Below are positions 1 through 64,000 of a DNA stretch of 64,000 nt, piece by piece. The DNA lies in contig JAFEFC010000016.1 in the NCBI GenBank assembly GCA_018240785.1, positions 121,699-185,698 on the forward strand, given 5' to 3'. How positions within the stretch are numbered: the first letter of the stretch is position 1; each line of letters starts with the position of its first letter. The position numbers and the translations under genes were made by a program. The notes under the pieces are model-generated. The model saw only the letters and a list, made by a program, of their open reading frames with translations, searched no databases and was not told the origin of the DNA. Origin of the DNA: Pseudomonadota bacterium. Its GTDB lineage: Bacteria > Pseudomonadota > Gammaproteobacteria > Burkholderiales > Rhodocyclaceae.

Positions 1-1263
1 TTCCATCCGCTGTTCCAGTTCATGCTGATGGGGCTCAACGGCGCCTTCCTGACCGGCGACATCTTCAACCTGTTCGTGTTCTTCGAGGTGCTGCTGGCGG
101 CGTCCTATGGCCTTGCGCTGCATGGCTCGGGCGCCGATCGGGTGCGATCGGGCCTGGCCTACATCGTCGTCAATCTGGCCGCTTCGCTGCTGTTCCTGAT
201 CGGTGCGGCGCTCATCTACGGCATCACCGGCACGCTCAACATGGCCGACCTCGCGCATCGCGTGCCGGCTCTCCCGGCCGACGACCAGGCCCTGTTCGCC
301 GTCGGCATCGCCCTGCTGGCGCTGGTGTTCCTCGTCAAGGCGGCGGCCTGGCCGCTCAACTTCTGGCTGCCGTCGACTTACAGCGCGGCCAGCGCGCCGG
401 TGGCCGCGATGTTCTCGATCATGACCAAGGTCGGCGTCTATGCCTTGCTGCGCATCGCCTCGGTGCTGGAGCCGGCGGGTGCGTTCGCGCCCCTCGGCGA
501 CGTCATCTTCATGCTGGGACTGCTCACGCTGGGCTACAGCGCCATCGGTGTGCTGGGTGTGCAGAAACTGGAGCGCGTCGCCGGCTACAGCGTGATCGCC
601 TCGTCGGGCACGCTGCTGGCGGCGTTCGGCCTGGGCATGCGGGAGGTGACGGCGCCGCTGCTCTATTACCTGACCGGGTCGGTGCTGGTGATGGGCGCGT
701 TCTACCTCGTCATCGAGATGACGGAGCGCTGCAAGCCCTACGGCGCGGACCTGCTCGCGGTGACGATCGAGGCCTTCGGCATGGACACGCCTGAGGAAGC
801 TGCCATGAGCGAGGACGTGGTGGGCTTTGCCATTCCCGGCGCGATGGCCTTCATCGGCATGGCCTTCATCGCCTGCACCGTGATCATCGCCGGCCTGCCG
901 CCGTTGTCGAGCTTCATCGCCAAGTTCGCACTGCTGATCGCCGCGTTCGGGGCGGCGGAAGGCGCTGCCGTGCCCACCGAGGTCTGGCTGCTGATGGCAG
1001 CGATCCTCGGCTCGGGCCTGACAGCGATGATCACGCTGTCGCGGCTCGGCATGCGCATCTTCTGGAGCGGCGAGGCGCGGACGACGCCGCAATTGCTGGT
1101 GACCGAGGCGGTGCCGGCGGCCGTGCTGATCGGCCTGTGCATCGCGCTGGCGCTGGCTGCCCAGCCGGTCATGGAGTTCATGCAGGCAACCGCGAAGTCG
1201 CTGCACGACCCGTCGCAATACGTCGAGGCCGTCATGAGCCTGTCGAGGGAAGCCGGCCGATGA
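1..1263 (+). CDS. mrpD: Mrp-type Na+(K+)/H+ antiporter subunit D, 3' part
   Basis: This is the C-terminal 420 residues of an MrpD/MnhD/PhaD subunit; the frame is open from base 1, so the start lies outside the window. MrpD is a membrane subunit of the multi-subunit cation/proton antiporter and is homologous to the proton-pumping subunits of complex I. It is almost entirely hydrophobic helices and keeps the two intramembrane lysines typical of the family (in FLVKAAAWPLNFW and in MTKVGVYALLR). The stop overlaps the ATG of mrpE by 4 bases (ATGA), and the E-F-G order that follows is that of an Mrp operon. The family assignment is secure; which cation is exported cannot be told from sequence. Confidence 0.93.
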   Translation, partial: FHPLFQFMLMGLNGAFLTGDIFNLFVFFEVLLAASYGLALHGSGADRVRSGLAYIVVNLAASLLFLIGAALIYGITGTLNMADLAHRVPALPADDQALFAVGIALLALVFLVKAAAWPLNFWLPSTYSAASAPVAAMFSIMTKVGVYALLRIASVLEPAGAFAPLGDVIFMLGLLTLGYSAIGVLGVQKLERVAGYSVIASSGTLLAAFGLGMREVTAPLLYYLTGSVLVMGAFYLVIEMTERCKPYGADLLAVTIEAFGMDTPEEAAMSEDVVGFAIPGAMAFIGMAFIACTVIIAGLPPLSSFIAKFALLIAAFGAAEGAAVPTEVWLLMAAILGSGLTAMITLSRLGMRIFWSGEARTTPQLLVTEAVPAAVLIGLCIALALAAQPVMEFMQATAKSLHDPSQYVEAVMSLSREAGR

Positions 1264-1754
1264 AACGACCCACCTACCGTTCCCTGCTGCCTGCTGTCCT
1301 GGTGCTGCTGCTCGTCTGGCTCGTGCTGAACGACAGCTTCTCGGCCGGCCATCTCCTGCTCGGCCTGCTGCTGGCGCTGATGGTCGCTGCCATGCTGCCA
1401 TCGGCGCGGCCGCTGCAGGCACGCGTGCGCCGCCCGCTGTTGGCGATCCGCCTGCTGCTGCGCGTGCTGGCGGACGTCATCCGCTCGAACATCACGGTGG
1501 TCGGCATCGTGCTGGGCCCCGAGCGACGGCGCCGGAGCCCGGGCTTCATACAGGTTCCGCTCGACCTCCGTGATCCGCATGGCCTGGCGGTGTTGTCGAT
1601 GATCGTGACGGCGACCCCCGGGACGGTGTGGGCCGAGACTTCGCCCGACCACCGTGTGCTGACGCTGCACATTCTCGAACTCGAGGACGAGTCGGCCTGG
1701 CAACGCACGATCAAGGAGCGCTACGAGCGACCGCTGATGGAGATCTTCGAATGA
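1260..1754 (+). CDS. mrpE: Mrp antiporter subunit E
   Basis: A 164-aa membrane protein of the MnhE/MrpE family, a small subunit needed for assembly and activity of the Mrp antiporter. The N-terminal 65 residues are hydrophobic helices. They are followed by the family's conserved stretch around SNITVVGIVLGPE and a cytoplasmic part containing SMIVTATPGTVW. I chose ATG 1260 because it overlaps the mrpD stop; longer in-frame starts upstream lie inside mrpD. Its own stop overlaps the mrpF start by 4 bases, so translational coupling is likely. Confidence 0.93.
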   Translation: MKRPTYRSLLPAVLVLLLVWLVLNDSFSAGHLLLGLLLALMVAAMLPSARPLQARVRRPLLAIRLLLRVLADVIRSNITVVGIVLGPERRRRSPGFIQVPLDLRDPHGLAVLSMIVTATPGTVWAETSPDHRVLTLHILELEDESAWQRTIKERYERPLMEIFE

Positions 1755-2035
1755 CCGCCACGATCATCGACTTCGCCACCCTGTTCGCCTTCGTCTGCCT
1801 CGGCCTCGCGATGGCCCTGGCGACAGTCCGCCTCGTCATCGGCCCGGGCGCGCGGGACCGCGTGCTGGCCTTCGACACCATGTACATCATCGGCGTCATG
1901 ATGGTGCTGGTGATGGCCCTGCGCTCGAGCACGTCGGTGTATTTCGACGTCGCCCTGCTGATGACCCTGTTCGGCTTCGTGGGAACGAGCGCCTTGGCCA
2001 AGTTCCTGCTGCGCGGCGAGGTGATCGAGCCGTGA
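1751..2035 (+). CDS. mrpF: Mrp antiporter subunit F
   Basis: A 94-aa membrane protein of the MnhF/MrpF family with three predicted hydrophobic segments. It carries the family signature around GPGARDRVLAFDTM, found between the first and second helices. The ATG at 1751 overlaps the mrpE stop and the TGA overlaps the mrpG start. Upstream in-frame starts exist but would sit wholly inside mrpE. It is an accessory subunit of the membrane antiporter complex involved in pH and sodium homeostasis. Confidence 0.93.
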   Translation: MTATIIDFATLFAFVCLGLAMALATVRLVIGPGARDRVLAFDTMYIIGVMMVLVMALRSSTSVYFDVALLMTLFGFVGTSALAKFLLRGEVIEP

Positions 2036-2463
2036 TGAGCGACCTCTCCCCCTGGATTGCGATTCCGGTGGCGCTGCTGATGTGCATCGGCAGCGTGCTG
2101 GCGCTGATCGGCGCGCTGGGCCTGCTGCGGCTGAAGAACTTCTATTCGCGCGTCCATGCGCCCACGCTGGGCACCACGCTGGGACTGGGCTGCATCCTGC
2201 TCGCGTCGCTGGTTTCGTCTTCGGCGCTGGCAAGCAAGCTGGTGCTGCACGAGTTGCTCATCGCCGTGTTCATCGTCGTCACTGCGCCGGTGACCACGAT
2301 GATGCTGTTGCGCGCGGCGCTGGCCGAGGACAGGCGCAAGGACCATCGGCCCGCCCAACCGGCAGGGCCGTCGCCGGCCGATGCGGAGCTTGAGGAAGAC
2401 GTCCAGCCGGGTGACGACACCCCGGCCTCCAGCGATCAGGCAAGGCCGGGCGGTGATGCATGA
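2032..2463 (+). CDS. mrpG: Mrp antiporter subunit G
   Basis: A 143-aa protein of the MnhG/MrpG (PhaG) family, last subunit of the operon. Residues 1-100 hold three hydrophobic helices with the conserved GALGLLRLKNFYSRVHAPT segment. The last 35 residues are an acidic, Pro-rich cytoplasmic tail without recognised motifs. The start is GTG 2032 or ATG 2035, both overlapping the end of mrpF. A hairpin follows the stop immediately, so the operon ends here. Confidence 0.92.
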   Translation: MMSDLSPWIAIPVALLMCIGSVLALIGALGLLRLKNFYSRVHAPTLGTTLGLGCILLASLVSSSALASKLVLHELLIAVFIVVTAPVTTMMLLRAALAEDRRKDHRPAQPAGPSPADAELEEDVQPGDDTPASSDQARPGGDA

Positions 2464-2503
2464 AAAAAGGAGCGGGGACCGTGTCACCGGTGCCCGCTCC
2501 TTC
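2464..2503 (+). terminator. Hairpin terminator between mrpG and the convergent membrane-protein gene
   Basis: An A-run (2463-2468) is followed by a stem GGAGCGGGGACCG / CGGTGCCCGCTCC with one mismatch and a 6-base loop, then TT. The A-run on one side suits termination of the convergent minus-strand gene ending at 2529; for mrpG the T-run is short. Likely shared by both genes. Confidence 0.6.
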
Positions 2504-2528
2504 GCCTGGCCTGTGGCGCGGCGCTGCG

Positions 2529-3194
2529 TCAGTCGTCGTTCATCACCCCCAGCAGGTGCAGCAGGCTGGTGAAGAGATTGAAGATCGACACGAACAGCGA
2601 CACCGTCGCCATCACGTAGTTGGTCTCGCCGCCGTGGATGATGTTGCTCGTCTCATACAGGATCAGACCCGACATCAGCAGCACAAAGGCAGCCGACACG
2701 GTCAGCGACAGCGCGGGGATGGAAAAGAAGATCGCGCCCAGGCCCGCGAGGAAGGCCACCAGCACGCCCACGAACAGGAAGCCGCCCATGAAGGAGAAGT
2801 CCTTGCGGGTGGTCAGCGCATAGGCAGACAGGCCGAGGAAGATCGCCGCGGTACCCGCCATCGCCTGCATCACGATCTGCGAGCCGTTCGGCAGCGCCAG
2901 GTACTTCGACACCACCGGGCCCAGGGTCAGGCCCATGAAGCCCGTCAGGGCGAACACGAACAGCACGCCCAGCCCGCTGTTGCGGAACTTCGTCGTCAGG
3001 AACAGCAGGCCGAAGTAGCCGACCAGCGTGATGAGGATGCCCGGATGCGGCAGGCCAAGCGCCATCGACAACCCGGCGGTCACCGCCGAGAAAGCCAGCG
3101 TCAGCGAAAGCAGCATGTAGGTGTTGCGGATGACCTTGTTCGTCGAGAGGACGGAAGCCTCCGAGCGGGTCATCGTTGTCAGGCGGTTTTCCAT
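2529..3194 (-). CDS. Bax inhibitor-1/YccA family membrane protein
   Basis: A 221-aa integral membrane protein of the Bax inhibitor-1 (TMBIM, UPF0005) family, related to E. coli YccA and YbhL. It has an N-terminal cytoplasmic stretch of about 25 residues and then seven hydrophobic segments running to the C-terminus. The late helices carry the family's acidic residues (LYETSNIIHGGETNYV), which in characterised members sit in a calcium/proton-sensitive pocket. YccA modulates FtsH proteolysis of membrane proteins; whether this protein does the same is inference. It starts 70 bases downstream of the HPF-like gene on the same strand, so co-transcription is possible. Confidence 0.88.
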   Translation of the reverse strand: MENRLTTMTRSEASVLSTNKVIRNTYMLLSLTLAFSAVTAGLSMALGLPHPGILITLVGYFGLLFLTTKFRNSGLGVLFVFALTGFMGLTLGPVVSKYLALPNGSQIVMQAMAGTAAIFLGLSAYALTTRKDFSFMGGFLFVGVLVAFLAGLGAIFFSIPALSLTVSAAFVLLMSGLILYETSNIIHGGETNYVMATVSLFVSIFNLFTSLLHLLGVMNDD

Positions 3195-3264
3195 GTTGGG
3201 TCACACTCCTTGGTGGATGGATGTTGTTTTGGTAATGGCAGGCACGAACATCGCTTCTTCGCGA

Positions 3265-3612
3265 TCAGGCGACCGACGGCGCCGCATGTTCGAGCGCGAT
3301 GCGCTCGGGCTTCCGGTGACGACGCAGGCGCTGGGCGAGCACACGCGACACGCGGTCCGCGGCCTGGTCGACTGCGGCCCGGACGTCGAGCTGGGTGATG
3401 GCGAAGACGACGTCGGGCAGGTTGCGCAGCCGCAGTTGAACGACGCAGCGCTTGTCCGCGCCACCCCGTGGGCCATTGACGTCGGCCACCTTCACTCGCG
3501 CCCACTGGATGTGGTCCTGGAAACGGCCGATCGCGAAACTCATGCGCCGCGCCACGTAGTCACGCAGGCCGGGTGCCGCTTCGACGTTGTCACAATGCAG
3601 ATCGATTCGCAT
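3265..3612 (-). CDS. HPF/RaiA-family ribosome-associated inhibitor
   Basis: A 115-aa protein of the ribosome-hibernation family (HPF, YfiA/RaiA; sigma-54 modulation protein fold). The beta-alpha-beta-beta-beta-alpha core is visible: an N-terminal strand MRIDLHCDNVEAAPGLRDYV, strands around WARVKVADVNGP and CVVQLRLRNLPDVVFAIT, and a C-terminal helix with DQAADRVSRVLAQRLRRHR. This is the short type, lacking the dimerisation domain of long HPF. Such proteins occupy the 30S decoding centre in stationary phase. A good ribosome site (GGAG, 6 bases upstream) supports the start. It is divergent from the NhaR-type regulator. Confidence 0.82.
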   Translation of the reverse strand: MRIDLHCDNVEAAPGLRDYVARRMSFAIGRFQDHIQWARVKVADVNGPRGGADKRCVVQLRLRNLPDVVFAITQLDVRAAVDQAADRVSRVLAQRLRRHRKPERIALEHAAPSVA

Positions 3613-3765
3613 GCAGGATCTCCTTTTGAATGGGTATGCACCGCACGAGCGGGAACCACTTGTGATGCTACCCCTCTGACTGTTCGAAAAAACCTCAGTT
3701 CGACTGAATTTTTATCCGAATTTTTCGATACATTCAATTCTCGACACAATCAACGTACGTCGCCC

Positions 3766-4680
3766 ATGCTGAACTACAAGCAACTCCACCATTTCTGGTC
3801 GGTCGCCCGCGCGGGAGGCATCGTGCGCGCCAGCGAACGTTCCGGCCTCGCGCCGCAGACACTGTCGGGCCAGATCGCGACGCTGGAGGCGGACCTCGGC
3901 GTCACGCTCTTCCAGCGCCAGGGCCGACGCCTGGTACTGACCGAGACCGGACGCGTGGCTCTCGATTATGCCGAAGAAATTTTCCGCCTGGGCAGCGAGC
4001 TGGAGGAAGCGATCCAGAGCCGGGCCACCGGCCGCATGGTTCCGTTCCGCGTCGGCATCGCCGACGTCGTGCCGAAAGCGATTGCCTACGTCCTGCTGGC
4101 GCCATCGATGACGCTAGCCGAGCCAATGCGCATCATCTGCCGCGAAGGCAAGCTCGAGCGCCTGCTGGGCGAGCTGGCCATCCACAAGCTCGACGTGGTG
4201 CTGGCCGACAGCCCGCTGCCGCCCAACATGGACGTGCGCGGCTACAGCCACGCGCTGGGAGAATCCACGATCGGCTTCTACGCCTCGGAAGCCGTCGCAA
4301 GCACGCTGCGCGCTGACTTCCCCGACTGCCTGAACGGTGCGCCGCTGTTGCTGCCCGGCCTGGAGGCGGCGGTACGCGGGCCGCTGCTGCGCTGGCTGGA
4401 AGCCGCCAAGCTGCGGCCGAGGATCGTCGGCGAATTCGACGACAGCGCCCTGATGCGCGCCTTCGGCGAAGCTGGCGCGGGCGTACTCCCCGCTGCATCG
4501 CTGATCGGCGACGAATTGCTATCGCATGGCAACATGCGGCTGCTGGGCGAGGCGCGAGGCGTCGTCGAAACCTATTACGCGATCTCGGTCGAACGTCGCT
4601 TGACGCATCCGGCAGTGCGCGCGATCAGCGATGCGGCGCCGATTTCGACACAAACGACGCATCGGGCGGAACAGGCGTGA
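3766..4680 (+). CDS. nhaR: NhaR-type LysR family transcriptional regulator
   Basis: A 304-aa LysR-type regulator closest in character to NhaR, the sodium-responsive activator of nhaA. Residues 1-60 form the winged helix-turn-helix, beginning MLNYKQLHHFWSVARAGGI. Residues 90-290 form the periplasmic-binding-protein-like effector domain. I use ATG 3766 because the family begins here; longer in-frame starts run back through the promoter region and the opposite-strand gene. The nearby Mrp antiporter operon suits a sodium or pH role, but there is no direct evidence that it regulates mrp. The AT-rich 153 bp between it and the divergent HPF gene must hold both promoters. Confidence 0.85.
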   Translation: MLNYKQLHHFWSVARAGGIVRASERSGLAPQTLSGQIATLEADLGVTLFQRQGRRLVLTETGRVALDYAEEIFRLGSELEEAIQSRATGRMVPFRVGIADVVPKAIAYVLLAPSMTLAEPMRIICREGKLERLLGELAIHKLDVVLADSPLPPNMDVRGYSHALGESTIGFYASEAVASTLRADFPDCLNGAPLLLPGLEAAVRGPLLRWLEAAKLRPRIVGEFDDSALMRAFGEAGAGVLPAASLIGDELLSHGNMRLLGEARGVVETYYAISVERRLTHPAVRAISDAAPISTQTTHRAEQA

Positions 4681-4688
4681 ACACTGCT

Positions 4689-4740
4689 GGGGAGCCTCGC
4701 CTGCCGGCGACTCCCCCCTCACGATGGCGCGAGCCGTGAG
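4689..4740 (+). terminator. Two hairpins after nhaR
   Basis: Just downstream of nhaR lie a stem GGGGAG/CTCCCC (4689-4694 with 4711-4716, with an inner CGCC/GGCG pairing) and a second stem CTCACG/CGTGAG (4718-4740). Neither is followed by a T-run, so factor-independent termination is uncertain. Confidence 0.35.
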
Positions 4741-4857
4741 GTCTACGGCGAGTGGAACGCGAGGGGCGCGCTGACCAGTGCTGCAAATCCGCGGCAAAAA
4801 CCCTAGAATGGCGAGCCTTCGCCGCGCCCTACGGTTCCTAAGCTGCTGATTTGAAAA

Positions 4858-4942
4858 TGGTGCCGGGAAAGGGACTCGAACCCTTACACCTTGCGGCGGC
4901 GGATTTTGAATCCGCTGCGTCTACCGATTCCGCCATCCCGGC
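4858..4942 (-). tRNA. tRNA-Leu (anticodon CAA)
   Basis: The minus strand reads GCCGGGATGGCGGAATCGGT at the 5' end and finishes TTCCCGGCA plus an encoded CCA, giving an 85-nt class II tRNA. The anticodon stem-loop is GCGGA-TTCAAAA-TCCGC, so the anticodon is CAA, reading UUG leucine codons. The variable arm (CGCCGCAAGGTGT region) is long, as expected for tRNA-Leu, and the T-loop GTTCGAGTC is canonical. Confidence 0.96.
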
Positions 4943-4953
4943 TGGGGACGCGC

Positions 4954-4983
4954 ATTATCTCCGAACACTGGCGCCGGCAGCAA
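4954..4983 (-). promoter_or_regulatory. Sigma-70 promoter of tRNA-Leu
   Basis: On the minus strand TTGCTG (-35; 4978-4983) and GATAAT (-10; 4954-4959) are separated by 18 bp. The -10 ends 12 bases before the tRNA 5' end, the right distance for initiation close to the mature end. Confidence 0.6.
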
Positions 4984-5029
4984 GCCGGGCGCTTCGATTG
5001 CATCCCTGCATGACGTTTGTCACGATCCG

Positions 5030-7181
<2,152 letters not shown>

Positions 7182-7219
7182 GGCGCGCCGGCGGCGCCCA
7201 CGGGCTGTCATGCGCCTGC

Positions 7220-7228
7220 TGCTATAAT
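7220..7228 (+). promoter_or_regulatory. Extended -10 promoter before yajC
   Basis: TGCTATAAT (a TGn extended -10 with a perfect TATAAT hexamer at 7223-7228) lies in the 80-bp gap between tgt and yajC. No good -35 is visible at 17 bp, which an extended -10 can tolerate. It probably gives yajC-secD-secF transcription independent of queA-tgt. Confidence 0.55.
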
Positions 7229-7261
7229 CCAACGCTTTTTGCCACTCTTGGAGTTCATACC

Positions 7262-7588
7262 GTGCTGATTTCAAACGCCTATGCGCAGGCCGCAGGCGGC
7301 ACCGACCCGACCGGCGGCCTGATGGGCCTGCTGCCGCTGATCCTGATGTTCGTCGTGCTGTGGTTCCTGATGATCCGGCCGCAGATGAAGCGCGCCAAGG
7401 AGCACAAGTCCATGGTCGAAGCGCTGTCGAAGGGCGACGAAGTGGTGACGCAGGGCGGCATCGCCGGGCGCATCGCCGACGTGGGCGACAACTTCCTGCA
7501 CATCGAAGTCGCCCCCAACACCAATGTGGTGGTGCAGAAGCAGGCCGTCTCCACCGTGCTGCCCAAGGGCACGCTGAAGAGCCTGTAA
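7262..7588 (+). CDS. yajC: Sec translocase accessory protein YajC
   Basis: A 108-aa single-pass inner-membrane protein that associates with SecDF in the holo-translocon. A GTG start at 7262 follows a GGAG ribosome site 9 bases upstream; the in-frame upstream extension lies in tgt and is rejected. The transmembrane helix spans about residues 21-40 (LLPLILMFVVLWFLMIRPQ), followed by the conserved RPQxKR and the beta-rich cytoplasmic domain with GDEVVTQGGIAGRI. Confidence 0.96.
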   Translation: MLISNAYAQAAGGTDPTGGLMGLLPLILMFVVLWFLMIRPQMKRAKEHKSMVEALSKGDEVVTQGGIAGRIADVGDNFLHIEVAPNTNVVVQKQAVSTVLPKGTLKSL

Positions 7589-7679
7589 TCCCGGATGAGG
7601 TGCGCCCGATGGCGCGCCCAGCCGTCCCGAAGGCGCTGCGCGGCACGCGCGGCGCCCTCCTCTTGCGTCCGACCCGACC

Positions 7680-9545
7680 ATGAATCGCTATCCACTCTGG
7701 AAAAACCTGCTCATCGGCCTGGTGCTGCTCTGGGGCCTGATCTATACGCTGCCGAACTTCTACGGCGAAGTGCCGGCGGTTCAGGTCTCCAGCGCCAAGG
7801 CCACCTTCAAGCTCGACCCTGCAGCGGCAACCGACCGCATTGCCGGCGTGCTCAAGGAGGCGGGCATCGACAACGCGGGCATCTTCTCCGACGCCACCAG
7901 CGTGCGCGCCCGCTTCGCCAACACCGATCTGCAGTTGCGCGCCAAGGACGCGATCGAGCGCGCATTGAACCCGAATGCGCAGGATCCTTCCTACGTCGTC
8001 GCGCTGAACCTGCTTTCCGCCTCGCCCGCCTGGCTCACCGCGATCCACGCGCTGCCGATGTACCTCGGCCTCGACCTGCGCGGCGGCGTGCACTTCCTGC
8101 TGCAGGTGGACATGCCGGGCGCGCTGACCAAGCGCCTGGACGCCACCACCGGCGACCTGCGCACGCTGATGCGTGACAAGAACGTGCGCCACGCCGGCAT
8201 CACGCGCGAAGGCAACACCGTGGTGGTGCGCTTCCGCGACGCCGATCAGCGCGAGGCCGCGCGCCGCGCGATCCAGTCCTCCACCTCCGACCTGCAGCTG
8301 GCCGACCGCGACGACACGGCCGACGACCTTAAGCTGGTCGCCACGCTGACCGCGCAGGCGCAGAAGACGATGCGCGATTTCGCCATCAAGCAGAACATCA
8401 GCACGCTGCACAACCGCATCAACGAGCTCGGCGTGGCCGAGCCGGTGATCCAGCAGCAGGGCGCCGACCGCATCGTGGTGCAGTTGCCCGGCGTGCAGGA
8501 CGTGGCCAAGGCGAAGGACATCCTTGGCCGCACCGCGACGCTGGAAGTGCGCATGGTCGACGACACGCCGGGCCTGCTCGAGCAGGCGCTGACCGGCAAC
8601 GTGCCGTTCGGCACCGAACTCTTCAAGGAGCGCGGCGGCGCGCCGCTGCTGCTGAAGAAGCAGGTGGTGCTGACCGGCGATCGCCTCACCGACGCCCAGC
8701 CCGGCTTCGACGGCCAGACCAACGAGCCCGCGGTGCATCTGACGCTGGATGCCGCCGGCGCACGCATCTTCCGTGACGTCACGCGCGAGAGCATCGGCAA
8801 GCGCATGGCGATCCTGCTGATCGAGAAGGGCAAGGGCGAAGTCGTCACCGCGCCGGTGATCCGCAGCGAGATCGGCGGCGGCCGCGTGCAGATTTCCGGC
8901 CGCATGACCACCACCGAAGCCAACGACGTGGCGCTGCTGTTGCGCGCGGGTTCGCTGGCGGCGCCGATGGAGATCATCGAGGAGCGCACCGTCGGCCCCA
9001 GCCTGGGGGCCGAGAACATCGCCAAAGGCTTCCATTCCACGCTGTGGGGTTTCGTCGCGATCGCGATCTTCATGACTGCGTACTACATGCTGTTCGGCCT
9101 GGTGTCGTCGATCGCGCTGGCGGCCAACCTGCTGCTGCTGGTGGCGCTGCTGTCGCTGCTGCAGGCGACGCTGACGCTGCCCGGCATCGCCGCGATGGCG
9201 CTGACGCTCGGCATGGCGATCGACGCCAACGTGCTGATCAACGAGCGCATCCGCGAGGAGCTGCGCAACGGCGCCACGCCGCAGGCGGCCATCGCCGCAG
9301 GCTATGACCGCGCCTTCGACACCATCCTGGACTCCAACATCACCACGCTGATTGCCGGCATCGCTCTGCTGGTGTTCGGCTCCGGGCCGGTGCGCGGCTT
9401 CGCGGTGGTGCACTGCCTCGGCATCCTGACCTCGATGTTCAGCGCCATCCTGGTGTCGCGCATGATGATCAACTTCCTCTACGGCCGCCGGCGCAAGGTC
9501 GAATCGCTTGCCATCGGCCAGATCTGGAAGCCGGGCAGCAACTGA
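7680..9545 (+). CDS. secD: Protein translocase subunit SecD
   Basis: A 621-aa SecD, full length. With SecF it uses the proton gradient to help pull secreted proteins across the inner membrane. Residues 9-27 form the first helix, the large periplasmic P1 domain follows (LGLDLRGGVHFLLQVD near residue 125), and the C-terminal part holds five further helices with the conserved GMAIDANVLINERIREE block containing the proton-relay aspartate. It starts 91 bases after yajC and is followed 24 bases on by secF. Confidence 0.97.
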   Translation: MNRYPLWKNLLIGLVLLWGLIYTLPNFYGEVPAVQVSSAKATFKLDPAAATDRIAGVLKEAGIDNAGIFSDATSVRARFANTDLQLRAKDAIERALNPNAQDPSYVVALNLLSASPAWLTAIHALPMYLGLDLRGGVHFLLQVDMPGALTKRLDATTGDLRTLMRDKNVRHAGITREGNTVVVRFRDADQREAARRAIQSSTSDLQLADRDDTADDLKLVATLTAQAQKTMRDFAIKQNISTLHNRINELGVAEPVIQQQGADRIVVQLPGVQDVAKAKDILGRTATLEVRMVDDTPGLLEQALTGNVPFGTELFKERGGAPLLLKKQVVLTGDRLTDAQPGFDGQTNEPAVHLTLDAAGARIFRDVTRESIGKRMAILLIEKGKGEVVTAPVIRSEIGGGRVQISGRMTTTEANDVALLLRAGSLAAPMEIIEERTVGPSLGAENIAKGFHSTLWGFVAIAIFMTAYYMLFGLVSSIALAANLLLLVALLSLLQATLTLPGIAAMALTLGMAIDANVLINERIREELRNGATPQAAIAAGYDRAFDTILDSNITTLIAGIALLVFGSGPVRGFAVVHCLGILTSMFSAILVSRMMINFLYGRRRKVESLAIGQIWKPGSN

Positions 9546-9569
9546 GCGGAACGAAAGGAACAGGCAATC

Positions 9570-10502
9570 ATGGAATTCTTCCGCATCAAGAAAGACATCC
9601 CGTTCATGCGCCATGCGCTGGTGTTCAACGTGATTTCGTTGATCACCTTCCTGCTGGCGGTGTTCTTCCTCGCCACCCGCGGCCTGCATCTGTCGGTGGA
9701 GTTCACCGGCGGTACGCTGGTCGAGGTCACCTATGCCGAGGCGCCGCAACTCGAGCCGATCCGCGAGGCGCTGGCGGCCAGCGGCTACCCGGACGCGCAG
9801 GTGCAGAACTTCGGCAGTGCCCGCGACCTGCTGGTGCGCCTGCCGAACCGCGACGATCTCGACACCAACGGCGTCTCCGAGAAGGTCATGGGCACCCTGA
9901 AGGGCGTGACCGGCCCGGTGCCCGAGCTGCGCAGGGTGGAGTTCGTCGGCCCGCAGGTGGGCAAGGAGCTGGCGTCCGATGGCGCGATGGCGCTGCTGCT
10001 GGTGATCGTCGGCATCGTGGTGTATCTGGCGCTGCGCTTCGAGTGGCGCTTCGCGGTGTCGGCGATCATCGCCAACCTGCACGACGTGATCATCATCCTG
10101 GGCTTCTTCGCCTTCTTCCAGTGGGAGTTCTCGCTGCCGGTGCTGGCGGCGGTGCTGGCCGTGCTAGGCTATTCGGTCAATGAATCGGTGGTGGTGTTCG
10201 ACCGCGTGCGCGAGACGTTCAAGAAGAAGCGCAACCTGACCACGCCGCAGGTGCTGGATCACGCGATCACGAGCACGATCTCGCGCACCATCATCACCCA
10301 TGGCAGCACGCAGGTAATGGTGCTGTCGATGCTGCTGTTCGGCGGCGAGACACTGCATTACTTCGCGATGGCGCTGACCATCGGCATCTGCTTCGGCATC
10401 TATTCGTCGGTGCTGGTGGCGAGCCCGCTGGTGATGTGGCTGGGCGCCTCGCGCGAGCAGTTCGTGAAGCCGAAGAAAGAGAAGGAAGAGGCGGTGGTGT
10501 GA
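9570..10502 (+). CDS. secF: Protein translocase subunit SecF
   Basis: A 310-aa SecF, partner of SecD. The first helix (residues 14-34) is followed by the short periplasmic domain starting at LSVEFTGGTLVEV. Five C-terminal helices follow, including the GYSVNESVVVFDRVRE motif and the SRTIITHGSTQVMVL helix region. It has a clear AAAGGA ribosome site. A strong terminator lies 26 bases after the stop, closing the yajC-secDF unit. Confidence 0.97.
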   Translation: MEFFRIKKDIPFMRHALVFNVISLITFLLAVFFLATRGLHLSVEFTGGTLVEVTYAEAPQLEPIREALAASGYPDAQVQNFGSARDLLVRLPNRDDLDTNGVSEKVMGTLKGVTGPVPELRRVEFVGPQVGKELASDGAMALLLVIVGIVVYLALRFEWRFAVSAIIANLHDVIIILGFFAFFQWEFSLPVLAAVLAVLGYSVNESVVVFDRVRETFKKKRNLTTPQVLDHAITSTISRTIITHGSTQVMVLSMLLFGGETLHYFAMALTIGICFGIYSSVLVASPLVMWLGASREQFVKPKKEKEEAVV

Positions 10503-10527
10503 GGCCTCGCGTTCTTCCGGATGTGCG

Positions 10528-10550
10528 AAAGGCGCCCTTTGGGCGCCTTT
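10528..10550 (+). terminator. Intrinsic terminator after secF
   Basis: AAAGGCGCCC TTT GGGCGCCTTT is a perfect 10-bp stem with a 3-base loop, followed by GTTCTTCTT. Confidence 0.85.
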
Positions 10551-10600
10551 GTTCTTCTTGGGCAAGGCCCACCACAGACGTTCGTGCCTTCGGTGCGGCC

Positions 10601-10782
10601 GAGGGGTGGATGCAGCGGTCGCCGCCTGCATTCGCGGCCTGCGGCTGCCCTCGGCGGAAGGCCTTGCGGGGGCGGCGACGCGAACTCGTCGCTGCGCTCC
10701 TCGGACAGGCGTCGCCTTGTTTCCCCCGCAAGGCCTTCCACCTCGGCGCTCATGAAGTTGGCGCCCGCTGCATCCACCCCTC
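10601..10782 (+). repeat. Nested palindromic element (two perfect inverted repeats, one inside the other)
   Basis: The 329 bp between secF and the DUF2322 gene contain no credible gene. Beyond the terminator they hold a 182-bp structure. The outer arms are a perfect 16-bp inverted repeat (GAGGGGTGGATGCAGC at 10601-10616 with its complement at 10767-10782). The inner arms are a perfect 17-bp inverted repeat (GGAAGGCCTTGCGGGGG at 10656-10672 with its complement at 10723-10739). The 50-base centre is rich in CGTCGCTGCGCTCCTCGGA-like sequence. Translated, it gives Arg/Ser/Glu-rich peptides of the kind often mis-called as small hypothetical genes. It looks like a dispersed extragenic palindromic element, not a terminator. 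Confidence 0.7.
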
Positions 10783-10831
10783 AGCCTTGGTTTGTGACGC
10801 TCCGGACCGATTGAAGGCCCCAGGAGAGCAG

Positions 10832-11149
10832 CTATACCGCGAACACCTGCTTTACGCGCAGCGTCTCGCCGCGCTCCATCAGGCCGATCAGGCGGTCGAT
10901 GTTGGGGTGCTTGCCGGGGTTCAGGCGCGCGTCCTCGCTGTGCTCGGCGTACAGCTCGATGCCCTTCTTCGCCGCCTCGGGCGTGATCGCGCCGTAGAGC
11001 TGGGCGAGGTGGTTATAGACGGCCAGCGAGCCCGCCTGGCCGGGCTTGTTCTCTATCGTTCCGACGACGGCGTCGCTGGCGTCGATCAGGTTCATCGCTG
11101 CCAGGTGCGACACACCCGGCAGGGTCTTGAGGTTATCGGCAAAAGCCAT
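10832..11149 (-). CDS. DUF2322 family protein
   Basis: A 105-aa small soluble protein starting MAFADNLKTLPGVSHL, which I place in the DUF2322 family of short proteobacterial proteins of unknown function. Conserved-looking blocks are the AGSLAVYNHLA segment, ELYAEHSEDA and a C-terminal GKHPNIDRLIGL. No signal peptide, membrane segment or catalytic motif is visible. A longer frame adds 21 residues upstream; I use ATG 11149 because the conserved part begins there. It is on the same strand as purB, but a palindromic repeat separates them. Confidence 0.7.
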   Translation of the reverse strand: MAFADNLKTLPGVSHLAAMNLIDASDAVVGTIENKPGQAGSLAVYNHLAQLYGAITPEAAKKGIELYAEHSEDARLNPGKHPNIDRLIGLMERGETLRVKQVFAV

Positions 11150-11217
11150 CTGTATGTCCTGAAATGTCGAATGGGGACGCGTGGTGGAAGCGGAACTGGC
11201 CGCGGTCCGCACCGGCG

Positions 11218-11278
11218 GTCGCGGTCGAGCCCGCTCCTACGCAGCGGCATCGCCTGTAGGAGCGGGCTCGACCGCGAC
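11218..11278 (+). repeat. REP-like palindrome (GTAGGAGCGGGCTCGACCGC type)
   Basis: A perfect 23-bp inverted repeat, arms 11218-11240 and 11256-11278 with a 15-base loop, sits between the DUF2322 gene and purB. The right arm begins GTAGGAGCGGGCTCGACCGC. A relative with the same arm occurs at 59337-59392. Two facing copies of one arm sequence match a doublet (BIME/REPIN-like) extragenic repeat. It could also act as a terminator for purB, but no T-run is present. Confidence 0.8.
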
Positions 11279-11285
11279 AAGTACG

Positions 11286-12689
<1,404 letters not shown>

Positions 12690-12730
12690 TTACCGCCTCG
12701 CTCCCCAACCCGCAGGACAGAGGCGCCCCA

Positions 12731-13114
12731 GTGAGCTCAACGGACAGCTATCGCATCGAAGTCCAGGCCGTCGCCGAATTCGTGCCGGCCCAGTCTCGCC
12801 CCGAGGACGAGCATTTCGTCTTCGCTTACCACGTCACCATCCGCAACACCGGCACCGTTCCGGCACAGCTCGTGAGCCGGCACTGGGTCATCACCGACGG
12901 CACCGGGAAGGTGCAGGAAGTGCATGGCCAGGGGGTGATCGGCGAACAGCCGCTGTTGGCGCCGGGGGACAGCTACAGCTACACGAGCGGCTGCGTGCTC
13001 GAGACGCCGGTGGGCACCATGCACGGCAGCTACCAGATGGTGGCCGAGGACGGCCACCCCTTCGAAGCGGAGATCCCGCCCTTCATGCTGGCGATGCCCA
13101 GGGTGCTGCACTGA
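12731..13114 (+). CDS. apaG: ApaG domain protein
   Basis: A 127-aa ApaG (DUF525) protein with a fibronectin-III-like beta-sandwich fold. It starts with GTG at 12731. Conserved blocks are FAYHVTIRNTG, VSRHWVITDG, VHGQGVIGEQPLLAPGDSYSYTSG and MHGSYQMV. The biological role is unsettled: it is often linked with apaH, though apaH in this window is 48 kb away. It stands between divergent purB and convergent argJ. Confidence 0.95.
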   Translation: MSSTDSYRIEVQAVAEFVPAQSRPEDEHFVFAYHVTIRNTGTVPAQLVSRHWVITDGTGKVQEVHGQGVIGEQPLLAPGDSYSYTSGCVLETPVGTMHGSYQMVAEDGHPFEAEIPPFMLAMPRVLH

Positions 13115-13129
13115 GCATCGACGCGGCAG

Positions 13130-14368
13130 TCAGCTCCGGTAGTCGGCGTTGATCTTCACGTAGTCGTAGGAAAAATCGCAGGTCCACACGGTGGCCGCGG
13201 CGCTGCCGCGGGCGAGGTCGATGCGCACGGTGAGTTCGGCGTGCTGCATGATGCGTGCCCCGGCTTCCTCCTGATAGCTCGCGGCGCGGCCGCCGTGCTC
13301 GGCGACGAGCACGGATTCATCCGGGTTGCCCAGCCACACGCGCAGCCTGGCGACGTCCAGATCGTCGATGCCGGCATAGCCGATGGCCGCCAGGATGCGT
13401 CCGAGGTTGGGGTCGGAGGCGAAGAAGGCCGTCTTCACCAGCGGCGAATGGCCCACTGCATACCCCACCTTGCGGCATTCCTCGCGATCCTTGCCGCCCT
13501 CGACGACGATGCTCATGAACTTTGTCGCGCCTTCGCCGTCGCGCACGATGGCCTGCGCCAGCGCGATCGAAACTTCGACCACCGCGTCGCGCAGCACCTT
13601 GTAATCCGCGCTTGCCGCATCGGCGACCTCGGCGTTGCCGGCCCGGCCGGTGGCGATCAGGATGAAGGAGTCGTTGGTCGACGTATCGCCGTCGACGGTG
13701 ATGCTGTTGAAGGACAGGTCGGCCGCCTCCTTCACCAGCGCCTGCAGCAGCGGCTGGCTCACCGCTGCGTCGCAGGCGAGGAAGCCGAGCATGGTCGCCA
13801 TGTTGGGCCGGATCATGCCGGCGCCCTTGCTGATGCCGGTCAGCGTCACCGTGCGGCCGCCGATCTGCACCTGCCTCGACACCGCCTTGGCCAGCGTGTC
13901 GGTGGTCATGATGGCGTGGGCGGCGTCGAACCAGGCGTCGGCACGCAGGTCGGCGATCGCCCGCGGCAGGCCGGCGACCAGGCGGTCGACCGGCAGCGGC
14001 TCGAGGATCACGCCGGTGGAGAACGGCAGCACCTGCCCCGCCTTCACGCCCAGTTGCGCTGCCACCGCCTCGCATGTGGCCAGCGCGCTCTTGAGACCCG
14101 GCTCGCCGGTGCCCGCATTGGCCACGCCGGTGTTGATCACCAGCGCGCGGATGACGCCGCTGGCAAGATGCGAACGGCACACCTGCACCGGCGCCGCGCA
14201 GAAGCGGTTCTGCGTGAACACGCCCGCGGCACGGCTGCCTGCCGCCAGCTCAATCACGGTGAGATCGCGACGGCTGGCCTTGCGGATGCCGGCTTCGGCG
14301 ACTCCGAGGCGAACGCCGGCAACCGGCAGCAGATCGGCGGGATTCGGAAGGTTCAGGTTGACAGCCAT
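13130..14368 (-). CDS. argJ: Bifunctional glutamate N-acetyltransferase / amino-acid acetyltransferase
   Basis: A 412-aa ArgJ, which recycles the acetyl group from N-acetylornithine to glutamate in arginine synthesis. The autoproteolysis site is intact: [16 protein letters not shown], where the Thr after Ala becomes the N-terminal nucleophile of the beta chain, with TTDT upstream. The conserved C-terminus ending in a short NADYRS is present. ATG 14368 follows a strong CCTCCGGAG ribosome site; a longer frame into the upstream repeat region is rejected. No other arg genes are near. Confidence 0.96.
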
Positions 14369-14659
14369 GCAGTTCTCCGGAGGTGATCGAGATCGAAACG
14401 GCGAAGGCCGATGCGACGCGACAGGACGGCGAATGATAGCGGATTCGCACATCGCCCATTGCATGCGCAGCCGCGCATGGACTGGCATGCGCAGCCGCGC
14501 ATGGACTGCCGGCTCTGCCTCCATTCCCTCGGCGCGCAGCCGTCCGCGACGGCGACTTGTAACGAAAATTGACACTTTCGGCACGGGTGCCCCCTGCAGC
14601 GCTAGCCGGGAGGGGTGCGACAGCCCCCTTGCCTGCGCGGCTCCGCATTCCACGGGGGA
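14369..14659 (+). other. Intergenic stretch upstream of the first glycine-rich gene
   Basis: No credible gene lies between argJ and the sigma-54 site. This stretch holds the argJ upstream region and a short tandem repeat (listed separately). Sites for the sigma-54 activator would be expected here, but I could not define one. Confidence 0.5.
14461..14508 (+). repeat. 24-bp perfect tandem duplication
   Basis: Two exact adjacent copies of a 24-bp unit beginning GCATGCGCAGCCGCGCATGG lie about 100 bp upstream of argJ's start. Each unit itself contains GCATGCGC-type palindromic sequence. It is not part of a longer array. Confidence 0.85.
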
Positions 14660-14675
14660 TGGCACAGGAAATGCT
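14660..14675 (+). promoter_or_regulatory. Sigma-54 (-24/-12) promoter of the first glycine-rich gene
   Basis: TGGCACAGGAAATGCT matches the RpoN consensus TGGCAC-N5-TTGCW with one change (A for the first T of TTGC) and exact GG/GC spacing. It ends 61 bases before the ATG, nearly the same geometry as the paralogue's site (63 bases). A sigma-54 activator is encoded in the same locus. Confidence 0.72.
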
Positions 14676-14735
14676 CACGATCTATCCGAGGCACGGCACG
14701 TTGCCATGTCTTGACATCAGTCAGTGGAGGAAGCC

Positions 14736-16616
14736 ATGAAACAGAGTGTGCTCGCGAGTGCCATCGCGCTTGCCTTCGGTTTTGCCACACAGGCGTGGGC
14801 GAATCCGACCAACACCGTGACGGAGGCGACGTCAACGGCGAATCAGACTGCGACCGCCAATTCGACCCAAGGCGGTACCGGTCCGCAGGCGAACGAAGGG
14901 TCCAAGGCAGTCTGGCTCAACAATTCCAACAGCAGTGACAATTCCGACCACAGCCAGCACAGCTCCCAGAAGAACAACAACAGCACGGGCAATAATCGCA
15001 ACAACGATGGCGCGGCATCCGCAAGCGATTACGCAACTGCGGCCAACAATGCCGGCTCCGCGAGCAGCACCATCAATAACGCGTTCAACAAGAGCGCTGC
15101 GATGGCGATCACCAAACTCAGTGGTATGGTGACCGGCGTCCGTGTCTATGGGCTGGGCAACCAGGCTGGCAACATGGGCAGTGCCAACGGCGGAGACGGC
15201 GGTACGGCCTTCGGCGGCAACGGCGGGAAGGCCTACGGCGGTGATGCCAAGGGCGGCAACGGCGCAAATGGCGGCATGGCTTTCGGCGGCAATGGTGGTG
15301 ATGGCGCGAAAGGCGGCAACGCCAGCGGCGGCGACGCCCAGAGCGGCAGCGCCGCCGCGATGGCGAGCGGTGGCAAGGCGTATGGTGGCGGGGCGGATTC
15401 CGGCTCGGTCAGGGCCGGTGGCGGCGGCGCAGCAACCGGCGGCGATGCCACCAGCGGCTACGCCAAGGGTGCCAGCGGCGGCGACGGTGGCAATGCCAGC
15501 AAGGCAGCGGGCCTCGGCGGCGGTGATGCGTATGCCAAGGTCGGCTCGTCGGCAGACTCTGGCCGGGCGAGCGGCGGTGATGCGACCGGTTCCACAGGCA
15601 GCGTCAAAGCGAGCGGTGGTGATGGCGGCGCGAGCAGCACGGCTGCAGGCGGCAACGGCAAAGGCAGCGGCGGCAACGCTGGTGTCATGACCAGCGCGCG
15701 CCTCGGCAGCGCTGGCGCGGGCAACAACGCCGACGGCAGTGGCGCCACCGGGGGTAGCGCAAACGCGGGCGGCGCTTGGGCGAAGGCGATCGATGCCACC
15801 GCGAACGGCCGCGGCGGCGGCAACGACACTGCGAGCGCGGGCAACAATGCGCAGGCCACGGGCGGTGCAGGTGGAACCGGCGGCAATGCAACTTCAGCCG
15901 GCGGCCAGACCGGGACGTCGCAGGCTCAGGGCGGCAGCAGCCAGCAGAACGCCGGCGCGAGCGGTGGCAATGGAACGGGCAACGGCGGCACGGCCACTGC
16001 GAGCGCGGGATCCACTGGGGGCGGCGCCAACGCGACGGGCGGCATGAACACCTCCACTGGCGGCCAAGCAACGTCCGGCATGGCGATGGCCCAGTCTGGC
16101 AATAGCTCGGCGATCGGCGGCGCAGGTGGCAATGCGGCGAACAACGGCGGCAACGGCGGCAACGGTGGAACCGCGCAGACGGGCGCGGCCAGCGGCGGAT
16201 CGGCCAACGGTGGCGCCGGCGGTCAGGCGTCGAGCGGCGCCGCCAGTGGCGGCGCGGCAACCGGTGGCAACGGCTCCGGCTCCTCCACCAGCGGCCTGGC
16301 ATCGGGCGGCTCGGCCACCGGCGGTGCGGGTGGTGCAGGCGGCACCGGGCAAGGTGGCACCGGTGGTGCAGGCGGCGCAGGCGGCTCGCTCACCGCGGGC
16401 GCAGCGACCGGCGGCAGCGGCCAGGGTGGCGCCGGCGGCGCGGGCGGCAGCGGCGGCGCGGTCGCTGTCGATGCCGGTACCTTCAACATGGCCAACAGCA
16501 TCGGCGGCAGCTTCACCAACGGCGCCGGCATCATCATCAATGCCATGAACACCGGGATCGGTGCCTTGGTCCAGCAAAGCGCAAACGTCCAGGCCAACCT
16601 GAACTTCAACCGCTGA
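14736..16616 (+). CDS. Secreted glycine-rich repeat protein A (putative fibre/matrix protein)
   Basis: I do not recognise a named family for this 626-aa protein. Residues 1-22 are a signal peptide (cut after QAWA). Residues 23-92 are Asn/Ser/Thr-rich. Residues 93-150 form a less repetitive domain (DYATAANN, INNAFNKSAA, VYGLGNQAGN). Residues 151-582 are low-complexity Gly/Ala/Ser/Asn with GGxGG and GGNGGxG units. Residues 583-626 are a conserved C-terminal module ending VQANLNFNR. There are no cysteines. ATG 14736 has GGAGG 5 bases upstream. It has its own sigma-54 promoter and terminator, and a 625-aa paralogue follows. By context with a C39 peptidase and FapF-like barrel it is the likely exported cargo. 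RTX calcium nonapeptides are not evident. Confidence 0.82.
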   Translation: MKQSVLASAIALAFGFATQAWANPTNTVTEATSTANQTATANSTQGGTGPQANEGSKAVWLNNSNSSDNSDHSQHSSQKNNNSTGNNRNNDGAASASDYATAANNAGSASSTINNAFNKSAAMAITKLSGMVTGVRVYGLGNQAGNMGSANGGDGGTAFGGNGGKAYGGDAKGGNGANGGMAFGGNGGDGAKGGNASGGDAQSGSAAAMASGGKAYGGGADSGSVRAGGGGAATGGDATSGYAKGASGGDGGNASKAAGLGGGDAYAKVGSSADSGRASGGDATGSTGSVKASGGDGGASSTAAGGNGKGSGGNAGVMTSARLGSAGAGNNADGSGATGGSANAGGAWAKAIDATANGRGGGNDTASAGNNAQATGGAGGTGGNATSAGGQTGTSQAQGGSSQQNAGASGGNGTGNGGTATASAGSTGGGANATGGMNTSTGGQATSGMAMAQSGNSSAIGGAGGNAANNGGNGGNGGTAQTGAASGGSANGGAGGQASSGAASGGAATGGNGSGSSTSGLASGGSATGGAGGAGGTGQGGTGGAGGAGGSLTAGAATGGSGQGGAGGAGGSGGAVAVDAGTFNMANSIGGSFTNGAGIIINAMNTGIGALVQQSANVQANLNFNR

Positions 16617-16625
16617 CGCTGACAT

Positions 16626-16754
16626 GCGCAGCGGGACTCACGTTCCCGCTGCGCCGCCGCCAGAGTTTGACACCTTCCGTGATTCAGCCTTCTCGCTGCC
16701 CGCCGGGTCGAAAAGGCAATTCAGGAATTGCCGCGCACTGCGCGGCTTTTTTTT
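16626..16754 (+). terminator. Terminator region after glycine-rich gene A
   Basis: A perfect 11-bp stem (GCGCAGCGGGA at 16626-16636 with its complement at 16644-16654) lies 10 bases after the stop. A classical terminator follows: GCCGCGC ACT GCGCGGC (16730-16746) and then eight Ts (16747-16754). Gene A is therefore probably transcribed as a single unit. Confidence 0.85.
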
Positions 16755-17032
16755 GCCCGGATGCTGCCGCCGATTCAGCCAGCGCGAGCGACACCTCACT
16801 GCTACGACCTTCGGCTGATTCAGCGGCGATACACTTGCTATTTACATATTTATGCATTCCACGCTATTGATTTTAAGCGTCTTATTGAGAATTTCAAAAC
16901 CAATGGCCGGAACTCTACGGCGGCGTATTGTGTATCACGATTGGAACACTCACCCCTTGAAGCAGGGCGCCAGCCTACTTCCAGTCCTCTCCCCCACCGC
17001 GGAACACGACCATCCACGCGCCATTGCGGTCA
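16755..17032 (+). other. AT-richer intergenic region upstream of the second sigma-54 promoter
   Basis: No credible gene. Bases 16825-16925 are clearly lower in GC than the surroundings (TATTTACATATTTATGC and neighbours). This is the position where an enhancer-type activator site or a bendable segment would lie for the sigma-54 promoter at 17033. I see no clear repeated operator. Confidence 0.45.
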
Positions 17033-17048
17033 TGGCATGGGAGTTGCG
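17033..17048 (+). promoter_or_regulatory. Sigma-54 (-24/-12) promoter of the second glycine-rich gene
   Basis: TGGCATGGGAGTTGCG matches TGGCAC-N5-TTGCW with exact GG/GC spacing and an intact TTGC. It lies 63 bases before the ATG. The leader that follows resembles the leader of gene A (CGAGGCA, GCCATG, CTTGACA, then GGAGGAAGCC before ATG), so promoter and gene were duplicated together. Confidence 0.8.
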
Positions 17049-17110
17049 AACGCTCTTTCACGAGGCAGGGCGCGTCGCCATGCCTTGACACCAAATCAGC
17101 GGAGGAAGCC

Positions 17111-18988
17111 ATGAAACTTAGTCTGCTCGCGAGCGCAATCGCACTCGCATTCGGTTTTGCCTCGCAGGCATCAGCAAACCCCACCAACACGCTCGACTCT
17201 GCCGACACGGCAACGCAAAACGCGACGGCCAATTCGAACCAGGGTGGGACCGGCCCTCAAGCCAACGAGAACTCGATCGCGAAGTGGTCGAACAACTCGG
17301 ACAGCAGCAACAACTCCAACAACAGCGTGACGACGCGCGAACGCAACGACAACAGCCAGGGCAATGATCGCAATAACGACGGCAGGGCCTCTGCACGTGA
17401 TTACGCTACCGCGGCGAACAACGGCGGCACCGCGACCTCCAGCATCGACAACGCATTCAACACGAGCAAGGCGGTCGCCATGTCGAAGCTCGATGGCGCG
17501 GTCACCCACATCAAGGTCAACGGCCTTGGCAACAACGCGATGAACTCCGGTAATGCCAACGGCGGCAATGGTGGCAAGGCCTACGGTGGCGACGGCGGGA
17601 TGGCGGTGGGTGGGAGTTCCAAGGGCGGCAACGGCGGCGACGGCGGCAAGGCCTGGGGCGGAGATGGCGGTAACGGTGCAAGGGGCGGTAGCGCCTGGGG
17701 CGGCAATGCCGAAAGCGGTGGCGCCAAGGCGGCGGCAGCCGGTGGCAACGCGATGGGCGGCAGCGCCGATTCCGGCTATGTGAAGGCCGGCGGTGGCGGC
17801 GACGCGACCGGCGGCGCAGCCGCGTCGGGCAACGCCAAGGGCGCCGTCGGCGGTGACGGCGGCAGCGCGCGCGGCGCGATGGCTGGCGGTGGCGGCGACG
17901 CCGCTGCGAAGGTCGGCGCGTCGGCCGATAGCGGCAAGGCCAGCGGCGGCGACGCGATGAGCATGGTCGGCGGCGCGAAGGCCGGCGCGGGCGACGCCAG
18001 TTCCAGCAGCGTCGCTGCCGGCGGCGCCGGGAAGGGCTATGGCGGCGATGGCTGGTCGGCAGCCAAGGCCTCCGTCGGCGGCGCCGACGCGGGTAGCACG
18101 GCAGGCGGTAGCGGCGCATCGGGTGGCAGCGCAGGCGGCGGCAGCGCAAGCGGCAAGGCGGTCGATGCCCTTGCGAACGCTCGTGGATCGGGTAACGACA
18201 CGGCCTCGGCAGCGAACGCCGCGACCTCCAATGGCGGAGCCGGTGGCAATGGCGGCGCCGCTCAGTCGAGCGGCGGCACCACGGGTGCGGCAACCGCGAA
18301 TGGCGGTAGTGGCACGCAGACCGCAAACGCGTCCGGCGGCGCTGGCTCGGGCACCGGTGGCGCCGGCAGCGCATCCAACACTGCAGCCGGAGGCGCAGCC
18401 ACTGCTGGGGGCGGTACGGGTAGCGCGACCGGAGGTGCAGGCGCGTCGGGCACGGCAACGGCAACTTCTGGCGCGGGCTCGGCCACCGGTGGCAATGGCG
18501 GCTTGGCTTCCAACACCGGCGGCGCCGCCGGCAATGGCGGCACGGCCTCCACCGGCGCGGCGAGCGGCGGTGCGGCAACCGCAGGCAATGGCGGCACGGC
18601 TACCAGCGGTGGCGCTAACGGCGGCGCGGCCAACGGCGGCGGCGCCACGACGACGGCCTCCAGCGGTAGCGCCAGCGGTGGCGCGTCCAATGGCGGTGCT
18701 GGCGGTGCTGGCGGCGCGGGCAACGGCGGCGCAGGTGGCGCAGGCGGTAGCGGCGGAACGCTGGCCGGCGGTGCGGCTAACGGTGGCGCGGGCAACGGCG
18801 GCAGCGGCGGTGCTGGCGGCGCTGGCGGCACGGTAAGCGTCGCGGCGGGCACCTTCGACATGTCCAACAGCATCGGCGGCAGCTTCACCAACGGTGCCGG
18901 CATCATCATCAATGCCATGAACAGCGGCATTGGTGCTCTGGTGCAGCAAAGCGCCAACGTGCAGGCCAACCTGAACTTCAACAGGTAA
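17111..18988 (+). CDS. Secreted glycine-rich repeat protein B, paralogue of A
   Basis: A 625-aa protein of the same architecture as protein A. It has a 22-residue signal peptide (cut after SQASA), an Asn/Ser-rich segment, a middle domain with RDYATAANN and IDNAFN, a Gly/Ala/Ser/Asn low-complexity body from about residue 150 to 580, and a C-terminal module (582-625). That module is identical to protein A's at 41 of 44 positions. The ends are conserved while the repeat body differs, suggesting the ends are read by export or assembly machinery and the body is structural. ATG 17111 follows GGAGG. It leads a likely operon with the next three genes. Fibre or adhesin function is inference. Confidence 0.82.
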   Translation: MKLSLLASAIALAFGFASQASANPTNTLDSADTATQNATANSNQGGTGPQANENSIAKWSNNSDSSNNSNNSVTTRERNDNSQGNDRNNDGRASARDYATAANNGGTATSSIDNAFNTSKAVAMSKLDGAVTHIKVNGLGNNAMNSGNANGGNGGKAYGGDGGMAVGGSSKGGNGGDGGKAWGGDGGNGARGGSAWGGNAESGGAKAAAAGGNAMGGSADSGYVKAGGGGDATGGAAASGNAKGAVGGDGGSARGAMAGGGGDAAAKVGASADSGKASGGDAMSMVGGAKAGAGDASSSSVAAGGAGKGYGGDGWSAAKASVGGADAGSTAGGSGASGGSAGGGSASGKAVDALANARGSGNDTASAANAATSNGGAGGNGGAAQSSGGTTGAATANGGSGTQTANASGGAGSGTGGAGSASNTAAGGAATAGGGTGSATGGAGASGTATATSGAGSATGGNGGLASNTGGAAGNGGTASTGAASGGAATAGNGGTATSGGANGGAANGGGATTTASSGSASGGASNGGAGGAGGAGNGGAGGAGGSGGTLAGGAANGGAGNGGSGGAGGAGGTVSVAAGTFDMSNSIGGSFTNGAGIIINAMNSGIGALVQQSANVQANLNFNR

Positions 18989-18997
18989 GCCTCTGAC

Positions 18998-19033
18998 GGA
19001 TGCCGGCCGTCAGCAACTGACGTGCCGGCATCC
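18998..19033 (+). promoter_or_regulatory. Long intergenic hairpin inside the operon
   Basis: GGATGCCGGC + CGTCAG, loop CAA, CTGACG + T + GCCGGCATCC forms a 16-bp stem with one bulge, placed 10 bases after gene B's stop. There is no T-run. Its position after an abundant structural-protein gene suits a transcript stabiliser or partial attenuator that lowers expression of the downstream processing genes. Confidence 0.6.
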
Positions 19034-19062
19034 GGGCGCGAGCATCCAAGAAGGAGGCAACC

Positions 19063-19428
19063 ATGAGATCTGCTGCACTGATGATCGCGTTGGGAATTGG
19101 ATTGGCCGCGACCTGCGCGACGCCTGCACGCGTGCATGCGGAGGAAGGTGCTGCGCTAAGCTCGGACTCCGCTCCACTCGTCCTCGGACACAAGCTGGTG
19201 GATACGGAGACACTTGCGCAGCAACGCGGCGGTGCCGACACTCATCTCAGCGAGATCCGCGCCGTGGGCTCTGTCGCGGATGTGAAGGCCTACGACCTGA
19301 CGACAGGTCAGAACGTCATTTCGGAAGGCTCGTTTGCCGGTACTGCCGGCATGCCGCTGGTGGTCCAGAATTCGGGCAACGGCGTGCTGATTCAAAACGC
19401 GGTCATCCTCAATGTCGAGGTCCACTAG
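19063..19428 (+). CDS. Small secreted protein with a double-glycine motif and the glycine-rich proteins' C-terminal module
   Basis: A 121-aa protein with a signal peptide (cut near RVHA, residue 26). Residues 47-57 read DTETLAQQRGG, resembling the double-glycine leader motif recognised by C39 peptidases. The last 33 residues (FAGTAGMPLVVQ onward, including NSGNGVLIQNA) align with the C-termini of the two glycine-rich proteins: F-x3-AG, N-S/T-G-x-G, L-V/I-Q-N/Q-S/A. It could be a minor subunit, nucleator or chaperone comparable in position to the small Fap components, but I do not recognise a named family. The ribosome site is AAGGAGG. The C39 peptidase gene starts 11 bases after it. Confidence 0.75.
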   Translation: MRSAALMIALGIGLAATCATPARVHAEEGAALSSDSAPLVLGHKLVDTETLAQQRGGADTHLSEIRAVGSVADVKAYDLTTGQNVISEGSFAGTAGMPLVVQNSGNGVLIQNAVILNVEVH

Positions 19429-19439
19429 CGGAGATGAGC

Positions 19440-20144
19440 ATGAACACGCTCGGTCTGCATCGGCTTCTCGTTTGTGCCGTGGCCGCTGCCTTGGGCAGTG
19501 TGGCCACGGCATCCCTTGCCGACAGCCTCAACCTGGTTGCGCCGCTGGGTGGCAGCATGAACGTGCCCGCCGTCAGCATGAAGCAGACGCGCTTCATCTC
19601 AACCCTGCACCAGCAATATGACTTCAGTTGCGGCTCGGCCGCGCTTGCCACGCTGCTGAGCCACCACTACGGCCAGAAGGTGGACGAAGCCACCGTGTTC
19701 CAGACCATGTTCGAGCGTGGCGACCGAGAGAAGATCCGTCGCGAGGGCTTCTCGATGCTGGACATGAAGCTTTACCTCGACAGCAAGGGCTTCAACGCCA
19801 CCGGCGTCGAGGCAACGCTGGACGAGCTGGACAAGGCGAAGGTGCCGGCCATTGCCCTGATCAACGAGAACGGCTACGCGCATTTCGTGGTCATCAAGGG
19901 GCTGCGTCCGGGCGAGGTGCTGATCGGCGATCCTGCAGCCGGCACGCGCGTGGTTCCTCGCGCGGACTTCGAGCGCCACTGGATGAACAACATCCTGCTG
20001 GTGGTGAGCAACCGCGTCGAACTCGCCCGCTTCAACCAGGACGTCGACTGGCGTGTCCGTCCGAAGGCGCCACTGCGCAGTGGTGTGAATGGGGGCGGCG
20101 TCGACATGCAGTTGCTGCAGCGGCGCAGCCTTGTGGACTTCTGA
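19440..20144 (+). CDS. Secreted C39-family cysteine peptidase (FapD-like)
   Basis: A 234-aa protein with a signal peptide (about residues 1-27) and a single C39 domain. Catalytic residues are visible: Gln (QQYDFSC), Cys64 in FSCGSAALATLL, His148 in GYAHFVVIKGL and Asp164 in IGDPAAG. C39 peptidases cut after double glycines. Usually they are fused to ABC exporters; a stand-alone secreted form is characteristic of FapD in the Pseudomonas functional-amyloid operon. ATG 19440 is chosen because GGAG lies 6 bases before it; an ATG 6 bases earlier abuts the ribosome site. Candidate substrates are the two neighbours carrying LxxxRGG motifs. The family call is firm; the FapD equivalence is inferred from context. 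Confidence 0.88.
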   Translation: MNTLGLHRLLVCAVAAALGSVATASLADSLNLVAPLGGSMNVPAVSMKQTRFISTLHQQYDFSCGSAALATLLSHHYGQKVDEATVFQTMFERGDREKIRREGFSMLDMKLYLDSKGFNATGVEATLDELDKAKVPAIALINENGYAHFVVIKGLRPGEVLIGDPAAGTRVVPRADFERHWMNNILLVVSNRVELARFNQDVDWRVRPKAPLRSGVNGGGVDMQLLQRRSLVDF

Positions 20145-20156
20145 GCGGAGACGGTC

Positions 20157-21017
20157 GTGGACATTCGCAAACCGTTGATTTGCGCATTGCCGCTGCTCCT
20201 TGTCGGGGGGTTGATGTTGCCCGACGAGGCGACATCCAACGGCCGCGACAGCAGCGCTCTCACAGGAAACGGCTTCAAACCCGGGAAGTGCGCAATCGAC
20301 CCGCCGGCCGAACTGCTCGCCCTCTCCGACTGGCCGCTCGACAGCGCAGACAGTTGCCTGGGCGGCAGCAACATGACCGATGCGCGCACTGCGGACGTAA
20401 GGCTGGCTGAAGTCGTGGAGGCCCGCGTGCGCCCGGTGCGCGAAATCCTCATCGCGAGCATCGAGGACAAGCAGCCACCGGCCACACGCCGCGAGCACCA
20501 GGAGGCCGATGGCGCAGCGGAGGAGACTGTCGCGCCAACGTCAGCGCCCTTGCGGACACGTGAAACCAAGGTGGAAAGAGGCGCTGAACTGCTGGCACGC
20601 GCTGGCGTGAAGGACGATGAGCTCGACAATCTGCGCGGCGGCTTTCAGACCTCGCAAGGGCTCAGCGTGAGCTTCGGCATCGAGCGCGTCGTCTACGTTA
20701 ATGGTGTTCTTGAAAGCACCACCGCTCTGCGCTTGGAGGATCTGGCCCGGCTGCAGGGTGGAGCAGCGGGCTCAGTTGCAGCGTTGCCGCCCGGCGCTAC
20801 CGTGGCGCTGATTCAGAATGGCGGCGGCAACACGGTCGCGACCAACGCGCTGTCGGGTTCGGCACTGGGCACGATCATTCAGAATTCACTCGACAATCAG
20901 AAGATCCAGACGGTGACGACCGTCAATGCGACCGTCAACAGTGTGCAAGCTCTGCAGAGCCTGCGGATGCAAAGTTCACTCCAGGAAGCGCTGAATCGCG
21001 CCACCCTTATGCGCTAA
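20157..21017 (+). CDS. Secreted 286-aa protein with a double-glycine motif (FapE-like position)
   Basis: It starts with GTG after GCGGAG. Residues 1-20 are hydrophobic (signal peptide or anchor). Residues 60-150 are charged and probably partly helical. Residues 153-162 read DDELDNLRGG, close to the ELxxIxGG leader consensus of C39 substrates, and LEDLARLQGG follows at 193-202. Between them is a beta-type stretch (LSVSFGIERVVYVNG). The C-terminal third (TVALIQNGGGN, then ALGTIIQNS) repeats the IQN/IQNS module of the neighbouring proteins and ends in a helical SLQEALNRATLMR. Position and size suit FapE of the Fap system, but I could not confirm homology. A 14-bp terminator stem follows. Confidence 0.72.
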   Translation: MDIRKPLICALPLLLVGGLMLPDEATSNGRDSSALTGNGFKPGKCAIDPPAELLALSDWPLDSADSCLGGSNMTDARTADVRLAEVVEARVRPVREILIASIEDKQPPATRREHQEADGAAEETVAPTSAPLRTRETKVERGAELLARAGVKDDELDNLRGGFQTSQGLSVSFGIERVVYVNGVLESTTALRLEDLARLQGGAAGSVAALPPGATVALIQNGGGNTVATNALSGSALGTIIQNSLDNQKIQTVTTVNATVNSVQALQSLRMQSSLQEALNRATLMR

Positions 21018-21038
21018 GAAGGCACTGCAACACGCTGC

Positions 21039-21081
21039 ATGGCCTATGGAAAGACTGCGTAACGCCGTTTCCATAGGCCAT
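21039..21081 (+). terminator. Strong hairpin between the convergent halves of the locus
   Basis: ATGGCCTATGGAAA (21039-21052) pairs perfectly with TTTCCATAGGCCAT (21068-21081), a 14-bp stem with a 15-base loop. It probably serves as a shared terminator for the 286-aa gene and the convergent barrel gene. The T-run on either side is weak. Confidence 0.7.
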
Positions 21082-21101
21082 CTTCCCCCAAAGACAGCGG
21101 G

Positions 21102-22388
21102 CTAGAACGAGAGCGGAGTCCTAAGAGTCAGTTGAACGTCAGGCGTATCTCGCGTTACGCCGACGCCAAGTGAGAGGTTCAACGTACGCTGAGAATTCAC
21201 TTTGTACGAAAAGCCCAACAGAAGCGAACCGAGCTGCACACGAACTCCACTCGCCTTGGCGCCGTTCTCAAAGGTCGCGTTCGTCTTCCCGACCGAGAGA
21301 TGATCGTAGCCGATGCTGAAGGAAGACCGTTCGTTGATCGCCAGACCCATCCCGAAGTTGAACCCCAAGACCCCGCCTGGCTGAATTTCCGCATAATTCG
21401 CAAGTTTGGTAACTGGCACCACATTAGGCGTGACGTTGTCACGCTTGAAACTATATTGATAACTGATACCGCCGAAGAAGACGGCTGGATCCGAAGGAAT
21501 CAACACCGTCAGACCTGGCGTCAGGGAGTAAAAACCTGAGCCGGTCGGCAATTCTTCCTGAACCGCTGACGCGCGTGCCCCGTCAGCTTGGTAGCTTGTT
21601 CTGACTTCAAATGGATCTTTGCCTGTCCGAGTCTTGAGGCGCAGAGATGCGATGTAATACGGTGAATCTCCACCGCCGTCGTTAAGTTGGTAGCGACCGG
21701 TTAGTTCCACATCGCCAAGTCCACGGCCAGTGCTATCCACAAAAAACTCGTCTGTGGCCTGCCCGGTAAAGACCTCCCGCCCACGCGTATTGTCGAAGCG
21801 ATAGACATACGGCACGCGCGCCTCCAACTCGAAACGGTTGGTGATGCCGCGCCGCACGGCGAGCGTGCCGGTAAAGCTGTTCGACTTGACGTTGCGAACG
21901 TCGATCAAGCCGATCAGGATCGCCGGAATAACGGTGTAGCCAACGAGCGCGATCTTGTCCGACGACGAGTAGGAGTACTGCAGCGACGGCTCGACGATCC
22001 ACTTGCCGGGAGGCGTGAGCACACCGGGCTGCTCGAAGATCGGAGCCACCTCAGGCGGCCGCTCCGGCGCTGCTGGGGCCTGGCCGACGGGGCGGGACGA
22101 TTCCGGCGCAGGCGCCGCCTGTGCCACCGCTGCAGGCGGCGGCGTGTCGCCACGTCCGCGGCGGTTCAGGTCCAGTTCTCGCCGCAGTTCTGCCAGCGCT
22201 GCCTCCTGTCGTTGCAACTCGCGCTTCATCAACTCGATCTGCCGGGTCTGCACATCGAGTTGCTGCTGCATCCCATCCATGCCCGAGACCGCCTCGTCGG
22301 CGGCCAGCGCACCGTTGGCGGACGCAGCCAGCAACAGCCCGGCGACCGGAGACCCCAGTCTGCGAGTCGAACGAAACAAGCACACCAT
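21102..22388 (-). CDS. FapF-like outer-membrane beta-barrel with N-terminal coiled coil
   Basis: A 428-aa protein with a signal peptide (to about residue 30). A predicted coiled coil follows at 38-74 (heptad-like QQQLDVQTRQIELMKRELQ), then a Pro/Ala linker at 80-118, and a C-terminal beta-barrel from about residue 120. The barrel has alternating strands and ends in a C-terminal phenylalanine (RTPLSF). The barrel start (GVLTPPGKWIVEPSLQYSYS), the IGLIDVRNV segment and NRFELEARVPYVYRFDN resemble FapF, the trimeric pore that secretes Pseudomonas amyloid subunits and whose coiled coil gates the pore. The related alpha-amylase/phenol-pathway porin families are the alternative. It lies 39 bases downstream of the sigma-54 activator, probably in one transcript. 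Confidence 0.8.
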   Translation of the reverse strand: MVCLFRSTRRLGSPVAGLLLAASANGALAADEAVSGMDGMQQQLDVQTRQIELMKRELQRQEAALAELRRELDLNRRGRGDTPPPAAVAQAAPAPESSRPVGQAPAAPERPPEVAPIFEQPGVLTPPGKWIVEPSLQYSYSSSDKIALVGYTVIPAILIGLIDVRNVKSNSFTGTLAVRRGITNRFELEARVPYVYRFDNTRGREVFTGQATDEFFVDSTGRGLGDVELTGRYQLNDGGGDSPYYIASLRLKTRTGKDPFEVRTSYQADGARASAVQEELPTGSGFYSLTPGLTVLIPSDPAVFFGGISYQYSFKRDNVTPNVVPVTKLANYAEIQPGGVLGFNFGMGLAINERSSFSIGYDHLSVGKTNATFENGAKASGVRVQLGSLLLGFSYKVNSQRTLNLSLGVGVTRDTPDVQLTLRTPLSF

Positions 22389-22427
22389 GACACCCCCCAG
22401 TGGACAGTCAAGCCGCCGTCGCTGCGG

Positions 22428-23825
22428 CTAAAGAATGATTTTCAAGCGATCGATCATGCGGTACAGCGTGACACGGGATATTCCGAGTTGGCGAGCCGTC
22501 TCGGAGACGTTGTTGCGATGCCTGCGCAGGCTGGTCTCGATGACCTCACGCTCGATCGTCGAGCGCATTTCCTCGAGCGTGGGTGCCGCGGTTTCTGCAT
22601 CCGCCACTGAAAGCCCCAGATCGGCAGCGCTCATGAGCTTGTGCTCGCTCATGATCATCGCCTGCTGCACGCGATTGATCAGCTCGCGCACGTTGCCGGG
22701 CCATGGGTAATCGACCATGGCACGTATGGCCTCGGAGCTGAAGCCCCGCACCTGCGGACTTTTCTGGTGCTGGTTGTCGCAGAAGATGGCTTCGGCCAGC
22801 CGCGGGATGTCCTCCTTGCGCTCTCGCAGCGGCGGCACGTTCAGGTGCAGGACGTTCAGGCGGTAATACAGATCCTGGCGGAACTTGCCCTCGACGACGG
22901 CACGCGCAAGGTCGACGTGGGTTGCCGCAATCACCCGCACGTCAACCTTCACCCGCTCGGTGGAACCTACCCGCGTGATCATCTTCTCCTGCAGGAAGCG
23001 CAGGAAGCTGGCCTGAAGATCGAGGGGCAGATCGCCGATTTCGTCGAGAAACAGCACGCCTCCGGCGGCGGCCTCGATGCTCCCCACCTTGCGCTGGTTC
23101 GCCCCGGTGAATGCCCCACGCTCGTAGCCGAACAGCTCGGAATGGATGAGCGTGGGCGCGATCGCGCCGCAGTTCATGGCGACGAAGGGACCGCGCGCCC
23201 GTGCCGAGTGCTGGTGGATGGCGTGTGCGACCAGCTCCTTTCCCGAACCGGACTCGCCGCCAATGAGCACCGGCGCGTCAACCGTGACGACCTTGTCCAG
23301 TTGCCGGTAGAGCTGCAGCATCTTCGGGCTCGAGCCCGTCATTCCATAGCGCCCGGACACATGTGGTGCTTCGCTGTCGCGGGTGCAGAACTGAACCTTT
23401 CCGTAGGCATGCCCAAGAGAAAACTGCAGTCGCTCCCGGTCGATCGGCATCGAGTGGAAGTCGTGGAACTGGCGCAGGATTCCCGCCGGGAAGGCTCCGG
23501 TGCGCAGTAATCCTTCACCAAGAACCGCAATCCACTCGATGTCGTGGCGCGAGATGAGCGCCTCCACCTCGCGCTCGGCCCATGAGGAGATGGAGTCGAA
23601 GACGACAAGCCCAACCGAAGCACCGCTCGACACCAGCGCGCGGCGTGCGGCGTCAAGCGACGACACCTCAAGAAAGTCCCAGTCCTGCAGCTCGAGCGCG
23701 CGCAACGTGGAACACAGTGCGCCCACCCTGTCCACAACCAACACCTTACGACTGGACATGGCGACAGCAATGATCGAAAAAAAGGCTATCACCGGGGCAC
23801 CGGCGTGATGCCCCGCAGGCTTCAT
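22428..23825 (-). CDS. Sigma-54-dependent activator of the VpsR/FleQ type
   Basis: A 465-aa enhancer-binding protein. Residues about 24-150 form a receiver-like domain (Asp77 is the possible acceptor position) with the DFHSMPIDRERLQFSLGHAYG end typical of VpsR-type regulators. Residues 165-400 form the AAA+ domain with Walker A GGESGSGK (189-196), the sigma-54 contact loop GAFTGA (237-242) and Walker B VLFLDE. The C-terminus is a Fis-type helix-turn-helix (NNVSETARQLGISRVTLYRMI). ATG 23825 has AGGAGG 8 bases upstream; an internal Met at 23759 is the alternative. VpsR and FleQ bind cyclic di-GMP and control matrix genes; that input here is inference. Its own sigma-54 promoter suggests feedback. 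Confidence 0.9.
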   Translation of the reverse strand: MKPAGHHAGAPVIAFFSIIAVAMSSRKVLVVDRVGALCSTLRALELQDWDFLEVSSLDAARRALVSSGASVGLVVFDSISSWAEREVEALISRHDIEWIAVLGEGLLRTGAFPAGILRQFHDFHSMPIDRERLQFSLGHAYGKVQFCTRDSEAPHVSGRYGMTGSSPKMLQLYRQLDKVVTVDAPVLIGGESGSGKELVAHAIHQHSARARGPFVAMNCGAIAPTLIHSELFGYERGAFTGANQRKVGSIEAAAGGVLFLDEIGDLPLDLQASFLRFLQEKMITRVGSTERVKVDVRVIAATHVDLARAVVEGKFRQDLYYRLNVLHLNVPPLRERKEDIPRLAEAIFCDNQHQKSPQVRGFSSEAIRAMVDYPWPGNVRELINRVQQAMIMSEHKLMSAADLGLSVADAETAAPTLEEMRSTIEREVIETSLRRHRNNVSETARQLGISRVTLYRMIDRLKIIL

Positions 23826-23901
23826 TCATGGCTCCTCCTGTTCTCGGGTCGCAGCCAGCCCATACGTGATCAGGCCAAGGGCAACGCTAGGATGAAAGCG
23901 A

Positions 23902-23918
23902 CGGGCCTTTAAGGCCCG
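23902..23918 (-). promoter_or_regulatory. Perfect palindrome in the activator leader
   Basis: CGGGCCTTTAAGGCCCG is an 8-bp perfect dyad around a central base, 77 bp upstream of the activator start and inside its predicted 190-nt leader. It could be an operator or a small RNA hairpin. The rest of the 23826-24190 gap holds no credible gene, only the promoter and terminator listed next. Confidence 0.4.
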
Positions 23919-24027
23919 CGCAGCAATTCCTCCCTGCCGCCACTTCACGTCTCCAGTCACTTTCGAACCGGTCGATCGGCCAGCCGGCAATCTTCTTGCG
24001 AGGGTTTACCGAGCGGCCAGCGTAGTC

Positions 24028-24043
24028 AGCAAACAGTGTGCCA
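24028..24043 (-). promoter_or_regulatory. Sigma-54 (-24/-12) promoter of the activator gene
   Basis: The minus strand reads TGGCACACTGTTTGCT, a perfect match to the RpoN consensus TGGCAC-N5-TTGCW. It would start a transcript about 190 nt upstream of the activator. Bases on its far side (24045-24120) are unusually AT-rich. Confidence 0.82.
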
Positions 24044-24091
24044 TTGCCATTTTTTATTTTTTAAACAGACGCTTATCCAAAAACCCCTAAA

Positions 24092-24120
24092 CGGAAAAAG
24101 GATTAATGTAAAATTTTCCG
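24092..24120 (-). terminator. Possible secA terminator
   Basis: On the minus strand CGGAAAA (24120-24114) pairs with TTTTCCG (24098-24092), followed by TTTAGGGGTTTTTGG. The stem is weak, but it lies between secA and the sigma-54 promoter, where insulation would be expected. Confidence 0.4.
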
Positions 24121-24190
24121 ACAGACTGCGCACGCGGGCAAGTCACACTCCGCCTCCGTACTGAAGCGCGCGCGGTCAGGCACAGAGCGT

Positions 24191-26929
<2,739 letters not shown>

Positions 26930-27028
26930 GTTTGGGTGTGACGTCGATTCGGCAAAACGCGCAGTCTATCATGTCGGGCTAGACCGCCTCATGACCGACT
27001 CCGGCGGCGTCACCTCGAGACGCATACG

Positions 27029-27460
27029 ATGTCACAGCTTCTGAACCGCTTTCTCGGCAGCGGCGAGGCGCTTGCCCGCCTGCAGGATCATGCCGCACGC
27101 CTGCGCCGGCTGCAGCTCGTGCTCGAGCGCGGGCTGCCGCCGCTGCTTGCCGGCCTGTGCCGGGTGGCGAACCTGAAGGACGGCACCCTGGTGCTGAGCG
27201 CGAGCGGGGGCCCGGCTGCGGCACGCCTGCGCCAACTGACGCCCAGCCTGATCGAACATTTCGTGCAGGCTGGGCATGCGGTGCAGGTCATCAAGGTCAA
27301 GGTCGCCACCCCGGAAACGCCGCAGTGGCGCCGCCCTCCCCCCGAGCGCCACATTTCCGCCGATGCCCGCGCCAGCCTCACCCGTTTTGCCGCCACGCTG
27401 CCGCCGGACTCACCGTTGCGCGCCTCGCTGGAGCGGCTCGCACAACGCAGCCGGGAATGA
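27029..27460 (+). CDS. dciA: DciA-like DUF721 protein
   Basis: A 143-aa DUF721/DciA family protein. DciA is the ancestral loader of the replicative helicase DnaB in bacteria lacking DnaC. The N-terminal part (LLNRFLGSGEALARLQDHAARL) is helical, and the KH-like region includes CRVANLKDGTLVLSASGGPAAARLRQLTPSLIEHF. The C-terminal 45 residues are basic and probably disordered. Its position divergent to secA is common in betaproteobacteria. Confidence 0.85.
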   Translation: MSQLLNRFLGSGEALARLQDHAARLRRLQLVLERGLPPLLAGLCRVANLKDGTLVLSASGGPAAARLRQLTPSLIEHFVQAGHAVQVIKVKVATPETPQWRRPPPERHISADARASLTRFAATLPPDSPLRASLERLAQRSRE

Positions 27461-27485
27461 GAAGGACAAGAAGAAGCGGGCTGCC

Positions 27486-27674
27486 TCAGCCCAGCGGCAC
27501 GAGCACACGCTCGAGCGCAAACATGGCGAGCAGCAGGAAGATGACGACCGCCGCCACGCGGAAGGCCTTCCACGCCCAGGTGCGGTAGCGCGGGTTGCCA
27601 GTCAACATCCACAGCAGCAGCGAACCGCCGATACCGAGCACCGCCAGCAGCAACAGCAGCCGCATGATCAGCAT
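27486..27674 (-). CDS. Small membrane protein, two hydrophobic helices
   Basis: A 62-aa protein of unknown function. It begins MLIMRLLLLLAVLGIGGSLL and has a second hydrophobic stretch, AFRVAAVVIFLLLAMFALE. A basic, aromatic linker (TGNPRYRTWAWK) joins them. It starts 70 bases after lpxC on the same strand. Longer frames reach into lpxC and are rejected. The hydrophobic pattern and position at the end of the dcw-lpxC region make it a real gene in my view; no function can be assigned. Confidence 0.65.
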   Translation of the reverse strand: MLIMRLLLLLAVLGIGGSLLLWMLTGNPRYRTWAWKAFRVAAVVIFLLLAMFALERVLVPLG

Positions 27675-27744
27675 GCCAGCGCCCCCCCGACAGCAGCGGG
27701 CTCGCAGGCGGTCATTGCCCACCAGGAGGCGGAGGCGCGCAGGT

Positions 27745-28668
27745 TCATACGCCGGAAAGAATGGGTGCGAACTGGTGCGCCACGGCCGCGGGCGTGGCGC
27801 CCGCCTCCTCGAAAGTGACGATTTCCCAGGCCTCGCGGTCTTCCAGCAGCACACGCAGGATCTGGTTGTTCAGCGCATGGCCCGACTTGTGCGCGGAATA
27901 GGCAGCCAGCAGTGGATGGCCACACAGGTAAAGGTCGCCGATCGCATCCAGCACCTTGTGCTTGACGAACTCGTCCGCGTAGCGCAGGCCATCGGCATTG
28001 AGCACGCGGTACTCGTCCATCACGATGGCGTTGTCGAGGCTGCCACCCAGTGCCAGCCCCACTGCGCGCATCGACTCCACGTCCTGCATGAAGCCGAAGG
28101 TGCGTGCGCGCGCGACATCGCGTACATAGGACTGCTCGGCGAAATCGACCGTCACGGACGTCGAGGTGCTATCGATGGCCGGATGGTTGAAGACGATGGA
28201 GAAAGTCAGGCGAAAGCCGTCGTAGGGCTCGAGGCGGACCCACTTGTCGCCCTCGCGATATTCGACCGGCTTCTTCACGCGCATGAACCTCTTCGGCGCG
28301 CTCTGCTCCTCGATGCCCGCCGACTGCAGCAGGAAGACGAAGGGGCCGGCGCTGCCGTCGAGGATGGGAATCTCCGGGGCGTCCACATCGACGTGCAGGT
28401 TGTCGATGCCCAGCCCGGCGAGCGCGGACATCAGGTGCTCGACGGTGCCAACTTTCTCGCCCCCCTTTTCAAGGCCGGAACACATGCGCGTGTCGCACAC
28501 GGCGTAAGGATCGGCAGGAAGATCCAGCGGCGGATCGAGATCGACGCGATGGAAGACGATGCCAGTGTCAGGCGCCGCCGGGCGCAGCACCAGCGACACC
28601 TTGCGGCCGCCGTGCAGGCCGACGCCTGTCGCCTTGACGATGGACTTGAGGGTACGCTGCCTGATCAT
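27745..28668 (-). CDS. lpxC: UDP-3-O-acyl-N-acetylglucosamine deacetylase
   Basis: A 307-aa LpxC, the committed zinc-dependent step of lipid A synthesis. Zinc ligands are visible in VEHLMSAL and HKVLDAIGD, and the catalytic histidine in SGHALNN. The N-terminal [21 protein letters not shown] is canonical. It follows ftsZ after a terminator, as in many proteobacteria, and shows the organism makes lipopolysaccharide. Confidence 0.98.
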
Positions 28669-28815
28669 CTGGAAAATCCTCTTTCAGGCCAGCAGTTTAT
28701 CACGCGGCCTTCGGCCGCCGAGGCGATGGCGCCGATCGCCGCGGTGTGTTGCGCAACGAGATGTTGCTGTGCAGCAACGGTGCCGACAGCCAGCGGTCGC
28801 TCGCGCAAAAATCAA

Positions 28816-28860
28816 GGGCACCTGACCGGGACCGGAGGCAGCGATCCCGATGAGGTGCCC
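28816..28860 (-). terminator. Terminator after ftsZ (end of the dcw cluster)
   Basis: GGGCACCT (28816-28823) pairs with AGGTGCCC (28853-28860), with an inner GGGA/TCCC pairing. On the minus strand the stem is followed by TTGATTTTTG. Bases 28669-28815, the lpxC upstream region, also hold a small GTTGCT/AGCAAC hairpin (28763-28778). Confidence 0.7.
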
Positions 28861-28883
28861 CGAGGGCGCGAGGCCCACCGTGG

Positions 28884-30026
28884 TCAGTCGGCCTGGCGGC
28901 GCAGGAAGGCCGGGATGTCGTAGGTGCCGATGCCGTTGGTGCTCATCGCCTCGACCGTCGTGCGGCGGCCGCTGCGGATCACCGCAGGCACGTCGAGGTT
29001 GTTCATGTCGACCGTGCCGCCGCTCATCGGGCCATAGGTGCCGGTGCCGGCCACCACCTGCATCACCGGCTGGCGCACTGCGCGCGGCGTACCCAGGCCA
29101 GTGGCTACGACGGTGATGCGGATGCGGTCTTCCATCGTCTCGTCGAACACGGTGCCGTACTTGACGAAGGCTTCGGGCGCGGCGAAAGCTTGCACCGTCT
29201 TCACTGCGTCACGCACTTCCGACATCTTCAGCGACTTGCTGGCGGTGATGTTGATCAGCACGCAGCGCGCACCGGACAGCTCGGTGCCTTCGAGCAGCGG
29301 CGACACGGCAGCCTGCTCGGCGGCGATGCGCGCGCGATCCATGCCGGCCGCCTCGGCCGAACCCATCATGGCGCGGCCCATCTCCGCCATTGCCGTGCGC
29401 ACGTCCTGGAAGTCGACGTTGACCAGGCCGGGCACGTTGATGATCTCGGCGATGCCGCCCACCGCTGAGCGCAGCACGTTGTCGGCGGAACGGAAGCACT
29501 CCTCGAAGCCGGCATCGTCGCCGAAGACGTCGAGCAGCTTGTCGTTGAGCACCACGATCAGCGAGTCGACGTGGCGGGTGAGCTCCTCGACACCGCTCTC
29601 GGCGACGCGGATGCGGTTCTCGAAATCGAAGGGCTTGGTGACCACCGCGACGGTGAGGATGCCCATTTCCTTGGCGATCTCGGCCACCACCGGCGCCGCG
29701 CCGGTGCCGGTGCCGCCACCCATGCCACCGGTGATGAACACCATGTGCGCGCCCTCGAGCGCGGCGGCGATCGTGTCGCGCGATTCCTGTGCCGCAGCGC
29801 GGCCAGCTTCAGGCTTCGAACCCGCCCCCAGGCCGGTGGTGCCGAGCTGGACCTTGTGCGACGCGAGGCAGCGGTTCAGCGCCTGCGCATCGGTGTTCGC
29901 GGTGATGAACTGCACGCCCTGAACGCCTTCACGGATCATGTGATCCACGGCGTTACCGCCCGCACCGCCAACGCCGATCACCTTGATGATCGTCCCGGTC
30001 GGTTCCTTCTCAATGATTTCAAACAT
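28884..30026 (-). CDS. ftsZ: Cell division protein FtsZ
   Basis: A 380-aa FtsZ, the tubulin-like GTPase of the Z-ring. The signature GGMGGGTGTGAAP binds nucleotide, and the T7 loop NVDFQDVRTAM holds the catalytic aspartates. The C-terminal peptide DIPAFLRRQAD is the binding site for FtsA and ZipA. I use ATG 30026 (MFEIIEKE); a TTG-initiated form is 5 residues longer. A 141-bp gap to ftsA probably holds an extra ftsZ promoter. Confidence 0.98.
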   Translation of the reverse strand: MFEIIEKEPTGTIIKVIGVGGAGGNAVDHMIREGVQGVQFITANTDAQALNRCLASHKVQLGTTGLGAGSKPEAGRAAAQESRDTIAAALEGAHMVFITGGMGGGTGTGAAPVVAEIAKEMGILTVAVVTKPFDFENRIRVAESGVEELTRHVDSLIVVLNDKLLDVFGDDAGFEECFRSADNVLRSAVGGIAEIINVPGLVNVDFQDVRTAMAEMGRAMMGSAEAAGMDRARIAAEQAAVSPLLEGTELSGARCVLINITASKSLKMSEVRDAVKTVQAFAAPEAFVKYGTVFDETMEDRIRITVVATGLGTPRAVRQPVMQVVAGTGTYGPMSGGTVDMNNLDVPAVIRSGRRTTVEAMSTNGIGTYDIPAFLRRQAD

Positions 30027-30083
30027 TTGCCTCGCCTCCAAGAATAACGATCCTGCTATCCACCGAACGCCGACCGGGCTTTA

Positions 30084-30116
30084 TTTAGTATTGGCCGCAG
30101 AGTTTACTACTAAATC
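30084..30116 (-). promoter_or_regulatory. AT-rich inverted repeat between ftsA and ftsZ
   Basis: ATTTAGTA (30084-30091) and TACTAAAT (30109-30116) form an 8-bp dyad with a 17-base spacer in the ftsA-ftsZ gap, an unusually AT-rich patch in this cluster. It may be an operator or part of an ftsZ promoter. Confidence 0.35.
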
Positions 30117-30167
30117 TGGACCCGGACGCAAGCCAACATTCAAAACGACTGGGCTCTCCCGCGCCGC

Positions 30168-31397
30168 TCAGAAATTCTTCTCGAACCACGACTTCATGCG
30201 GCCGAAGACCTGCCGCACGCTGCGCGTCTCGCGCGCCTGGATGCCGCGCCGACGCTGGGCCGCGCCCTCCATCACGAGGCCCATCGCGGTCGCATAACGC
30301 GGCTGGCATACGACATCGGCCAGGCCGCCGTCGTACTGCGGCGCACCGACGCGCACCGGCATGTGGAACACGTCCTCGCCGAGCTCCACCATGCCGCGCA
30401 TCACCGACGAGCCGCCGGTGAGCACGATGCCCGACGACAACAGCTCCTCGTAGCCGCTGCGGCGCAGTTCCGCCTGCACCAGCTCGAACAGTTCCGACAC
30501 GCGCGGCTCGATCACGTCCGCCAGCGCCTGGCGCGACAGCTTGCGCGGCGGACGGTCGCCGACGCCCGGCACCTCGATCATGTCGTCCGGCTCGGCGAGC
30601 TGATGCATGGCCACGCCCTGGTGGATCTTTATCTCCTCGGCCTCGGCGGTCGGCGTGCGCAGCGCCATCGCGATGTCGTTGGTGATCTGATCGCCGGCGA
30701 CCGGGATGACGGCGGTGTGGCGGATGGCCCCCTGGGTGAACACCGCGATGTCGGTGGTGCCGCCACCGATGTCGACCAGGCATACGCCCAACTCCTTCTC
30801 GTCCTCGGTCAGCACCGCGTAGCTGGAGGCGAGCGGCTGCAGGATGAGGTCCATGACCTCCAGCCCGCAGCGACGCACGCACTTGATCACGTTCTGGGCC
30901 GCCGACACCGCGCCGGTGACGATGTGCACCTTCACTTCCAGGCGCACGCCGCTCATGCCGATCGGCTCGCGCACGCCGCCCTGGCCGTCGATGATGAATT
31001 CCTGCGTCAGGATGTGCAGGATCTGCTGCTCGGCCGGAATCGGCATCGCGCGCGCGACCTCGATCACGCGCTCGACGTCCATCGGCGAGACTTCCTTCTC
31101 CTTGATCGCGACCGTGCCGCTGGAGTTGAAGCTCTTGATGTGGCTGCCGGCGATGCCGGTATAGACGTCGTGGATCTTGCAGTCGGCCATCAGCTCGACT
31201 TCCTGGATCACGCGCGAGATCGCATCCACCGTGGCTTCGATGTTCACCACCACGCCGCGCTTGAGTCCGCTGGTCGGCTGCGTGCCGAGGCCGATCACAT
31301 TCAGCCGCCCGTCAGGTCGCGCCTCGGCCACCATGCAGGTGACCTTGGAGGTGCCGATATCCAGCCCGACGATCAGATCCTTGTATTCCTTGCTCAT
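30168..31397 (-). CDS. ftsA: Cell division protein FtsA
   Basis: A 409-aa FtsA, the actin-like membrane tether of FtsZ. The nucleotide-binding motifs DIGTSKVTCMV and DIGGGTTDIAVF and the adenosine motif TGGSSVMRG are present. The C-terminal amphipathic membrane-targeting helix is visible (VFGRMKSWFEKNF). ATG 31397 overlaps the ftsQ stop by 4 bases; longer in-frame starts lie inside ftsQ. Confidence 0.97.
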   Translation of the reverse strand: MSKEYKDLIVGLDIGTSKVTCMVAEARPDGRLNVIGLGTQPTSGLKRGVVVNIEATVDAISRVIQEVELMADCKIHDVYTGIAGSHIKSFNSSGTVAIKEKEVSPMDVERVIEVARAMPIPAEQQILHILTQEFIIDGQGGVREPIGMSGVRLEVKVHIVTGAVSAAQNVIKCVRRCGLEVMDLILQPLASSYAVLTEDEKELGVCLVDIGGGTTDIAVFTQGAIRHTAVIPVAGDQITNDIAMALRTPTAEAEEIKIHQGVAMHQLAEPDDMIEVPGVGDRPPRKLSRQALADVIEPRVSELFELVQAELRRSGYEELLSSGIVLTGGSSVMRGMVELGEDVFHMPVRVGAPQYDGGLADVVCQPRYATAMGLVMEGAAQRRRGIQARETRSVRQVFGRMKSWFEKNF

Positions 31398-32254
31398 TTC
31401 TTGCCCTTGACTGACGCAGCCGCCGCCGGTGTCGCGCTGGCGACCGGCGTCAACGCGAAACCGCTCGGATAGCGGAGATCCGCCACCGCGACCTGTAATC
31501 CAACCTGTTCCTGCACTTTCGGCCACACGGCGATGAAGCGTGCCAGCCTGTCCTTGAGCGGCGCGCGTTCCTGTTCGCGGCCGAGCACGATCACCATGCC
31601 GTTGTCCAGCGTCAGACGCCACGCTTCGCGCGCCGACAGCGCCAGGCCGACCAGCTTGAAGCCCAGCGGCTGCAGCATCGCCGAAAACTCCCTGTGCCGC
31701 GCCAGCAACCAGCCGGACGAGCCCTGCGGCCCATCGAACTGCGGCATCTGCGCGTTGCTGGCGGCAGTGAAGACCTCGCCGAACCGGTTCACCAGGCGGG
31801 CATCCCCGCTGTCGGACACCGTCCAGTAAGCGACGGCCTGGTGCTCCTCCAGGCGCAGTTCCACCGCGTCGGGCCAACGCCGGCGCACCTCGGCGCGCCG
31901 TACCCAGGGCAGCTTCTCGTAGGCCGCACGGATCTCTTCCAGATCCATGGTGAAGAAGTTGCCGCGGATCGCGGTGCGCGCGACATATTCCAGTTGCGCC
32001 TCGGTCACCAGGGCTGGCGGGGTCTGCACGATCAGCTCGCGCACCGGGAACAGCGGTCGCGACACGAACCAGATGACCAGCGCCCAGCCCAGGCCGACCG
32101 CCGCGAACAGCATCAGCAGGTCGGAGATCAGGTTGAGCAGCGCTGGACGATGCCAAAGCCCGGTTTCGGGAACCTGCGCGCGCACGCCCGCCCCCGCCCC
32201 CGCGCGACCGCGGGTGACGACAGGACCGGCGAGGTGGGCGCGCAGTTCAGCCAA
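31394..32254 (-). CDS. ftsQ: Cell division protein FtsQ
   Basis: A 286-aa FtsQ, which links early and late divisome proteins. A cytoplasmic tail of about 40 residues precedes one transmembrane helix ([19 protein letters not shown]). A POTRA domain ([21 protein letters not shown]) and the beta domain follow, and the tail is Ala/Lys-rich. The start appears to be TTG 32254, supported by a GAGGGGG ribosome site about 7 bases upstream and overlap with the ddl stop. Confidence 0.93.
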
Positions 32255-33158
32255 GGCGGGCCCCCTCGAGGATCTTCAGGCACAGCGCCTCGAAACCGAG
32301 GCCGGCCACCCGGGCCGACATCGGCACCAGGGAATGCGCCGTCATGCCTGGCGCGGTGTTCATTTCGAGCAGGTAGGGGCGACCGTCCTCGGTCAGGATC
32401 AGGTCGGCGCGCCCCCAGCCACGGCAACCGAGCATGCGCGCGCACTTCATCACCAGCGCCTGCAGCGCCGCCTCCTGCTCCGCGGGCAGGCCACTCGGGC
32501 AGTCATAACGCGTGTCGTCGGTGAAATACTTGTTCTGGTAGTCGTAATTGCCCCCCGGCGCGACGATGCGCACCAGCGGCAGTGCCCGGTCTTCCAGGAA
32601 TGGGGCCGTCAGTTCGGCGCCGGCGATGAATTCCTCGGCGATCACCAGGCTGTCGTAGCGCGCCGCCAGCTCCCAGGCGGCCTTCAACTGCCCGGCCTCG
32701 GTCACCTTGGTGGCGCCCATGCTCGAGCCCTCGTGCACCGGCTTGACGAAGATCGGCAAGCCCAGGTCGCGCGCGACCGCATCCCAGTCGCTGTCGGCGT
32801 CGAGGATCGCGTAGCGCGGCGTCGGCAGGCCGGCGGCCAGCCACACCATCTTGGTGCGCCACTTGTCCATCGACAGCGCCGACGCCATCACGCCGCTGCC
32901 GGTGTAGGGAATGCCCATCAGCTCGAGCGCCCCCTGCACCGTGCCGTCCTCGCCGCCACGGCCATGCAGGGCGATGAAGACGCGGTCGTAGCCTTCTTCC
33001 TTGAGGACGTGCAGGTCGCGCTCGGCCGGATCGAAGGCATGCGCATCGACCCCCACGCCCTGCAGCGCGGCCAGCACCGCGCGCCCGGACATCAGCGACA
33101 CCTCGCGCTCGGCGGAATTGCCACCGAACAGAACCGCAACCTTGCCGAACCGCTTCAC
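32247..33158 (-). CDS. ddl: D-alanine--D-alanine ligase
   Basis: A 303-aa DdlB-type ATP-grasp ligase that makes the D-Ala-D-Ala end of the peptidoglycan stem peptide. The N-terminal [19 protein letters not shown] and C-terminal [24 protein letters not shown] motifs (Mg2+ ligands) are intact, as is the [12 protein letters not shown] serine-loop region. Its start overlaps the murC stop by 4 bases. Confidence 0.97.
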
Positions 33159-34570
33159 GCCTGCTCCTCGTAGTTGGCGAGCTTGCCCGGCACCGCGCCG
33201 ATGCTGCCCGCACCCATGGTGATCACCACATCGCCGTCGCGCGCCGCCGACAGGATGGCCGCCGGCATGCCGACAATGTCCTCCACAAACACCGGCTCGA
33301 CCCTGCCTGCCACCCGCAGCGCACGGGCCAGGGCGCGCCCGTCGGCGGCAACGATCGGTGCCTCACCCGCCGCATAGACTTCGGCCAGCAGCAGCGCGTC
33401 GACCGTCGACAGCACCTTGACGAAGTCGTCGAAACAGTCGCGCGTGCGCGTGTAGCGATGCGGCTGGAAGGCCAGCAGGAGGCGCCGGCCGGGAAATGCG
33501 CCACGTGCGGCGGCCAGGGTCGCCGCCATCTCGACCGGGTGATGGCCGTAATCGTCGATCAGCGTGAAGCTGCCGGCGGACTGGCCGTCCTGATCCTGCA
33601 GCGGCACTTCGCCATAGCGCTGGAAGCGCCGGCCAACGCCGCGGAATTCCGCCAGCGCCTTGATGATCGCTGCATCGGGCACCTGCACCTCGGTGGCGAC
33701 GGCAATCGCCGCCAGTGCATTGAGCACGTTGTGCATGCCCGGCAGGTTCAGCTCGATCGGCAGGCGCGTGGTCGTGCCGTTGACCCGCACCGCATCGAAC
33801 AACATGCGGCCGCCCTCGGCGCGGATGTTCTCGGCGCGGATGTTGGCCGTGTCGGACAGGCCGTAGCGCACGATCTGCTTCGACACCAGCGGCATGATGG
33901 AGCGCACGTGCGGGTCGTCCTCGCACAGCACCGCGACACCATAGAAGGGCAGCCGCTGCAGGAAATCGACGAAGGCCTGCTTGAGCCGCGCGAAATCATG
34001 GCCGTAGGTGTCCATGTGGTCGGCGTCGATGTTGGTGACGACCGAGATCACCGGGCTGAGCATCAGGAAGGACGCGTCGGACTCGTCCGCCTCTGCCACC
34101 AGGAAATCGCCCTTGCCCAGATGCGCATTGGCACCGGCAGCGTTGAGGCGCCCACCGATGACGAAAGTCGGATCCATGCCACCCTCGGCGAGGATGCTGG
34201 CCACCAGCGAGGTCGTCGTGGTCTTGCCGTGCGTGCCGGCGATCGCGACGCCGCTCTTGAGGCGCATCAGCTCGGCGAGCATCTGCGCTCGCGGCACCAC
34301 CGGAATGTGCTTCGCACGCGCCGCCACCACTTCAGGATTGTCGTTCTTCACCGCGGTGGACACCACCAGCGCATCGGCGCCGGCGATGTTAGCCGCGTCG
34401 TGCCCCTGCATCACGCAGGCGCCCATCGCGCGCAGTCGGCGCGTCGTGGTGGTGTCGCCCAGATCCGAACCGCTGACGACGTAACCCTGGTTCACCAGCA
34501 CCTCAGCGATGCCGCTCATGCCAGAGCCGCCGATGCCGACGAAATGGATGTGTTTGACCTTGTGTTTCAT
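33155..34570 (-). CDS. murC: UDP-N-acetylmuramate--L-alanine ligase
   Basis: A 471-aa MurC adding the first amino acid to UDP-MurNAc. The N-terminal nucleotide motif [18 protein letters not shown], the P-loop [13 protein letters not shown] and the C-terminal domain [10 protein letters not shown] are all present. It overlaps murG and ddl by 4 bases each. Confidence 0.98.
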
Positions 34571-35637
34571 GAATTGCCTCCGTCGGCGAGTTCCTCGCAG
34601 ACGCGCGCGACCGCCTCGGTGGCGCGCAGCCTGGCCTGCGCGCGGGCGTTGTCGGCCATCTGCAGCAAGCGCTGACGGTCGGTGCTGGCGAGGATGCCGG
34701 CCAGTCGTTCGGCAGTGAGTTCGTTCTGCGGCAACAGCCAGGCTGCGCCCCTGTCGGCCAGGAAGCGCGCGTTGCCGGTCTGGTGATCATCCACCGCATG
34801 CGGGAAGGGCACGAGCAGGCTGGCCGCACCGACAGCCGCCAGCTCCGCCACGGTGAGCGCGCCGGCGCGGCAGATCACCAGATCCGCCGCGGCGTAGGCG
34901 CTCGCCATGTCGTCGATGAAGGGGCGCAGCTCGCCCTGCACGCCGGCAGCCGCATAGGCGGCGCGCAAGGCCTCCAGCTGCTTCTCGCCCGCCTGGTGTA
35001 CCACCGTGGGCCGCGCGGCGGCCGGCAGGCGGGCGAGCGCCTGCGGCACGGTGTCATTGAGCACCGCCGCGCCCAGGCTGCCCCCGACCACCAGCAGGCG
35101 CAGGGGGCCACTGCGGCCGGCGAATCGCTCCGCCGGCGAAGCGACCGCAGCAATCTCGTCTCGCACCGGATTGCCAACCCAGTTCGCGCCCTTCAACACG
35201 GACGGAAAACCCGACAGCACGCGGTCGGCCACGCCGGCGAGCACGCGGTTGGCCAGCCCCGCCACCGAATTCTGCTCGTGCAGCACCAAAGGCCGCCCGA
35301 GCAGCGCCGCCATCATGCCGCCGGGAAAGGTGATGTAGCCGCCCATGCCGAGCACCACGTCGGGGCGCACACGGCGCAGTTCGCGCAGCGCCTGCGCGAA
35401 ACCGGACAACAGGTTGAGGGGCAGCATCAGCTTGCGCAGCAAGCCCTTGCCGCGCAGTGCGCCGAAGCGCACCCAGGCGGTGTCGTAGCCGCGCTGCGGG
35501 ACAATGCGCGCCTCCATGCCGTCCGGGTTGCCCATCCAGACGACGCGCCAGCCCTTCGCGCGCAGGGTTTCCGCCACCGCCACGCCGGGAAAGATGTGGC
35601 CGCCGGTTCCGCCGGCCATCACCATCAGCGTCTTCAT
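34567..35637 (-). CDS. murG: Lipid II synthase (GlcNAc transferase) MurG
   Basis: A 356-aa MurG glycosyltransferase that converts lipid I to lipid II at the inner face of the membrane. The G-loops [10 protein letters not shown] and [10 protein letters not shown] and the UDP-GlcNAc site [13 protein letters not shown] are present. ATG 35637 overlaps the ftsW stop; longer in-frame extensions lie antisense-free inside ftsW and are not real. Confidence 0.97.
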
Positions 35638-36896
35638 GGCGTCGTTCCGCGCTTGAGCTGCCGCACTTCCCAGTCCACGCGCAGCAGGATGGCCAGCGCC
35701 ACGCAATTGGCCACCACGCCCGAGCCGCCGAAGCTCATCAACGGCAGGGTCAGGCCCTTGGTGGGCAGCAACCCCATGTTCACACCCATGTTGATGAAGG
35801 ACTGCACGCCGAACCACAGCCCGATGCCCTGCGCAACGAGGCCGGAGAAGTAGCGCTCGAGCTTGATCGCCTCGCGCCCGATGACGAAGGCGCGCTGCAC
35901 CAGCAGCGCGAACAGCGCGACCACCACCGCGACGCCGACGAGGCCGAGTTCCTCGGCGATCACCGCGAGCAGGAAGTCGGTGTGCGCCTCGGGCAGGTAG
36001 AAGAGCTTCTCGACGCTGGCACCCAGGCCGACGCCGAACCATTCGCCACGGCCGAAGGCGATCAGCGCATGCGACAACTGGTAGCCCTTGCCGAAGGCGT
36101 CCTGCCACGGATCCATGAAGCCGAACAGGCGGTCGCGGCGATAAGGGGACGTCCAGATGAGGATGATGAAGCCGATCACCGCGACGACGGCCAGCAGCGC
36201 GAACACGCGCACATTCACGCCGCCGAGGAACAGCACGCCGAAGGCAATCGTCGTGATGACGACGAAGGCGCCGAAGTCCGGCTCGCGCAGCAACAGGAAG
36301 CCGACGAACAGGATCACCGCCATCATCGGCAGGAAACCGTGGCGGAAACTGCCCATCACGTCGAGCTTGCGCACCGTGTAGTCGGCCGCGTAGAGCGCGG
36401 CGAAAATCTTCATCAGCTCGGAGGGCTGCAGGTTGATCGGCCCGAAGCCGAGCCAGCGCTGCGCGCCGTTGACTTCGCGCCCCAGGCCTGGAATCAGCAC
36501 GACGATAAGCAGCACCACGCCCGACACGAACAGCGCCGGCGCCAGCCGCTGCCACTGCGTCATCGGCAACTGGAAGGCCGCCAGCCCGGCAACGATGCCC
36601 ACGCCCACGAAGACGGTGTGACGGATCAGGAAGTAATACTGCTGATAGCCGGTGAAGCGGCTTCCTTCCGCCGTGGCGATGGAGGCGGAATACACCATGA
36701 CGAGACCGAGCAGCAGCAACCCGAGCGCCGACCAGATCAGCAGCGGGTCCAGCTCGTTCGCCGGTCCGGTAGGCCGCGCGAGACGGCCGGCGCTGCGCGC
36801 CGCTTGGCTCGACCGCGGACGACGCCGGAAAGGCATCAGCCCGGCCATGAAGGCCCCGATCCGGGAAGGCGAACGTTCGGCGGCACCCGTATTCAT
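35634..36896 (-). CDS. ftsW: Peptidoglycan glycosyltransferase FtsW
   Basis: A 420-aa SEDS-family polymerase of septal peptidoglycan. A basic cytoplasmic N-terminus of about 50 residues precedes ten predicted helices. Family motifs are [29 protein letters not shown] and [16 protein letters not shown], followed by [17 protein letters not shown]. It works with FtsI, which is encoded in the same cluster. Confidence 0.97.
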
Positions 36897-38293
36897 CGCG
36901 GACTCACTTCCGGCAGGCGGCGCACCGCGGTGATGAACACCTCGGCGCGGTGGGCGTAGTTGCGGAACATGTCCAGGCTGGCGCAGGCAGGCGACAGCAG
37001 CACGACATCACCGGGCTGCGCCAGCGCATGGGCGCGTTCGACGGCGCGGTCGAGGTCGGCGGCGTGCTCCAGCGGCACGCCACAGCCATCGATCGCCGCC
37101 TCGATGCGTGCCGCGTCACGCCCGATCAGCACCACCGCGCGCGCATGACGCGCAAGCGCATCGGCGAGCGGCGAGAAGTCCTGCCCCTTGCCGTCGCCAC
37201 CGGCAATCAGCACGACCGGACTCGACAGGCCATCGAGGGCAGCGACGGTGGCGCCGACATTGGTGCCCTTGGAGTCGTCGTAGTAACGTACGCCGTCCGC
37301 CCGCTCGGCCACCAGTTCGACCCGGTGCGGCAGGCCGCGAAAGGCCTTCAGGCCGTCGACCAGCGTCTGCGGCGCGATGCCCAGCCCGCCCTCGCACAGC
37401 GCCAGCGCCGCCAGCGCATTCGCCGCGTTGTGACGGCCTGCGAGCGGCAACTCGTCGAACGCCAGCAGACGCACGCGACCGCGTGCCAGCCAGGAGCGTC
37501 CCTCTGCGTCGAGCAGGCCGTAGTCGTCATCGGTCGCCGCCGGCCCGGTGCCGAAGCGGATCGTGCGCCGCCCCGGAAGCGCCATCGCCTCGACGCGGGC
37601 ATCGTCACGATTGAGCACCTGCGTGCCCTGCCCCTGGAAAATCGCCGCCTTGGTCGCTGCGTAGTCGTCGACATCGACGTAGCGATCGAGGTGGTCGTCG
37701 GTGACGTTGAGCACGGTGGCGGCATCGGCATCGAGCCCGGCCATGGTCTCGATCTGGAAACTGGACAGCTCGAGCACCCAGCATTGCGGCAGGTGCAGTC
37801 CCAGCTCAAGGCGCTCCATCAGCACGTCCAGCGCCGCCGGGCTGATGTTGCCGGCCGCCACTGCATCCAGGCCCGCCGCCTGCGCCAGCGCGGCGGTGAG
37901 CGCGGTGGTGGTGGTCTTGCCGTTGGTGCCGGTGATGGCGAGGATGCGGGTCTGGCCGCGCACGCCCAGTTCGTCCAGCGCCTGCGCGAACAGGCTCATC
38001 TCGCCGGTGACCGGCACGCCGCGGCGACGCGCCTCGGCGACGACGCCGACGCGAGGGTCGATACCGGGGCTGACGGCGACGAAATCGACGCCGTCGAGCA
38101 CCTCGGCGCCGAAGGCGCCGGTGATGAGCTCGGCCAGCGGCGCATCCTCGCGCAGCGCGTCAACGCCCGGCGGCTGCGCGCGGCTGTCGGCGACGCGCAC
38201 GCGCGCGCCCCGCAGCGCGCACCAGCGCGCCATTGCCAGCCCCGACTCGCCGAGCCCCAGCACCAGGACGTGTTTTCCGGTCAATGCACTCAT
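36893..38293 (-). CDS. murD: UDP-N-acetylmuramoyl-L-alanine--D-glutamate ligase
   Basis: A 466-aa MurD adding D-Glu to the stem peptide. The P-loop [13 protein letters not shown], the [10 protein letters not shown] motif and the C-terminal [14 protein letters not shown] substrate motif are present. ATG 38293 overlaps the mraY stop by 4 bases; upstream in-frame codons belong to mraY. Confidence 0.97.
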
Positions 38294-39378
38294 CGCAGTT
38301 TCAGCGTCGACAGGCCGAACAGCACCAGCATGATGGTGATGATCCAGAAGCGGACCACCACTTGCGTTTCCTTCCAGCCGCTCAGCTCGTAATGGTGGTG
38401 CAGCGGCGCCATGCGGAAGATGCGCTTGCCGCCGCTGGCCTTGAAGTAGAGCACCTGCACCATCACCGACAGCGTCTCGGCGACGAACAGGCCGCCCATG
38501 ATGAAAAGCACGATCTCCTGGCGCACGACCACCGCGATCGTGCCGAGCGCGGCACCGAGCGCGAGCGCGCCGACGTCGCCCATGAAGACTTCGGCCGGAT
38601 ACGCGTTGAACCACAGGAAGCCCAGGCCCGCACCGCAGATCGCACCGCAGAACACCGCCAGTTCGCCGGCGCCAGGGACGTAGGGCACCCCGAGATATTT
38701 CGAGAAGCCTGCGTGGCCTGCGACGTAGGCAAAGATGGCCAGCGCACCGGCGACCATGACCGTCGGCATGATCGCCAGGCCATCGAGACCATCGGTCAGG
38801 TTAACTGCATGGCTGGTGCCGTTGATGACGAAGTAGGTAAGCGCGATGAAGCCGAGCACACCCAGTGGATAGGCCACCGCCTTGAAGAAAGGCACGATCA
38901 GTTCGGTCTGGGCCGGCGTTGCGGCGGTGAGGCCGAGGAACATCGCCGCGGCGAGCGCGATGACCGAGGTCCACAGATACTTCCAGCGGCTGGCGAGCCC
39001 CTTCGGATCGCGATGCACGACCTTGCGCCAGTCGTCGACCCAGCCCACCGCGCCGAACCCGAGCGTGACCAACAGGGTCACCCACACGTAGCTGTTCTTC
39101 AGGTCGCCCCACAGCAGCACGGTGATGCCGATCGCGATGAGGATCAAGGCGCCGCCCATCGTCGGAGTTCCGGCCTTGGTCAGGTGCGACTTGGGCCCGT
39201 CATCGCGCACCGCCTGGCCGATCTTCTTCGCGGTGAGCCAGCGGATCACGCCCGGACCGGCGACGAGCGAGATCACCAGCGCGGTGAGCGCAGCGAGCAC
39301 CGTCCTCAGCGTGATGTAGCCGATGACATTGAAACTGCGGATGTCCTGGCCAAGCCAGAGGGCAAGTTCGAGCAGCAT
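38290..39378 (-). CDS. mraY: Phospho-MurNAc-pentapeptide transferase
   Basis: A 362-aa polytopic MraY that makes lipid I on undecaprenyl phosphate. Conserved aspartates lie in [11 protein letters not shown] and [14 protein letters not shown], with further motifs [11 protein letters not shown] and PLHHHYE. It is separated from murF by a single base, the tightest non-overlapping junction of the cluster. Confidence 0.98.
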
Positions 39379-39379
39379 G

Positions 39380-40804
39380 TTACGAGCCGGTAGGTTTCAC
39401 GGGGGGCGAATTGTGCACTGCCGCAAGCGCGTCCGCCACCCTTTCCATCCGCATGAAGCGGGACCCTTTCACCAGCACCACGCTATCCGCATCCAGCCGC
39501 CGGGCCAGCGACGCGACCAATGCCTCGACCGACGAAAAATGGTGGCCGCCCTCGCCGAAATTTCGCGCCGCCACTGCGCTCATGTCGCCCAGCGCGTACA
39601 GGCCGTCTATCCCTTTGCTCTTGGCGTAGCCGCCGATCTCGTCGTGCAGTTGCGCACTCGCATCGCCGATCTCGCCCATGTCGCCGAGCACCAGCCAGGT
39701 GTGTCCCGGCATGGCAGCCAGCACATCGATGCCGGCGCGCACCGAGTCGGGGTTGGCGTTGTAGCTGTCGTCCAGCACCACCGAACCGTTGAGCCCGACG
39801 CGGCGTTGCAGCCGCCCGCGCGTACCGCTGAAGCCGGCCAGGCCATCGGCCACCGCGTCGTGCGACACTCCGGCGGCCAGGCAGGCGGCCGCGGCACCGA
39901 CCGCATTGCGAACGTTGTGCATGCCCGGCACCTGCAGGTCGAACCCGAGCCGACCCTGCGGCGTCTCGAGTTCGATGCGGGCACCGAAACCGCGCAGGGT
40001 ACTCTCGGCACGCACGTCGGCGGGCTTGTCGATACCGAATGTCACAATCGCGCGGCCCGCGTTCAGCGCACGCCAGTAGTCGGCATAGGCTTCGTCGGCA
40101 TTGACGATGGCCACGCCGCCGGCGCCCAGGCCTTCGTAGATAGATCCTTTCTCGCGCGCGACCTCATCCAGCGAGCCGACGCCTTCCAGGTGCGCGCGCT
40201 GGGCGTTGTTGACGATCGCCACCGTCGGGCGTGCCAGCCGCGTCAGGTAAGCGATCTCGCCAGGATGGTTCATGCCCATCTCGATCACCGCCGCGCGGTG
40301 AAAGTCGCGCAACTTCAGCAAGGTGAGGGGCAGGCCGATGTCGTTGTTGAGATTGCCTTGCGTCGCCAGCACCGCCTCCTCGCCGAAGCCCTCGCGCTGC
40401 GCCTGGGCGCGCAGGATGGCGGCGCACATTTCCTTCACGGTGGTCTTGCCGTTGCTGCCGGTGACGCCGATCATCGGGACGGCGAAACGCGCGCGCCAGG
40501 CGGCGGCCAAAGTGCCGAGCGCAAGCCGCGTGTCATCGACGACGACGAGCGGCAGCGCCGCCTCGGCCTGCAGGTTGAGCTGAGCACTTGCCCAGCGGGT
40601 ATCGACCATCGCCGCTGCGGCGCCGGCGGCGCCAGCGGCGGCAAGGAATTCGTGGCCGTCGAAGCGCTCGCCGCGCAGCGCAACAAACAACTGCCCGGGG
40701 GCGAGCGTGCGGCTGTCGCTGGTCACCGAATCGAAGTGCGCCTTGCCGACTGCACGCGCACCGTGCGCCGCGAGCGCCCGCAGGGCGTCGTCGAGCATCA
40801 TCAT
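39380..40804 (-). CDS. murF: UDP-MurNAc-tripeptide--D-alanyl-D-alanine ligase
   Basis: A 474-aa MurF that adds the D-Ala-D-Ala dipeptide made by Ddl. The P-loop is [14 protein letters not shown], and the [16 protein letters not shown] and [15 protein letters not shown] motifs are present. It overlaps the murE stop by 4 bases. Confidence 0.97.
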
Positions 40805-42303
40805 TGGCCGCCCCTCCGCTCATGCCAAAGTTTCAACGCCTCGCGGGCCTGCTCGACATCGGAAAACGGCAGGCGGACACCGAGGATTTCCTGATAGGGC
40901 TCATGTCCCTTGCCGGCAATGACGACCACGTCGTCGCAGCCCGCCTCGACCACGCTGCGGCGGATCGCTTCGGCGCGATCGATCACGCATTCGGCTTGCG
41001 GACCAGCACCGGCGGCCACCGCCTCGATGATGCGCAGCGGATCCTCGGTGCGCGGATTGTCGCTGGTCACGACCACGCGGTCGGCGAGCTGGCTCGCCAG
41101 CTCGCCCATGATCGGACGCTTGCCCGGGTCGCGATCACCACCGCAGCCGAACACGCACACCAAGCGGCCACGCCGCGTGCGCACCGTGTCGCGCACGGCC
41201 TCGAGCACCTTGGCGAGGGCATCGGGCGTGTGCGCGTAATCGACGACGATGAGCGGCTCGCCCACGCCGCCGACGAGCTGCATGCGCCCTTCGGGCGGGG
41301 TGAGCTGCGAGACCCGCGGCAGGATGTCGTCGAGCGCCACGTCGCGGGCCAGCAGCGCGCCGATCACCGCAAGCAGGTTGGACACATTGAACGGGGCCAC
41401 CATGCGCACGGCGACCTCACTGCGCCTGCCATCCCACAGCAGGCTGAACTGCAGGCCGGTCGAGGTGATGCGCAGATGCTCGGCGACCAGCATGCGCACT
41501 CCCGGGATGACCGCCGCCTGGCCGGCCGCCAGCGTGTAGCCGATCACCTCCGCGCCCGCCGCGGCAAGCATGCGCGCCTGCATCAAGCCGAAGGCATCGT
41601 CTGCGTTGATGACGCTGCTGCGCACGCCTGGCAGGGTGAAGAGGCGGGCCTTGGCCGCCGCATAGGCATCCATGGTGCCGTGGTAGTCGAGGTGGTCGCG
41701 GCTGAGGTTGGTGAAGATCGCCACCTGCACCTTCGCCCCGTTGAGCCGCCCCTGATCGAGCCCGATCGACGACACTTCCATCGCCGCGGCGCCGGCGCCC
41801 GCGGCCACGAACGACGCCAGCGTGGCGTGCAGTTCGAGGGCATCGGGCGTGGTATTCAGGCTTGCGGAAAGATTGCCGGGGAAGCCGCTACCCAGCGTGC
41901 CGATCACGCCGCAGCGCGTGCCGAGGCGTTCGAGCATGCGCGCAAGCCACTGGCTGACGGTCGTCTTGCCGTTGGTGCCGGTGACGCCGGCAAGCCACAG
42001 TCGTTCCGACGGGCGTCCATGGATTTCATGGGCGAGGAAACCCGCAGCATCGCGCAGGCCTTGCACCGGCACAGAGGGCACCGGCAGCCCCTCGGCGCGA
42101 AAACCATCGCTGCTTTCCCACAGCACCGCCGCCGCGCCGCGATCGATTGCGGCGCCGATGAACTGCCTGCCGTCCGTCCGGTACCCCGGCCAGGCGGCGA
42201 AGATGTCGCCCGCGCCGATCTTGCGCGAGTCGGCGGTGATGCCCCGCGGGCGCACGCCGGCGGCCGCAAGTTGCTCGAGGACGGGTGCGACCGGCGCGAT
42301 CAC
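40801..42303 (-). CDS. murE: UDP-MurNAc-L-Ala-D-Glu--meso-diaminopimelate ligase
   Basis: A 500-aa MurE. The P-loop [14 protein letters not shown] and the DNPR motif (VVTSDNPRTEDP) are present; DNPR indicates meso-diaminopimelate rather than lysine as the third residue. The carbamylated-lysine neighbourhood lies in the central domain. It overlaps ftsI and murF by 4 bases each. Confidence 0.97.
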   Translation of the reverse strand: MIAPVAPVLEQLAAAGVRPRGITADSRKIGAGDIFAAWPGYRTDGRQFIGAAIDRGAAAVLWESSDGFRAEGLPVPSVPVQGLRDAAGFLAHEIHGRPSERLWLAGVTGTNGKTTVSQWLARMLERLGTRCGVIGTLGSGFPGNLSASLNTTPDALELHATLASFVAAGAGAAAMEVSSIGLDQGRLNGAKVQVAIFTNLSRDHLDYHGTMDAYAAAKARLFTLPGVRSSVINADDAFGLMQARMLAAAGAEVIGYTLAAGQAAVIPGVRMLVAEHLRITSTGLQFSLLWDGRRSEVAVRMVAPFNVSNLLAVIGALLARDVALDDILPRVSQLTPPEGRMQLVGGVGEPLIVVDYAHTPDALAKVLEAVRDTVRTRRGRLVCVFGCGGDRDPGKRPIMGELASQLADRVVVTSDNPRTEDPLRIIEAVAAGAGPQAECVIDRAEAIRRSVVEAGCDDVVVIAGKGHEPYQEILGVRLPFSDVEQAREALKLWHERRGGQ

Positions 42304-44060
42304 ATGTTCTCCCGCACCTGCTGCGCCGCATCACCCGGCTTGCGCGCAAGTTGCAGCGGCGTCCGCGGCGCGTCGGGCGCCACACCCATCGTGCGCAGCG
42401 AGCCTTCGACGATGCGCGCGAACACCGGCGCAGCCACCGTGCCGCCGTAATACTGGCCGGCACTCGGCTCGTCGATCATCACACCGACGACCAGCCGCGG
42501 ATTCGACACCGGCGCGAAACCGACGTAGGAGGCCACGTATTTCTTCACGTAGCGGCCACCCTCGAGCTTGATCGCGGTGCCGGTCTTGCCCGCGACCCGG
42601 TAACCGGCGACCTGCGCCTGTGGCGCCGTGCCGCCCGGGGCCGAGGCCATCTCGAGCATCGCGCGCATCTCGCGCGCCGTCTCCGGCGAATAGATGCGGC
42701 GGCCCGCCGCAGGCGGACCATCCAGTTTGGTCAGCGACAGCGGAACGATCTCGCCGTCGCGCGCGAAGGCGAGATAGCCGCGCACCATCTGGATAAGGCT
42801 GACCGAAATCCCGTGTCCATAGGACATGGTCGCCTGCTCGATCGGCCGCCAGGTCTTGGCCGGACGCAGACGGCCACTGGCTTCGCCGGGGAAACCCATG
42901 TTCAGCGGCGTGCCGAAACCGACCTGGTCGAACAGCTTCCACATCTCTTCGGGGCTGAACTGCAGGGCGATCTTCGCCGTACCGATGTTCGACGATTTCT
43001 GGATGACCTCGGTGACGGTCAGCACGCCATGCCGGTGCGCGTCGGAAATCGTCGCCGTGCCGATGGTCATGCGCCCGCCGCTGGTGTCGATGGGCGTATT
43101 GGGCTTCACCTTGCCGCGGTCGAGCGCCATGCTGACGATGAAGGGCTTCATGATCGAGCCCGGTTCATAGGTGTCGGTGAACACGCGGTTGCGCAGCTGT
43201 TCGCCGGTCAGGTCTGCGCGGTTGTTGGGGTTGTAGGTGGGTGCATTCGCCAGCGCGAGGACTTCGCCGGTGCGCGCATCGAGCACCACCGCCGCGCCTG
43301 CCTTGGCCTTGTGCGTGGTCATCGCATCACGCAATGCCGACCATGCGACATACTGGATCTTGCTGTCCATCGACAGCGTGACGTCCTCGCCGTCGCGCGG
43401 GGCACGAATGGCCTCCAGGTCCTCGACGACCTGGCCACGCCTGTCCTTGATCACACGGCGAGCCCCCGGCCGCCCGGCAAGCTGCTTCTCGAAAGTGAGC
43501 TCGATGCCCTCCTGGCCCTTGTCCTCCACGTTGGTGAAACCAAGCATGTGGGCGGTGACGTCACCAGACGGGTAGTAGCGGCGGTACTCCTGCTGCTGAT
43601 GGATGCCAGGGAGCTTGAGATCGACGATACGCTGCGCCACCTCGGGCGAGAGCTGGCGCTTCAGGTACACGAAGTCGCGCGCGGTGCCGAGCTTGTCGTT
43701 GAGTTCGCGGACGTTCATCTCCAGCAGAGCGGCCAGCTTGCGGGCGTCGGCCGGCTCCAGCTTCGCATCGGAGGGGATGGCCCAGATCGAGCGCACCGGC
43801 GCGCTCACCGCGAGGATGTCGCCGTTGCGGTCGGTGATGCGGCCACGGGTCGCCGGCACCTCGAGGATGCGCGCGTAGCGCGATTCGCCCTTGGCCTGCA
43901 GGAAGTCGTGATTCACCCCCTGCAGGTAGAAGGCGCGACCGGCCAGCGTCACCGAACCGGCGAGCAGGGCGAACAGCACGAAGCGCGGCCTCCACATGGG
44001 AAGATCGCGCTTGAGCAAGGGGTTGTGGTTGAAGGTGACGGTACGCTGGCTTTTCATCAT
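42300..44060 (-). CDS. ftsI: Septal transpeptidase FtsI (PBP3)
   Basis: A 586-aa class B penicillin-binding protein that crosslinks septal peptidoglycan. One transmembrane helix (about residues 24-45) precedes the pedestal domain. The transpeptidase motifs are in order: SxxK as SIMK in EPGSIMKPF, SxN in QKSSNIGTAK, and KTG in AGKTGTAIK. It overlaps ftsL and murE. Confidence 0.97.
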   Translation of the reverse strand: MMKSQRTVTFNHNPLLKRDLPMWRPRFVLFALLAGSVTLAGRAFYLQGVNHDFLQAKGESRYARILEVPATRGRITDRNGDILAVSAPVRSIWAIPSDAKLEPADARKLAALLEMNVRELNDKLGTARDFVYLKRQLSPEVAQRIVDLKLPGIHQQQEYRRYYPSGDVTAHMLGFTNVEDKGQEGIELTFEKQLAGRPGARRVIKDRRGQVVEDLEAIRAPRDGEDVTLSMDSKIQYVAWSALRDAMTTHKAKAGAAVVLDARTGEVLALANAPTYNPNNRADLTGEQLRNRVFTDTYEPGSIMKPFIVSMALDRGKVKPNTPIDTSGGRMTIGTATISDAHRHGVLTVTEVIQKSSNIGTAKIALQFSPEEMWKLFDQVGFGTPLNMGFPGEASGRLRPAKTWRPIEQATMSYGHGISVSLIQMVRGYLAFARDGEIVPLSLTKLDGPPAAGRRIYSPETAREMRAMLEMASAPGGTAPQAQVAGYRVAGKTGTAIKLEGGRYVKKYVASYVGFAPVSNPRLVVGVMIDEPSAGQYYGGTVAAPVFARIVEGSLRTMGVAPDAPRTPLQLARKPGDAAQQVRENM

Positions 44061-44320
44061 TGCGGCTCCACCGTGATGACCTGCGCGGGAGCCGGCGGGC
44101 GCATGCCAAGTTTTTCACGTGCGAGCTTTTCGACCCGCGCATGAGTTGCCCAGGTGCTCTGTTCCAGTTGCAGTTGGCCCCACTCGACCTCGAGGCCGTG
44201 GGCACGGTTCTGTTCGCGCTCGAGCTGCACGAAGAGCTTGCGCGCCTGATGCTGCGACGCGACCACGCCCAGCCCGCTGGCCACCGCAAGCGCAACGAGG
44301 ACGGCATCGAGGCGGATCAC
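44057..44320 (-). CDS. ftsL: Cell division protein FtsL
   Basis: An 87-aa bitopic protein with one hydrophobic helix ([17 protein letters not shown]) followed by a periplasmic leucine-zipper-like coiled coil ([22 protein letters not shown]). This is the expected FtsL layout. It forms the FtsQLB complex. The call rests on position between rsmH and ftsI as well as architecture. Confidence 0.92.
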
Positions 44321-45255
44321 GCGCTCACCCCGCTGCGTTCGGCGACCCGCATCACCGCGCTGCGCGCGCGCGGATTGCCCGCCACCTCGTCGGCGCCCGG
44401 CCGCCGCGCCTTGCCCACCAGCGCAAGGCGCGGCGGCGGCAGATCGGCGGCGCGAACCGGCAGGCGCGCCGGCAGCGCGGGAGGGCGCGACTCATCGCGC
44501 ATGAAACGCTTCACGATGCGATCTTCGAGAGAATGGAAACTGATCACCACCAGCCGGCCGCCTGCACGCAGGCGCGCGACGCAGGCCGGCAGCACGCGCG
44601 TCAGCTCTTCAAGCTCCTGATTGATGAAAATCCGTAGAGCCTGGAAGGAGCGTGTCGCCGGGTGCTGCCCCGGCTCGCGCGTACGGACCGCTTTTTCCAC
44701 GATCGCGGCAAGCTGTCCAGTGGTTGCAACAGCCCCCCCTGTCCGAGCAGTTGCAATCGCCTTTGCAATCGCATGAGCAAACCGTTCTTCCCCATAATCC
44801 CTGAGCACCTCCGTGATCTGACCGACGGACGCCTCCGCCAGCCATTGCGCCACGGTCTGACCGCGGCTCGTGTCCATGCGCATATCCAAAGGCGCATCGA
44901 AGCGAAAACTCATGCCGCGTGCGGCATCATCCAACTGGGGCGATGACACCCCCAGGTCCAGCAACACCCCATCCACCTGCGACACGCCCAGCCGCTCGAG
45001 CTCCTCGTCGAGCATGCTGAACGGCTGGTGCACCAGCGTCAGCCGCGGATCGGCGATCGCCTGTCCGACCGCGATCGCCGCCGGATCGCGATCGAATGCG
45101 ATCAACCGCCCCCCCGCGCCAAGCCGGGCCAACACCGCTCGACTGTGGCCACCACGTCCGAAGGTGCCATCTACATATATGCCGTCCGGGCGGACCGCCA
45201 GCGCATCGACCGCTTCCGCGAGCAGCACGCTGACGTGCTCGTGCGCGGCGCTCAC
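44317..45255 (-). CDS. rsmH: 16S rRNA m4C1402 methyltransferase
   Basis: A 312-aa RsmH (MraW) that N4-methylates C1402 of 16S rRNA. The N-terminal [14 protein letters not shown] and SAM-binding [14 protein letters not shown] motifs are present, with the [16 protein letters not shown]-type region following. The start is GTG 45255, overlapping the mraZ stop (GTGA). A longer in-frame ATG sits inside mraZ and is rejected. Confidence 0.96.
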
Positions 45256-45695
45256 AGGGCGAGGCTCTCGAATCCGGGCGGCAGGCCTTCGGTGGCCAGC
45301 GCCAGCATCTTTTCCTGCTGCTCCTGCCAGCGGGCGTCGGACCACAGCTCGAAATGACTGCCCTGCCCCACCAGCCACACCTGCTTCTCGAGTTGGGCGA
45401 ACTGCCGCAGCGACGGCGCGATCAACACGCGACCTGCCGCGTCGAGCGACTCATCCTGCGCGTAGCCCACCAGCAGACGCTTGAGCATCGCCGCCTTGGC
45501 GTCGAGGCTCGGCGCAGCCAGCACCTGATCGCGAATGGGGATCCAGGCCGGAACGGGATAGACGAGGAGGCAGCGATGCGGATGCGCCGTGATCACGACC
45601 TGCCCGTCCTGAACCGCGAGCGCATCCCGATGCTTGGCAGGGATCGCAAGACGACCCTTCGCATCAAGACTGAGCGCGGCGGCTCCCTGGAACAT
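45252..45695 (-). CDS. mraZ: Transcriptional regulator MraZ
   Basis: A 147-aa MraZ with two AbrB/SpoVT-like half-domains, seen as [16 protein letters not shown] near the N-terminus and [16 protein letters not shown] near residue 85. MraZ represses its own dcw promoter by binding spaced direct repeats. A matching four-copy repeat array lies 41-75 bases upstream of the start here. Confidence 0.97.
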
Positions 45696-45735
45696 TGACC
45701 CCCCCCCTCAAGACACTGGCGAAGCGTCGAAACGA

Positions 45736-45770
45736 CACTTTCACCCACTTTTTTCCACTTATTTCCACTT
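45736..45770 (-). promoter_or_regulatory. MraZ operator: four AAGTG repeats at exact 10-bp spacing
   Basis: On the minus strand AAGTG occurs at 45766-45770, 45756-45760, 45746-45750 and 45736-45740, exactly one helical turn apart. Three copies extend to AAGTGG. This is the spaced direct-repeat arrangement of MraZ boxes. The array begins at the -10 element and runs into the leader, consistent with repression by blocking the promoter. Confidence 0.82.
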
Positions 45771-45795
45771 TAGTGCATCGGCCTAGGGCGGTCAA
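45767..45795 (-). promoter_or_regulatory. Promoter of the dcw cluster (Pmra)
   Basis: On the minus strand TTGACC (-35; 45790-45795) and TAAAGT (-10; 45767-45772) are separated by 17 bp. The first MraZ repeat overlaps the -10. The remaining stretch to rnpB (45796-46086) holds no credible gene; a second pair of AAGTG repeats 10 bp apart lies at 45930 and 45940 on the plus strand. Confidence 0.7.
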
Positions 45796-46086
45796 GCGCG
45801 CGCAACGGGGTTTTTCTTTGATACACAAAGACTTATGAGCGCACGAGCAATCTCGAGAAACCCTGAAAAATCAAGGGCGATAGGGCGAAATGATGAAAAA
45901 CTGGGCGAACTGGAGGCGCCGCACAGCCGAAGTGGGAAGAAGTGGTGAACGACGCACGAAAAGCGCCGCTGCGAAGCCGCCAGCGGATGGGCGCGACCGT
46001 CGCGGGGAGTCCGCGGGCACGGGCTCGCCCGGGGGCGCAACACGGCAACGCGCGAGCGCACGCCGCGCTGCCGAGAAATGGAAGTG

Positions 46087-46468
46087 GGAAGTTCGCCGAT
46101 AAGCCGGGTTCTGTCGAACGGTGCCGGCGCAAGCCGGCCTCGTCGGGCAGTCATTCCTCTGGGCGCCACGTTGCCGTGACGCTCTAGCAGCCTACCCGGG
46201 AGCGACGCGAGCCACGTCAATGCTCCCCTATTTGGCCTTGCCCCGGATGGGGTTTACCGTGCCAGTCCTGTTGCCAGTCCTGCGGTGGGCTCTTACCCCA
46301 CCGTTTCACCCTTGCCTGATCCCTCTTGCGAAGGCCATCGGCGGTCTGCTCTCTGTTGCACTTTCCGTCGCCTCACGGCGCCCGGCCGTTAGCCGGCATC
46401 CTGCCCTATGGGGCCCGGACTTTCCTCCACGCACGACGAGGTGCGCAGCGACTGCCTGGCGAACTTCC
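46087..46468 (-). ncRNA. rnpB: RNase P RNA (class A)
   Basis: The minus strand begins GGAAGTTCGCC and ends GGCGAACTTCC, the P1 stem. It contains the universally conserved GAGGAAAGTCCGGGC near the 5' end and ACAGAACCCGGCTTATC near the 3' end. The intervening GGTAAACCCC and GGGTGAAACGGTGGGGTAAG segments fit a bacterial type A RNase P RNA of about 382 nt, the catalytic subunit that matures tRNA 5' ends. Confidence 0.96.
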
Positions 46469-46476
46469 CGGCCCGC

Positions 46477-46482
46477 ATTATA
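46477..46482 (-). promoter_or_regulatory. -10 element of rnpB
   Basis: TATAAT on the minus strand, 8 bases before the predicted RNA 5' end. No good -35 hexamer is visible 17 bp further on. Confidence 0.5.
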
Positions 46483-46499
46483 CGGCGGCCGCCATCGAA

Positions 46500-46943
46500 T
46501 CAGCGCGCCGCGTCTGCCTTGACGAAACTCGCCACCCCATCCTTGATCCGGAAACTGCCGACGAGCGGACCGGGAGCGCGGCCACCGGGCGGATTCCAGT
46601 CCTGCACCAGGCAGCGCTCCGTCCCGGCGAGATACCAGCGATCGCCCTGATGCAGCGCCCACAGGCGATCGCCCGCCTCGTACACCTCCATCTCCACCAG
46701 CCGCGTCGAGCCCCGATGAATGGCGACCCTGCGCTGGCACTGGGGCAGCCGCGAGACCACGATGTACTGCGCCAGCTCGCCGTCCCACACCCAGGCCTGC
46801 TCACGCACCAGGATCAGCGCATGATCCTTGCCGTCGATGGGAAACGCCGTCGCCGAATTCTCGCAGCCAGCGAGCAAGGGCAGGCAGCCTGCCAGAAGCG
46901 CCGCCTGCGCCACACGACCCGCCTTGCGCATCCACATGCTCAT
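46500..46943 (-). CDS. Putative lipoprotein of unknown function
   Basis: A 147-aa protein with a lipoprotein signal peptide: basic MRKAGR, hydrophobic core, and lipobox LLAGC around residue 27. The mature part has aromatic beta-strand-like segments (AWVWDGELAQYIVVSRLPQC, GDRWYLAGTERCLVQDWNPPG) and two further cysteines that could pair. No family is recognised. The start is Met1 or Met3. It is 23 bases downstream of pyrC, probably in the same transcript. Confidence 0.75.
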   Translation of the reverse strand: MSMWMRKAGRVAQAALLAGCLPLLAGCENSATAFPIDGKDHALILVREQAWVWDGELAQYIVVSRLPQCQRRVAIHRGSTRLVEMEVYEAGDRLWALHQGDRWYLAGTERCLVQDWNPPGGRAPGPLVGSFRIKDGVASFVKADAAR

Positions 46944-46966
46944 CTCCTGCCGCGTGCGGCGGGCAC

Positions 46967-48001
46967 TCAGACGACCAGCTTCCAGGCCACCGATTCACCG
47001 GCGCGCAGCGGCACCAGCGGGTCATCGCCAAGGTAGCCGTACGACGACGGCACTTCCCAGCTCTCGCGCTGCAGCGTGATGGTGTCGGCGTTCGGCGGCA
47101 GGCCGTAGAAGGCGGGGCCGTTGAGGCTGGCGAAGGCCTCCAGCCTGTCCAGCGCACCGGCCGCGTCGAAGACTTCGGCATACAGCTCGATGCCGGCGTG
47201 TGCCGTATAGCACCCGGCACAGCCGCAGGCGGCCTCCTTGGTGCTGCGCGCGTGCGGCGCCGAATCGGTACCGAGGAAGAAGCGCGCATTGCCCGATGTC
47301 ACCGCCTCGACCAGCGCACGCCGGTGCGTCTCACGCTTGAGCACCGGCAGGCAGAAGTGATGCGGCCGGATGCCACCGGCGAAGATCGCGTTGCGGTTGA
47401 GCAGCAGGTGGTGAGCCGTCACCGTGGCCGCCACGTTGGCGCCGGCCGCGCGCACGAACTGCGCGGCCTCGGCGGTGGTGATGTGCTCGAAGACGACACG
47501 CAGCTTCGGGAAACGGCGCACCAGCGGCGACAGCACCCGCTCGATGAAGACGTGCTCGCGGTCGAACACGTCCACATCATGGCCGGTCGCCTCACCATGC
47601 ACGCACAGCACCATGCCCAGCGCTTCCATGCGCTCGAGCACCGGATAGACCTTGTCGATCGACGTCACGCCGGCGTCCGAATTCGTCGTCGCGCCGGCCG
47701 GATAGAGCTTCACCGCGACGATCCTGCCGCAGGCCTTGGCGCGGTCGATCTCGTCGGGCGGCAGCTTGTCGGTGAGGTAGAGACTCATCAGCGGATCGAA
47801 ACGACTACCCGGCACCGCGGCCAGGATGCGCTCGCGATAGGCCAGCGCCTGCTCAGTGGTGGTCACCGGCGGCTTGAGGTTGGGCATGATCAGCGCGCGG
47901 CCGAAGCGCGCTGCAGTGTGCGGAACGACTGCGTCGAGGGCGTCGCCGTCGCGCACGTGCAGATGCCAGTCGTCGGGGCGGATGAGGGTGATCGATTGCA
48001 T
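46967..48001 (-). CDS. pyrC: Dihydroorotase
   Basis: A 344-aa class II dihydroorotase, the third step of pyrimidine synthesis. The metal-binding HLHVRDGD, the carbamylated lysine in [17 protein letters not shown], the histidines in VFEHITT and [10 protein letters not shown], and the catalytic aspartate in FLGTDSAPH are all present. ATG 48001 ([13 protein letters not shown]) is the family start; a longer frame is not supported. Confidence 0.97.
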
Positions 48002-48081
48002 GGAGGCTTTCCCGGTTCGCAACGCCGGAATTATAAGGCGCCCGGCCGCCCGCCCGGCACGCCAATTTTCCGCACTCGGCG

Positions 48082-48972
48082 CTATTCGTCCCGCGCGCCG
48101 GCCTCCGCCTTGAGCTGCAACGCACGCGCGTAAAGCGCGTTGCGCGGCGCGCCTGAAATGTCGGCAGCGAGGCGCGCAGCCGTTTTCACCGGCAGCTCCG
48201 CGATCAGCAACGCCAGGATGCGCTCTGCTTCCGCACCCAGCCCCTGCGCGGCAGGCGCGCCACGCACCACCAGCACGAATTCGCCACGGCTGCGGTTCGA
48301 GTCGGAGGCAAACCACGGCGCCGCCTCGGCCAATGTCAGGCACGCCGTTTCCTCGTGCAGCTTGGTCAGTTCGCGTGCGATGAGGATCTCGCGCCCGCCG
48401 CCCAGCACCGTCTCCATGTCGGCCACGCATTCGACGACCCGGTGCGGTGCTTCGTAGAAGATCAGCACATCGGGGTCGGCGGCCAGGCTTTCAAGTGCCG
48501 CGCGGCGCGCCGCGCTCTTCGGCGGCAGGAAGCCCACGAAACGAAATCCCGCCTCGCCGAAGCCCGACACCGACAACGCGGCAATCGCCGCGCACGCGCC
48601 CGGCACCGGCACCACCGGATGGCCTGCGGCACGCACGCGCGCCACCGCGCGCGCGCCAGGGTCGGACACCGCCGGCGTGCCGGCATCGGTGATCAGCGCC
48701 ACATGCTGCCCCTGCGCCAGCAGCTCGATGAGCTGCCCCGCGGCGGCCTGCTCGTTGTGCTCGTGCAGCGCCAGCATGCGCGAGCGGATGCCACAGGCAT
48801 CGAGCAGGCGCTGGCTGTGGCGCGTGTCTTCCGCCGCGATGACATCGACCGCGCGCAGCACCGCCAGCGCACGCAGCGTGATGTCCTGCAGATTTCCGAG
48901 CGGCGTGGCCACCACGTACAATGACGGTGTCTTGACAAGCGGCGCGCCGCCGGTGGTCGGAAGTTCGTTCAT
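48082..48972 (-). CDS. rsmI: 16S rRNA 2'-O-ribose C1402 methyltransferase
   Basis: A 296-aa RsmI (YraL) of the tetrapyrrole-methylase fold. It 2'-O-methylates C1402, the same nucleotide modified by RsmH encoded 3 kb away. Motifs are [35 protein letters not shown] and [14 protein letters not shown]. It is divergent from yraN with a 45-bp gap, an arrangement shared with E. coli (rsmI near yraN-diaA-dolP). Confidence 0.97.
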
Positions 48973-49017
48973 CGGATCGAATGCACCAGGCGCAAGGAAG
49001 AATTCAAGGAGGCGACG

Positions 49018-49473
49018 ATGAGCCAGCGCGACACCCGCGCGCCATCACAGGCGCATTCAGGCAGCCGCAAGCCGGCCCGCAGCACGTCGCGCATTGTCGA
49101 CGCGCAGCCGACGCCCGCGCAAGCGCGCGGCCAGCTTGCCGAGGAGCTCGCCGCGCGCCATCTCGTCCGCCAGGGCCTGCGCGTCATCGAGCGCAACGTG
49201 CGCTGCCGGGGCGGCGAAGTGGATCTGATCTGCGTGGACCGCGACCTGCTCGTGTTCGTCGAGGTGCGCCTGCGCACCAGCAGCCGCTTCGGCGGCGCCG
49301 CCGAAAGCATCACCGCCGCCAAGCGCCAGCGCATCCTGCTGGCGGCGCAGTGGTGGCTGTGCGGAGCCGGCCGGCGCTACCGCGCCGCCCCCTGCCGCTT
49401 CGACGCGGTATTGCTCGACGGCCTGGACGAACAATGCATCAACTGGTTACCGGGCGCCTTCGATGCCGGCTGA
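49018..49473 (+). CDS. yraN: YraN/UPF0102 nuclease-fold protein
   Basis: A 151-aa YraN family protein with a restriction-endonuclease-like fold and unproven function. The motif GGEVDLICVDRDLLVFVEVRLR carries the E, D and ExR residues of the family. An N-terminal extension of about 38 basic, Pro/Ala-rich residues precedes the usual ARGQLAEELAARHL start and may be partly untranslated. It is followed by the diaA-like gene. Confidence 0.92.
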   Translation: MSQRDTRAPSQAHSGSRKPARSTSRIVDAQPTPAQARGQLAEELAARHLVRQGLRVIERNVRCRGGEVDLICVDRDLLVFVEVRLRTSSRFGGAAESITAAKRQRILLAAQWWLCGAGRRYRAAPCRFDAVLLDGLDEQCINWLPGAFDAG

Positions 49474-50111
<638 letters not shown>

Positions 50112-50112
<1 letters not shown>

Positions 50113-50762
50113 TGACGAATCGACTGACCCCCTTGTCCGACGCGCCGCGCCGTCGCCTGCTGCTCGGCCTCGTCGCCACGGCCGCGATCCCGCTGCTGCA
50201 GGGCTGCTTCCCGGTCGTCGCCACCGGCGTCGGTGCGGGAGCCGCCATGGTGGCCGACCGCCGCACCAGCGGCACCTACGTCGAGGACGAGGCCATCGAA
50301 TGGAAGTCTGGCGGACGCATCAGCGAGTTCTTCGGCAGCAACACGCACGTCAACGTCACCTCCTTCAACCGCAACGTGCTGCTCACCGGCGAAGTACCCA
50401 ACGACAACACCCGCGCCGAAGTGGAGCGCCTGGTTGCGGGCGTGCCCAATGTGAAGGGGATCGTGAACGAGCTCGTCGTCGGCCCCACCTCGGCGCTGAC
50501 CGCGCGCGGCAACGACACGCTGATCACGTCCAACGTCAAGGCGCGCATGGTCGACGCGAACCGCGTTCCGGCCCATAACATCAAGGTGGTGACCGAGGCC
50601 AACGTCGTCTATCTGCTGGGCCTGGTCACGCGTACCGAGGCCGACGCCGCCGCGGAAGTGGCGCGCACCAGCCAGGGTGTGCGCAAGGTGGTGCGGGTCT
50701 TCGAGTACATCAGCGACGACGAAGCCCGCCGACTGGACAACCCCACCGGCGCGAAACGTTGA
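50112..50762 (+). CDS. DolP-like BON-domain lipoprotein
   Basis: A 216-aa protein with a long basic N-terminus and a lipobox (PLLQGC near residue 32). Two BON domains follow (about residues 70-125, containing VNVTSFNRNVLLTGEVPND, and 145-200, containing IKVVTEANVVYLLGLV). DolP (YraP) is an outer-membrane lipoprotein that protects envelope integrity. The ATG shares one base with the stop of the diaA-like gene. A glycine/alanine-rich patch follows the lipobox. Confidence 0.9.
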
Positions 50763-50768
50763 CGTCGA

Positions 50769-50797
50769 TGCGGGAGCGGGCCAGGCCCGCCCCCGCA
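50769..50797 (+). terminator. Hairpin between convergent dolP-like and mpl genes
   Basis: TGCGGGAGCGGGCC (50769-50782) pairs with GGCCCGCCCCCGCA (50784-50797) with one mismatch. It resembles the GGAGCGGGC core of the REP-like palindromes at 11218 and 59337, so it may be a degenerate member acting as a bidirectional terminator. Confidence 0.55.
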
Positions 50798-50822
50798 CAA
50801 TCGCAGCGGAGCGGCGAAAGGC

Positions 50823-52178
50823 TCAGTGCGCGCCGGCGCCCAGTGCATCGAGCAGCTTCTGATGCACGCCGCCGAACCCGCCGTTGCTCATCACCAGGAT
50901 GTGGTCCCCCGGCTGAGCCCTCGCCACCACGTCGGCAACCAGCGCGTCGAGCGACTCATAGGCCTGCGCACGGTCGCCCAGCGGCGACAGCACCGCCGCC
51001 GCATCCCAGCCCAGCCCGCCGGCGTAACAGAACACCACATCGGCCTGCGCCAGGCTGCCGGGCAATTGCGCCTTCATCACGCCCAGCTTCATCGTGTTGG
51101 AGCGCGGCTCAAGCACGGCCAGGATGCGTCCTGAGCTTTCGCGGCGACGCAGGCCGTCGATGGTGAGCGAGATCGCGGTGGGGTGGTGGGCGAAGTCGTC
51201 ATAGACGGTGACGCCACGCACCGTACCACGCACTTCCAGGCGTCGCTTGATGCCCTGGAAGCGCGCCAGGCTGGTGATGGCCTGCACCGGCGCGACGCCC
51301 ACATGGCGCGCCGCCGCGATCGCCGCCAGCGCGTTCTCGCGGTTGTGGCTGCCCGCCAGCGGCATCGCCGCACGACCGAGTTCGGCGCCGCCCAGGCTGA
51401 AGACGGCCTCGACGTCGGATGCGCCAACGCCCGCAGACCACGCCGCATCGTCGTTGAACCACTCCAGTTCCGACCAGCAACCGCGCGCCATCACTCGCTT
51501 CAGGCTCTCCTCGCGGGCATTGGCGATGATGCGCCCGGAGCCCGGAATGGTTCGCACGAGATGATGAAACTGAGTCTCGATCGACGCGAGATCGGCAAAG
51601 ATGTCTGCATGATCGAACTCGAGGTTGTTCAGGATGGCGGTGCGCGGCCGGTAATGCACGAACTTCGAGCGCTTGTCGCAGAACGCAGTGTCGTACTCGT
51701 CCGCCTCGATGACGAAGAAAGGCGAATCGGTCAGTCGCGCCGACACGCCGAAGTTCTGCGGCACGCCACCCACCAGGAAGCCCGGATTCAGCCCTGCATC
51801 TTCCAGCATCCACGCCAGCAGCGAGGTCGTCGTCGTCTTGCCGTGCGTGCCGGCCACCGCCAGCACCCAGCGCCCGGCGAGCACGTGCTCGGCCAGCCAC
51901 TGCGGGCCCGAAACATAGGGCAGGCCGCGATCGAGGATGGCCTCGAGCAGCGGGTTGCCGCGCGACACCGCATTGCCGACCACGAACACGTCGGGTGCCA
52001 GGTCGATCTGCGAGGCGTCGTAGCCTTCGCTCAGCGCGATGCCCTGCTCCTCGAGCTGGGTGCTCATCGGCGGATAGACGTTGGCATCGCAGCCGGTGAC
52101 CTTGTGGCCCGCCGCGCGGGCAAGCAACGCAACACCGCCCATGAATGTGCCGCAGATGCCGAGAATGTGGATATGCAT
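50823..52178 (-). CDS. mpl: UDP-MurNAc:L-Ala-gamma-D-Glu-meso-Dap ligase (murein peptide recycling)
   Basis: A 451-aa Mpl that reattaches recycled murein tripeptide to UDP-MurNAc. MHIHILGICGTFMGGVALLARAAGH is the family's N-terminus, so I start at ATG 52178; an upstream ATG would add 9 residues. The P-loop [17 protein letters not shown] and the C-terminal DDFAHHPTAI motif are present. It complements the de novo pathway encoded in the dcw cluster. Confidence 0.96.
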   Translation of the reverse strand: MHIHILGICGTFMGGVALLARAAGHKVTGCDANVYPPMSTQLEEQGIALSEGYDASQIDLAPDVFVVGNAVSRGNPLLEAILDRGLPYVSGPQWLAEHVLAGRWVLAVAGTHGKTTTTSLLAWMLEDAGLNPGFLVGGVPQNFGVSARLTDSPFFVIEADEYDTAFCDKRSKFVHYRPRTAILNNLEFDHADIFADLASIETQFHHLVRTIPGSGRIIANAREESLKRVMARGCWSELEWFNDDAAWSAGVGASDVEAVFSLGGAELGRAAMPLAGSHNRENALAAIAAARHVGVAPVQAITSLARFQGIKRRLEVRGTVRGVTVYDDFAHHPTAISLTIDGLRRRESSGRILAVLEPRSNTMKLGVMKAQLPGSLAQADVVFCYAGGLGWDAAAVLSPLGDRAQAYESLDALVADVVARAQPGDHILVMSNGGFGGVHQKLLDALGAGAH

Positions 52179-52352
52179 GAAGGTTGTGCTCCGCGAGGCC
52201 GTCATCCGATTGCAACCGGCCCGTGTAAAATGGGCCGCATTCTAACCGACGGCGACCGGGCGCCCGCCTGTCCGCGACGTCTGCTCCGCGGAAGAATCGG
52301 TCCGGCCTGCCAACGGTCCCCGTTCCTGCCGCCTCCATTCGAGCCAGCTTCC

Positions 52353-52973
52353 ATGTCCTCCCATGCCCACGCCACACGAAGCGGTAACCTGCGGCGCGAG
52401 ATCGCCGCGCTCGCGGCACGCATGATGGCCGAAGACGGAATCAGCGACTTCGGCTTCGCCAAACGCAAGGCGGCACGCCAGTTGGGCGCGGTGGACGCCG
52501 AAGTGCTGCCCAACAACGCGGAAATCGAAGCCGAACTGCGCGCCTGGCAGGCGCTCTACCAGGACGAGGAGCAGCCGCAGCGAGTGCGCGAGATGCGCAC
52601 TGCAGCGGTCGAGATCATGCGTCTGCTGGAGGATTTTCGCCCCTACCTGACCGGCGGCGCGCTGGACGGCACGGCCGGCCGCTATTCCGAACTGGAGATC
52701 GAGCTTTACCCGGAGAGCGCCAAGGAAGTCGAGATCTTCTTCCTCAACCAGGACGTCGCCTACGAGCACCGCGAACCGCGTCGCCCGGCGCCCGACGCGC
52801 CGGAGGCCATCCTCAGCTTCGACTGGGAAGACATCCCGGTGCGCCTGTCGATCTACCCGGCGAGCGCCGAGCGCCGGGGGCGGCGCGGACAGGACCGCGC
52901 ACGCCGGGCCCAGGTGGAGGCACTGCTGCAGCTTGCGCCCGAGGGCGATCAACCGTCCGAGGTGCGCGAATGA
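52353..52973 (+). CDS. Conserved protein of unknown function
   Basis: A 206-aa soluble protein. The N-terminal half is helical (LRREIAALAARMMAEDGISDFGFAKRKAARQLG). The C-terminal half alternates strands and acidic segments (YSELEIELYPESAKEVEIFFLNQDVAYEHRE, then FDWEDIPVRLSIYP), somewhat like a nucleotidyltransferase fold but without its GS-x10-DxD signature. It ends in a basic helix. It overlaps the TlpA-like gene by 4 bases and is divergent from mpl. Homologues may carry a wrong Mur-ligase label taken from the neighbouring gene; nothing in the sequence supports that. Confidence 0.8.
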   Translation: MSSHAHATRSGNLRREIAALAARMMAEDGISDFGFAKRKAARQLGAVDAEVLPNNAEIEAELRAWQALYQDEEQPQRVREMRTAAVEIMRLLEDFRPYLTGGALDGTAGRYSELEIELYPESAKEVEIFFLNQDVAYEHREPRRPAPDAPEAILSFDWEDIPVRLSIYPASAERRGRRGQDRARRAQVEALLQLAPEGDQPSEVRE

Positions 52974-53518
52974 CCCGAAGTGCCCGCATCGCGCTCGTCG
53001 CCGCGGTGGCGGCCATCGCCGCCGCGGCCGGCTTCTTCGTCAACCGTCAGATGGCGCCGGCGAACGCCCCGTCCCAGGTCGTCAGCCAGGAAACCGTGGA
53101 CGCCCTCTTCGCGCTGCGCCTGCCCGACACCGACGGCAAGGAACAAGCCCTCGCGCAATGGCGTGGCAAGGTGGTGGTGGTCAACTTCTGGGCGACATGG
53201 TGCCCGCCCTGCCGCAAGGAAATTCCCGACTTCTCCGCCGCCAGCCGCGCGCTCGCCGAGCAGCCGGTCCAGTTCGTCGGCCTCAGCATTGACGATGCCG
53301 ACAAGGTGCGGGCTTTCGACCAGGAACTCGACATCCCCTACCCGCTGCTGATCGCCTCGCCACAGGTGCTGAGCCTGGCAGCCGGTTTCGGCAACCAGGC
53401 CCAGGCGCTGCCCTTCACCGTGATCTTCGACCGCGAAGGAAAGGTCCGCCACGTCAAGCTGGGCACCTTGAAACGCGACGATCTCGAAGGCAGAATCCGC
53501 GCACTGCTGGGCTCCTGA
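52970..53518 (+). CDS. TlpA/ResA-like thiol:disulfide reductase
   Basis: A 182-aa periplasmic thioredoxin-fold protein. An uncleaved or cleavable N-terminal helix (residues 6-24) precedes the domain with the active site WCPPC (Cys78, Cys81) in VVVVNFWATWCPPCRKEIP. The cis-proline loop is ALPFTVIFDREG. Such proteins reduce or shuffle disulfides in the periplasm, often for cytochrome c maturation. The substrate cannot be told from context; it is translationally coupled to the preceding unknown gene. Confidence 0.9.
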   Translation: MTRSARIALVAAVAAIAAAAGFFVNRQMAPANAPSQVVSQETVDALFALRLPDTDGKEQALAQWRGKVVVVNFWATWCPPCRKEIPDFSAASRALAEQPVQFVGLSIDDADKVRAFDQELDIPYPLLIASPQVLSLAAGFGNQAQALPFTVIFDREGKVRHVKLGTLKRDDLEGRIRALLGS

Positions 53519-53853
53519 GGCAGCCTCGGGGCAAGCGCGAGCGTAGACAAATTGTCGGGAATTGCGGCAAACTTGACCGCATGATGCGTTCAAATCGCTG
53601 CCAGCAGCTCGAAATTGACCACGCTTCCAGCCGTCTGACGACGGCCCGCGCGGCAGCTGCGCCGCCCTTTCCAGCGGCAGCCGGCAGCCGTGATGTTCCT
53701 GAATGCTCCACCCGCGAGCCCGCCACCCCGGCGCGGCCCAGCGGTGCCCCACCCGTATCGGCATTCCATCCTGCGCACTCGCAGGCATAGACAACCATTC
53801 ACATCCCGGGCAACGACACCCGCAAGCGTCGTGCGCCCGGCACGGAGAACAGC
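53519..53853 (+). other. 335-bp gap before accB
   Basis: Short open frames exist here on both strands, but none has a ribosome site plus protein-like composition. In related bacteria aroQ often sits immediately before accB; no AroQ-like sequence is present. The accBC promoter must lie here, but I cannot place it. Confidence 0.5.
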
Positions 53854-54318
<465 letters not shown>

Positions 54319-54325
54319 TCGCGCC

Positions 54326-55684
54326 ATGTTCGAGAAGATCCTCATCGCCAACCGCGGGGAAATCGCCCTGCGCATCCTGCGCGCGTGCCGCGAGCTGGGC
54401 ATCAAGACCGTCGCGGTGCATTCGGAGGCCGACACCGAGGCCAAGTATGTGCGCCTCGCCGACGAGTCGGTCTGCATCGGCCCCGCACCGTCGGGCGCGA
54501 GCTACCTCAACGTACCGGCGATCATCTCCGCCGCCGAAGTCACCGACGCCGAGGCGATCCACCCCGGCTATGGCTTTCTGTCCGAAAACGCCGACTTCGC
54601 CGAACGCGTCGAGCAATCCGGCTTCGTCTTCATCGGGCCGCGTGCCGAAACGATTCGCCTGATGGGCGACAAGGTGTCGGCCAAGGACGCGATGAAGGCG
54701 GCCGGCGTGCCCTGCGTGCCCGGTTCGGACGGTGCGCTGCCCGACGACCCCAAGGAGATCGTGCGCATCGCGCGCGCCATCGGCTATCCGGTGATCATCA
54801 AGGCGGCCGGCGGCGGCGGCGGCCGCGGCATGCGCGTGGTGCACACCGAAGCCGCGCTGCTCAACGCGGTGACCACCACCAAGGCCGAAGCCCAGGCGGC
54901 GTTCAGCAACCCGACCGTGTACATGGAGAAGTTCCTCGAGAACCCCCGCCACGTCGAGATCCAGGTCCTGGCCGACCAGCACGGCAACGCCGTCTATCTG
55001 GGCGAGCGCGACTGCTCCATGCAGCGCCGCCACCAGAAGGTGATCGAGGAAGCGCCCGCGCCGGGCATCGAGCGCAAAGTCATTGCCAAGATCGGCGAGC
55101 GCTGCGCCGAAGCCTGCCGCACCATCGGCTACCGCGGTGCAGGGACTTTCGAGTTCCTGTTCGAGAACGGTGAGTTCTACTTCATCGAGATGAACACCCG
55201 CGTGCAGGTAGAGCACCCGGTGACCGAAATGATCACCGGCGTCGACATCGTGCAGGCCCAGATCCGCATCGCCGATGGCGAGAAGCTCTGGTTCCGCCAG
55301 CGCAACGTGGAGTTTCGCGGCCATGCCATCGAGTGCCGCATCAATGCCGAGGATCCGTTCAAGTTCACGCCCTCGCCCGGCCGCATCACCAACTGGCACA
55401 CGCCCGGCGGCCCTGGCGTGCGGGTCGATTCACACGTGTACAACGGCTACATGGTTCCGCCGCACTACGATTCGATGATCGGCAAGGTCATCGCCTACGG
55501 CGACACTCGCGACCAGGCCATCCGCCGCATGCGCATCGCGCTGTCCGAGATGATGGTCGAGGGCATCAAGACGAACATTCCGCTGCACCAGACCTTGATG
55601 CTCGACCCCGGCTTCAACGAGGGCGGCACCAGCATCCACTACCTGGAACACAAGCTGGCCAACCGCAACGAAGTCAAGGCCTGA
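54326..55684 (+). CDS. accC: Biotin carboxylase subunit of acetyl-CoA carboxylase
   Basis: A 452-aa AccC of the ATP-grasp superfamily that carboxylates the biotin on AccB. Motifs are [19 protein letters not shown], the glycine-rich [14 protein letters not shown] and the catalytic loop [18 protein letters not shown]. Length and ends match the family. It is followed 10 bases on by prmA, the usual accB-accC-prmA order. Confidence 0.98.
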
Positions 55685-55694
55685 GCCCGCTGCC

Positions 55695-56594
55695 ATGTCA
55701 ACGTGGATCTCCGTGACGCTGCAGGCCGACGCCGCCAGGGCGGAAGCGCTGTCGGATGCGCTGATGGACATCGGTGCGCTCTCGGTGTCCATCGAGGATG
55801 CAGACGCCGGCACCGAGGCCGAGAAACCGCAGTTCGGCGAGCCGGGCCACCTGCCGACCTCGCTGTGGGACCACAGCCGCGTCATCGCGCTGTTCGATGG
55901 CAACACAGCCAGCGACGAGCTGGCGGCCATGCTCGCCGAAGCCTCGGGCGCCGCCGGCCTGCCCGCCGTTCCGCCGTTCACCACCGAAGAGATCGCCGAG
56001 CAGAACTGGGTGCAGCTCACGCAGAGCCAGTTCGACCCCATCCGCATCACCGACCGGCTGTGGATCGTGCCCTCCTGGCATCAGGCGCCGGACCCGCAGG
56101 CGATCAACATCGAGCTCGACCCGGGCATGGCCTTCGGCACCGGCTCGCACCCCACCACCCGGCTGTGCCTCGAGTGGCTGTGCGATGCGGTCACGCCGGG
56201 CTGCAGCGTGCTCGATTACGGCTGCGGCTCGGGCATCCTCGGCATCGCCGCGGGGCTGCTCGGCGCCGGCGACGTGATGGGCATCGACATCGACGAGAAG
56301 GCCGTCGAAGCCGCGCGCGACAACGCCGCACGCAATGGCGTGACGATGCGCTTGCAGCATTCCGGCGTTCCGGTGGGCGACACCTTCGACCTGGTGGTAG
56401 CCAACATCCTGACGAATCCGCTGTGCGTCCTTGCGCCGGCCATCGCTGCGCGCGTCGCCCCCGGCGGACGCGTGGCACTCTCCGGCGTACTCGCGACGCA
56501 GTCGCAGCAGGTCATCGACGCCTGGGCGCCTTATCTGGCGCTCGAGGTCGGCGCCACGCTGGACGGGTGGGTGCGGCTGGAGGGCCGGCGCTGA
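55695..56594 (+). CDS. prmA: Ribosomal protein L11 methyltransferase
   Basis: A 299-aa PrmA. The N-terminal substrate domain (WISVTLQADAARAEALSDALMDIGALSVS) is followed by the SAM-dependent methyltransferase domain with motif I VLDYGCGSGILGIAA and motif IV VVANILTNPL. It trimethylates L11 lysines and the N-terminus. It is in the accBC operon. Confidence 0.97.
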   Translation: MSTWISVTLQADAARAEALSDALMDIGALSVSIEDADAGTEAEKPQFGEPGHLPTSLWDHSRVIALFDGNTASDELAAMLAEASGAAGLPAVPPFTTEEIAEQNWVQLTQSQFDPIRITDRLWIVPSWHQAPDPQAINIELDPGMAFGTGSHPTTRLCLEWLCDAVTPGCSVLDYGCGSGILGIAAGLLGAGDVMGIDIDEKAVEAARDNAARNGVTMRLQHSGVPVGDTFDLVVANILTNPLCVLAPAIAARVAPGGRVALSGVLATQSQQVIDAWAPYLALEVGATLDGWVRLEGRR

Positions 56595-56604
56595 GCATCC
56601 AGCC

Positions 56605-57831
56605 ATGATGCTGACACGCTGCCCCGCCTGCCAGACGGTGTTCCGGCTGCACCCGGAGCAGATCCGCGCGCGCAACGGCGAGGTGCGCTGCGGTCATTGC
56701 TTCAACCCGTTCAACGCGCTGCAGCACCGCATCTCGACGACCGATGAAGCGGGGCCGGCCGCACGCGGCCGCGAACAAGCCGCCGCAGCCACACACGGCG
56801 AACCGACTCCGGTCGCCGCCGCGCATGCGCCCGGCGCCGGCCGCAATGCCGAAGAGCTCGATTTCGAGTTGCCCGAGTTTCCGCCGTTCAACGATGACCG
56901 CGCCGCCCCGGCGCCTCCCGGCCAAGCGGAGCGGGCATACCCGACGACGGACTATCCGGCAGCACCAGACTGGGGCGACAGGACAGTTGAGCGGCCGCAG
57001 GCATTCGATGCGGCCGAATCCGGCGCCGCCTCATCCCTGCCCGATGTCATCCGCAGCGGCCGCCGCAACCCCTCGCCGACCGAAACCTTTGCTGCCGCGC
57101 CGGGGCACACAGCCCCTGAACTGGATGAACGGGCGGACGCTGCGGCGGCGCGTGTGACACCAAAGCCGGAACCGAAGCGCGAGCTGGAGCCGGAGGCAGA
57201 GCAAGGGCACGACCAGGGGCACGACCAGGCGCGAGCTTCGGTCTCGCCTGCCGATGCCGACGAAGAAGCGGAGACAACTGCAACCCCGCAAGCCCGCCAC
57301 ATCGACCTCGAGCACCTCGACGCCACCTACGGGCGCCCACCCAGCAAACGCAGTGCCGTGGCGCGCACACTGACGGGCATGGCCGCCGGGCTGCTGGCTG
57401 GAACCCTTGCCGCCCAGGCCACCTACCTGTTCCGGACCGAAATCGGCCGCAGCCTGCCGGGCACCCGCCCGCTGCTCGAGGCCGGCTGCGCGGCCCTCGG
57501 CTGCGACGTGCCGCTGCCGAAGGACGTCGCGATGATCGCCATCGAAACCTCCGATCTGCAATCCGACCCCGCGCGCACCGGCCGCTACACCCTGTTCACC
57601 ACCGTCAAGAACCGGGCGGACTACCCGCAAGCCTGGCCGCATCTGGAACTGACGCTGACCGACGGCACCGACACGCCGGTGGTGCGTCGCGTGTTCGCGC
57701 CGGCAGACTGGATGCCCGCCGACGCACCAAAGGCCAGCCTGCCCGCGCGCACCACCGTCCCGGTGCGGCTGCCCTTCCGCCTGGAAGGCGCATCGCCCAC
57801 CGGGTATCGCGTGTACGTCTTCTACCCCTGA
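56605..57831 (+). CDS. MJ0042-type zinc-ribbon protein with DUF3426 domain
   Basis: A 408-aa protein. Residues 1-40 form a zinc ribbon with two CxxC pairs (RCPACQTVF and RCGHCFNPF). Residues 45-240 are low-complexity, Ala/Pro/Glu-rich and probably disordered, with a short HDQGHDQ repeat. One transmembrane helix (about residues 257-278) precedes a C-terminal DUF3426 periplasmic domain. This architecture is common downstream of prmA in betaproteobacteria; the function is unknown. ATG 56605 precedes the zinc ribbon directly. Confidence 0.88.
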   Translation: MMLTRCPACQTVFRLHPEQIRARNGEVRCGHCFNPFNALQHRISTTDEAGPAARGREQAAAATHGEPTPVAAAHAPGAGRNAEELDFELPEFPPFNDDRAAPAPPGQAERAYPTTDYPAAPDWGDRTVERPQAFDAAESGAASSLPDVIRSGRRNPSPTETFAAAPGHTAPELDERADAAAARVTPKPEPKRELEPEAEQGHDQGHDQARASVSPADADEEAETTATPQARHIDLEHLDATYGRPPSKRSAVARTLTGMAAGLLAGTLAAQATYLFRTEIGRSLPGTRPLLEAGCAALGCDVPLPKDVAMIAIETSDLQSDPARTGRYTLFTTVKNRADYPQAWPHLELTLTDGTDTPVVRRVFAPADWMPADAPKASLPARTTVPVRLPFRLEGASPTGYRVYVFYP

Positions 57832-57853
57832 ACGCCGGGGCGCGAGTCAGCCA

Positions 57854-58327
57854 TCAGCGCGCGACCCGGGTCTCGCCCGCGTCACGCAGGATGCGCACAC
57901 GCTCGCCGACGCGGAAGTTCTCGCCTTCGTCGGCCTGCACCACGGCGAGATACTGCCCGTCGTCCATGCGCACCGTGACTTCCACCCCGACCTTGCGCGT
58001 CGTGCCCTCCTCGACCGCGGCGCCGGTCATGCCGCCGACCACGGCACCGAGCACCGCGCCCACGGCGGAACCCTTGCCGCTGCCGATGGTGCTGCCGGCG
58101 ATGCCGCCGACCGCGGCGCCGGTCACAGTGCCGATCGGCGTCTTCGTGCCTTCCAGATTGACGCCGCGCACGCCGGCCACCGTGCCGAACTGCACCACCA
58201 TCGTGCGGCGTGCGTCGGCACGCGCATAGTCGCGCCCCCCCATCCCTGCAGCACAGCCACCCAGCATCAGCGCGGCCACCAGCGCGCCAAGCACGGCACG
58301 CGTCGTCATCGTCTGTCCGTTCACCAT
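57854..58327 (-). CDS. Glycine-zipper outer-membrane lipoprotein (SlyB/Pcp-like)
   Basis: A 157-aa lipoprotein with lipobox LMLGGC (Cys about residue 25). A glycine-zipper two-helix region follows (TVTGAAVGGIAGSTIGSGKGSAVG and the next GAVVGGMTGAA), then a C-terminal strand-rich domain (VTVRMDDGQYLAVVQ). SlyB-type proteins stabilise the outer membrane under stress. ATG 58327 has a GGGGAG ribosome site and overlaps the kinase stop. Confidence 0.85.
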   Translation of the reverse strand: MVNGQTMTTRAVLGALVAALMLGGCAAGMGGRDYARADARRTMVVQFGTVAGVRGVNLEGTKTPIGTVTGAAVGGIAGSTIGSGKGSAVGAVLGAVVGGMTGAAVEEGTTRKVGVEVTVRMDDGQYLAVVQADEGENFRVGERVRILRDAGETRVAR

Positions 58328-59256
58328 GGATTCTCCCCAAACGCCGCCAGGTGACGCGCGGCGATGTCGTCGCGCGTCGGGCGGTGGTTCTGCCCACCGC
58401 GGTGGGCAATCTTGATCGCGCCCATCACTGCCGCCAGGCGCCCGCTCTGCAGCCAGTCCCAGCCGTTCGCCAGGCCATACAGCAACCCGGCGCGATACGC
58501 GTCCCCGCAGCCGGTAGGGTCGAGGATCTCGTCGGGCTTCACCGCCGGAATCTCCACGCACGCGCCCTTGGCGTGGATGCGCGAGCCTTCCGCGCCCAGG
58601 GTCACGATGAGCGCATCCACCTCGGCGGCCAGCTCGGCTTCGGAGAGGCCGGTCTTCTCGCTCATCAGGCGCATCTCGTAGTCATTGACCGTGCACCAGG
58701 TGGCCAGTTTCAGGCAATGCCGCAGCTCGTCCCCACTGAGGATCGGCAGCCCCTGGCCCGGATCGAAGATGAAGGGCAGGCCCGCATCGGCAAAGCCCTG
58801 CACATGGCGCAGCATGCCGTCGCGACCGTCGGGTGCGACGATGCCCAGCTTCGCGCCTGCCGCGTCACGCACGTCGTTGAGGTGCGAATGGAACATCGCC
58901 CCCGGGTGGAAGGCGGTGATCTGGTTGTCGTCGAGGTCGGTGGTGATGAAAGCCTGCGCGGTGAAGGTACCACGCACCTCGCGCACGTGGTCCTGGCGCA
59001 GGCCGAGGTGGTCCAGCCGGCGCCGGTAAGGGTCGGAATCCTCGCCCACCGTCGCCATGATCAGCGGATCGGCGCCCAGCAGCTTCAGGTTGTAGGCGAT
59101 GTTGCCGGCGCAGCCGCCGAACTCGCGGCGCAGGTCCGGCACCAGGAAGGACACGTTCAGGATGTGGATCTGCTCGGGCAGGATGTGATTCCTGAAGCGG
59201 TCGTTGAACACCATGATCGAGTCATAGGCCATGGAGCCGCAGACGAGGATGGACAT
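58321..59256 (-). CDS. PfkB-family carbohydrate/nucleoside kinase
   Basis: A 311-aa PfkB/ribokinase-fold kinase. The N-terminal GGCAGNIAYNLKLLGA motif and the C-terminal ATP/anion-hole motif DPTGCGDAYRAGLLYGL with the catalytic aspartate are present. The closest flavour is adenosine-kinase-like proteins of betaproteobacteria; the substrate is not certain. It overlaps the lipoprotein gene by 7 bases, so the two are probably co-transcribed. Confidence 0.88.
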   Translation of the reverse strand: MSILVCGSMAYDSIMVFNDRFRNHILPEQIHILNVSFLVPDLRREFGGCAGNIAYNLKLLGADPLIMATVGEDSDPYRRRLDHLGLRQDHVREVRGTFTAQAFITTDLDDNQITAFHPGAMFHSHLNDVRDAAGAKLGIVAPDGRDGMLRHVQGFADAGLPFIFDPGQGLPILSGDELRHCLKLATWCTVNDYEMRLMSEKTGLSEAELAAEVDALIVTLGAEGSRIHAKGACVEIPAVKPDEILDPTGCGDAYRAGLLYGLANGWDWLQSGRLAAVMGAIKIAHRGGQNHRPTRDDIAARHLAAFGENPW

Positions 59257-59336
59257 GTCGGGTCCCGTACGGAAGTGTCTGGAACCGCCATTATAGGCGG
59301 GTGCCGCCGCGCCACCCCTCGCTGCTCGCCCCCCCG

Positions 59337-59392
59337 GTAGGAGCGGGCTCGACCGCGATCCCAACCTCGCTCGCGGCCGTCGCCGCTCCCAC
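59337..59392 (+). repeat. REP-like palindrome, second copy
   Basis: The left arm GTAGGAGCGGGCTCGACCGC (from 59337) is identical to the right arm of the element at 11256. The right arm (59371-59392) is an imperfect complement ending CCGCTCCCAC, with a 12-base loop. It lies between the PfkB kinase start and the HIT gene stop. Confidence 0.75.
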
Positions 59393-59403
59393 AAGGGGGA
59401 AAA

Positions 59404-59820
59404 TCAGGCGCTCACCGCTGCCCTCAGCTTCGCCGCCATCTCCTCCAGCGCCTCGCGCGGCGGGTTCTTCACCGGCCACGCCAGCGCCATGCCGTCGCCT
59501 TCCCAGCGCGGCAGCACGTGGATGTGGAAGTGGAACACCGTCTGCGCGCCGGCTGGCTCGTTGGCCTGGAACAAGGTCACGCCCTGGCAGCCGGTCACCT
59601 GCTTGGCCGCTCGCGCCACGCGCGCCGCGGTGCGGAAGGCGGCGCCGGCAAGCTCGTCGTCCAGCGCATAGATGTTCTCGCGATGCGGCTTCACCAGCAC
59701 CAGCATGTGGCCCGGGTTCACCGACTGGATGTCCATGATCACCAGCGTGTGCTCGTCCTCGTGCACCTTCGACGACGGCAGCTCACCTTTCGCGATGCGG
59801 CAGAAAACGCAGTTGTCCAT
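59404..59820 (-). CDS. HIT family protein
   Basis: A 138-aa histidine-triad nucleotide-binding protein (Hint/Fhit-like hydrolase). It begins MDNCVFCRIAKGELPSSKV with a CxxC and ends its core with the triad HFHIHVLPR. ATG 59820 has GAGGGGAG upstream and suits the family; a longer frame adds 11 residues. Such proteins hydrolyse nucleoside phosphoramidates or dinucleotides; the exact substrate is unknown. Confidence 0.93.
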   Translation of the reverse strand: MDNCVFCRIAKGELPSSKVHEDEHTLVIMDIQSVNPGHMLVLVKPHRENIYALDDELAGAAFRTAARVARAAKQVTGCQGVTLFQANEPAGAQTVFHFHIHVLPRWEGDGMALAWPVKNPPREALEEMAAKLRAAVSA

Positions 59821-59932
59821 CTCGACTCCCCTCTTCGATGTCATGTCCGTCACCCGATCGTAACCAGCGCGTCACCGTGCCGCAACGCAGGGTTTCGAGA
59901 ATGGCCCCATCCTCACCAGACGGAAGCACGCC

Positions 59933-60700
59933 ATGCTCAAGCACACCCAGCCGGATCTTGCGACCACCAGGCGCAAGGGCCGCAACCTGCACGTGGGCCT
60001 CGCAAGCTGCGAAACGGAAATTCTCGAAGCCCAGAAGCTGCGTTATCGCGTCTTCGCCGACGAGATGGGCGCCCGCCTCGCCACCCGCACGCCCGGCGTC
60101 GATCGCGACATCTACGACCCCTACTGCGAGCACCTCATCGTGCGCGACGAGGACGCTGGCCGCATCGTCGGCACCTACCGCATCCTGTCGCCGGCGGCGG
60201 CGCGCAAGGTCGGCGGCTACTATTCCGAGAACGAATTCGATCTCACCCGCCTGCAGCACCTGCGCAGCCGCCTGGTCGAGATCGGGCGCTCGTGCATCGA
60301 CGCCGAATACCGCAGCGGTGCGGTGATCGCGCTGCTGTGGTCGGGCCTCGCGCGCTACATGCAGGAGAACGGCTACGACTATCTCGTCGGCTGCGCCTCG
60401 GTCAGCATGGCCGATGGCGGCCACGCCGCGGCCAGCCTGTACAATCGCCTGCGTGAAGACCATCTGGCGCCGCTGGAATACCGCGTCTTCCCGCGCTGCC
60501 CGCTGCCGCTCGAGGCCCTGCGCGGCGACCTGCCGGCGGAAGCGCCGCCGCTCATCAAGGGCTATCTGCGCGCGGGCGCCTGGATCTGCGGCGAGCCGGC
60601 GTGGGACCCCGACTTCAACACCGCCGACCTGCCCATCCTGATGCCGATGAACCAGGTCGACGACCGCTACGCCAGACACTTCATGGGACGCAAGGACTGA
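59933..60700 (+). CDS. OlsB-like ornithine N-acyltransferase (GNAT fold)
   Basis: A 255-aa acyltransferase of the hemolysin-like GNAT family. Motifs are EAQKLRYRVFADEMGA, DPYCEHLIVRD, VEIGRSCIDAEYRSG and CASVSMADGG. OlsB makes lyso-ornithine lipid from ornithine and a 3-hydroxyacyl-ACP. The immediately following acyltransferase (5 bases on) supports an ornithine-lipid pathway. The alternative is another aminolipid synthase. Confidence 0.85.
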   Translation: MLKHTQPDLATTRRKGRNLHVGLASCETEILEAQKLRYRVFADEMGARLATRTPGVDRDIYDPYCEHLIVRDEDAGRIVGTYRILSPAAARKVGGYYSENEFDLTRLQHLRSRLVEIGRSCIDAEYRSGAVIALLWSGLARYMQENGYDYLVGCASVSMADGGHAAASLYNRLREDHLAPLEYRVFPRCPLPLEALRGDLPAEAPPLIKGYLRAGAWICGEPAWDPDFNTADLPILMPMNQVDDRYARHFMGRKD

Positions 60701-60705
60701 AACCG

Positions 60706-61485
60706 ATGAACACCGCCGCCGTCGCGGCCTCCACCGCCTCCGCCAGCCGCACGGCCAGCCCCGCGCTGCTGCGCGGCTGGCGCTACGTGCGCCTCGCCTC
60801 GCATGTTGTCGAAGGCGCGCTCACCGTTGCGCTCGTGTATCCCTTCAGCGCCGAACCGGCCCACCGCCGCCTGCGCCAACGCTGGTCGCAGCGTCTGCTG
60901 CGCATTCTGGGCATCCGGCTGCAGGCCGAAGGGGTCGCGATCGAGCCCGGCTGCATGCTGGTCGCCAACCACATCTCCTGGGTCGACATCTTCGTGATCA
61001 ACGCGCTCGCGCCCTCTTCCTTCGTGTCGAAGGCAGAAGTGCGCAACTGGCCCATCATCGGCTGGCTCGCGGCGAGGAACGGCACCATCTTCCTGCGCCG
61101 CGGCAGCCGCGGCCACGCGAAGATCATCAACGACGAGACCGCCGCCCTGCTCGACGCCGGGCGCAACGTCGCGATCTTCCCGGAAGGCACCACCACCGAC
61201 GGCAGCCACGTGCTGAACTTCCACGCCGCGCTGCTGCAGCCGGCGATCGCGGCAGGTCACGCGGTGCAGCCGGTCGCCCTGTCCTACCACGCGCCGGACG
61301 GCAGCTTCAGCCGCGCGGCAGCCTACGACGGCGACCTCAGCCTGGGCCAGTGCATCGCCAGCATCATCGCCGAACGTGAAAGCATCGCCCGCGTGCAGGC
61401 AGCCACGCCCCTTGCCACCGGCCCGCATACCGACCGCCGCAGCCTGGCGCGTGAGGCGCGCGAGATCATCCTGGCGCGGCTGTAG
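60706..61485 (+). CDS. OlsA/PlsC-like 1-acylglycerol-3-phosphate O-acyltransferase
   Basis: A 259-aa PlsC-family enzyme with the HX4D motif as NHISWVD and the substrate motif FPEGTTTDG, plus SKAEVRNWPIIGWLA. An Ala/Ser-rich N-terminus and a membrane-associated helix come first. Pairing with the OlsB-like gene suggests it acylates lyso-ornithine lipid (OlsA); a general lysophosphatidate acyltransferase is the alternative. Confidence 0.88.
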   Translation: MNTAAVAASTASASRTASPALLRGWRYVRLASHVVEGALTVALVYPFSAEPAHRRLRQRWSQRLLRILGIRLQAEGVAIEPGCMLVANHISWVDIFVINALAPSSFVSKAEVRNWPIIGWLAARNGTIFLRRGSRGHAKIINDETAALLDAGRNVAIFPEGTTTDGSHVLNFHAALLQPAIAAGHAVQPVALSYHAPDGSFSRAAAYDGDLSLGQCIASIIAERESIARVQAATPLATGPHTDRRSLAREAREIILARL

Positions 61486-61502
61486 GGCTCAGGCTGCAGG
61501 GC

Positions 61503-62300
61503 TCAGCCCGGCACCTGGATCACTTCTCCATCCTCCAGCCTCACCGCCGTCAGCTTGCCGCCCCACACCGCGCCGGAATCGAGCGCAATGAGCCCCGGCG
61601 CACGATAAAACCCAAGCGCCGACCAGTGCCCGCAGACGATGGTGTGGGTGCGGTTGAAGCGGTCCGGCGCGAGAAACCACGGCATCGTCCCCGGCGGCGC
61701 CTTGTCGGGCGGGCCTTTCGCGCGCAGCGCCATGCGCCCGTCGGCGGTGCAGAAGCGCATCCGCGTCATCGCGTTCACCACCACGCGCAGCCGTTCCCAA
61801 CCCTTCAGATCGTCGGACCAGCGGTCGGGCTTGTTGCCGGCGAGGTTCAGCAGGAACTCCTTCGCCTGCGGCCCGCGCAGCACTGCGGCCACCTCGTCGG
61901 CCAGCGTTTGCGCGCGCGCCACCGTCCAGCCCGGCAGCAGCCCGGCGTGGACGAGCACGTAGTCGCCTTCCACATGCATCAGGGGCCGGCACGACAGCCA
62001 CTGCAGCAGTTCATCGCGGTCCGGCGCCTCCAGCACCTGGTACAGCGTGTCGTCGTCCTCGCGCCGCTGATAGCCGGCCGCCACCATCAGCAGATACAGG
62101 TCATGGTTGCCCAGCACCACCGTCGCCGCGCTGCCCAGGTCGCGCAGCACGCGCAGCACCTGCAGGGACTGCGGCCCGCGATTGACGAGATCGCCCGCGA
62201 TCCACAGCCGATCCTTCAGCGGATCGAACGCCACCCGCTCCAGCAGCCGCTGCAGCGCCGGATAACAGCCCTGGATGTCGCCGATTGCGTAGGTGGCCAT
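61503..62300 (-). CDS. apaH: Symmetrical bis(5'-nucleosyl)-tetraphosphatase
   Basis: A 265-aa ApaH that cleaves Ap4A and also removes Np4 caps from RNA. Metallophosphatase motifs are in order: AIGDIQGCYPAL, AGDLVNRGPQSL, LGNHDLYLL, VHAGLLPGW and CGHWSALGFY. Length and ends are standard. It is convergent with the olsA-like gene, only 17 bases apart. Confidence 0.97.
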   Translation of the reverse strand: MATYAIGDIQGCYPALQRLLERVAFDPLKDRLWIAGDLVNRGPQSLQVLRVLRDLGSAATVVLGNHDLYLLMVAAGYQRREDDDTLYQVLEAPDRDELLQWLSCRPLMHVEGDYVLVHAGLLPGWTVARAQTLADEVAAVLRGPQAKEFLLNLAGNKPDRWSDDLKGWERLRVVVNAMTRMRFCTADGRMALRAKGPPDKAPPGTMPWFLAPDRFNRTHTIVCGHWSALGFYRAPGLIALDSGAVWGGKLTAVRLEDGEVIQVPG

Positions 62301-62373
62301 GGGAAAGAGATGGAAAGGGTCGAACCGCTCCCGGCAACGCCGGGCGGCGAGGAAGTGGCCGATATTCTAAAGC

Positions 62374-62392
62374 CCTTGCGCGCTGCGCAAGG
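62374..62392 (+). other. Small hairpin between apaH and the CBS gene
   Basis: CCTTGCGC GCT GCGCAAGG is a perfect 8-bp stem in the 181-bp divergent gap. It could be an operator dyad; no T-run follows. Confidence 0.3.
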
Positions 62393-62481
62393 CATTCCGA
62401 TCCGCCGCCAACAAACCGTCATGCCGGCGTCTATATTGGAAGTTGAATGCATACATCGTTGACCACACGGAGACATCCACC

Positions 62482-62901
62482 ATGACGAACCGCTGCCTGG
62501 CCTTCATCATCAAGAACCAGGACCCGCTGACGCTGCCACCCGATGCCAGCGTGCAGCACGCCTGCCAGTGCATGTGGGAGCGTCGCGTCGGCGCCGTGCT
62601 GGTGACCGACGGCGAACGCCTGGTGGGCATCTTCACCGGCCGCGATGCGGTGCGCGCCCTCGCCGAAGGCCAGCCACCGGCCGCCACGCCGCTGTCCGCC
62701 GTCATGACGGCCAAACCCGACACCATCGCGCCCGAGTCCACCGCCATCGAGGCGCTGCGCCGCATGGCGGACTGCGGCTATCGCCACCTGCCCATCGTCG
62801 ATGCCGGCAAGGTCATGGGCATCGTGTCGCGCGGCGATTTCAAGGGGCTGGAGCTGGACAGGCTGGAGGACGAAACCTGCCTGTGGGAGCGGATTGCCTG
62901 A
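62482..62901 (+). CDS. CBS-domain-pair protein
   Basis: A 139-aa protein consisting of two CBS domains (Bateman module). The first is around VQHACQCMWERRVGAVLVTDGERLVGIFTGRD and the second around AIEALRRMADCGYRHLPIVDAGKVMGIVSRGD. These domains bind adenosine nucleotides, and stand-alone pairs usually act as sensors for partner proteins. ATG 62482 has GGAG 10 bases upstream. The partner is unknown. Confidence 0.9.
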   Translation: MTNRCLAFIIKNQDPLTLPPDASVQHACQCMWERRVGAVLVTDGERLVGIFTGRDAVRALAEGQPPAATPLSAVMTAKPDTIAPESTAIEALRRMADCGYRHLPIVDAGKVMGIVSRGDFKGLELDRLEDETCLWERIA

Positions 62902-63045
62902 TCAGCCAGCCCCTTCGCTGCCCCACGCCGGTCCGCGCCCCGCGTCGCACGCCTTGCCAGGCGGCGGCGCGCGGCCTTGCCCCGTCCGCTTGCCGGAACA
63001 AGCGATCCGGCCTTTAATTGCGGTCTAGCAACGGAGATGGACAAC

Positions 63046-63639
63046 ATGGGCCTGGCATTGCGCGACCAGCGGCTTCACACCTACGCCGACTACCTCACCT
63101 GGCCGGAAGACGTTCGCTACGAACTGATCGACGGCGAAGCCTATCTGATGGACCCGGCTCCGACCCTGGACCATCAGGATGTAGCGGGCGAGATCTATTT
63201 CCAGCTTCGAACCCAACTGGAAGGCAGACCCTGCCGCCCCTACATCGCCCCGGTCGATGTCCGTCTTCCGCGCCACAACGAAAGCGACGCGGAAATCGAC
63301 ACCGTGGTCCAGCCCGACGTCCTCGTCGTATGCGACCCGGACAAGATCGACCGCCGCGGCGTGCGCGGTGCGCCCGACTGGCTGGTGGAAGTGCTCTCCC
63401 CCTCAACCGCCGCGCACGACCAGATCGTCAAGCGCCGCATCTATGAGCGCGCCGGCGTGCGCGAATACTGGCTGGTGCATCCCACCGAACGCACCGTCAC
63501 CATCTACACGCTCCAGCACGGCCAGTACGGCCGGCCCGACATCTTCGAACTGAAAGGCGAAACCCCGATCGCGACCCTGCCCGGTGTGGCCATCGCCTGG
63601 GACGCACTGGCGGCGCGGCTGCCGAAGCCGGAGTATTGA
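63046..63639 (+). CDS. Uma2 family (DUF820) nuclease-fold protein
   Basis: A 197-aa Uma2/DUF820 protein with a PD-(D/E)XK nuclease fold. Motifs are YELIDGEAYLMDPAP, the DAEIDTVVQPDVLVVCDPDKID strand pair, PDWLVEVLSPSTAAHDQIVKR (E and K of the active site) and REYWLVHP. Uma2 proteins are abundant in cyanobacteria and scattered elsewhere; the function is unproven. I use ATG 63046 (GGAG 9 bases upstream) rather than ATG 63037, which abuts the ribosome site. It lies next to mobile DNA. Confidence 0.85.
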   Translation: MGLALRDQRLHTYADYLTWPEDVRYELIDGEAYLMDPAPTLDHQDVAGEIYFQLRTQLEGRPCRPYIAPVDVRLPRHNESDAEIDTVVQPDVLVVCDPDKIDRRGVRGAPDWLVEVLSPSTAAHDQIVKRRIYERAGVREYWLVHPTERTVTIYTLQHGQYGRPDIFELKGETPIATLPGVAIAWDALAARLPKPEY

Positions 63640-63760
63640 CGATCGCTGCCCAGCGCCCGCGACCCAAAGAGTGCCCCCGCCAGACTCGCCGGATGTCCGT
63701 CCAGCACATCGCGAACTCGACCGATTGCCTGCCGCGGCAGGCCTCGTGGCCGTTCGGCCA
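63627..63760 (-). pseudogene. Possible remnant of an MNT-type nucleotidyltransferase gene
   Basis: One minus-strand frame reads IGRVRDVLDGHPASLAGALF followed by GSRALGSDRQYS. This resembles the helix plus LFGSRARG-x-xxxYSDxDL start of minimal nucleotidyltransferases, but the catalytic aspartates are missing and the frame then runs antisense through the Uma2 gene. It looks like a truncated N-terminal fragment beside the insertion sequence. Two adjacent perfect hairpins (63727-63742 and 63746-63761) lie at its upstream end. Confidence 0.35.
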
Positions 63761-63870
63761 CAATGCTCACTGGCGTGACAGGCGAACGCCACGAACAACG
63801 CGTGACAGATGCCGGTGATCCGCCCGGCGATCTCATCCGCCAGCTTCTCGTTATAAGACTGTAAGCGCTC

Positions 63871-64000
63871 CACGAACCCCATCCTTCCCCAGTTCGCTAC
63901 GCTGTGATCAATTGCTCAGCCTTGAGATTCCAGGGCAGGAGGGCCTCGAAGTGTTCGACAGTGGTCGCGGCGGGCAGCCCGCGCAGCGCATGGCGCAGCC
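63871..64000 (-). mobile_element. IS66-like insertion sequence, right-hand end only
   Basis: GTAAGCGCTCCACGAACCCC at 63871 begins with GTAAGCG, the conserved tip of IS66-family terminal inverted repeats. A transposase C-terminus reading outward lies just inside. The 8 bases before it (ATAAGACT, 63863-63870) would be the target duplication. The rest of the element is outside the window. Confidence 0.7.
63897..64000 (-). CDS. IS66-type transposase, C-terminal fragment
   Basis: The last 33 codons of an open frame entering from outside the window are visible, reading LRHALRGLPAATTVEHFEAL then LPWNLKAEQLITA and stop. The LLPWN-type ending matches the short C-terminal element of IS66 TnpC transposases. 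The partial nature reflects the window edge, not a mutation. Confidence 0.65.
   Translation of the reverse strand, partial: LRHALRGLPAATTVEHFEALLPWNLKAEQLITA

Follow-up and report, generated by a model that had tools for sequence, protein, structure and literature searches.

A FapD/FapF-type export locus with two long glycine-rich proteins as its probable main cargo, sister to canonical Fap, in a Thauera bacterium

Among the known systems nearest to the locus described here is the Fap system of Pseudomonas, in which the outer-membrane protein FapF is a trimer of 12-stranded barrels (and is therefore wrongly called a secretin, as an earlier note on this DNA had done), FapD activity is required for secretion, and FapE loses its N-terminus (PMC5557850). 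The target of FapD was called undetermined in a 2018 review, which also noted fapD–fapF pairs in five further phyla (PMC6173800), and in 2025 its targets were merely 'thought' to be FapE and FapF (PMC12822426). The three-repeat pattern of FapB and FapC is almost universal in canonical operons, and surveys anchored on this repeat have led to the verdict of an evolutionarily 'fixed' three-repeat system (PMC12822426); the linkers of FapC vary (PMC3792158). A second relative is the nap island of Neisseria, which, in the part of its description available (PMC11798529), combines a C39 peptidase (NapP) and a FapF-related channel (NapF) with small GG-leader proteins, the Nap peptides being cationic and autolytic. 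Among the matches listed from the open full-text literature there was no description of a glycine-rich FapD/FapF locus and no paper on Fap in Thauera or Azoarcus.

We analysed a window of 64,000 nucleotides from a Thauera bacterium, in which the cassette is flanked by argJ and secA. The earlier note had described secreted glycine-rich proteins, a small secreted protein, a C39 peptidase and a 286-aa protein converging on a barrel and a sigma-54 activator, and this gene set is real: all seven ORFs are found at the position noted, and the C39 and sigma-54 domains are recognised by Pfam. The features are as follows.

14660..14674, + strand: sigma-54-type match TGGCAC-N5-ATGC (9/10 consensus), 76 bp 5' of the GlyA start codon
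14736..16616, + strand: GlyA, secreted Gly-rich protein (ORF)
17033..17047, + strand: sigma-54-type match TGGCAT-N5-TTGC (9/10 consensus), 78 bp 5' of the GlyB start codon
17111..18988, + strand: GlyB, paralogue of GlyA, 65% identical (ORF, pairwise comparison)
19063..19428, + strand: sm121, 121-aa secreted protein (ORF)
19434..20144, + strand: periplasmic C39 peptidase, FapD-like (Pfam PF03412, 2e-25)
20157..21017, + strand: FapE-like protein, 286 aa (ORF)
21102..22388, − strand: outer-membrane barrel with coiled coil, FapF-like (NCBIfam, PDB, hhalign)
22428..23825, − strand: sigma-54 activator with N-terminal VpsR domain and Fis-type HTH (Pfam)
24029..24043, − strand: sigma-54 match TGGCAC-N5-TTGC (10/10, perfect) before the regulator–barrel pair

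Judged by eye, the five plus-strand products and the barrel each carry a Sec-type signal peptide at the N-terminus. The barrel gene was detected in 31 of 200 genomes, including the window's own, and 23 of the remaining 30 have a locus of the same type (L032–L055 minus L052). Within these 23 loci the C39 peptidase and the 121-aa protein are always present, the 286-aa protein and a Gly-rich ORF are each found in 22, and 21 have a strong regulator match nearby; the block is no chance arrangement. One genome collection yielded 303 barrel relatives, some possibly of another type, the best 80 of which span 26 named genera. Of 80 named loci, 48 extend for 8 kb or more on each side and were used to count synteny: C39 and sm121 are present in all 48, the FapE-like protein in 47, the regulator in 43, and a Gly gene in every one (42 by profile, 6 by eye). 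The proposed association of Gly-rich genes with C39 and barrel genes is widespread, recurring in the 23 loci, the 48 named loci and the held-out loci. The barrel lies convergently, as in the window, in 26 of 70 loci counted.

The barrel and peptidase group with FapF and FapD, as the earlier note had supposed. The barrel matches NCBIfam FapF at 4e-46 over positions 33–420 of 420, including the N-terminal part (37–428 of the protein), with a score of 158 of 700 bits that lies below the equivalog cut-off. Its only PDB relatives below 0.5 are the FapF structures 5o67, 5o65 and 5o68 (E 6e-52 to 5e-50; next match 0.53), comparison with the FapF family by hhalign gives 1e-76 over 418 columns (reversed control 0.0015), and a periplasmic coiled coil like that of canonical FapF is recognisable by eye. 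The C39 peptidase matches NCBIfam FapD at 2e-39 (135 of 330 bits, likewise below the equivalog cut-off) and the FapD family at 7e-65 by hhalign (reversed control 0.48); as in canonical Fap it is a FapD-type C39 with intact catalytic residues, Q60, C66, H150 and D166 being present in 95/95 aligned rows. The peptidase and barrel also match the models of the Acinetobacter FilB/FilC 'putative pilus system' (NF050078, NF050079) at 1e-32 and 6e-18, more weakly than FapD and FapF and below cut-off; the likeness to Fil consists of these two matches.

The first 162 residues of the FapE-like protein form a variable leader that closes with ELDNLRGG; the remaining 124 start FQTSQGLSVSFGIERVVYVNG. R160-G161-G162-F163 is invariant in 63 aligned homologs, which were themselves picked with RGG[FMI]; LxxxRGG occurs in 92/92 FapE-like homologs, compared with 260 of 8151 other ORFs, and in all 11 held-out loci that have the gene. 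With a hydrophobic residue at −7, GG at −2/−1 and an adjoining C39 gene, this has the make-up of a double-glycine leader, and we predict from the sequence that C39 cuts the protein here. At the corresponding position canonical FapE has the site ELxxLRG[KR][YF], where the window has LRGGF. The grouping of this protein with FapE, also anticipated in the earlier note, holds weakly (hhalign 3.4e-5, probability 45%, reversed 0.51); the NCBIfam FapE model matches 0/63 of the homologs at E≤0.1, and hhalign of the family against Fap repeats gives 0.89.

In sm121 the leader ends LAQQRGG, and the 64 aa after it contain one Fap-repeat-like module. All 13 matches of the canonical Fap-repeat HMM at E≤1 among 8713 ORFs belong to the sm121 family, the best at only 0.066, and the top 8 of 893 ORFs in the reciprocal search are FapB/C or FapE (best 0.0015). 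A curated sm121 profile (93 of 96 rows kept, after removal of the window row and of two that were too long) matches the FapE-like family at 1.4e-11, the Gly C-terminus at 5e-6 and Fap repeats at 0.0018; sm121 was rejected as a FapA (hhalign 0.79), and could possibly be a nucleator or minor subunit. Its strict double-glycine (RGG) site is found in the window and in 83 of 95 homologs, and fails in 12; among held-out loci it is strict in only 1 of 12, most of the other 11 having a degenerate LxxxR[GA]x.

GlyA consists of a conserved N-terminal part, a Gly/Ala/Ser/Thr/Asn core and a conserved C-terminal module of Fap-repeat type. It has 62 GG dipeptides, no Cys and no period-3, is matched by neither Pfam nor NCBIfam models at E≤1, and contains none of the C39-leader-like motifs looked for. 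Regular GGX (polyglycine-II) packing of the whole core was rejected, as the lag-3 autocorrelation of Gly is 0.02 and −0.00 (shuffles 0 ± 0.05); the stretch directly before the terminal module is locally GGX-like. As judged by sequence comparison, there is one Fap-type module at the end of each Gly protein, and bridging relatives connect it with Fap repeats. Compared directly, the Gly ending was rejected as a Fap repeat (hhalign 0.28, not significant), an HMM of it finds no canonical protein above noise, and hhalign against the FapE-like family gives 0.6. The bridge is provided by two held-out loci whose cargo has four Fap-like repeats and is not Gly-rich; this cargo ties the Gly ending to Fap repeats at 2.3e-7 and 8.2e-6 (reversed 0.21 and 0.12). 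This bridge makes up for the weaker showing of the sm121 site among held-out loci, which leaves our overall assessment as it was. An LVQQ-type end is kept in 73 of 81 C-terminal modules, in sequences found by the same model, and this retention together with the multi-repeat bridge suggests ordered assembly, at least at the C-terminal end.

The activator has domains PF00158 (1e-69), PF20161 (2e-13) and PF02954 (1e-11) by Pfam, a set identical to that in regulators adjoining three canonical fap loci scanned; the regulator model matches only 8 of 15 held-out loci. Among 62 Gly genes of relatives, 34 are preceded within 350 bp by a sigma-54 match of at least 9/10 and 21 by a perfect one, compared with 2.2% and 0.47% of random windows, and by such pattern matches the Gly genes follow sigma-54 promoters. 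The window-wide pattern count, 10 against 6.6 expected, is uninformative alone; it is the position before the relatives' Gly genes that is informative. Autoregulation of the regulator from its own sigma-54 promoter was considered and rejected: the match is perfect in the window, yet only 3 of 48 relatives have at least 9/10 there, and this promoter is not conserved.

We consider it probable that the locus is a FapD/FapF-type export and surface-assembly system, sister to canonical Fap, whose main cargo consists of a pair of long Gly-rich proteins, each with one Fap-type module at its end. Both kinds of system have a FapF-type coiled-coil barrel, a periplasmic C39, secreted subunits with Fap-type modules, a FapE or, here, weakly FapE-like protein whose site lies at a corresponding position and a VpsR-domain sigma-54 activator nearby. 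They differ in that canonical Fap has FapA and three-repeat FapB/FapC, whereas the window has the two Gly-rich proteins and a one-module sm121, with a genuine GG where the cut is predicted, a convergent barrel and scores that fall short of the NCBIfam cut-offs for FapD and FapF. No three-repeat FapB/FapC is present in the locus, the NCBIfam FapB/FapC models find no match, the Fap-repeat HMM finds no Gly protein at E≤1, and NCBIfam FapA, often absent in canonical Fap, matches none of the seven proteins. An ordinary canonical operon with a divergent FapC, in which only the subunit has drifted, would account for the shared C39, barrel and VpsR-type regulator families, and the variable FapC linkers (PMC3792158) and the two four-repeat held-out loci are in keeping with it; it is nonetheless unlikely, because canonical FapD forms a separate clade with a long branch and 100/100 support, the near-universal three repeats of canonical FapB and FapC (PMC12822426) are missing, and gene content splits cleanly (at E≤1e-3 the canonical Fap-repeat model finds 0/15 held-out loci of the window's type and 5/5 canonical ones, the sm121 model 12/15 and 0/5). 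Moreover, genomes G229 and G284 contain both kinds, so that the locus is, by sequence comparison, a sister lineage separate from the canonical operon. The earlier proposal of a Fap-type system is supported by the computational checks that it named (the kinship of barrel and peptidase, the weaker one of the 286-aa protein, and the synteny), with the refinement that the locus is a lineage of its own and no ordinary fap operon with exchanged cargo.

Secretion of a microcin-like double-glycine peptide in the style of the nap island, with the Gly-rich proteins accessory or unrelated, would fit the GG-type leader of sm121 in the window, the 64 aa left after its predicted cleavage and the C39/FapF-like pair. 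We regard it as very unlikely: mature sm121 has a net charge (K+R−D−E) of −7 to 0, median −2, and is neutral or acidic in 84/84 RGG homologs, whereas Naps A–C are cationic in the available part of their description (PMC11798529), and sm121 as a microcin was rejected. The RGG of sm121 is also absent from most held-out loci, sm121 itself contains a Fap-repeat-like module, and Gly-rich genes (invariably present in the complete named loci), a FapE-like protein and a VpsR-type regulator accompany the small protein, setting the window apart from the nap island as far as that is described. That the Gly-rich proteins are exported but give a hydrated, disordered coat or sheath in place of an ordered amyloid fibre has an appreciable chance of being right, well short of an even one; the long low-complexity core lacks periodicity and each protein has one Fap-type module where FapC has three, and the opposing evidence is the retention of the C-terminal module with its LVQQ-type end and its tie to canonical Fap repeats through the multi-repeat cargo.

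For the sister system, we propose that the VpsR-type activator, probably triggered by c-di-GMP, would turn on the Gly, sm121, C39 and FapE-like genes from −24/−12 promoters, and that the products would reach the periplasm via Sec. There C39 would remove the leader of the FapE-like protein by a cut after RGG and, in the window and most related lineages, likewise that of sm121; the Gly-rich proteins would stay whole, as the window's copies have no RGG site. The cleavage products, together with the Gly-rich proteins in unfolded form, may then exit through the coiled-coil barrel, with sm121 nucleating and the FapE-like protein anchoring a Gly-rich surface polymer held by Fap-type modules and acting in adhesion or as matrix. 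We infer in this way that the locus makes a fibre or matrix. More broadly, and tentatively, at slightly under an even chance, Fap-type secretion may have two branches, the second (Burkholderiales, Rhodocyclales, Lysobacterales) building surface polymers out of proteins with four Fap-type repeats at one extreme and, at the other, a long Gly-rich chain closed by one terminal repeat; its C39 would license export through cleavage of the FapE-like protein's double-glycine leader (in most lineages also that of a one-module nucleator), and canonical FapE would keep a degenerate site, LRG[KR]. If so, canonical FapE, cut at LRG[KR], would be the long-sought FapD substrate. The invariant RGG of the FapE-like protein offers a precise, easily tested candidate substrate for C39. 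The sister system evades the repeat model at usual thresholds despite its FapD-/FapF-type machinery, and its cargo differs considerably.

Thauera, Azoarcus, Dechloromonas and Accumulibacter live in sludge and granules, where a Gly-rich matrix polymer could therefore be of importance to flocs and granules. As to the extent of the locus, the end points originally noted for it, 14660 and 24043, are both those of sigma-54-type promoter matches.

The interval between argJ and secA contains the seven-gene block described in the earlier note, with its glycine-rich proteins and sigma-54 regulator, and its genes are as follows:

14736–16616, + strand: GlyA, a secreted Gly-rich protein
17111–18988, + strand: GlyB, a second secreted Gly-rich protein
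19063–19428, + strand: sm121, a secreted protein of 121 aa
19434–20144, + strand: C39 peptidase (Pfam C39, 2e-25)
20157–21017, + strand: 286-aa protein
21102–22388, − strand: coiled-coil outer-membrane barrel, convergent on the + strand genes
22428–23825, − strand: sigma-54 activator (Pfam sigma-54 activator, 1e-69; VpsR domain, 2e-13)

The barrel gene lies 39 bp downstream of the activator gene, and the remaining block proteins have no match above the Pfam cut-off. The window is assigned to the genus Thauera, with Thauera sp. 2A1 as the nearest named relative (barrel identity 92–93%). In five system-bearing genomes with both flanks, secA and argJ are 7.3–10.2 kb apart, and in all 12 genomes checked, taken from 20 of the same genus without the barrel, the gap is 4–103 bp; in Thauera the cassette has been acquired or lost in one piece at a single site. 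Elsewhere in the window's own genome, G000:C54:11816-12043 shows weak similarity to the N-terminal region of FapF-family proteins (9.8e-6).

In NCBIfam the peptidase scores best against FapD (2e-39; 135 bits against a cut-off of 330) and the barrel against FapF (4e-46; 158 bits against a cut-off of 700; positions 33–420 of 420), and FilB/FilC models are the runners-up for both. Against the PDB, a profile of 23 barrels matched only the FapF structures 5o67, 5o65 and 5o68 (6e-52 to 5e-50), with the next match at 0.53, and the peptidase matched C39 domains of ABC transporters of the double-glycine kind (best 6e-8). We then compared profiles with those of canonical Fap proteins gathered from 12 loci, with one profile reversed as a control. 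The peptidase matched FapD at 7e-65 (reversed, 0.48) and the barrel matched FapF at 1e-76 over 418 columns (reversed, 0.0015), and given these scores relative to the reversed controls the homology of barrel and peptidase to FapF and FapD is certain. The assignment of the 286-aa protein to FapE stands as likely; the similarity is 3.4e-5 (reversed, 0.51) but with a probability of only 45%, and the kinship is helped by a landmark common to both families, ELxxLRG[KR][YF] followed by FG[IV] in canonical FapE and ELxxLRGGF followed by SFGIER in the 286-aa family, with individual letters missing in some members.

The system containing Gly-rich cargo (the Gly-rich type) and canonical Fap are two parallel systems, because their gene content is split, canonical FapD forms its own clade, and both coexist in genomes G229 and G284. 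For a held-out test, 369 genomes of the class were searched with the barrel profile; 33, the window's own included, matched at 1e-30, and 16 of the other 32 score at least 325 bits. We inspected 15 of these 16 (G229 having been seen before), two of which have little DNA around the barrel, together with five of the matches scoring 208–230 bits. At E ≤ 1e-3 the 15 held-out loci contain C39 (13), sm121 (12), the 286-aa protein (11), an N- or C-terminal Gly protein model (11) and the regulator (8), and none matches the canonical Fap-repeat model; the five lower-scoring loci all contain C39, the regulator and Fap repeats, and none matches the sm121 or 286-aa models at this threshold. In a tree of 48 peptidases, including 28 from named loci chosen from 72 with C39, the 13 canonical FapD proteins form a single clade (100/100) with a branch length of 1.82. 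The Gly-rich-type peptidases fall opposite, except that of locus L095, which groups with a much longer outlier at low support (44/59), where the program warned that long branches meet. G229 and G284 have separate loci for each kind, assigned in G284 from gene content. The VpsR-domain regulator is alike in both kinds. The idea of a Fap-type locus with Gly-rich cargo is thus sustained in a sharper form, as a sister system of Fap. Membership in the canonical Fap family was itself rejected, three-repeat FapB/FapC proteins having been sought and not found. The canonical fap locus L092 of G284 holds two FapD and two FapE genes, and within it a small secreted protein with LASIRGRF (L092:8001-8444) scores best of all canonical-locus proteins against the model built for the mature FapE-like protein (E 0.043).

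Relatives of the FapD–FapF pair were already known, because passages in Dueholm 2013 (PMC3792158) and a 2018 review (PMC6173800) note, respectively, that FapD and FapF models match larger families and that fapD–fapF pairs occur in five more phyla. Full-text searches of openly available literature did not find the definition of the Gly-rich-type system, its cargo, shared module, promoters or double-glycine sites.

The association of Gly-rich, C39 and barrel genes recurs. The barrel is matched in 31 of 200 genomes, the window's own included, and 23 of the other 30 have a Gly-rich-type locus, with C39 and sm121 in all 23, the 286-aa family and a Gly-rich ORF in 22 each, and a regulator matching strongly close by in 21; the other seven comprise three canonical-looking Fap loci, one different C39–barrel locus and three fragments. 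Among named genomes we examined the best 80 of 303 barrel relatives, which cover 26 named genera and belong to Burkholderiales (45), Rhodocyclales (21), Lysobacterales (7), Hyphomicrobiales (1) or an unassigned order (6). These 80 loci, short contigs included, contain C39 (72), sm121 (72), the 286-aa protein (70), the regulator (65) and the Gly N- and C-terminal models (57 and 51). All 48 loci flanked by 8 kb or more on both sides contain C39 and sm121; the 286-aa protein is present in 47, the regulator in 43 and a profile-detected Gly protein in 42, and in the remaining six a Gly-rich ORF sharing the C-terminal ending was recognised by eye. Because some named loci share genomes with training loci (e.g. 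L099 and L033), this named-locus synteny is no independent test. Gene order varies: in 26 of 70 loci C39 lies downstream of the barrel and converges on it, and in the rest it lies upstream. G175, which holds a full Gly-rich-type system, has a second FapF-like barrel (L052:9397-10593) with no recognised C39, sm121 or FapE-like neighbours. In G334, two near-identical cargo–sm121–C39–FapE-like blocks lie in tandem (L096:2988-8370), which may reflect a true duplication or an artefact of assembly, and their cargo is rich in Asn/Ser/Asp/Thr repeats, not in Gly.

GlyA and GlyB are paralogues (65% identity). Their N-terminal part, about 140 residues long, is conserved; the core has 29–44% Gly per 75-residue window together with Ala, Ser, Thr and Asn; and the ending, also conserved, is of the GAGIIINAxNSGIGALVQQSANVQANL type. 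Neither contains Cys, no period of three was found in the core, and 21 Gly proteins matched no Pfam family at E ≤ 0.01. Among 8713 Gly-rich-type ORFs, the canonical-trained Fap-repeat model has 13 matches at E ≤ 1, all to sm121 (best 0.066), and one unrelated match in the reversed control. Against 893 canonical-locus ORFs, only 38 of which are FapB/C or FapE, the top eight matches of the sm121 C-terminus are all FapB/C or FapE (best 0.0015), with mixed matches below these. A curated sm121 profile matched the 286-aa family (1.4e-11; reversed, 0.026), the Gly ending (5e-6; 0.63), FapE (0.0016; 0.35) and Fap repeats (0.0018; 0.12). Direct comparisons gave no match between the Gly ending and canonical Fap repeats (0.28), the 286-aa family and Fap repeats (0.89), or the Gly ending and the 286-aa family (0.6). 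In the held-out loci L199 and L201 the cargo proteins are 301–328 residues long, with only 9–11% Gly and about four repeats each:

L199:4258-5163, low-Gly four-repeat cargo
L199:7658-8644, low-Gly four-repeat cargo
L201:6093-7004, low-Gly four-repeat cargo

A profile of nine repeats from three such proteins, cut with a pattern devised after viewing the sequences, matched the Gly ending (2.3e-7; reversed, 0.21), sm121 (1.3e-7; 0.015) and canonical Fap repeats (8.2e-6; 0.12), and did not match the 286-aa family (0.18). Because these repeats match both the Gly ending and canonical repeats, the Gly proteins very probably terminate in one Fap-type repeat, and Gly-rich-type cargo very probably varies between proteins with several repeats and proteins in which a single repeat is joined to a Gly-rich chain.

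Double-glycine leaders have a hydrophobic residue at −7, often another at −4, and GG at −2/−1, and the RGG motif is, as a sequence pattern, of this type. Counted anywhere in the protein, with ORFs from all six frames, [LIVMF]xxxRGG is present in 92/92 of the 286-aa family and 83/95 sm121 proteins, both collected with models containing the site and so biased towards the motif. It is present in 14/103 barrels, 4/89 regulators, 2/95 C39 peptidases and 1/79 Gly proteins, with a background of 260/8151 other ORFs at the same loci. In held-out loci the 286-aa protein carries it in 11/11 loci that encode one, but sm121 has strict RGG in only 1/12, most others having a degenerate LxxxR[GA]x. Mean majority identity is 25% over residues 120–150 of the 286-aa protein versus 60% at or just past the site, in homologs trimmed to start 40 residues before it; the low conservation before the site fits a disposable leader. 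Peptidase residues Gln60, Cys66, His150 and Asp166 are conserved in 95/95. The two Gly proteins have 62 and 66 GG dipeptides, and a leader-like motif is absent from both and present in 2/42 full-length homologs. We predict cleavage at RGG, export and fibre formation. Passages of a Pseudomonas study (PMC5557850) report that the active cysteine of FapD is required for secretion, that FapE is the sole Fap protein with complete N-terminal processing, and that a canonical C39 motif was not recognised, calling the FapD target unclear. The 2018 review describes the FapD substrate, in one passage, as yet to be determined (PMC6173800), and a passage in a 2025 review has FapD thought to process FapE and FapF (PMC12822426). 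Canonical FapE at L086–L090 has ELxxLRG[KR], whereas the FapE-like family has ELxxLRGG at the matching place, and canonical FapA at these loci has an LSDxDFAxVxSG-like stretch resembling a double-glycine leader. About 40 residues past its first site, the FapE-like protein (20157–21017) has another stretch, LxxLQGG-like, shared by its closest relatives only.

Matches to the −24/−12 sigma-54 promoter (9/10 each) lie 76 bp before GlyA and 78 bp before GlyB. Before the Gly genes of relatives, which are mutually non-independent, 34/62 have a match of at least 9/10 and 21/62 a perfect one, compared with 2.2% and 0.47% of 4000 random windows. Matches of at least 9/10 are rare upstream of sm121 (1/73), C39 (3/71) and the 286-aa gene (0/81). 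VpsR-type activators are known to respond to c-di-GMP, which is the probable signal for this one. The regulator has its own perfect sigma-54 site at 24043, conserved in just 3/48 relatives.
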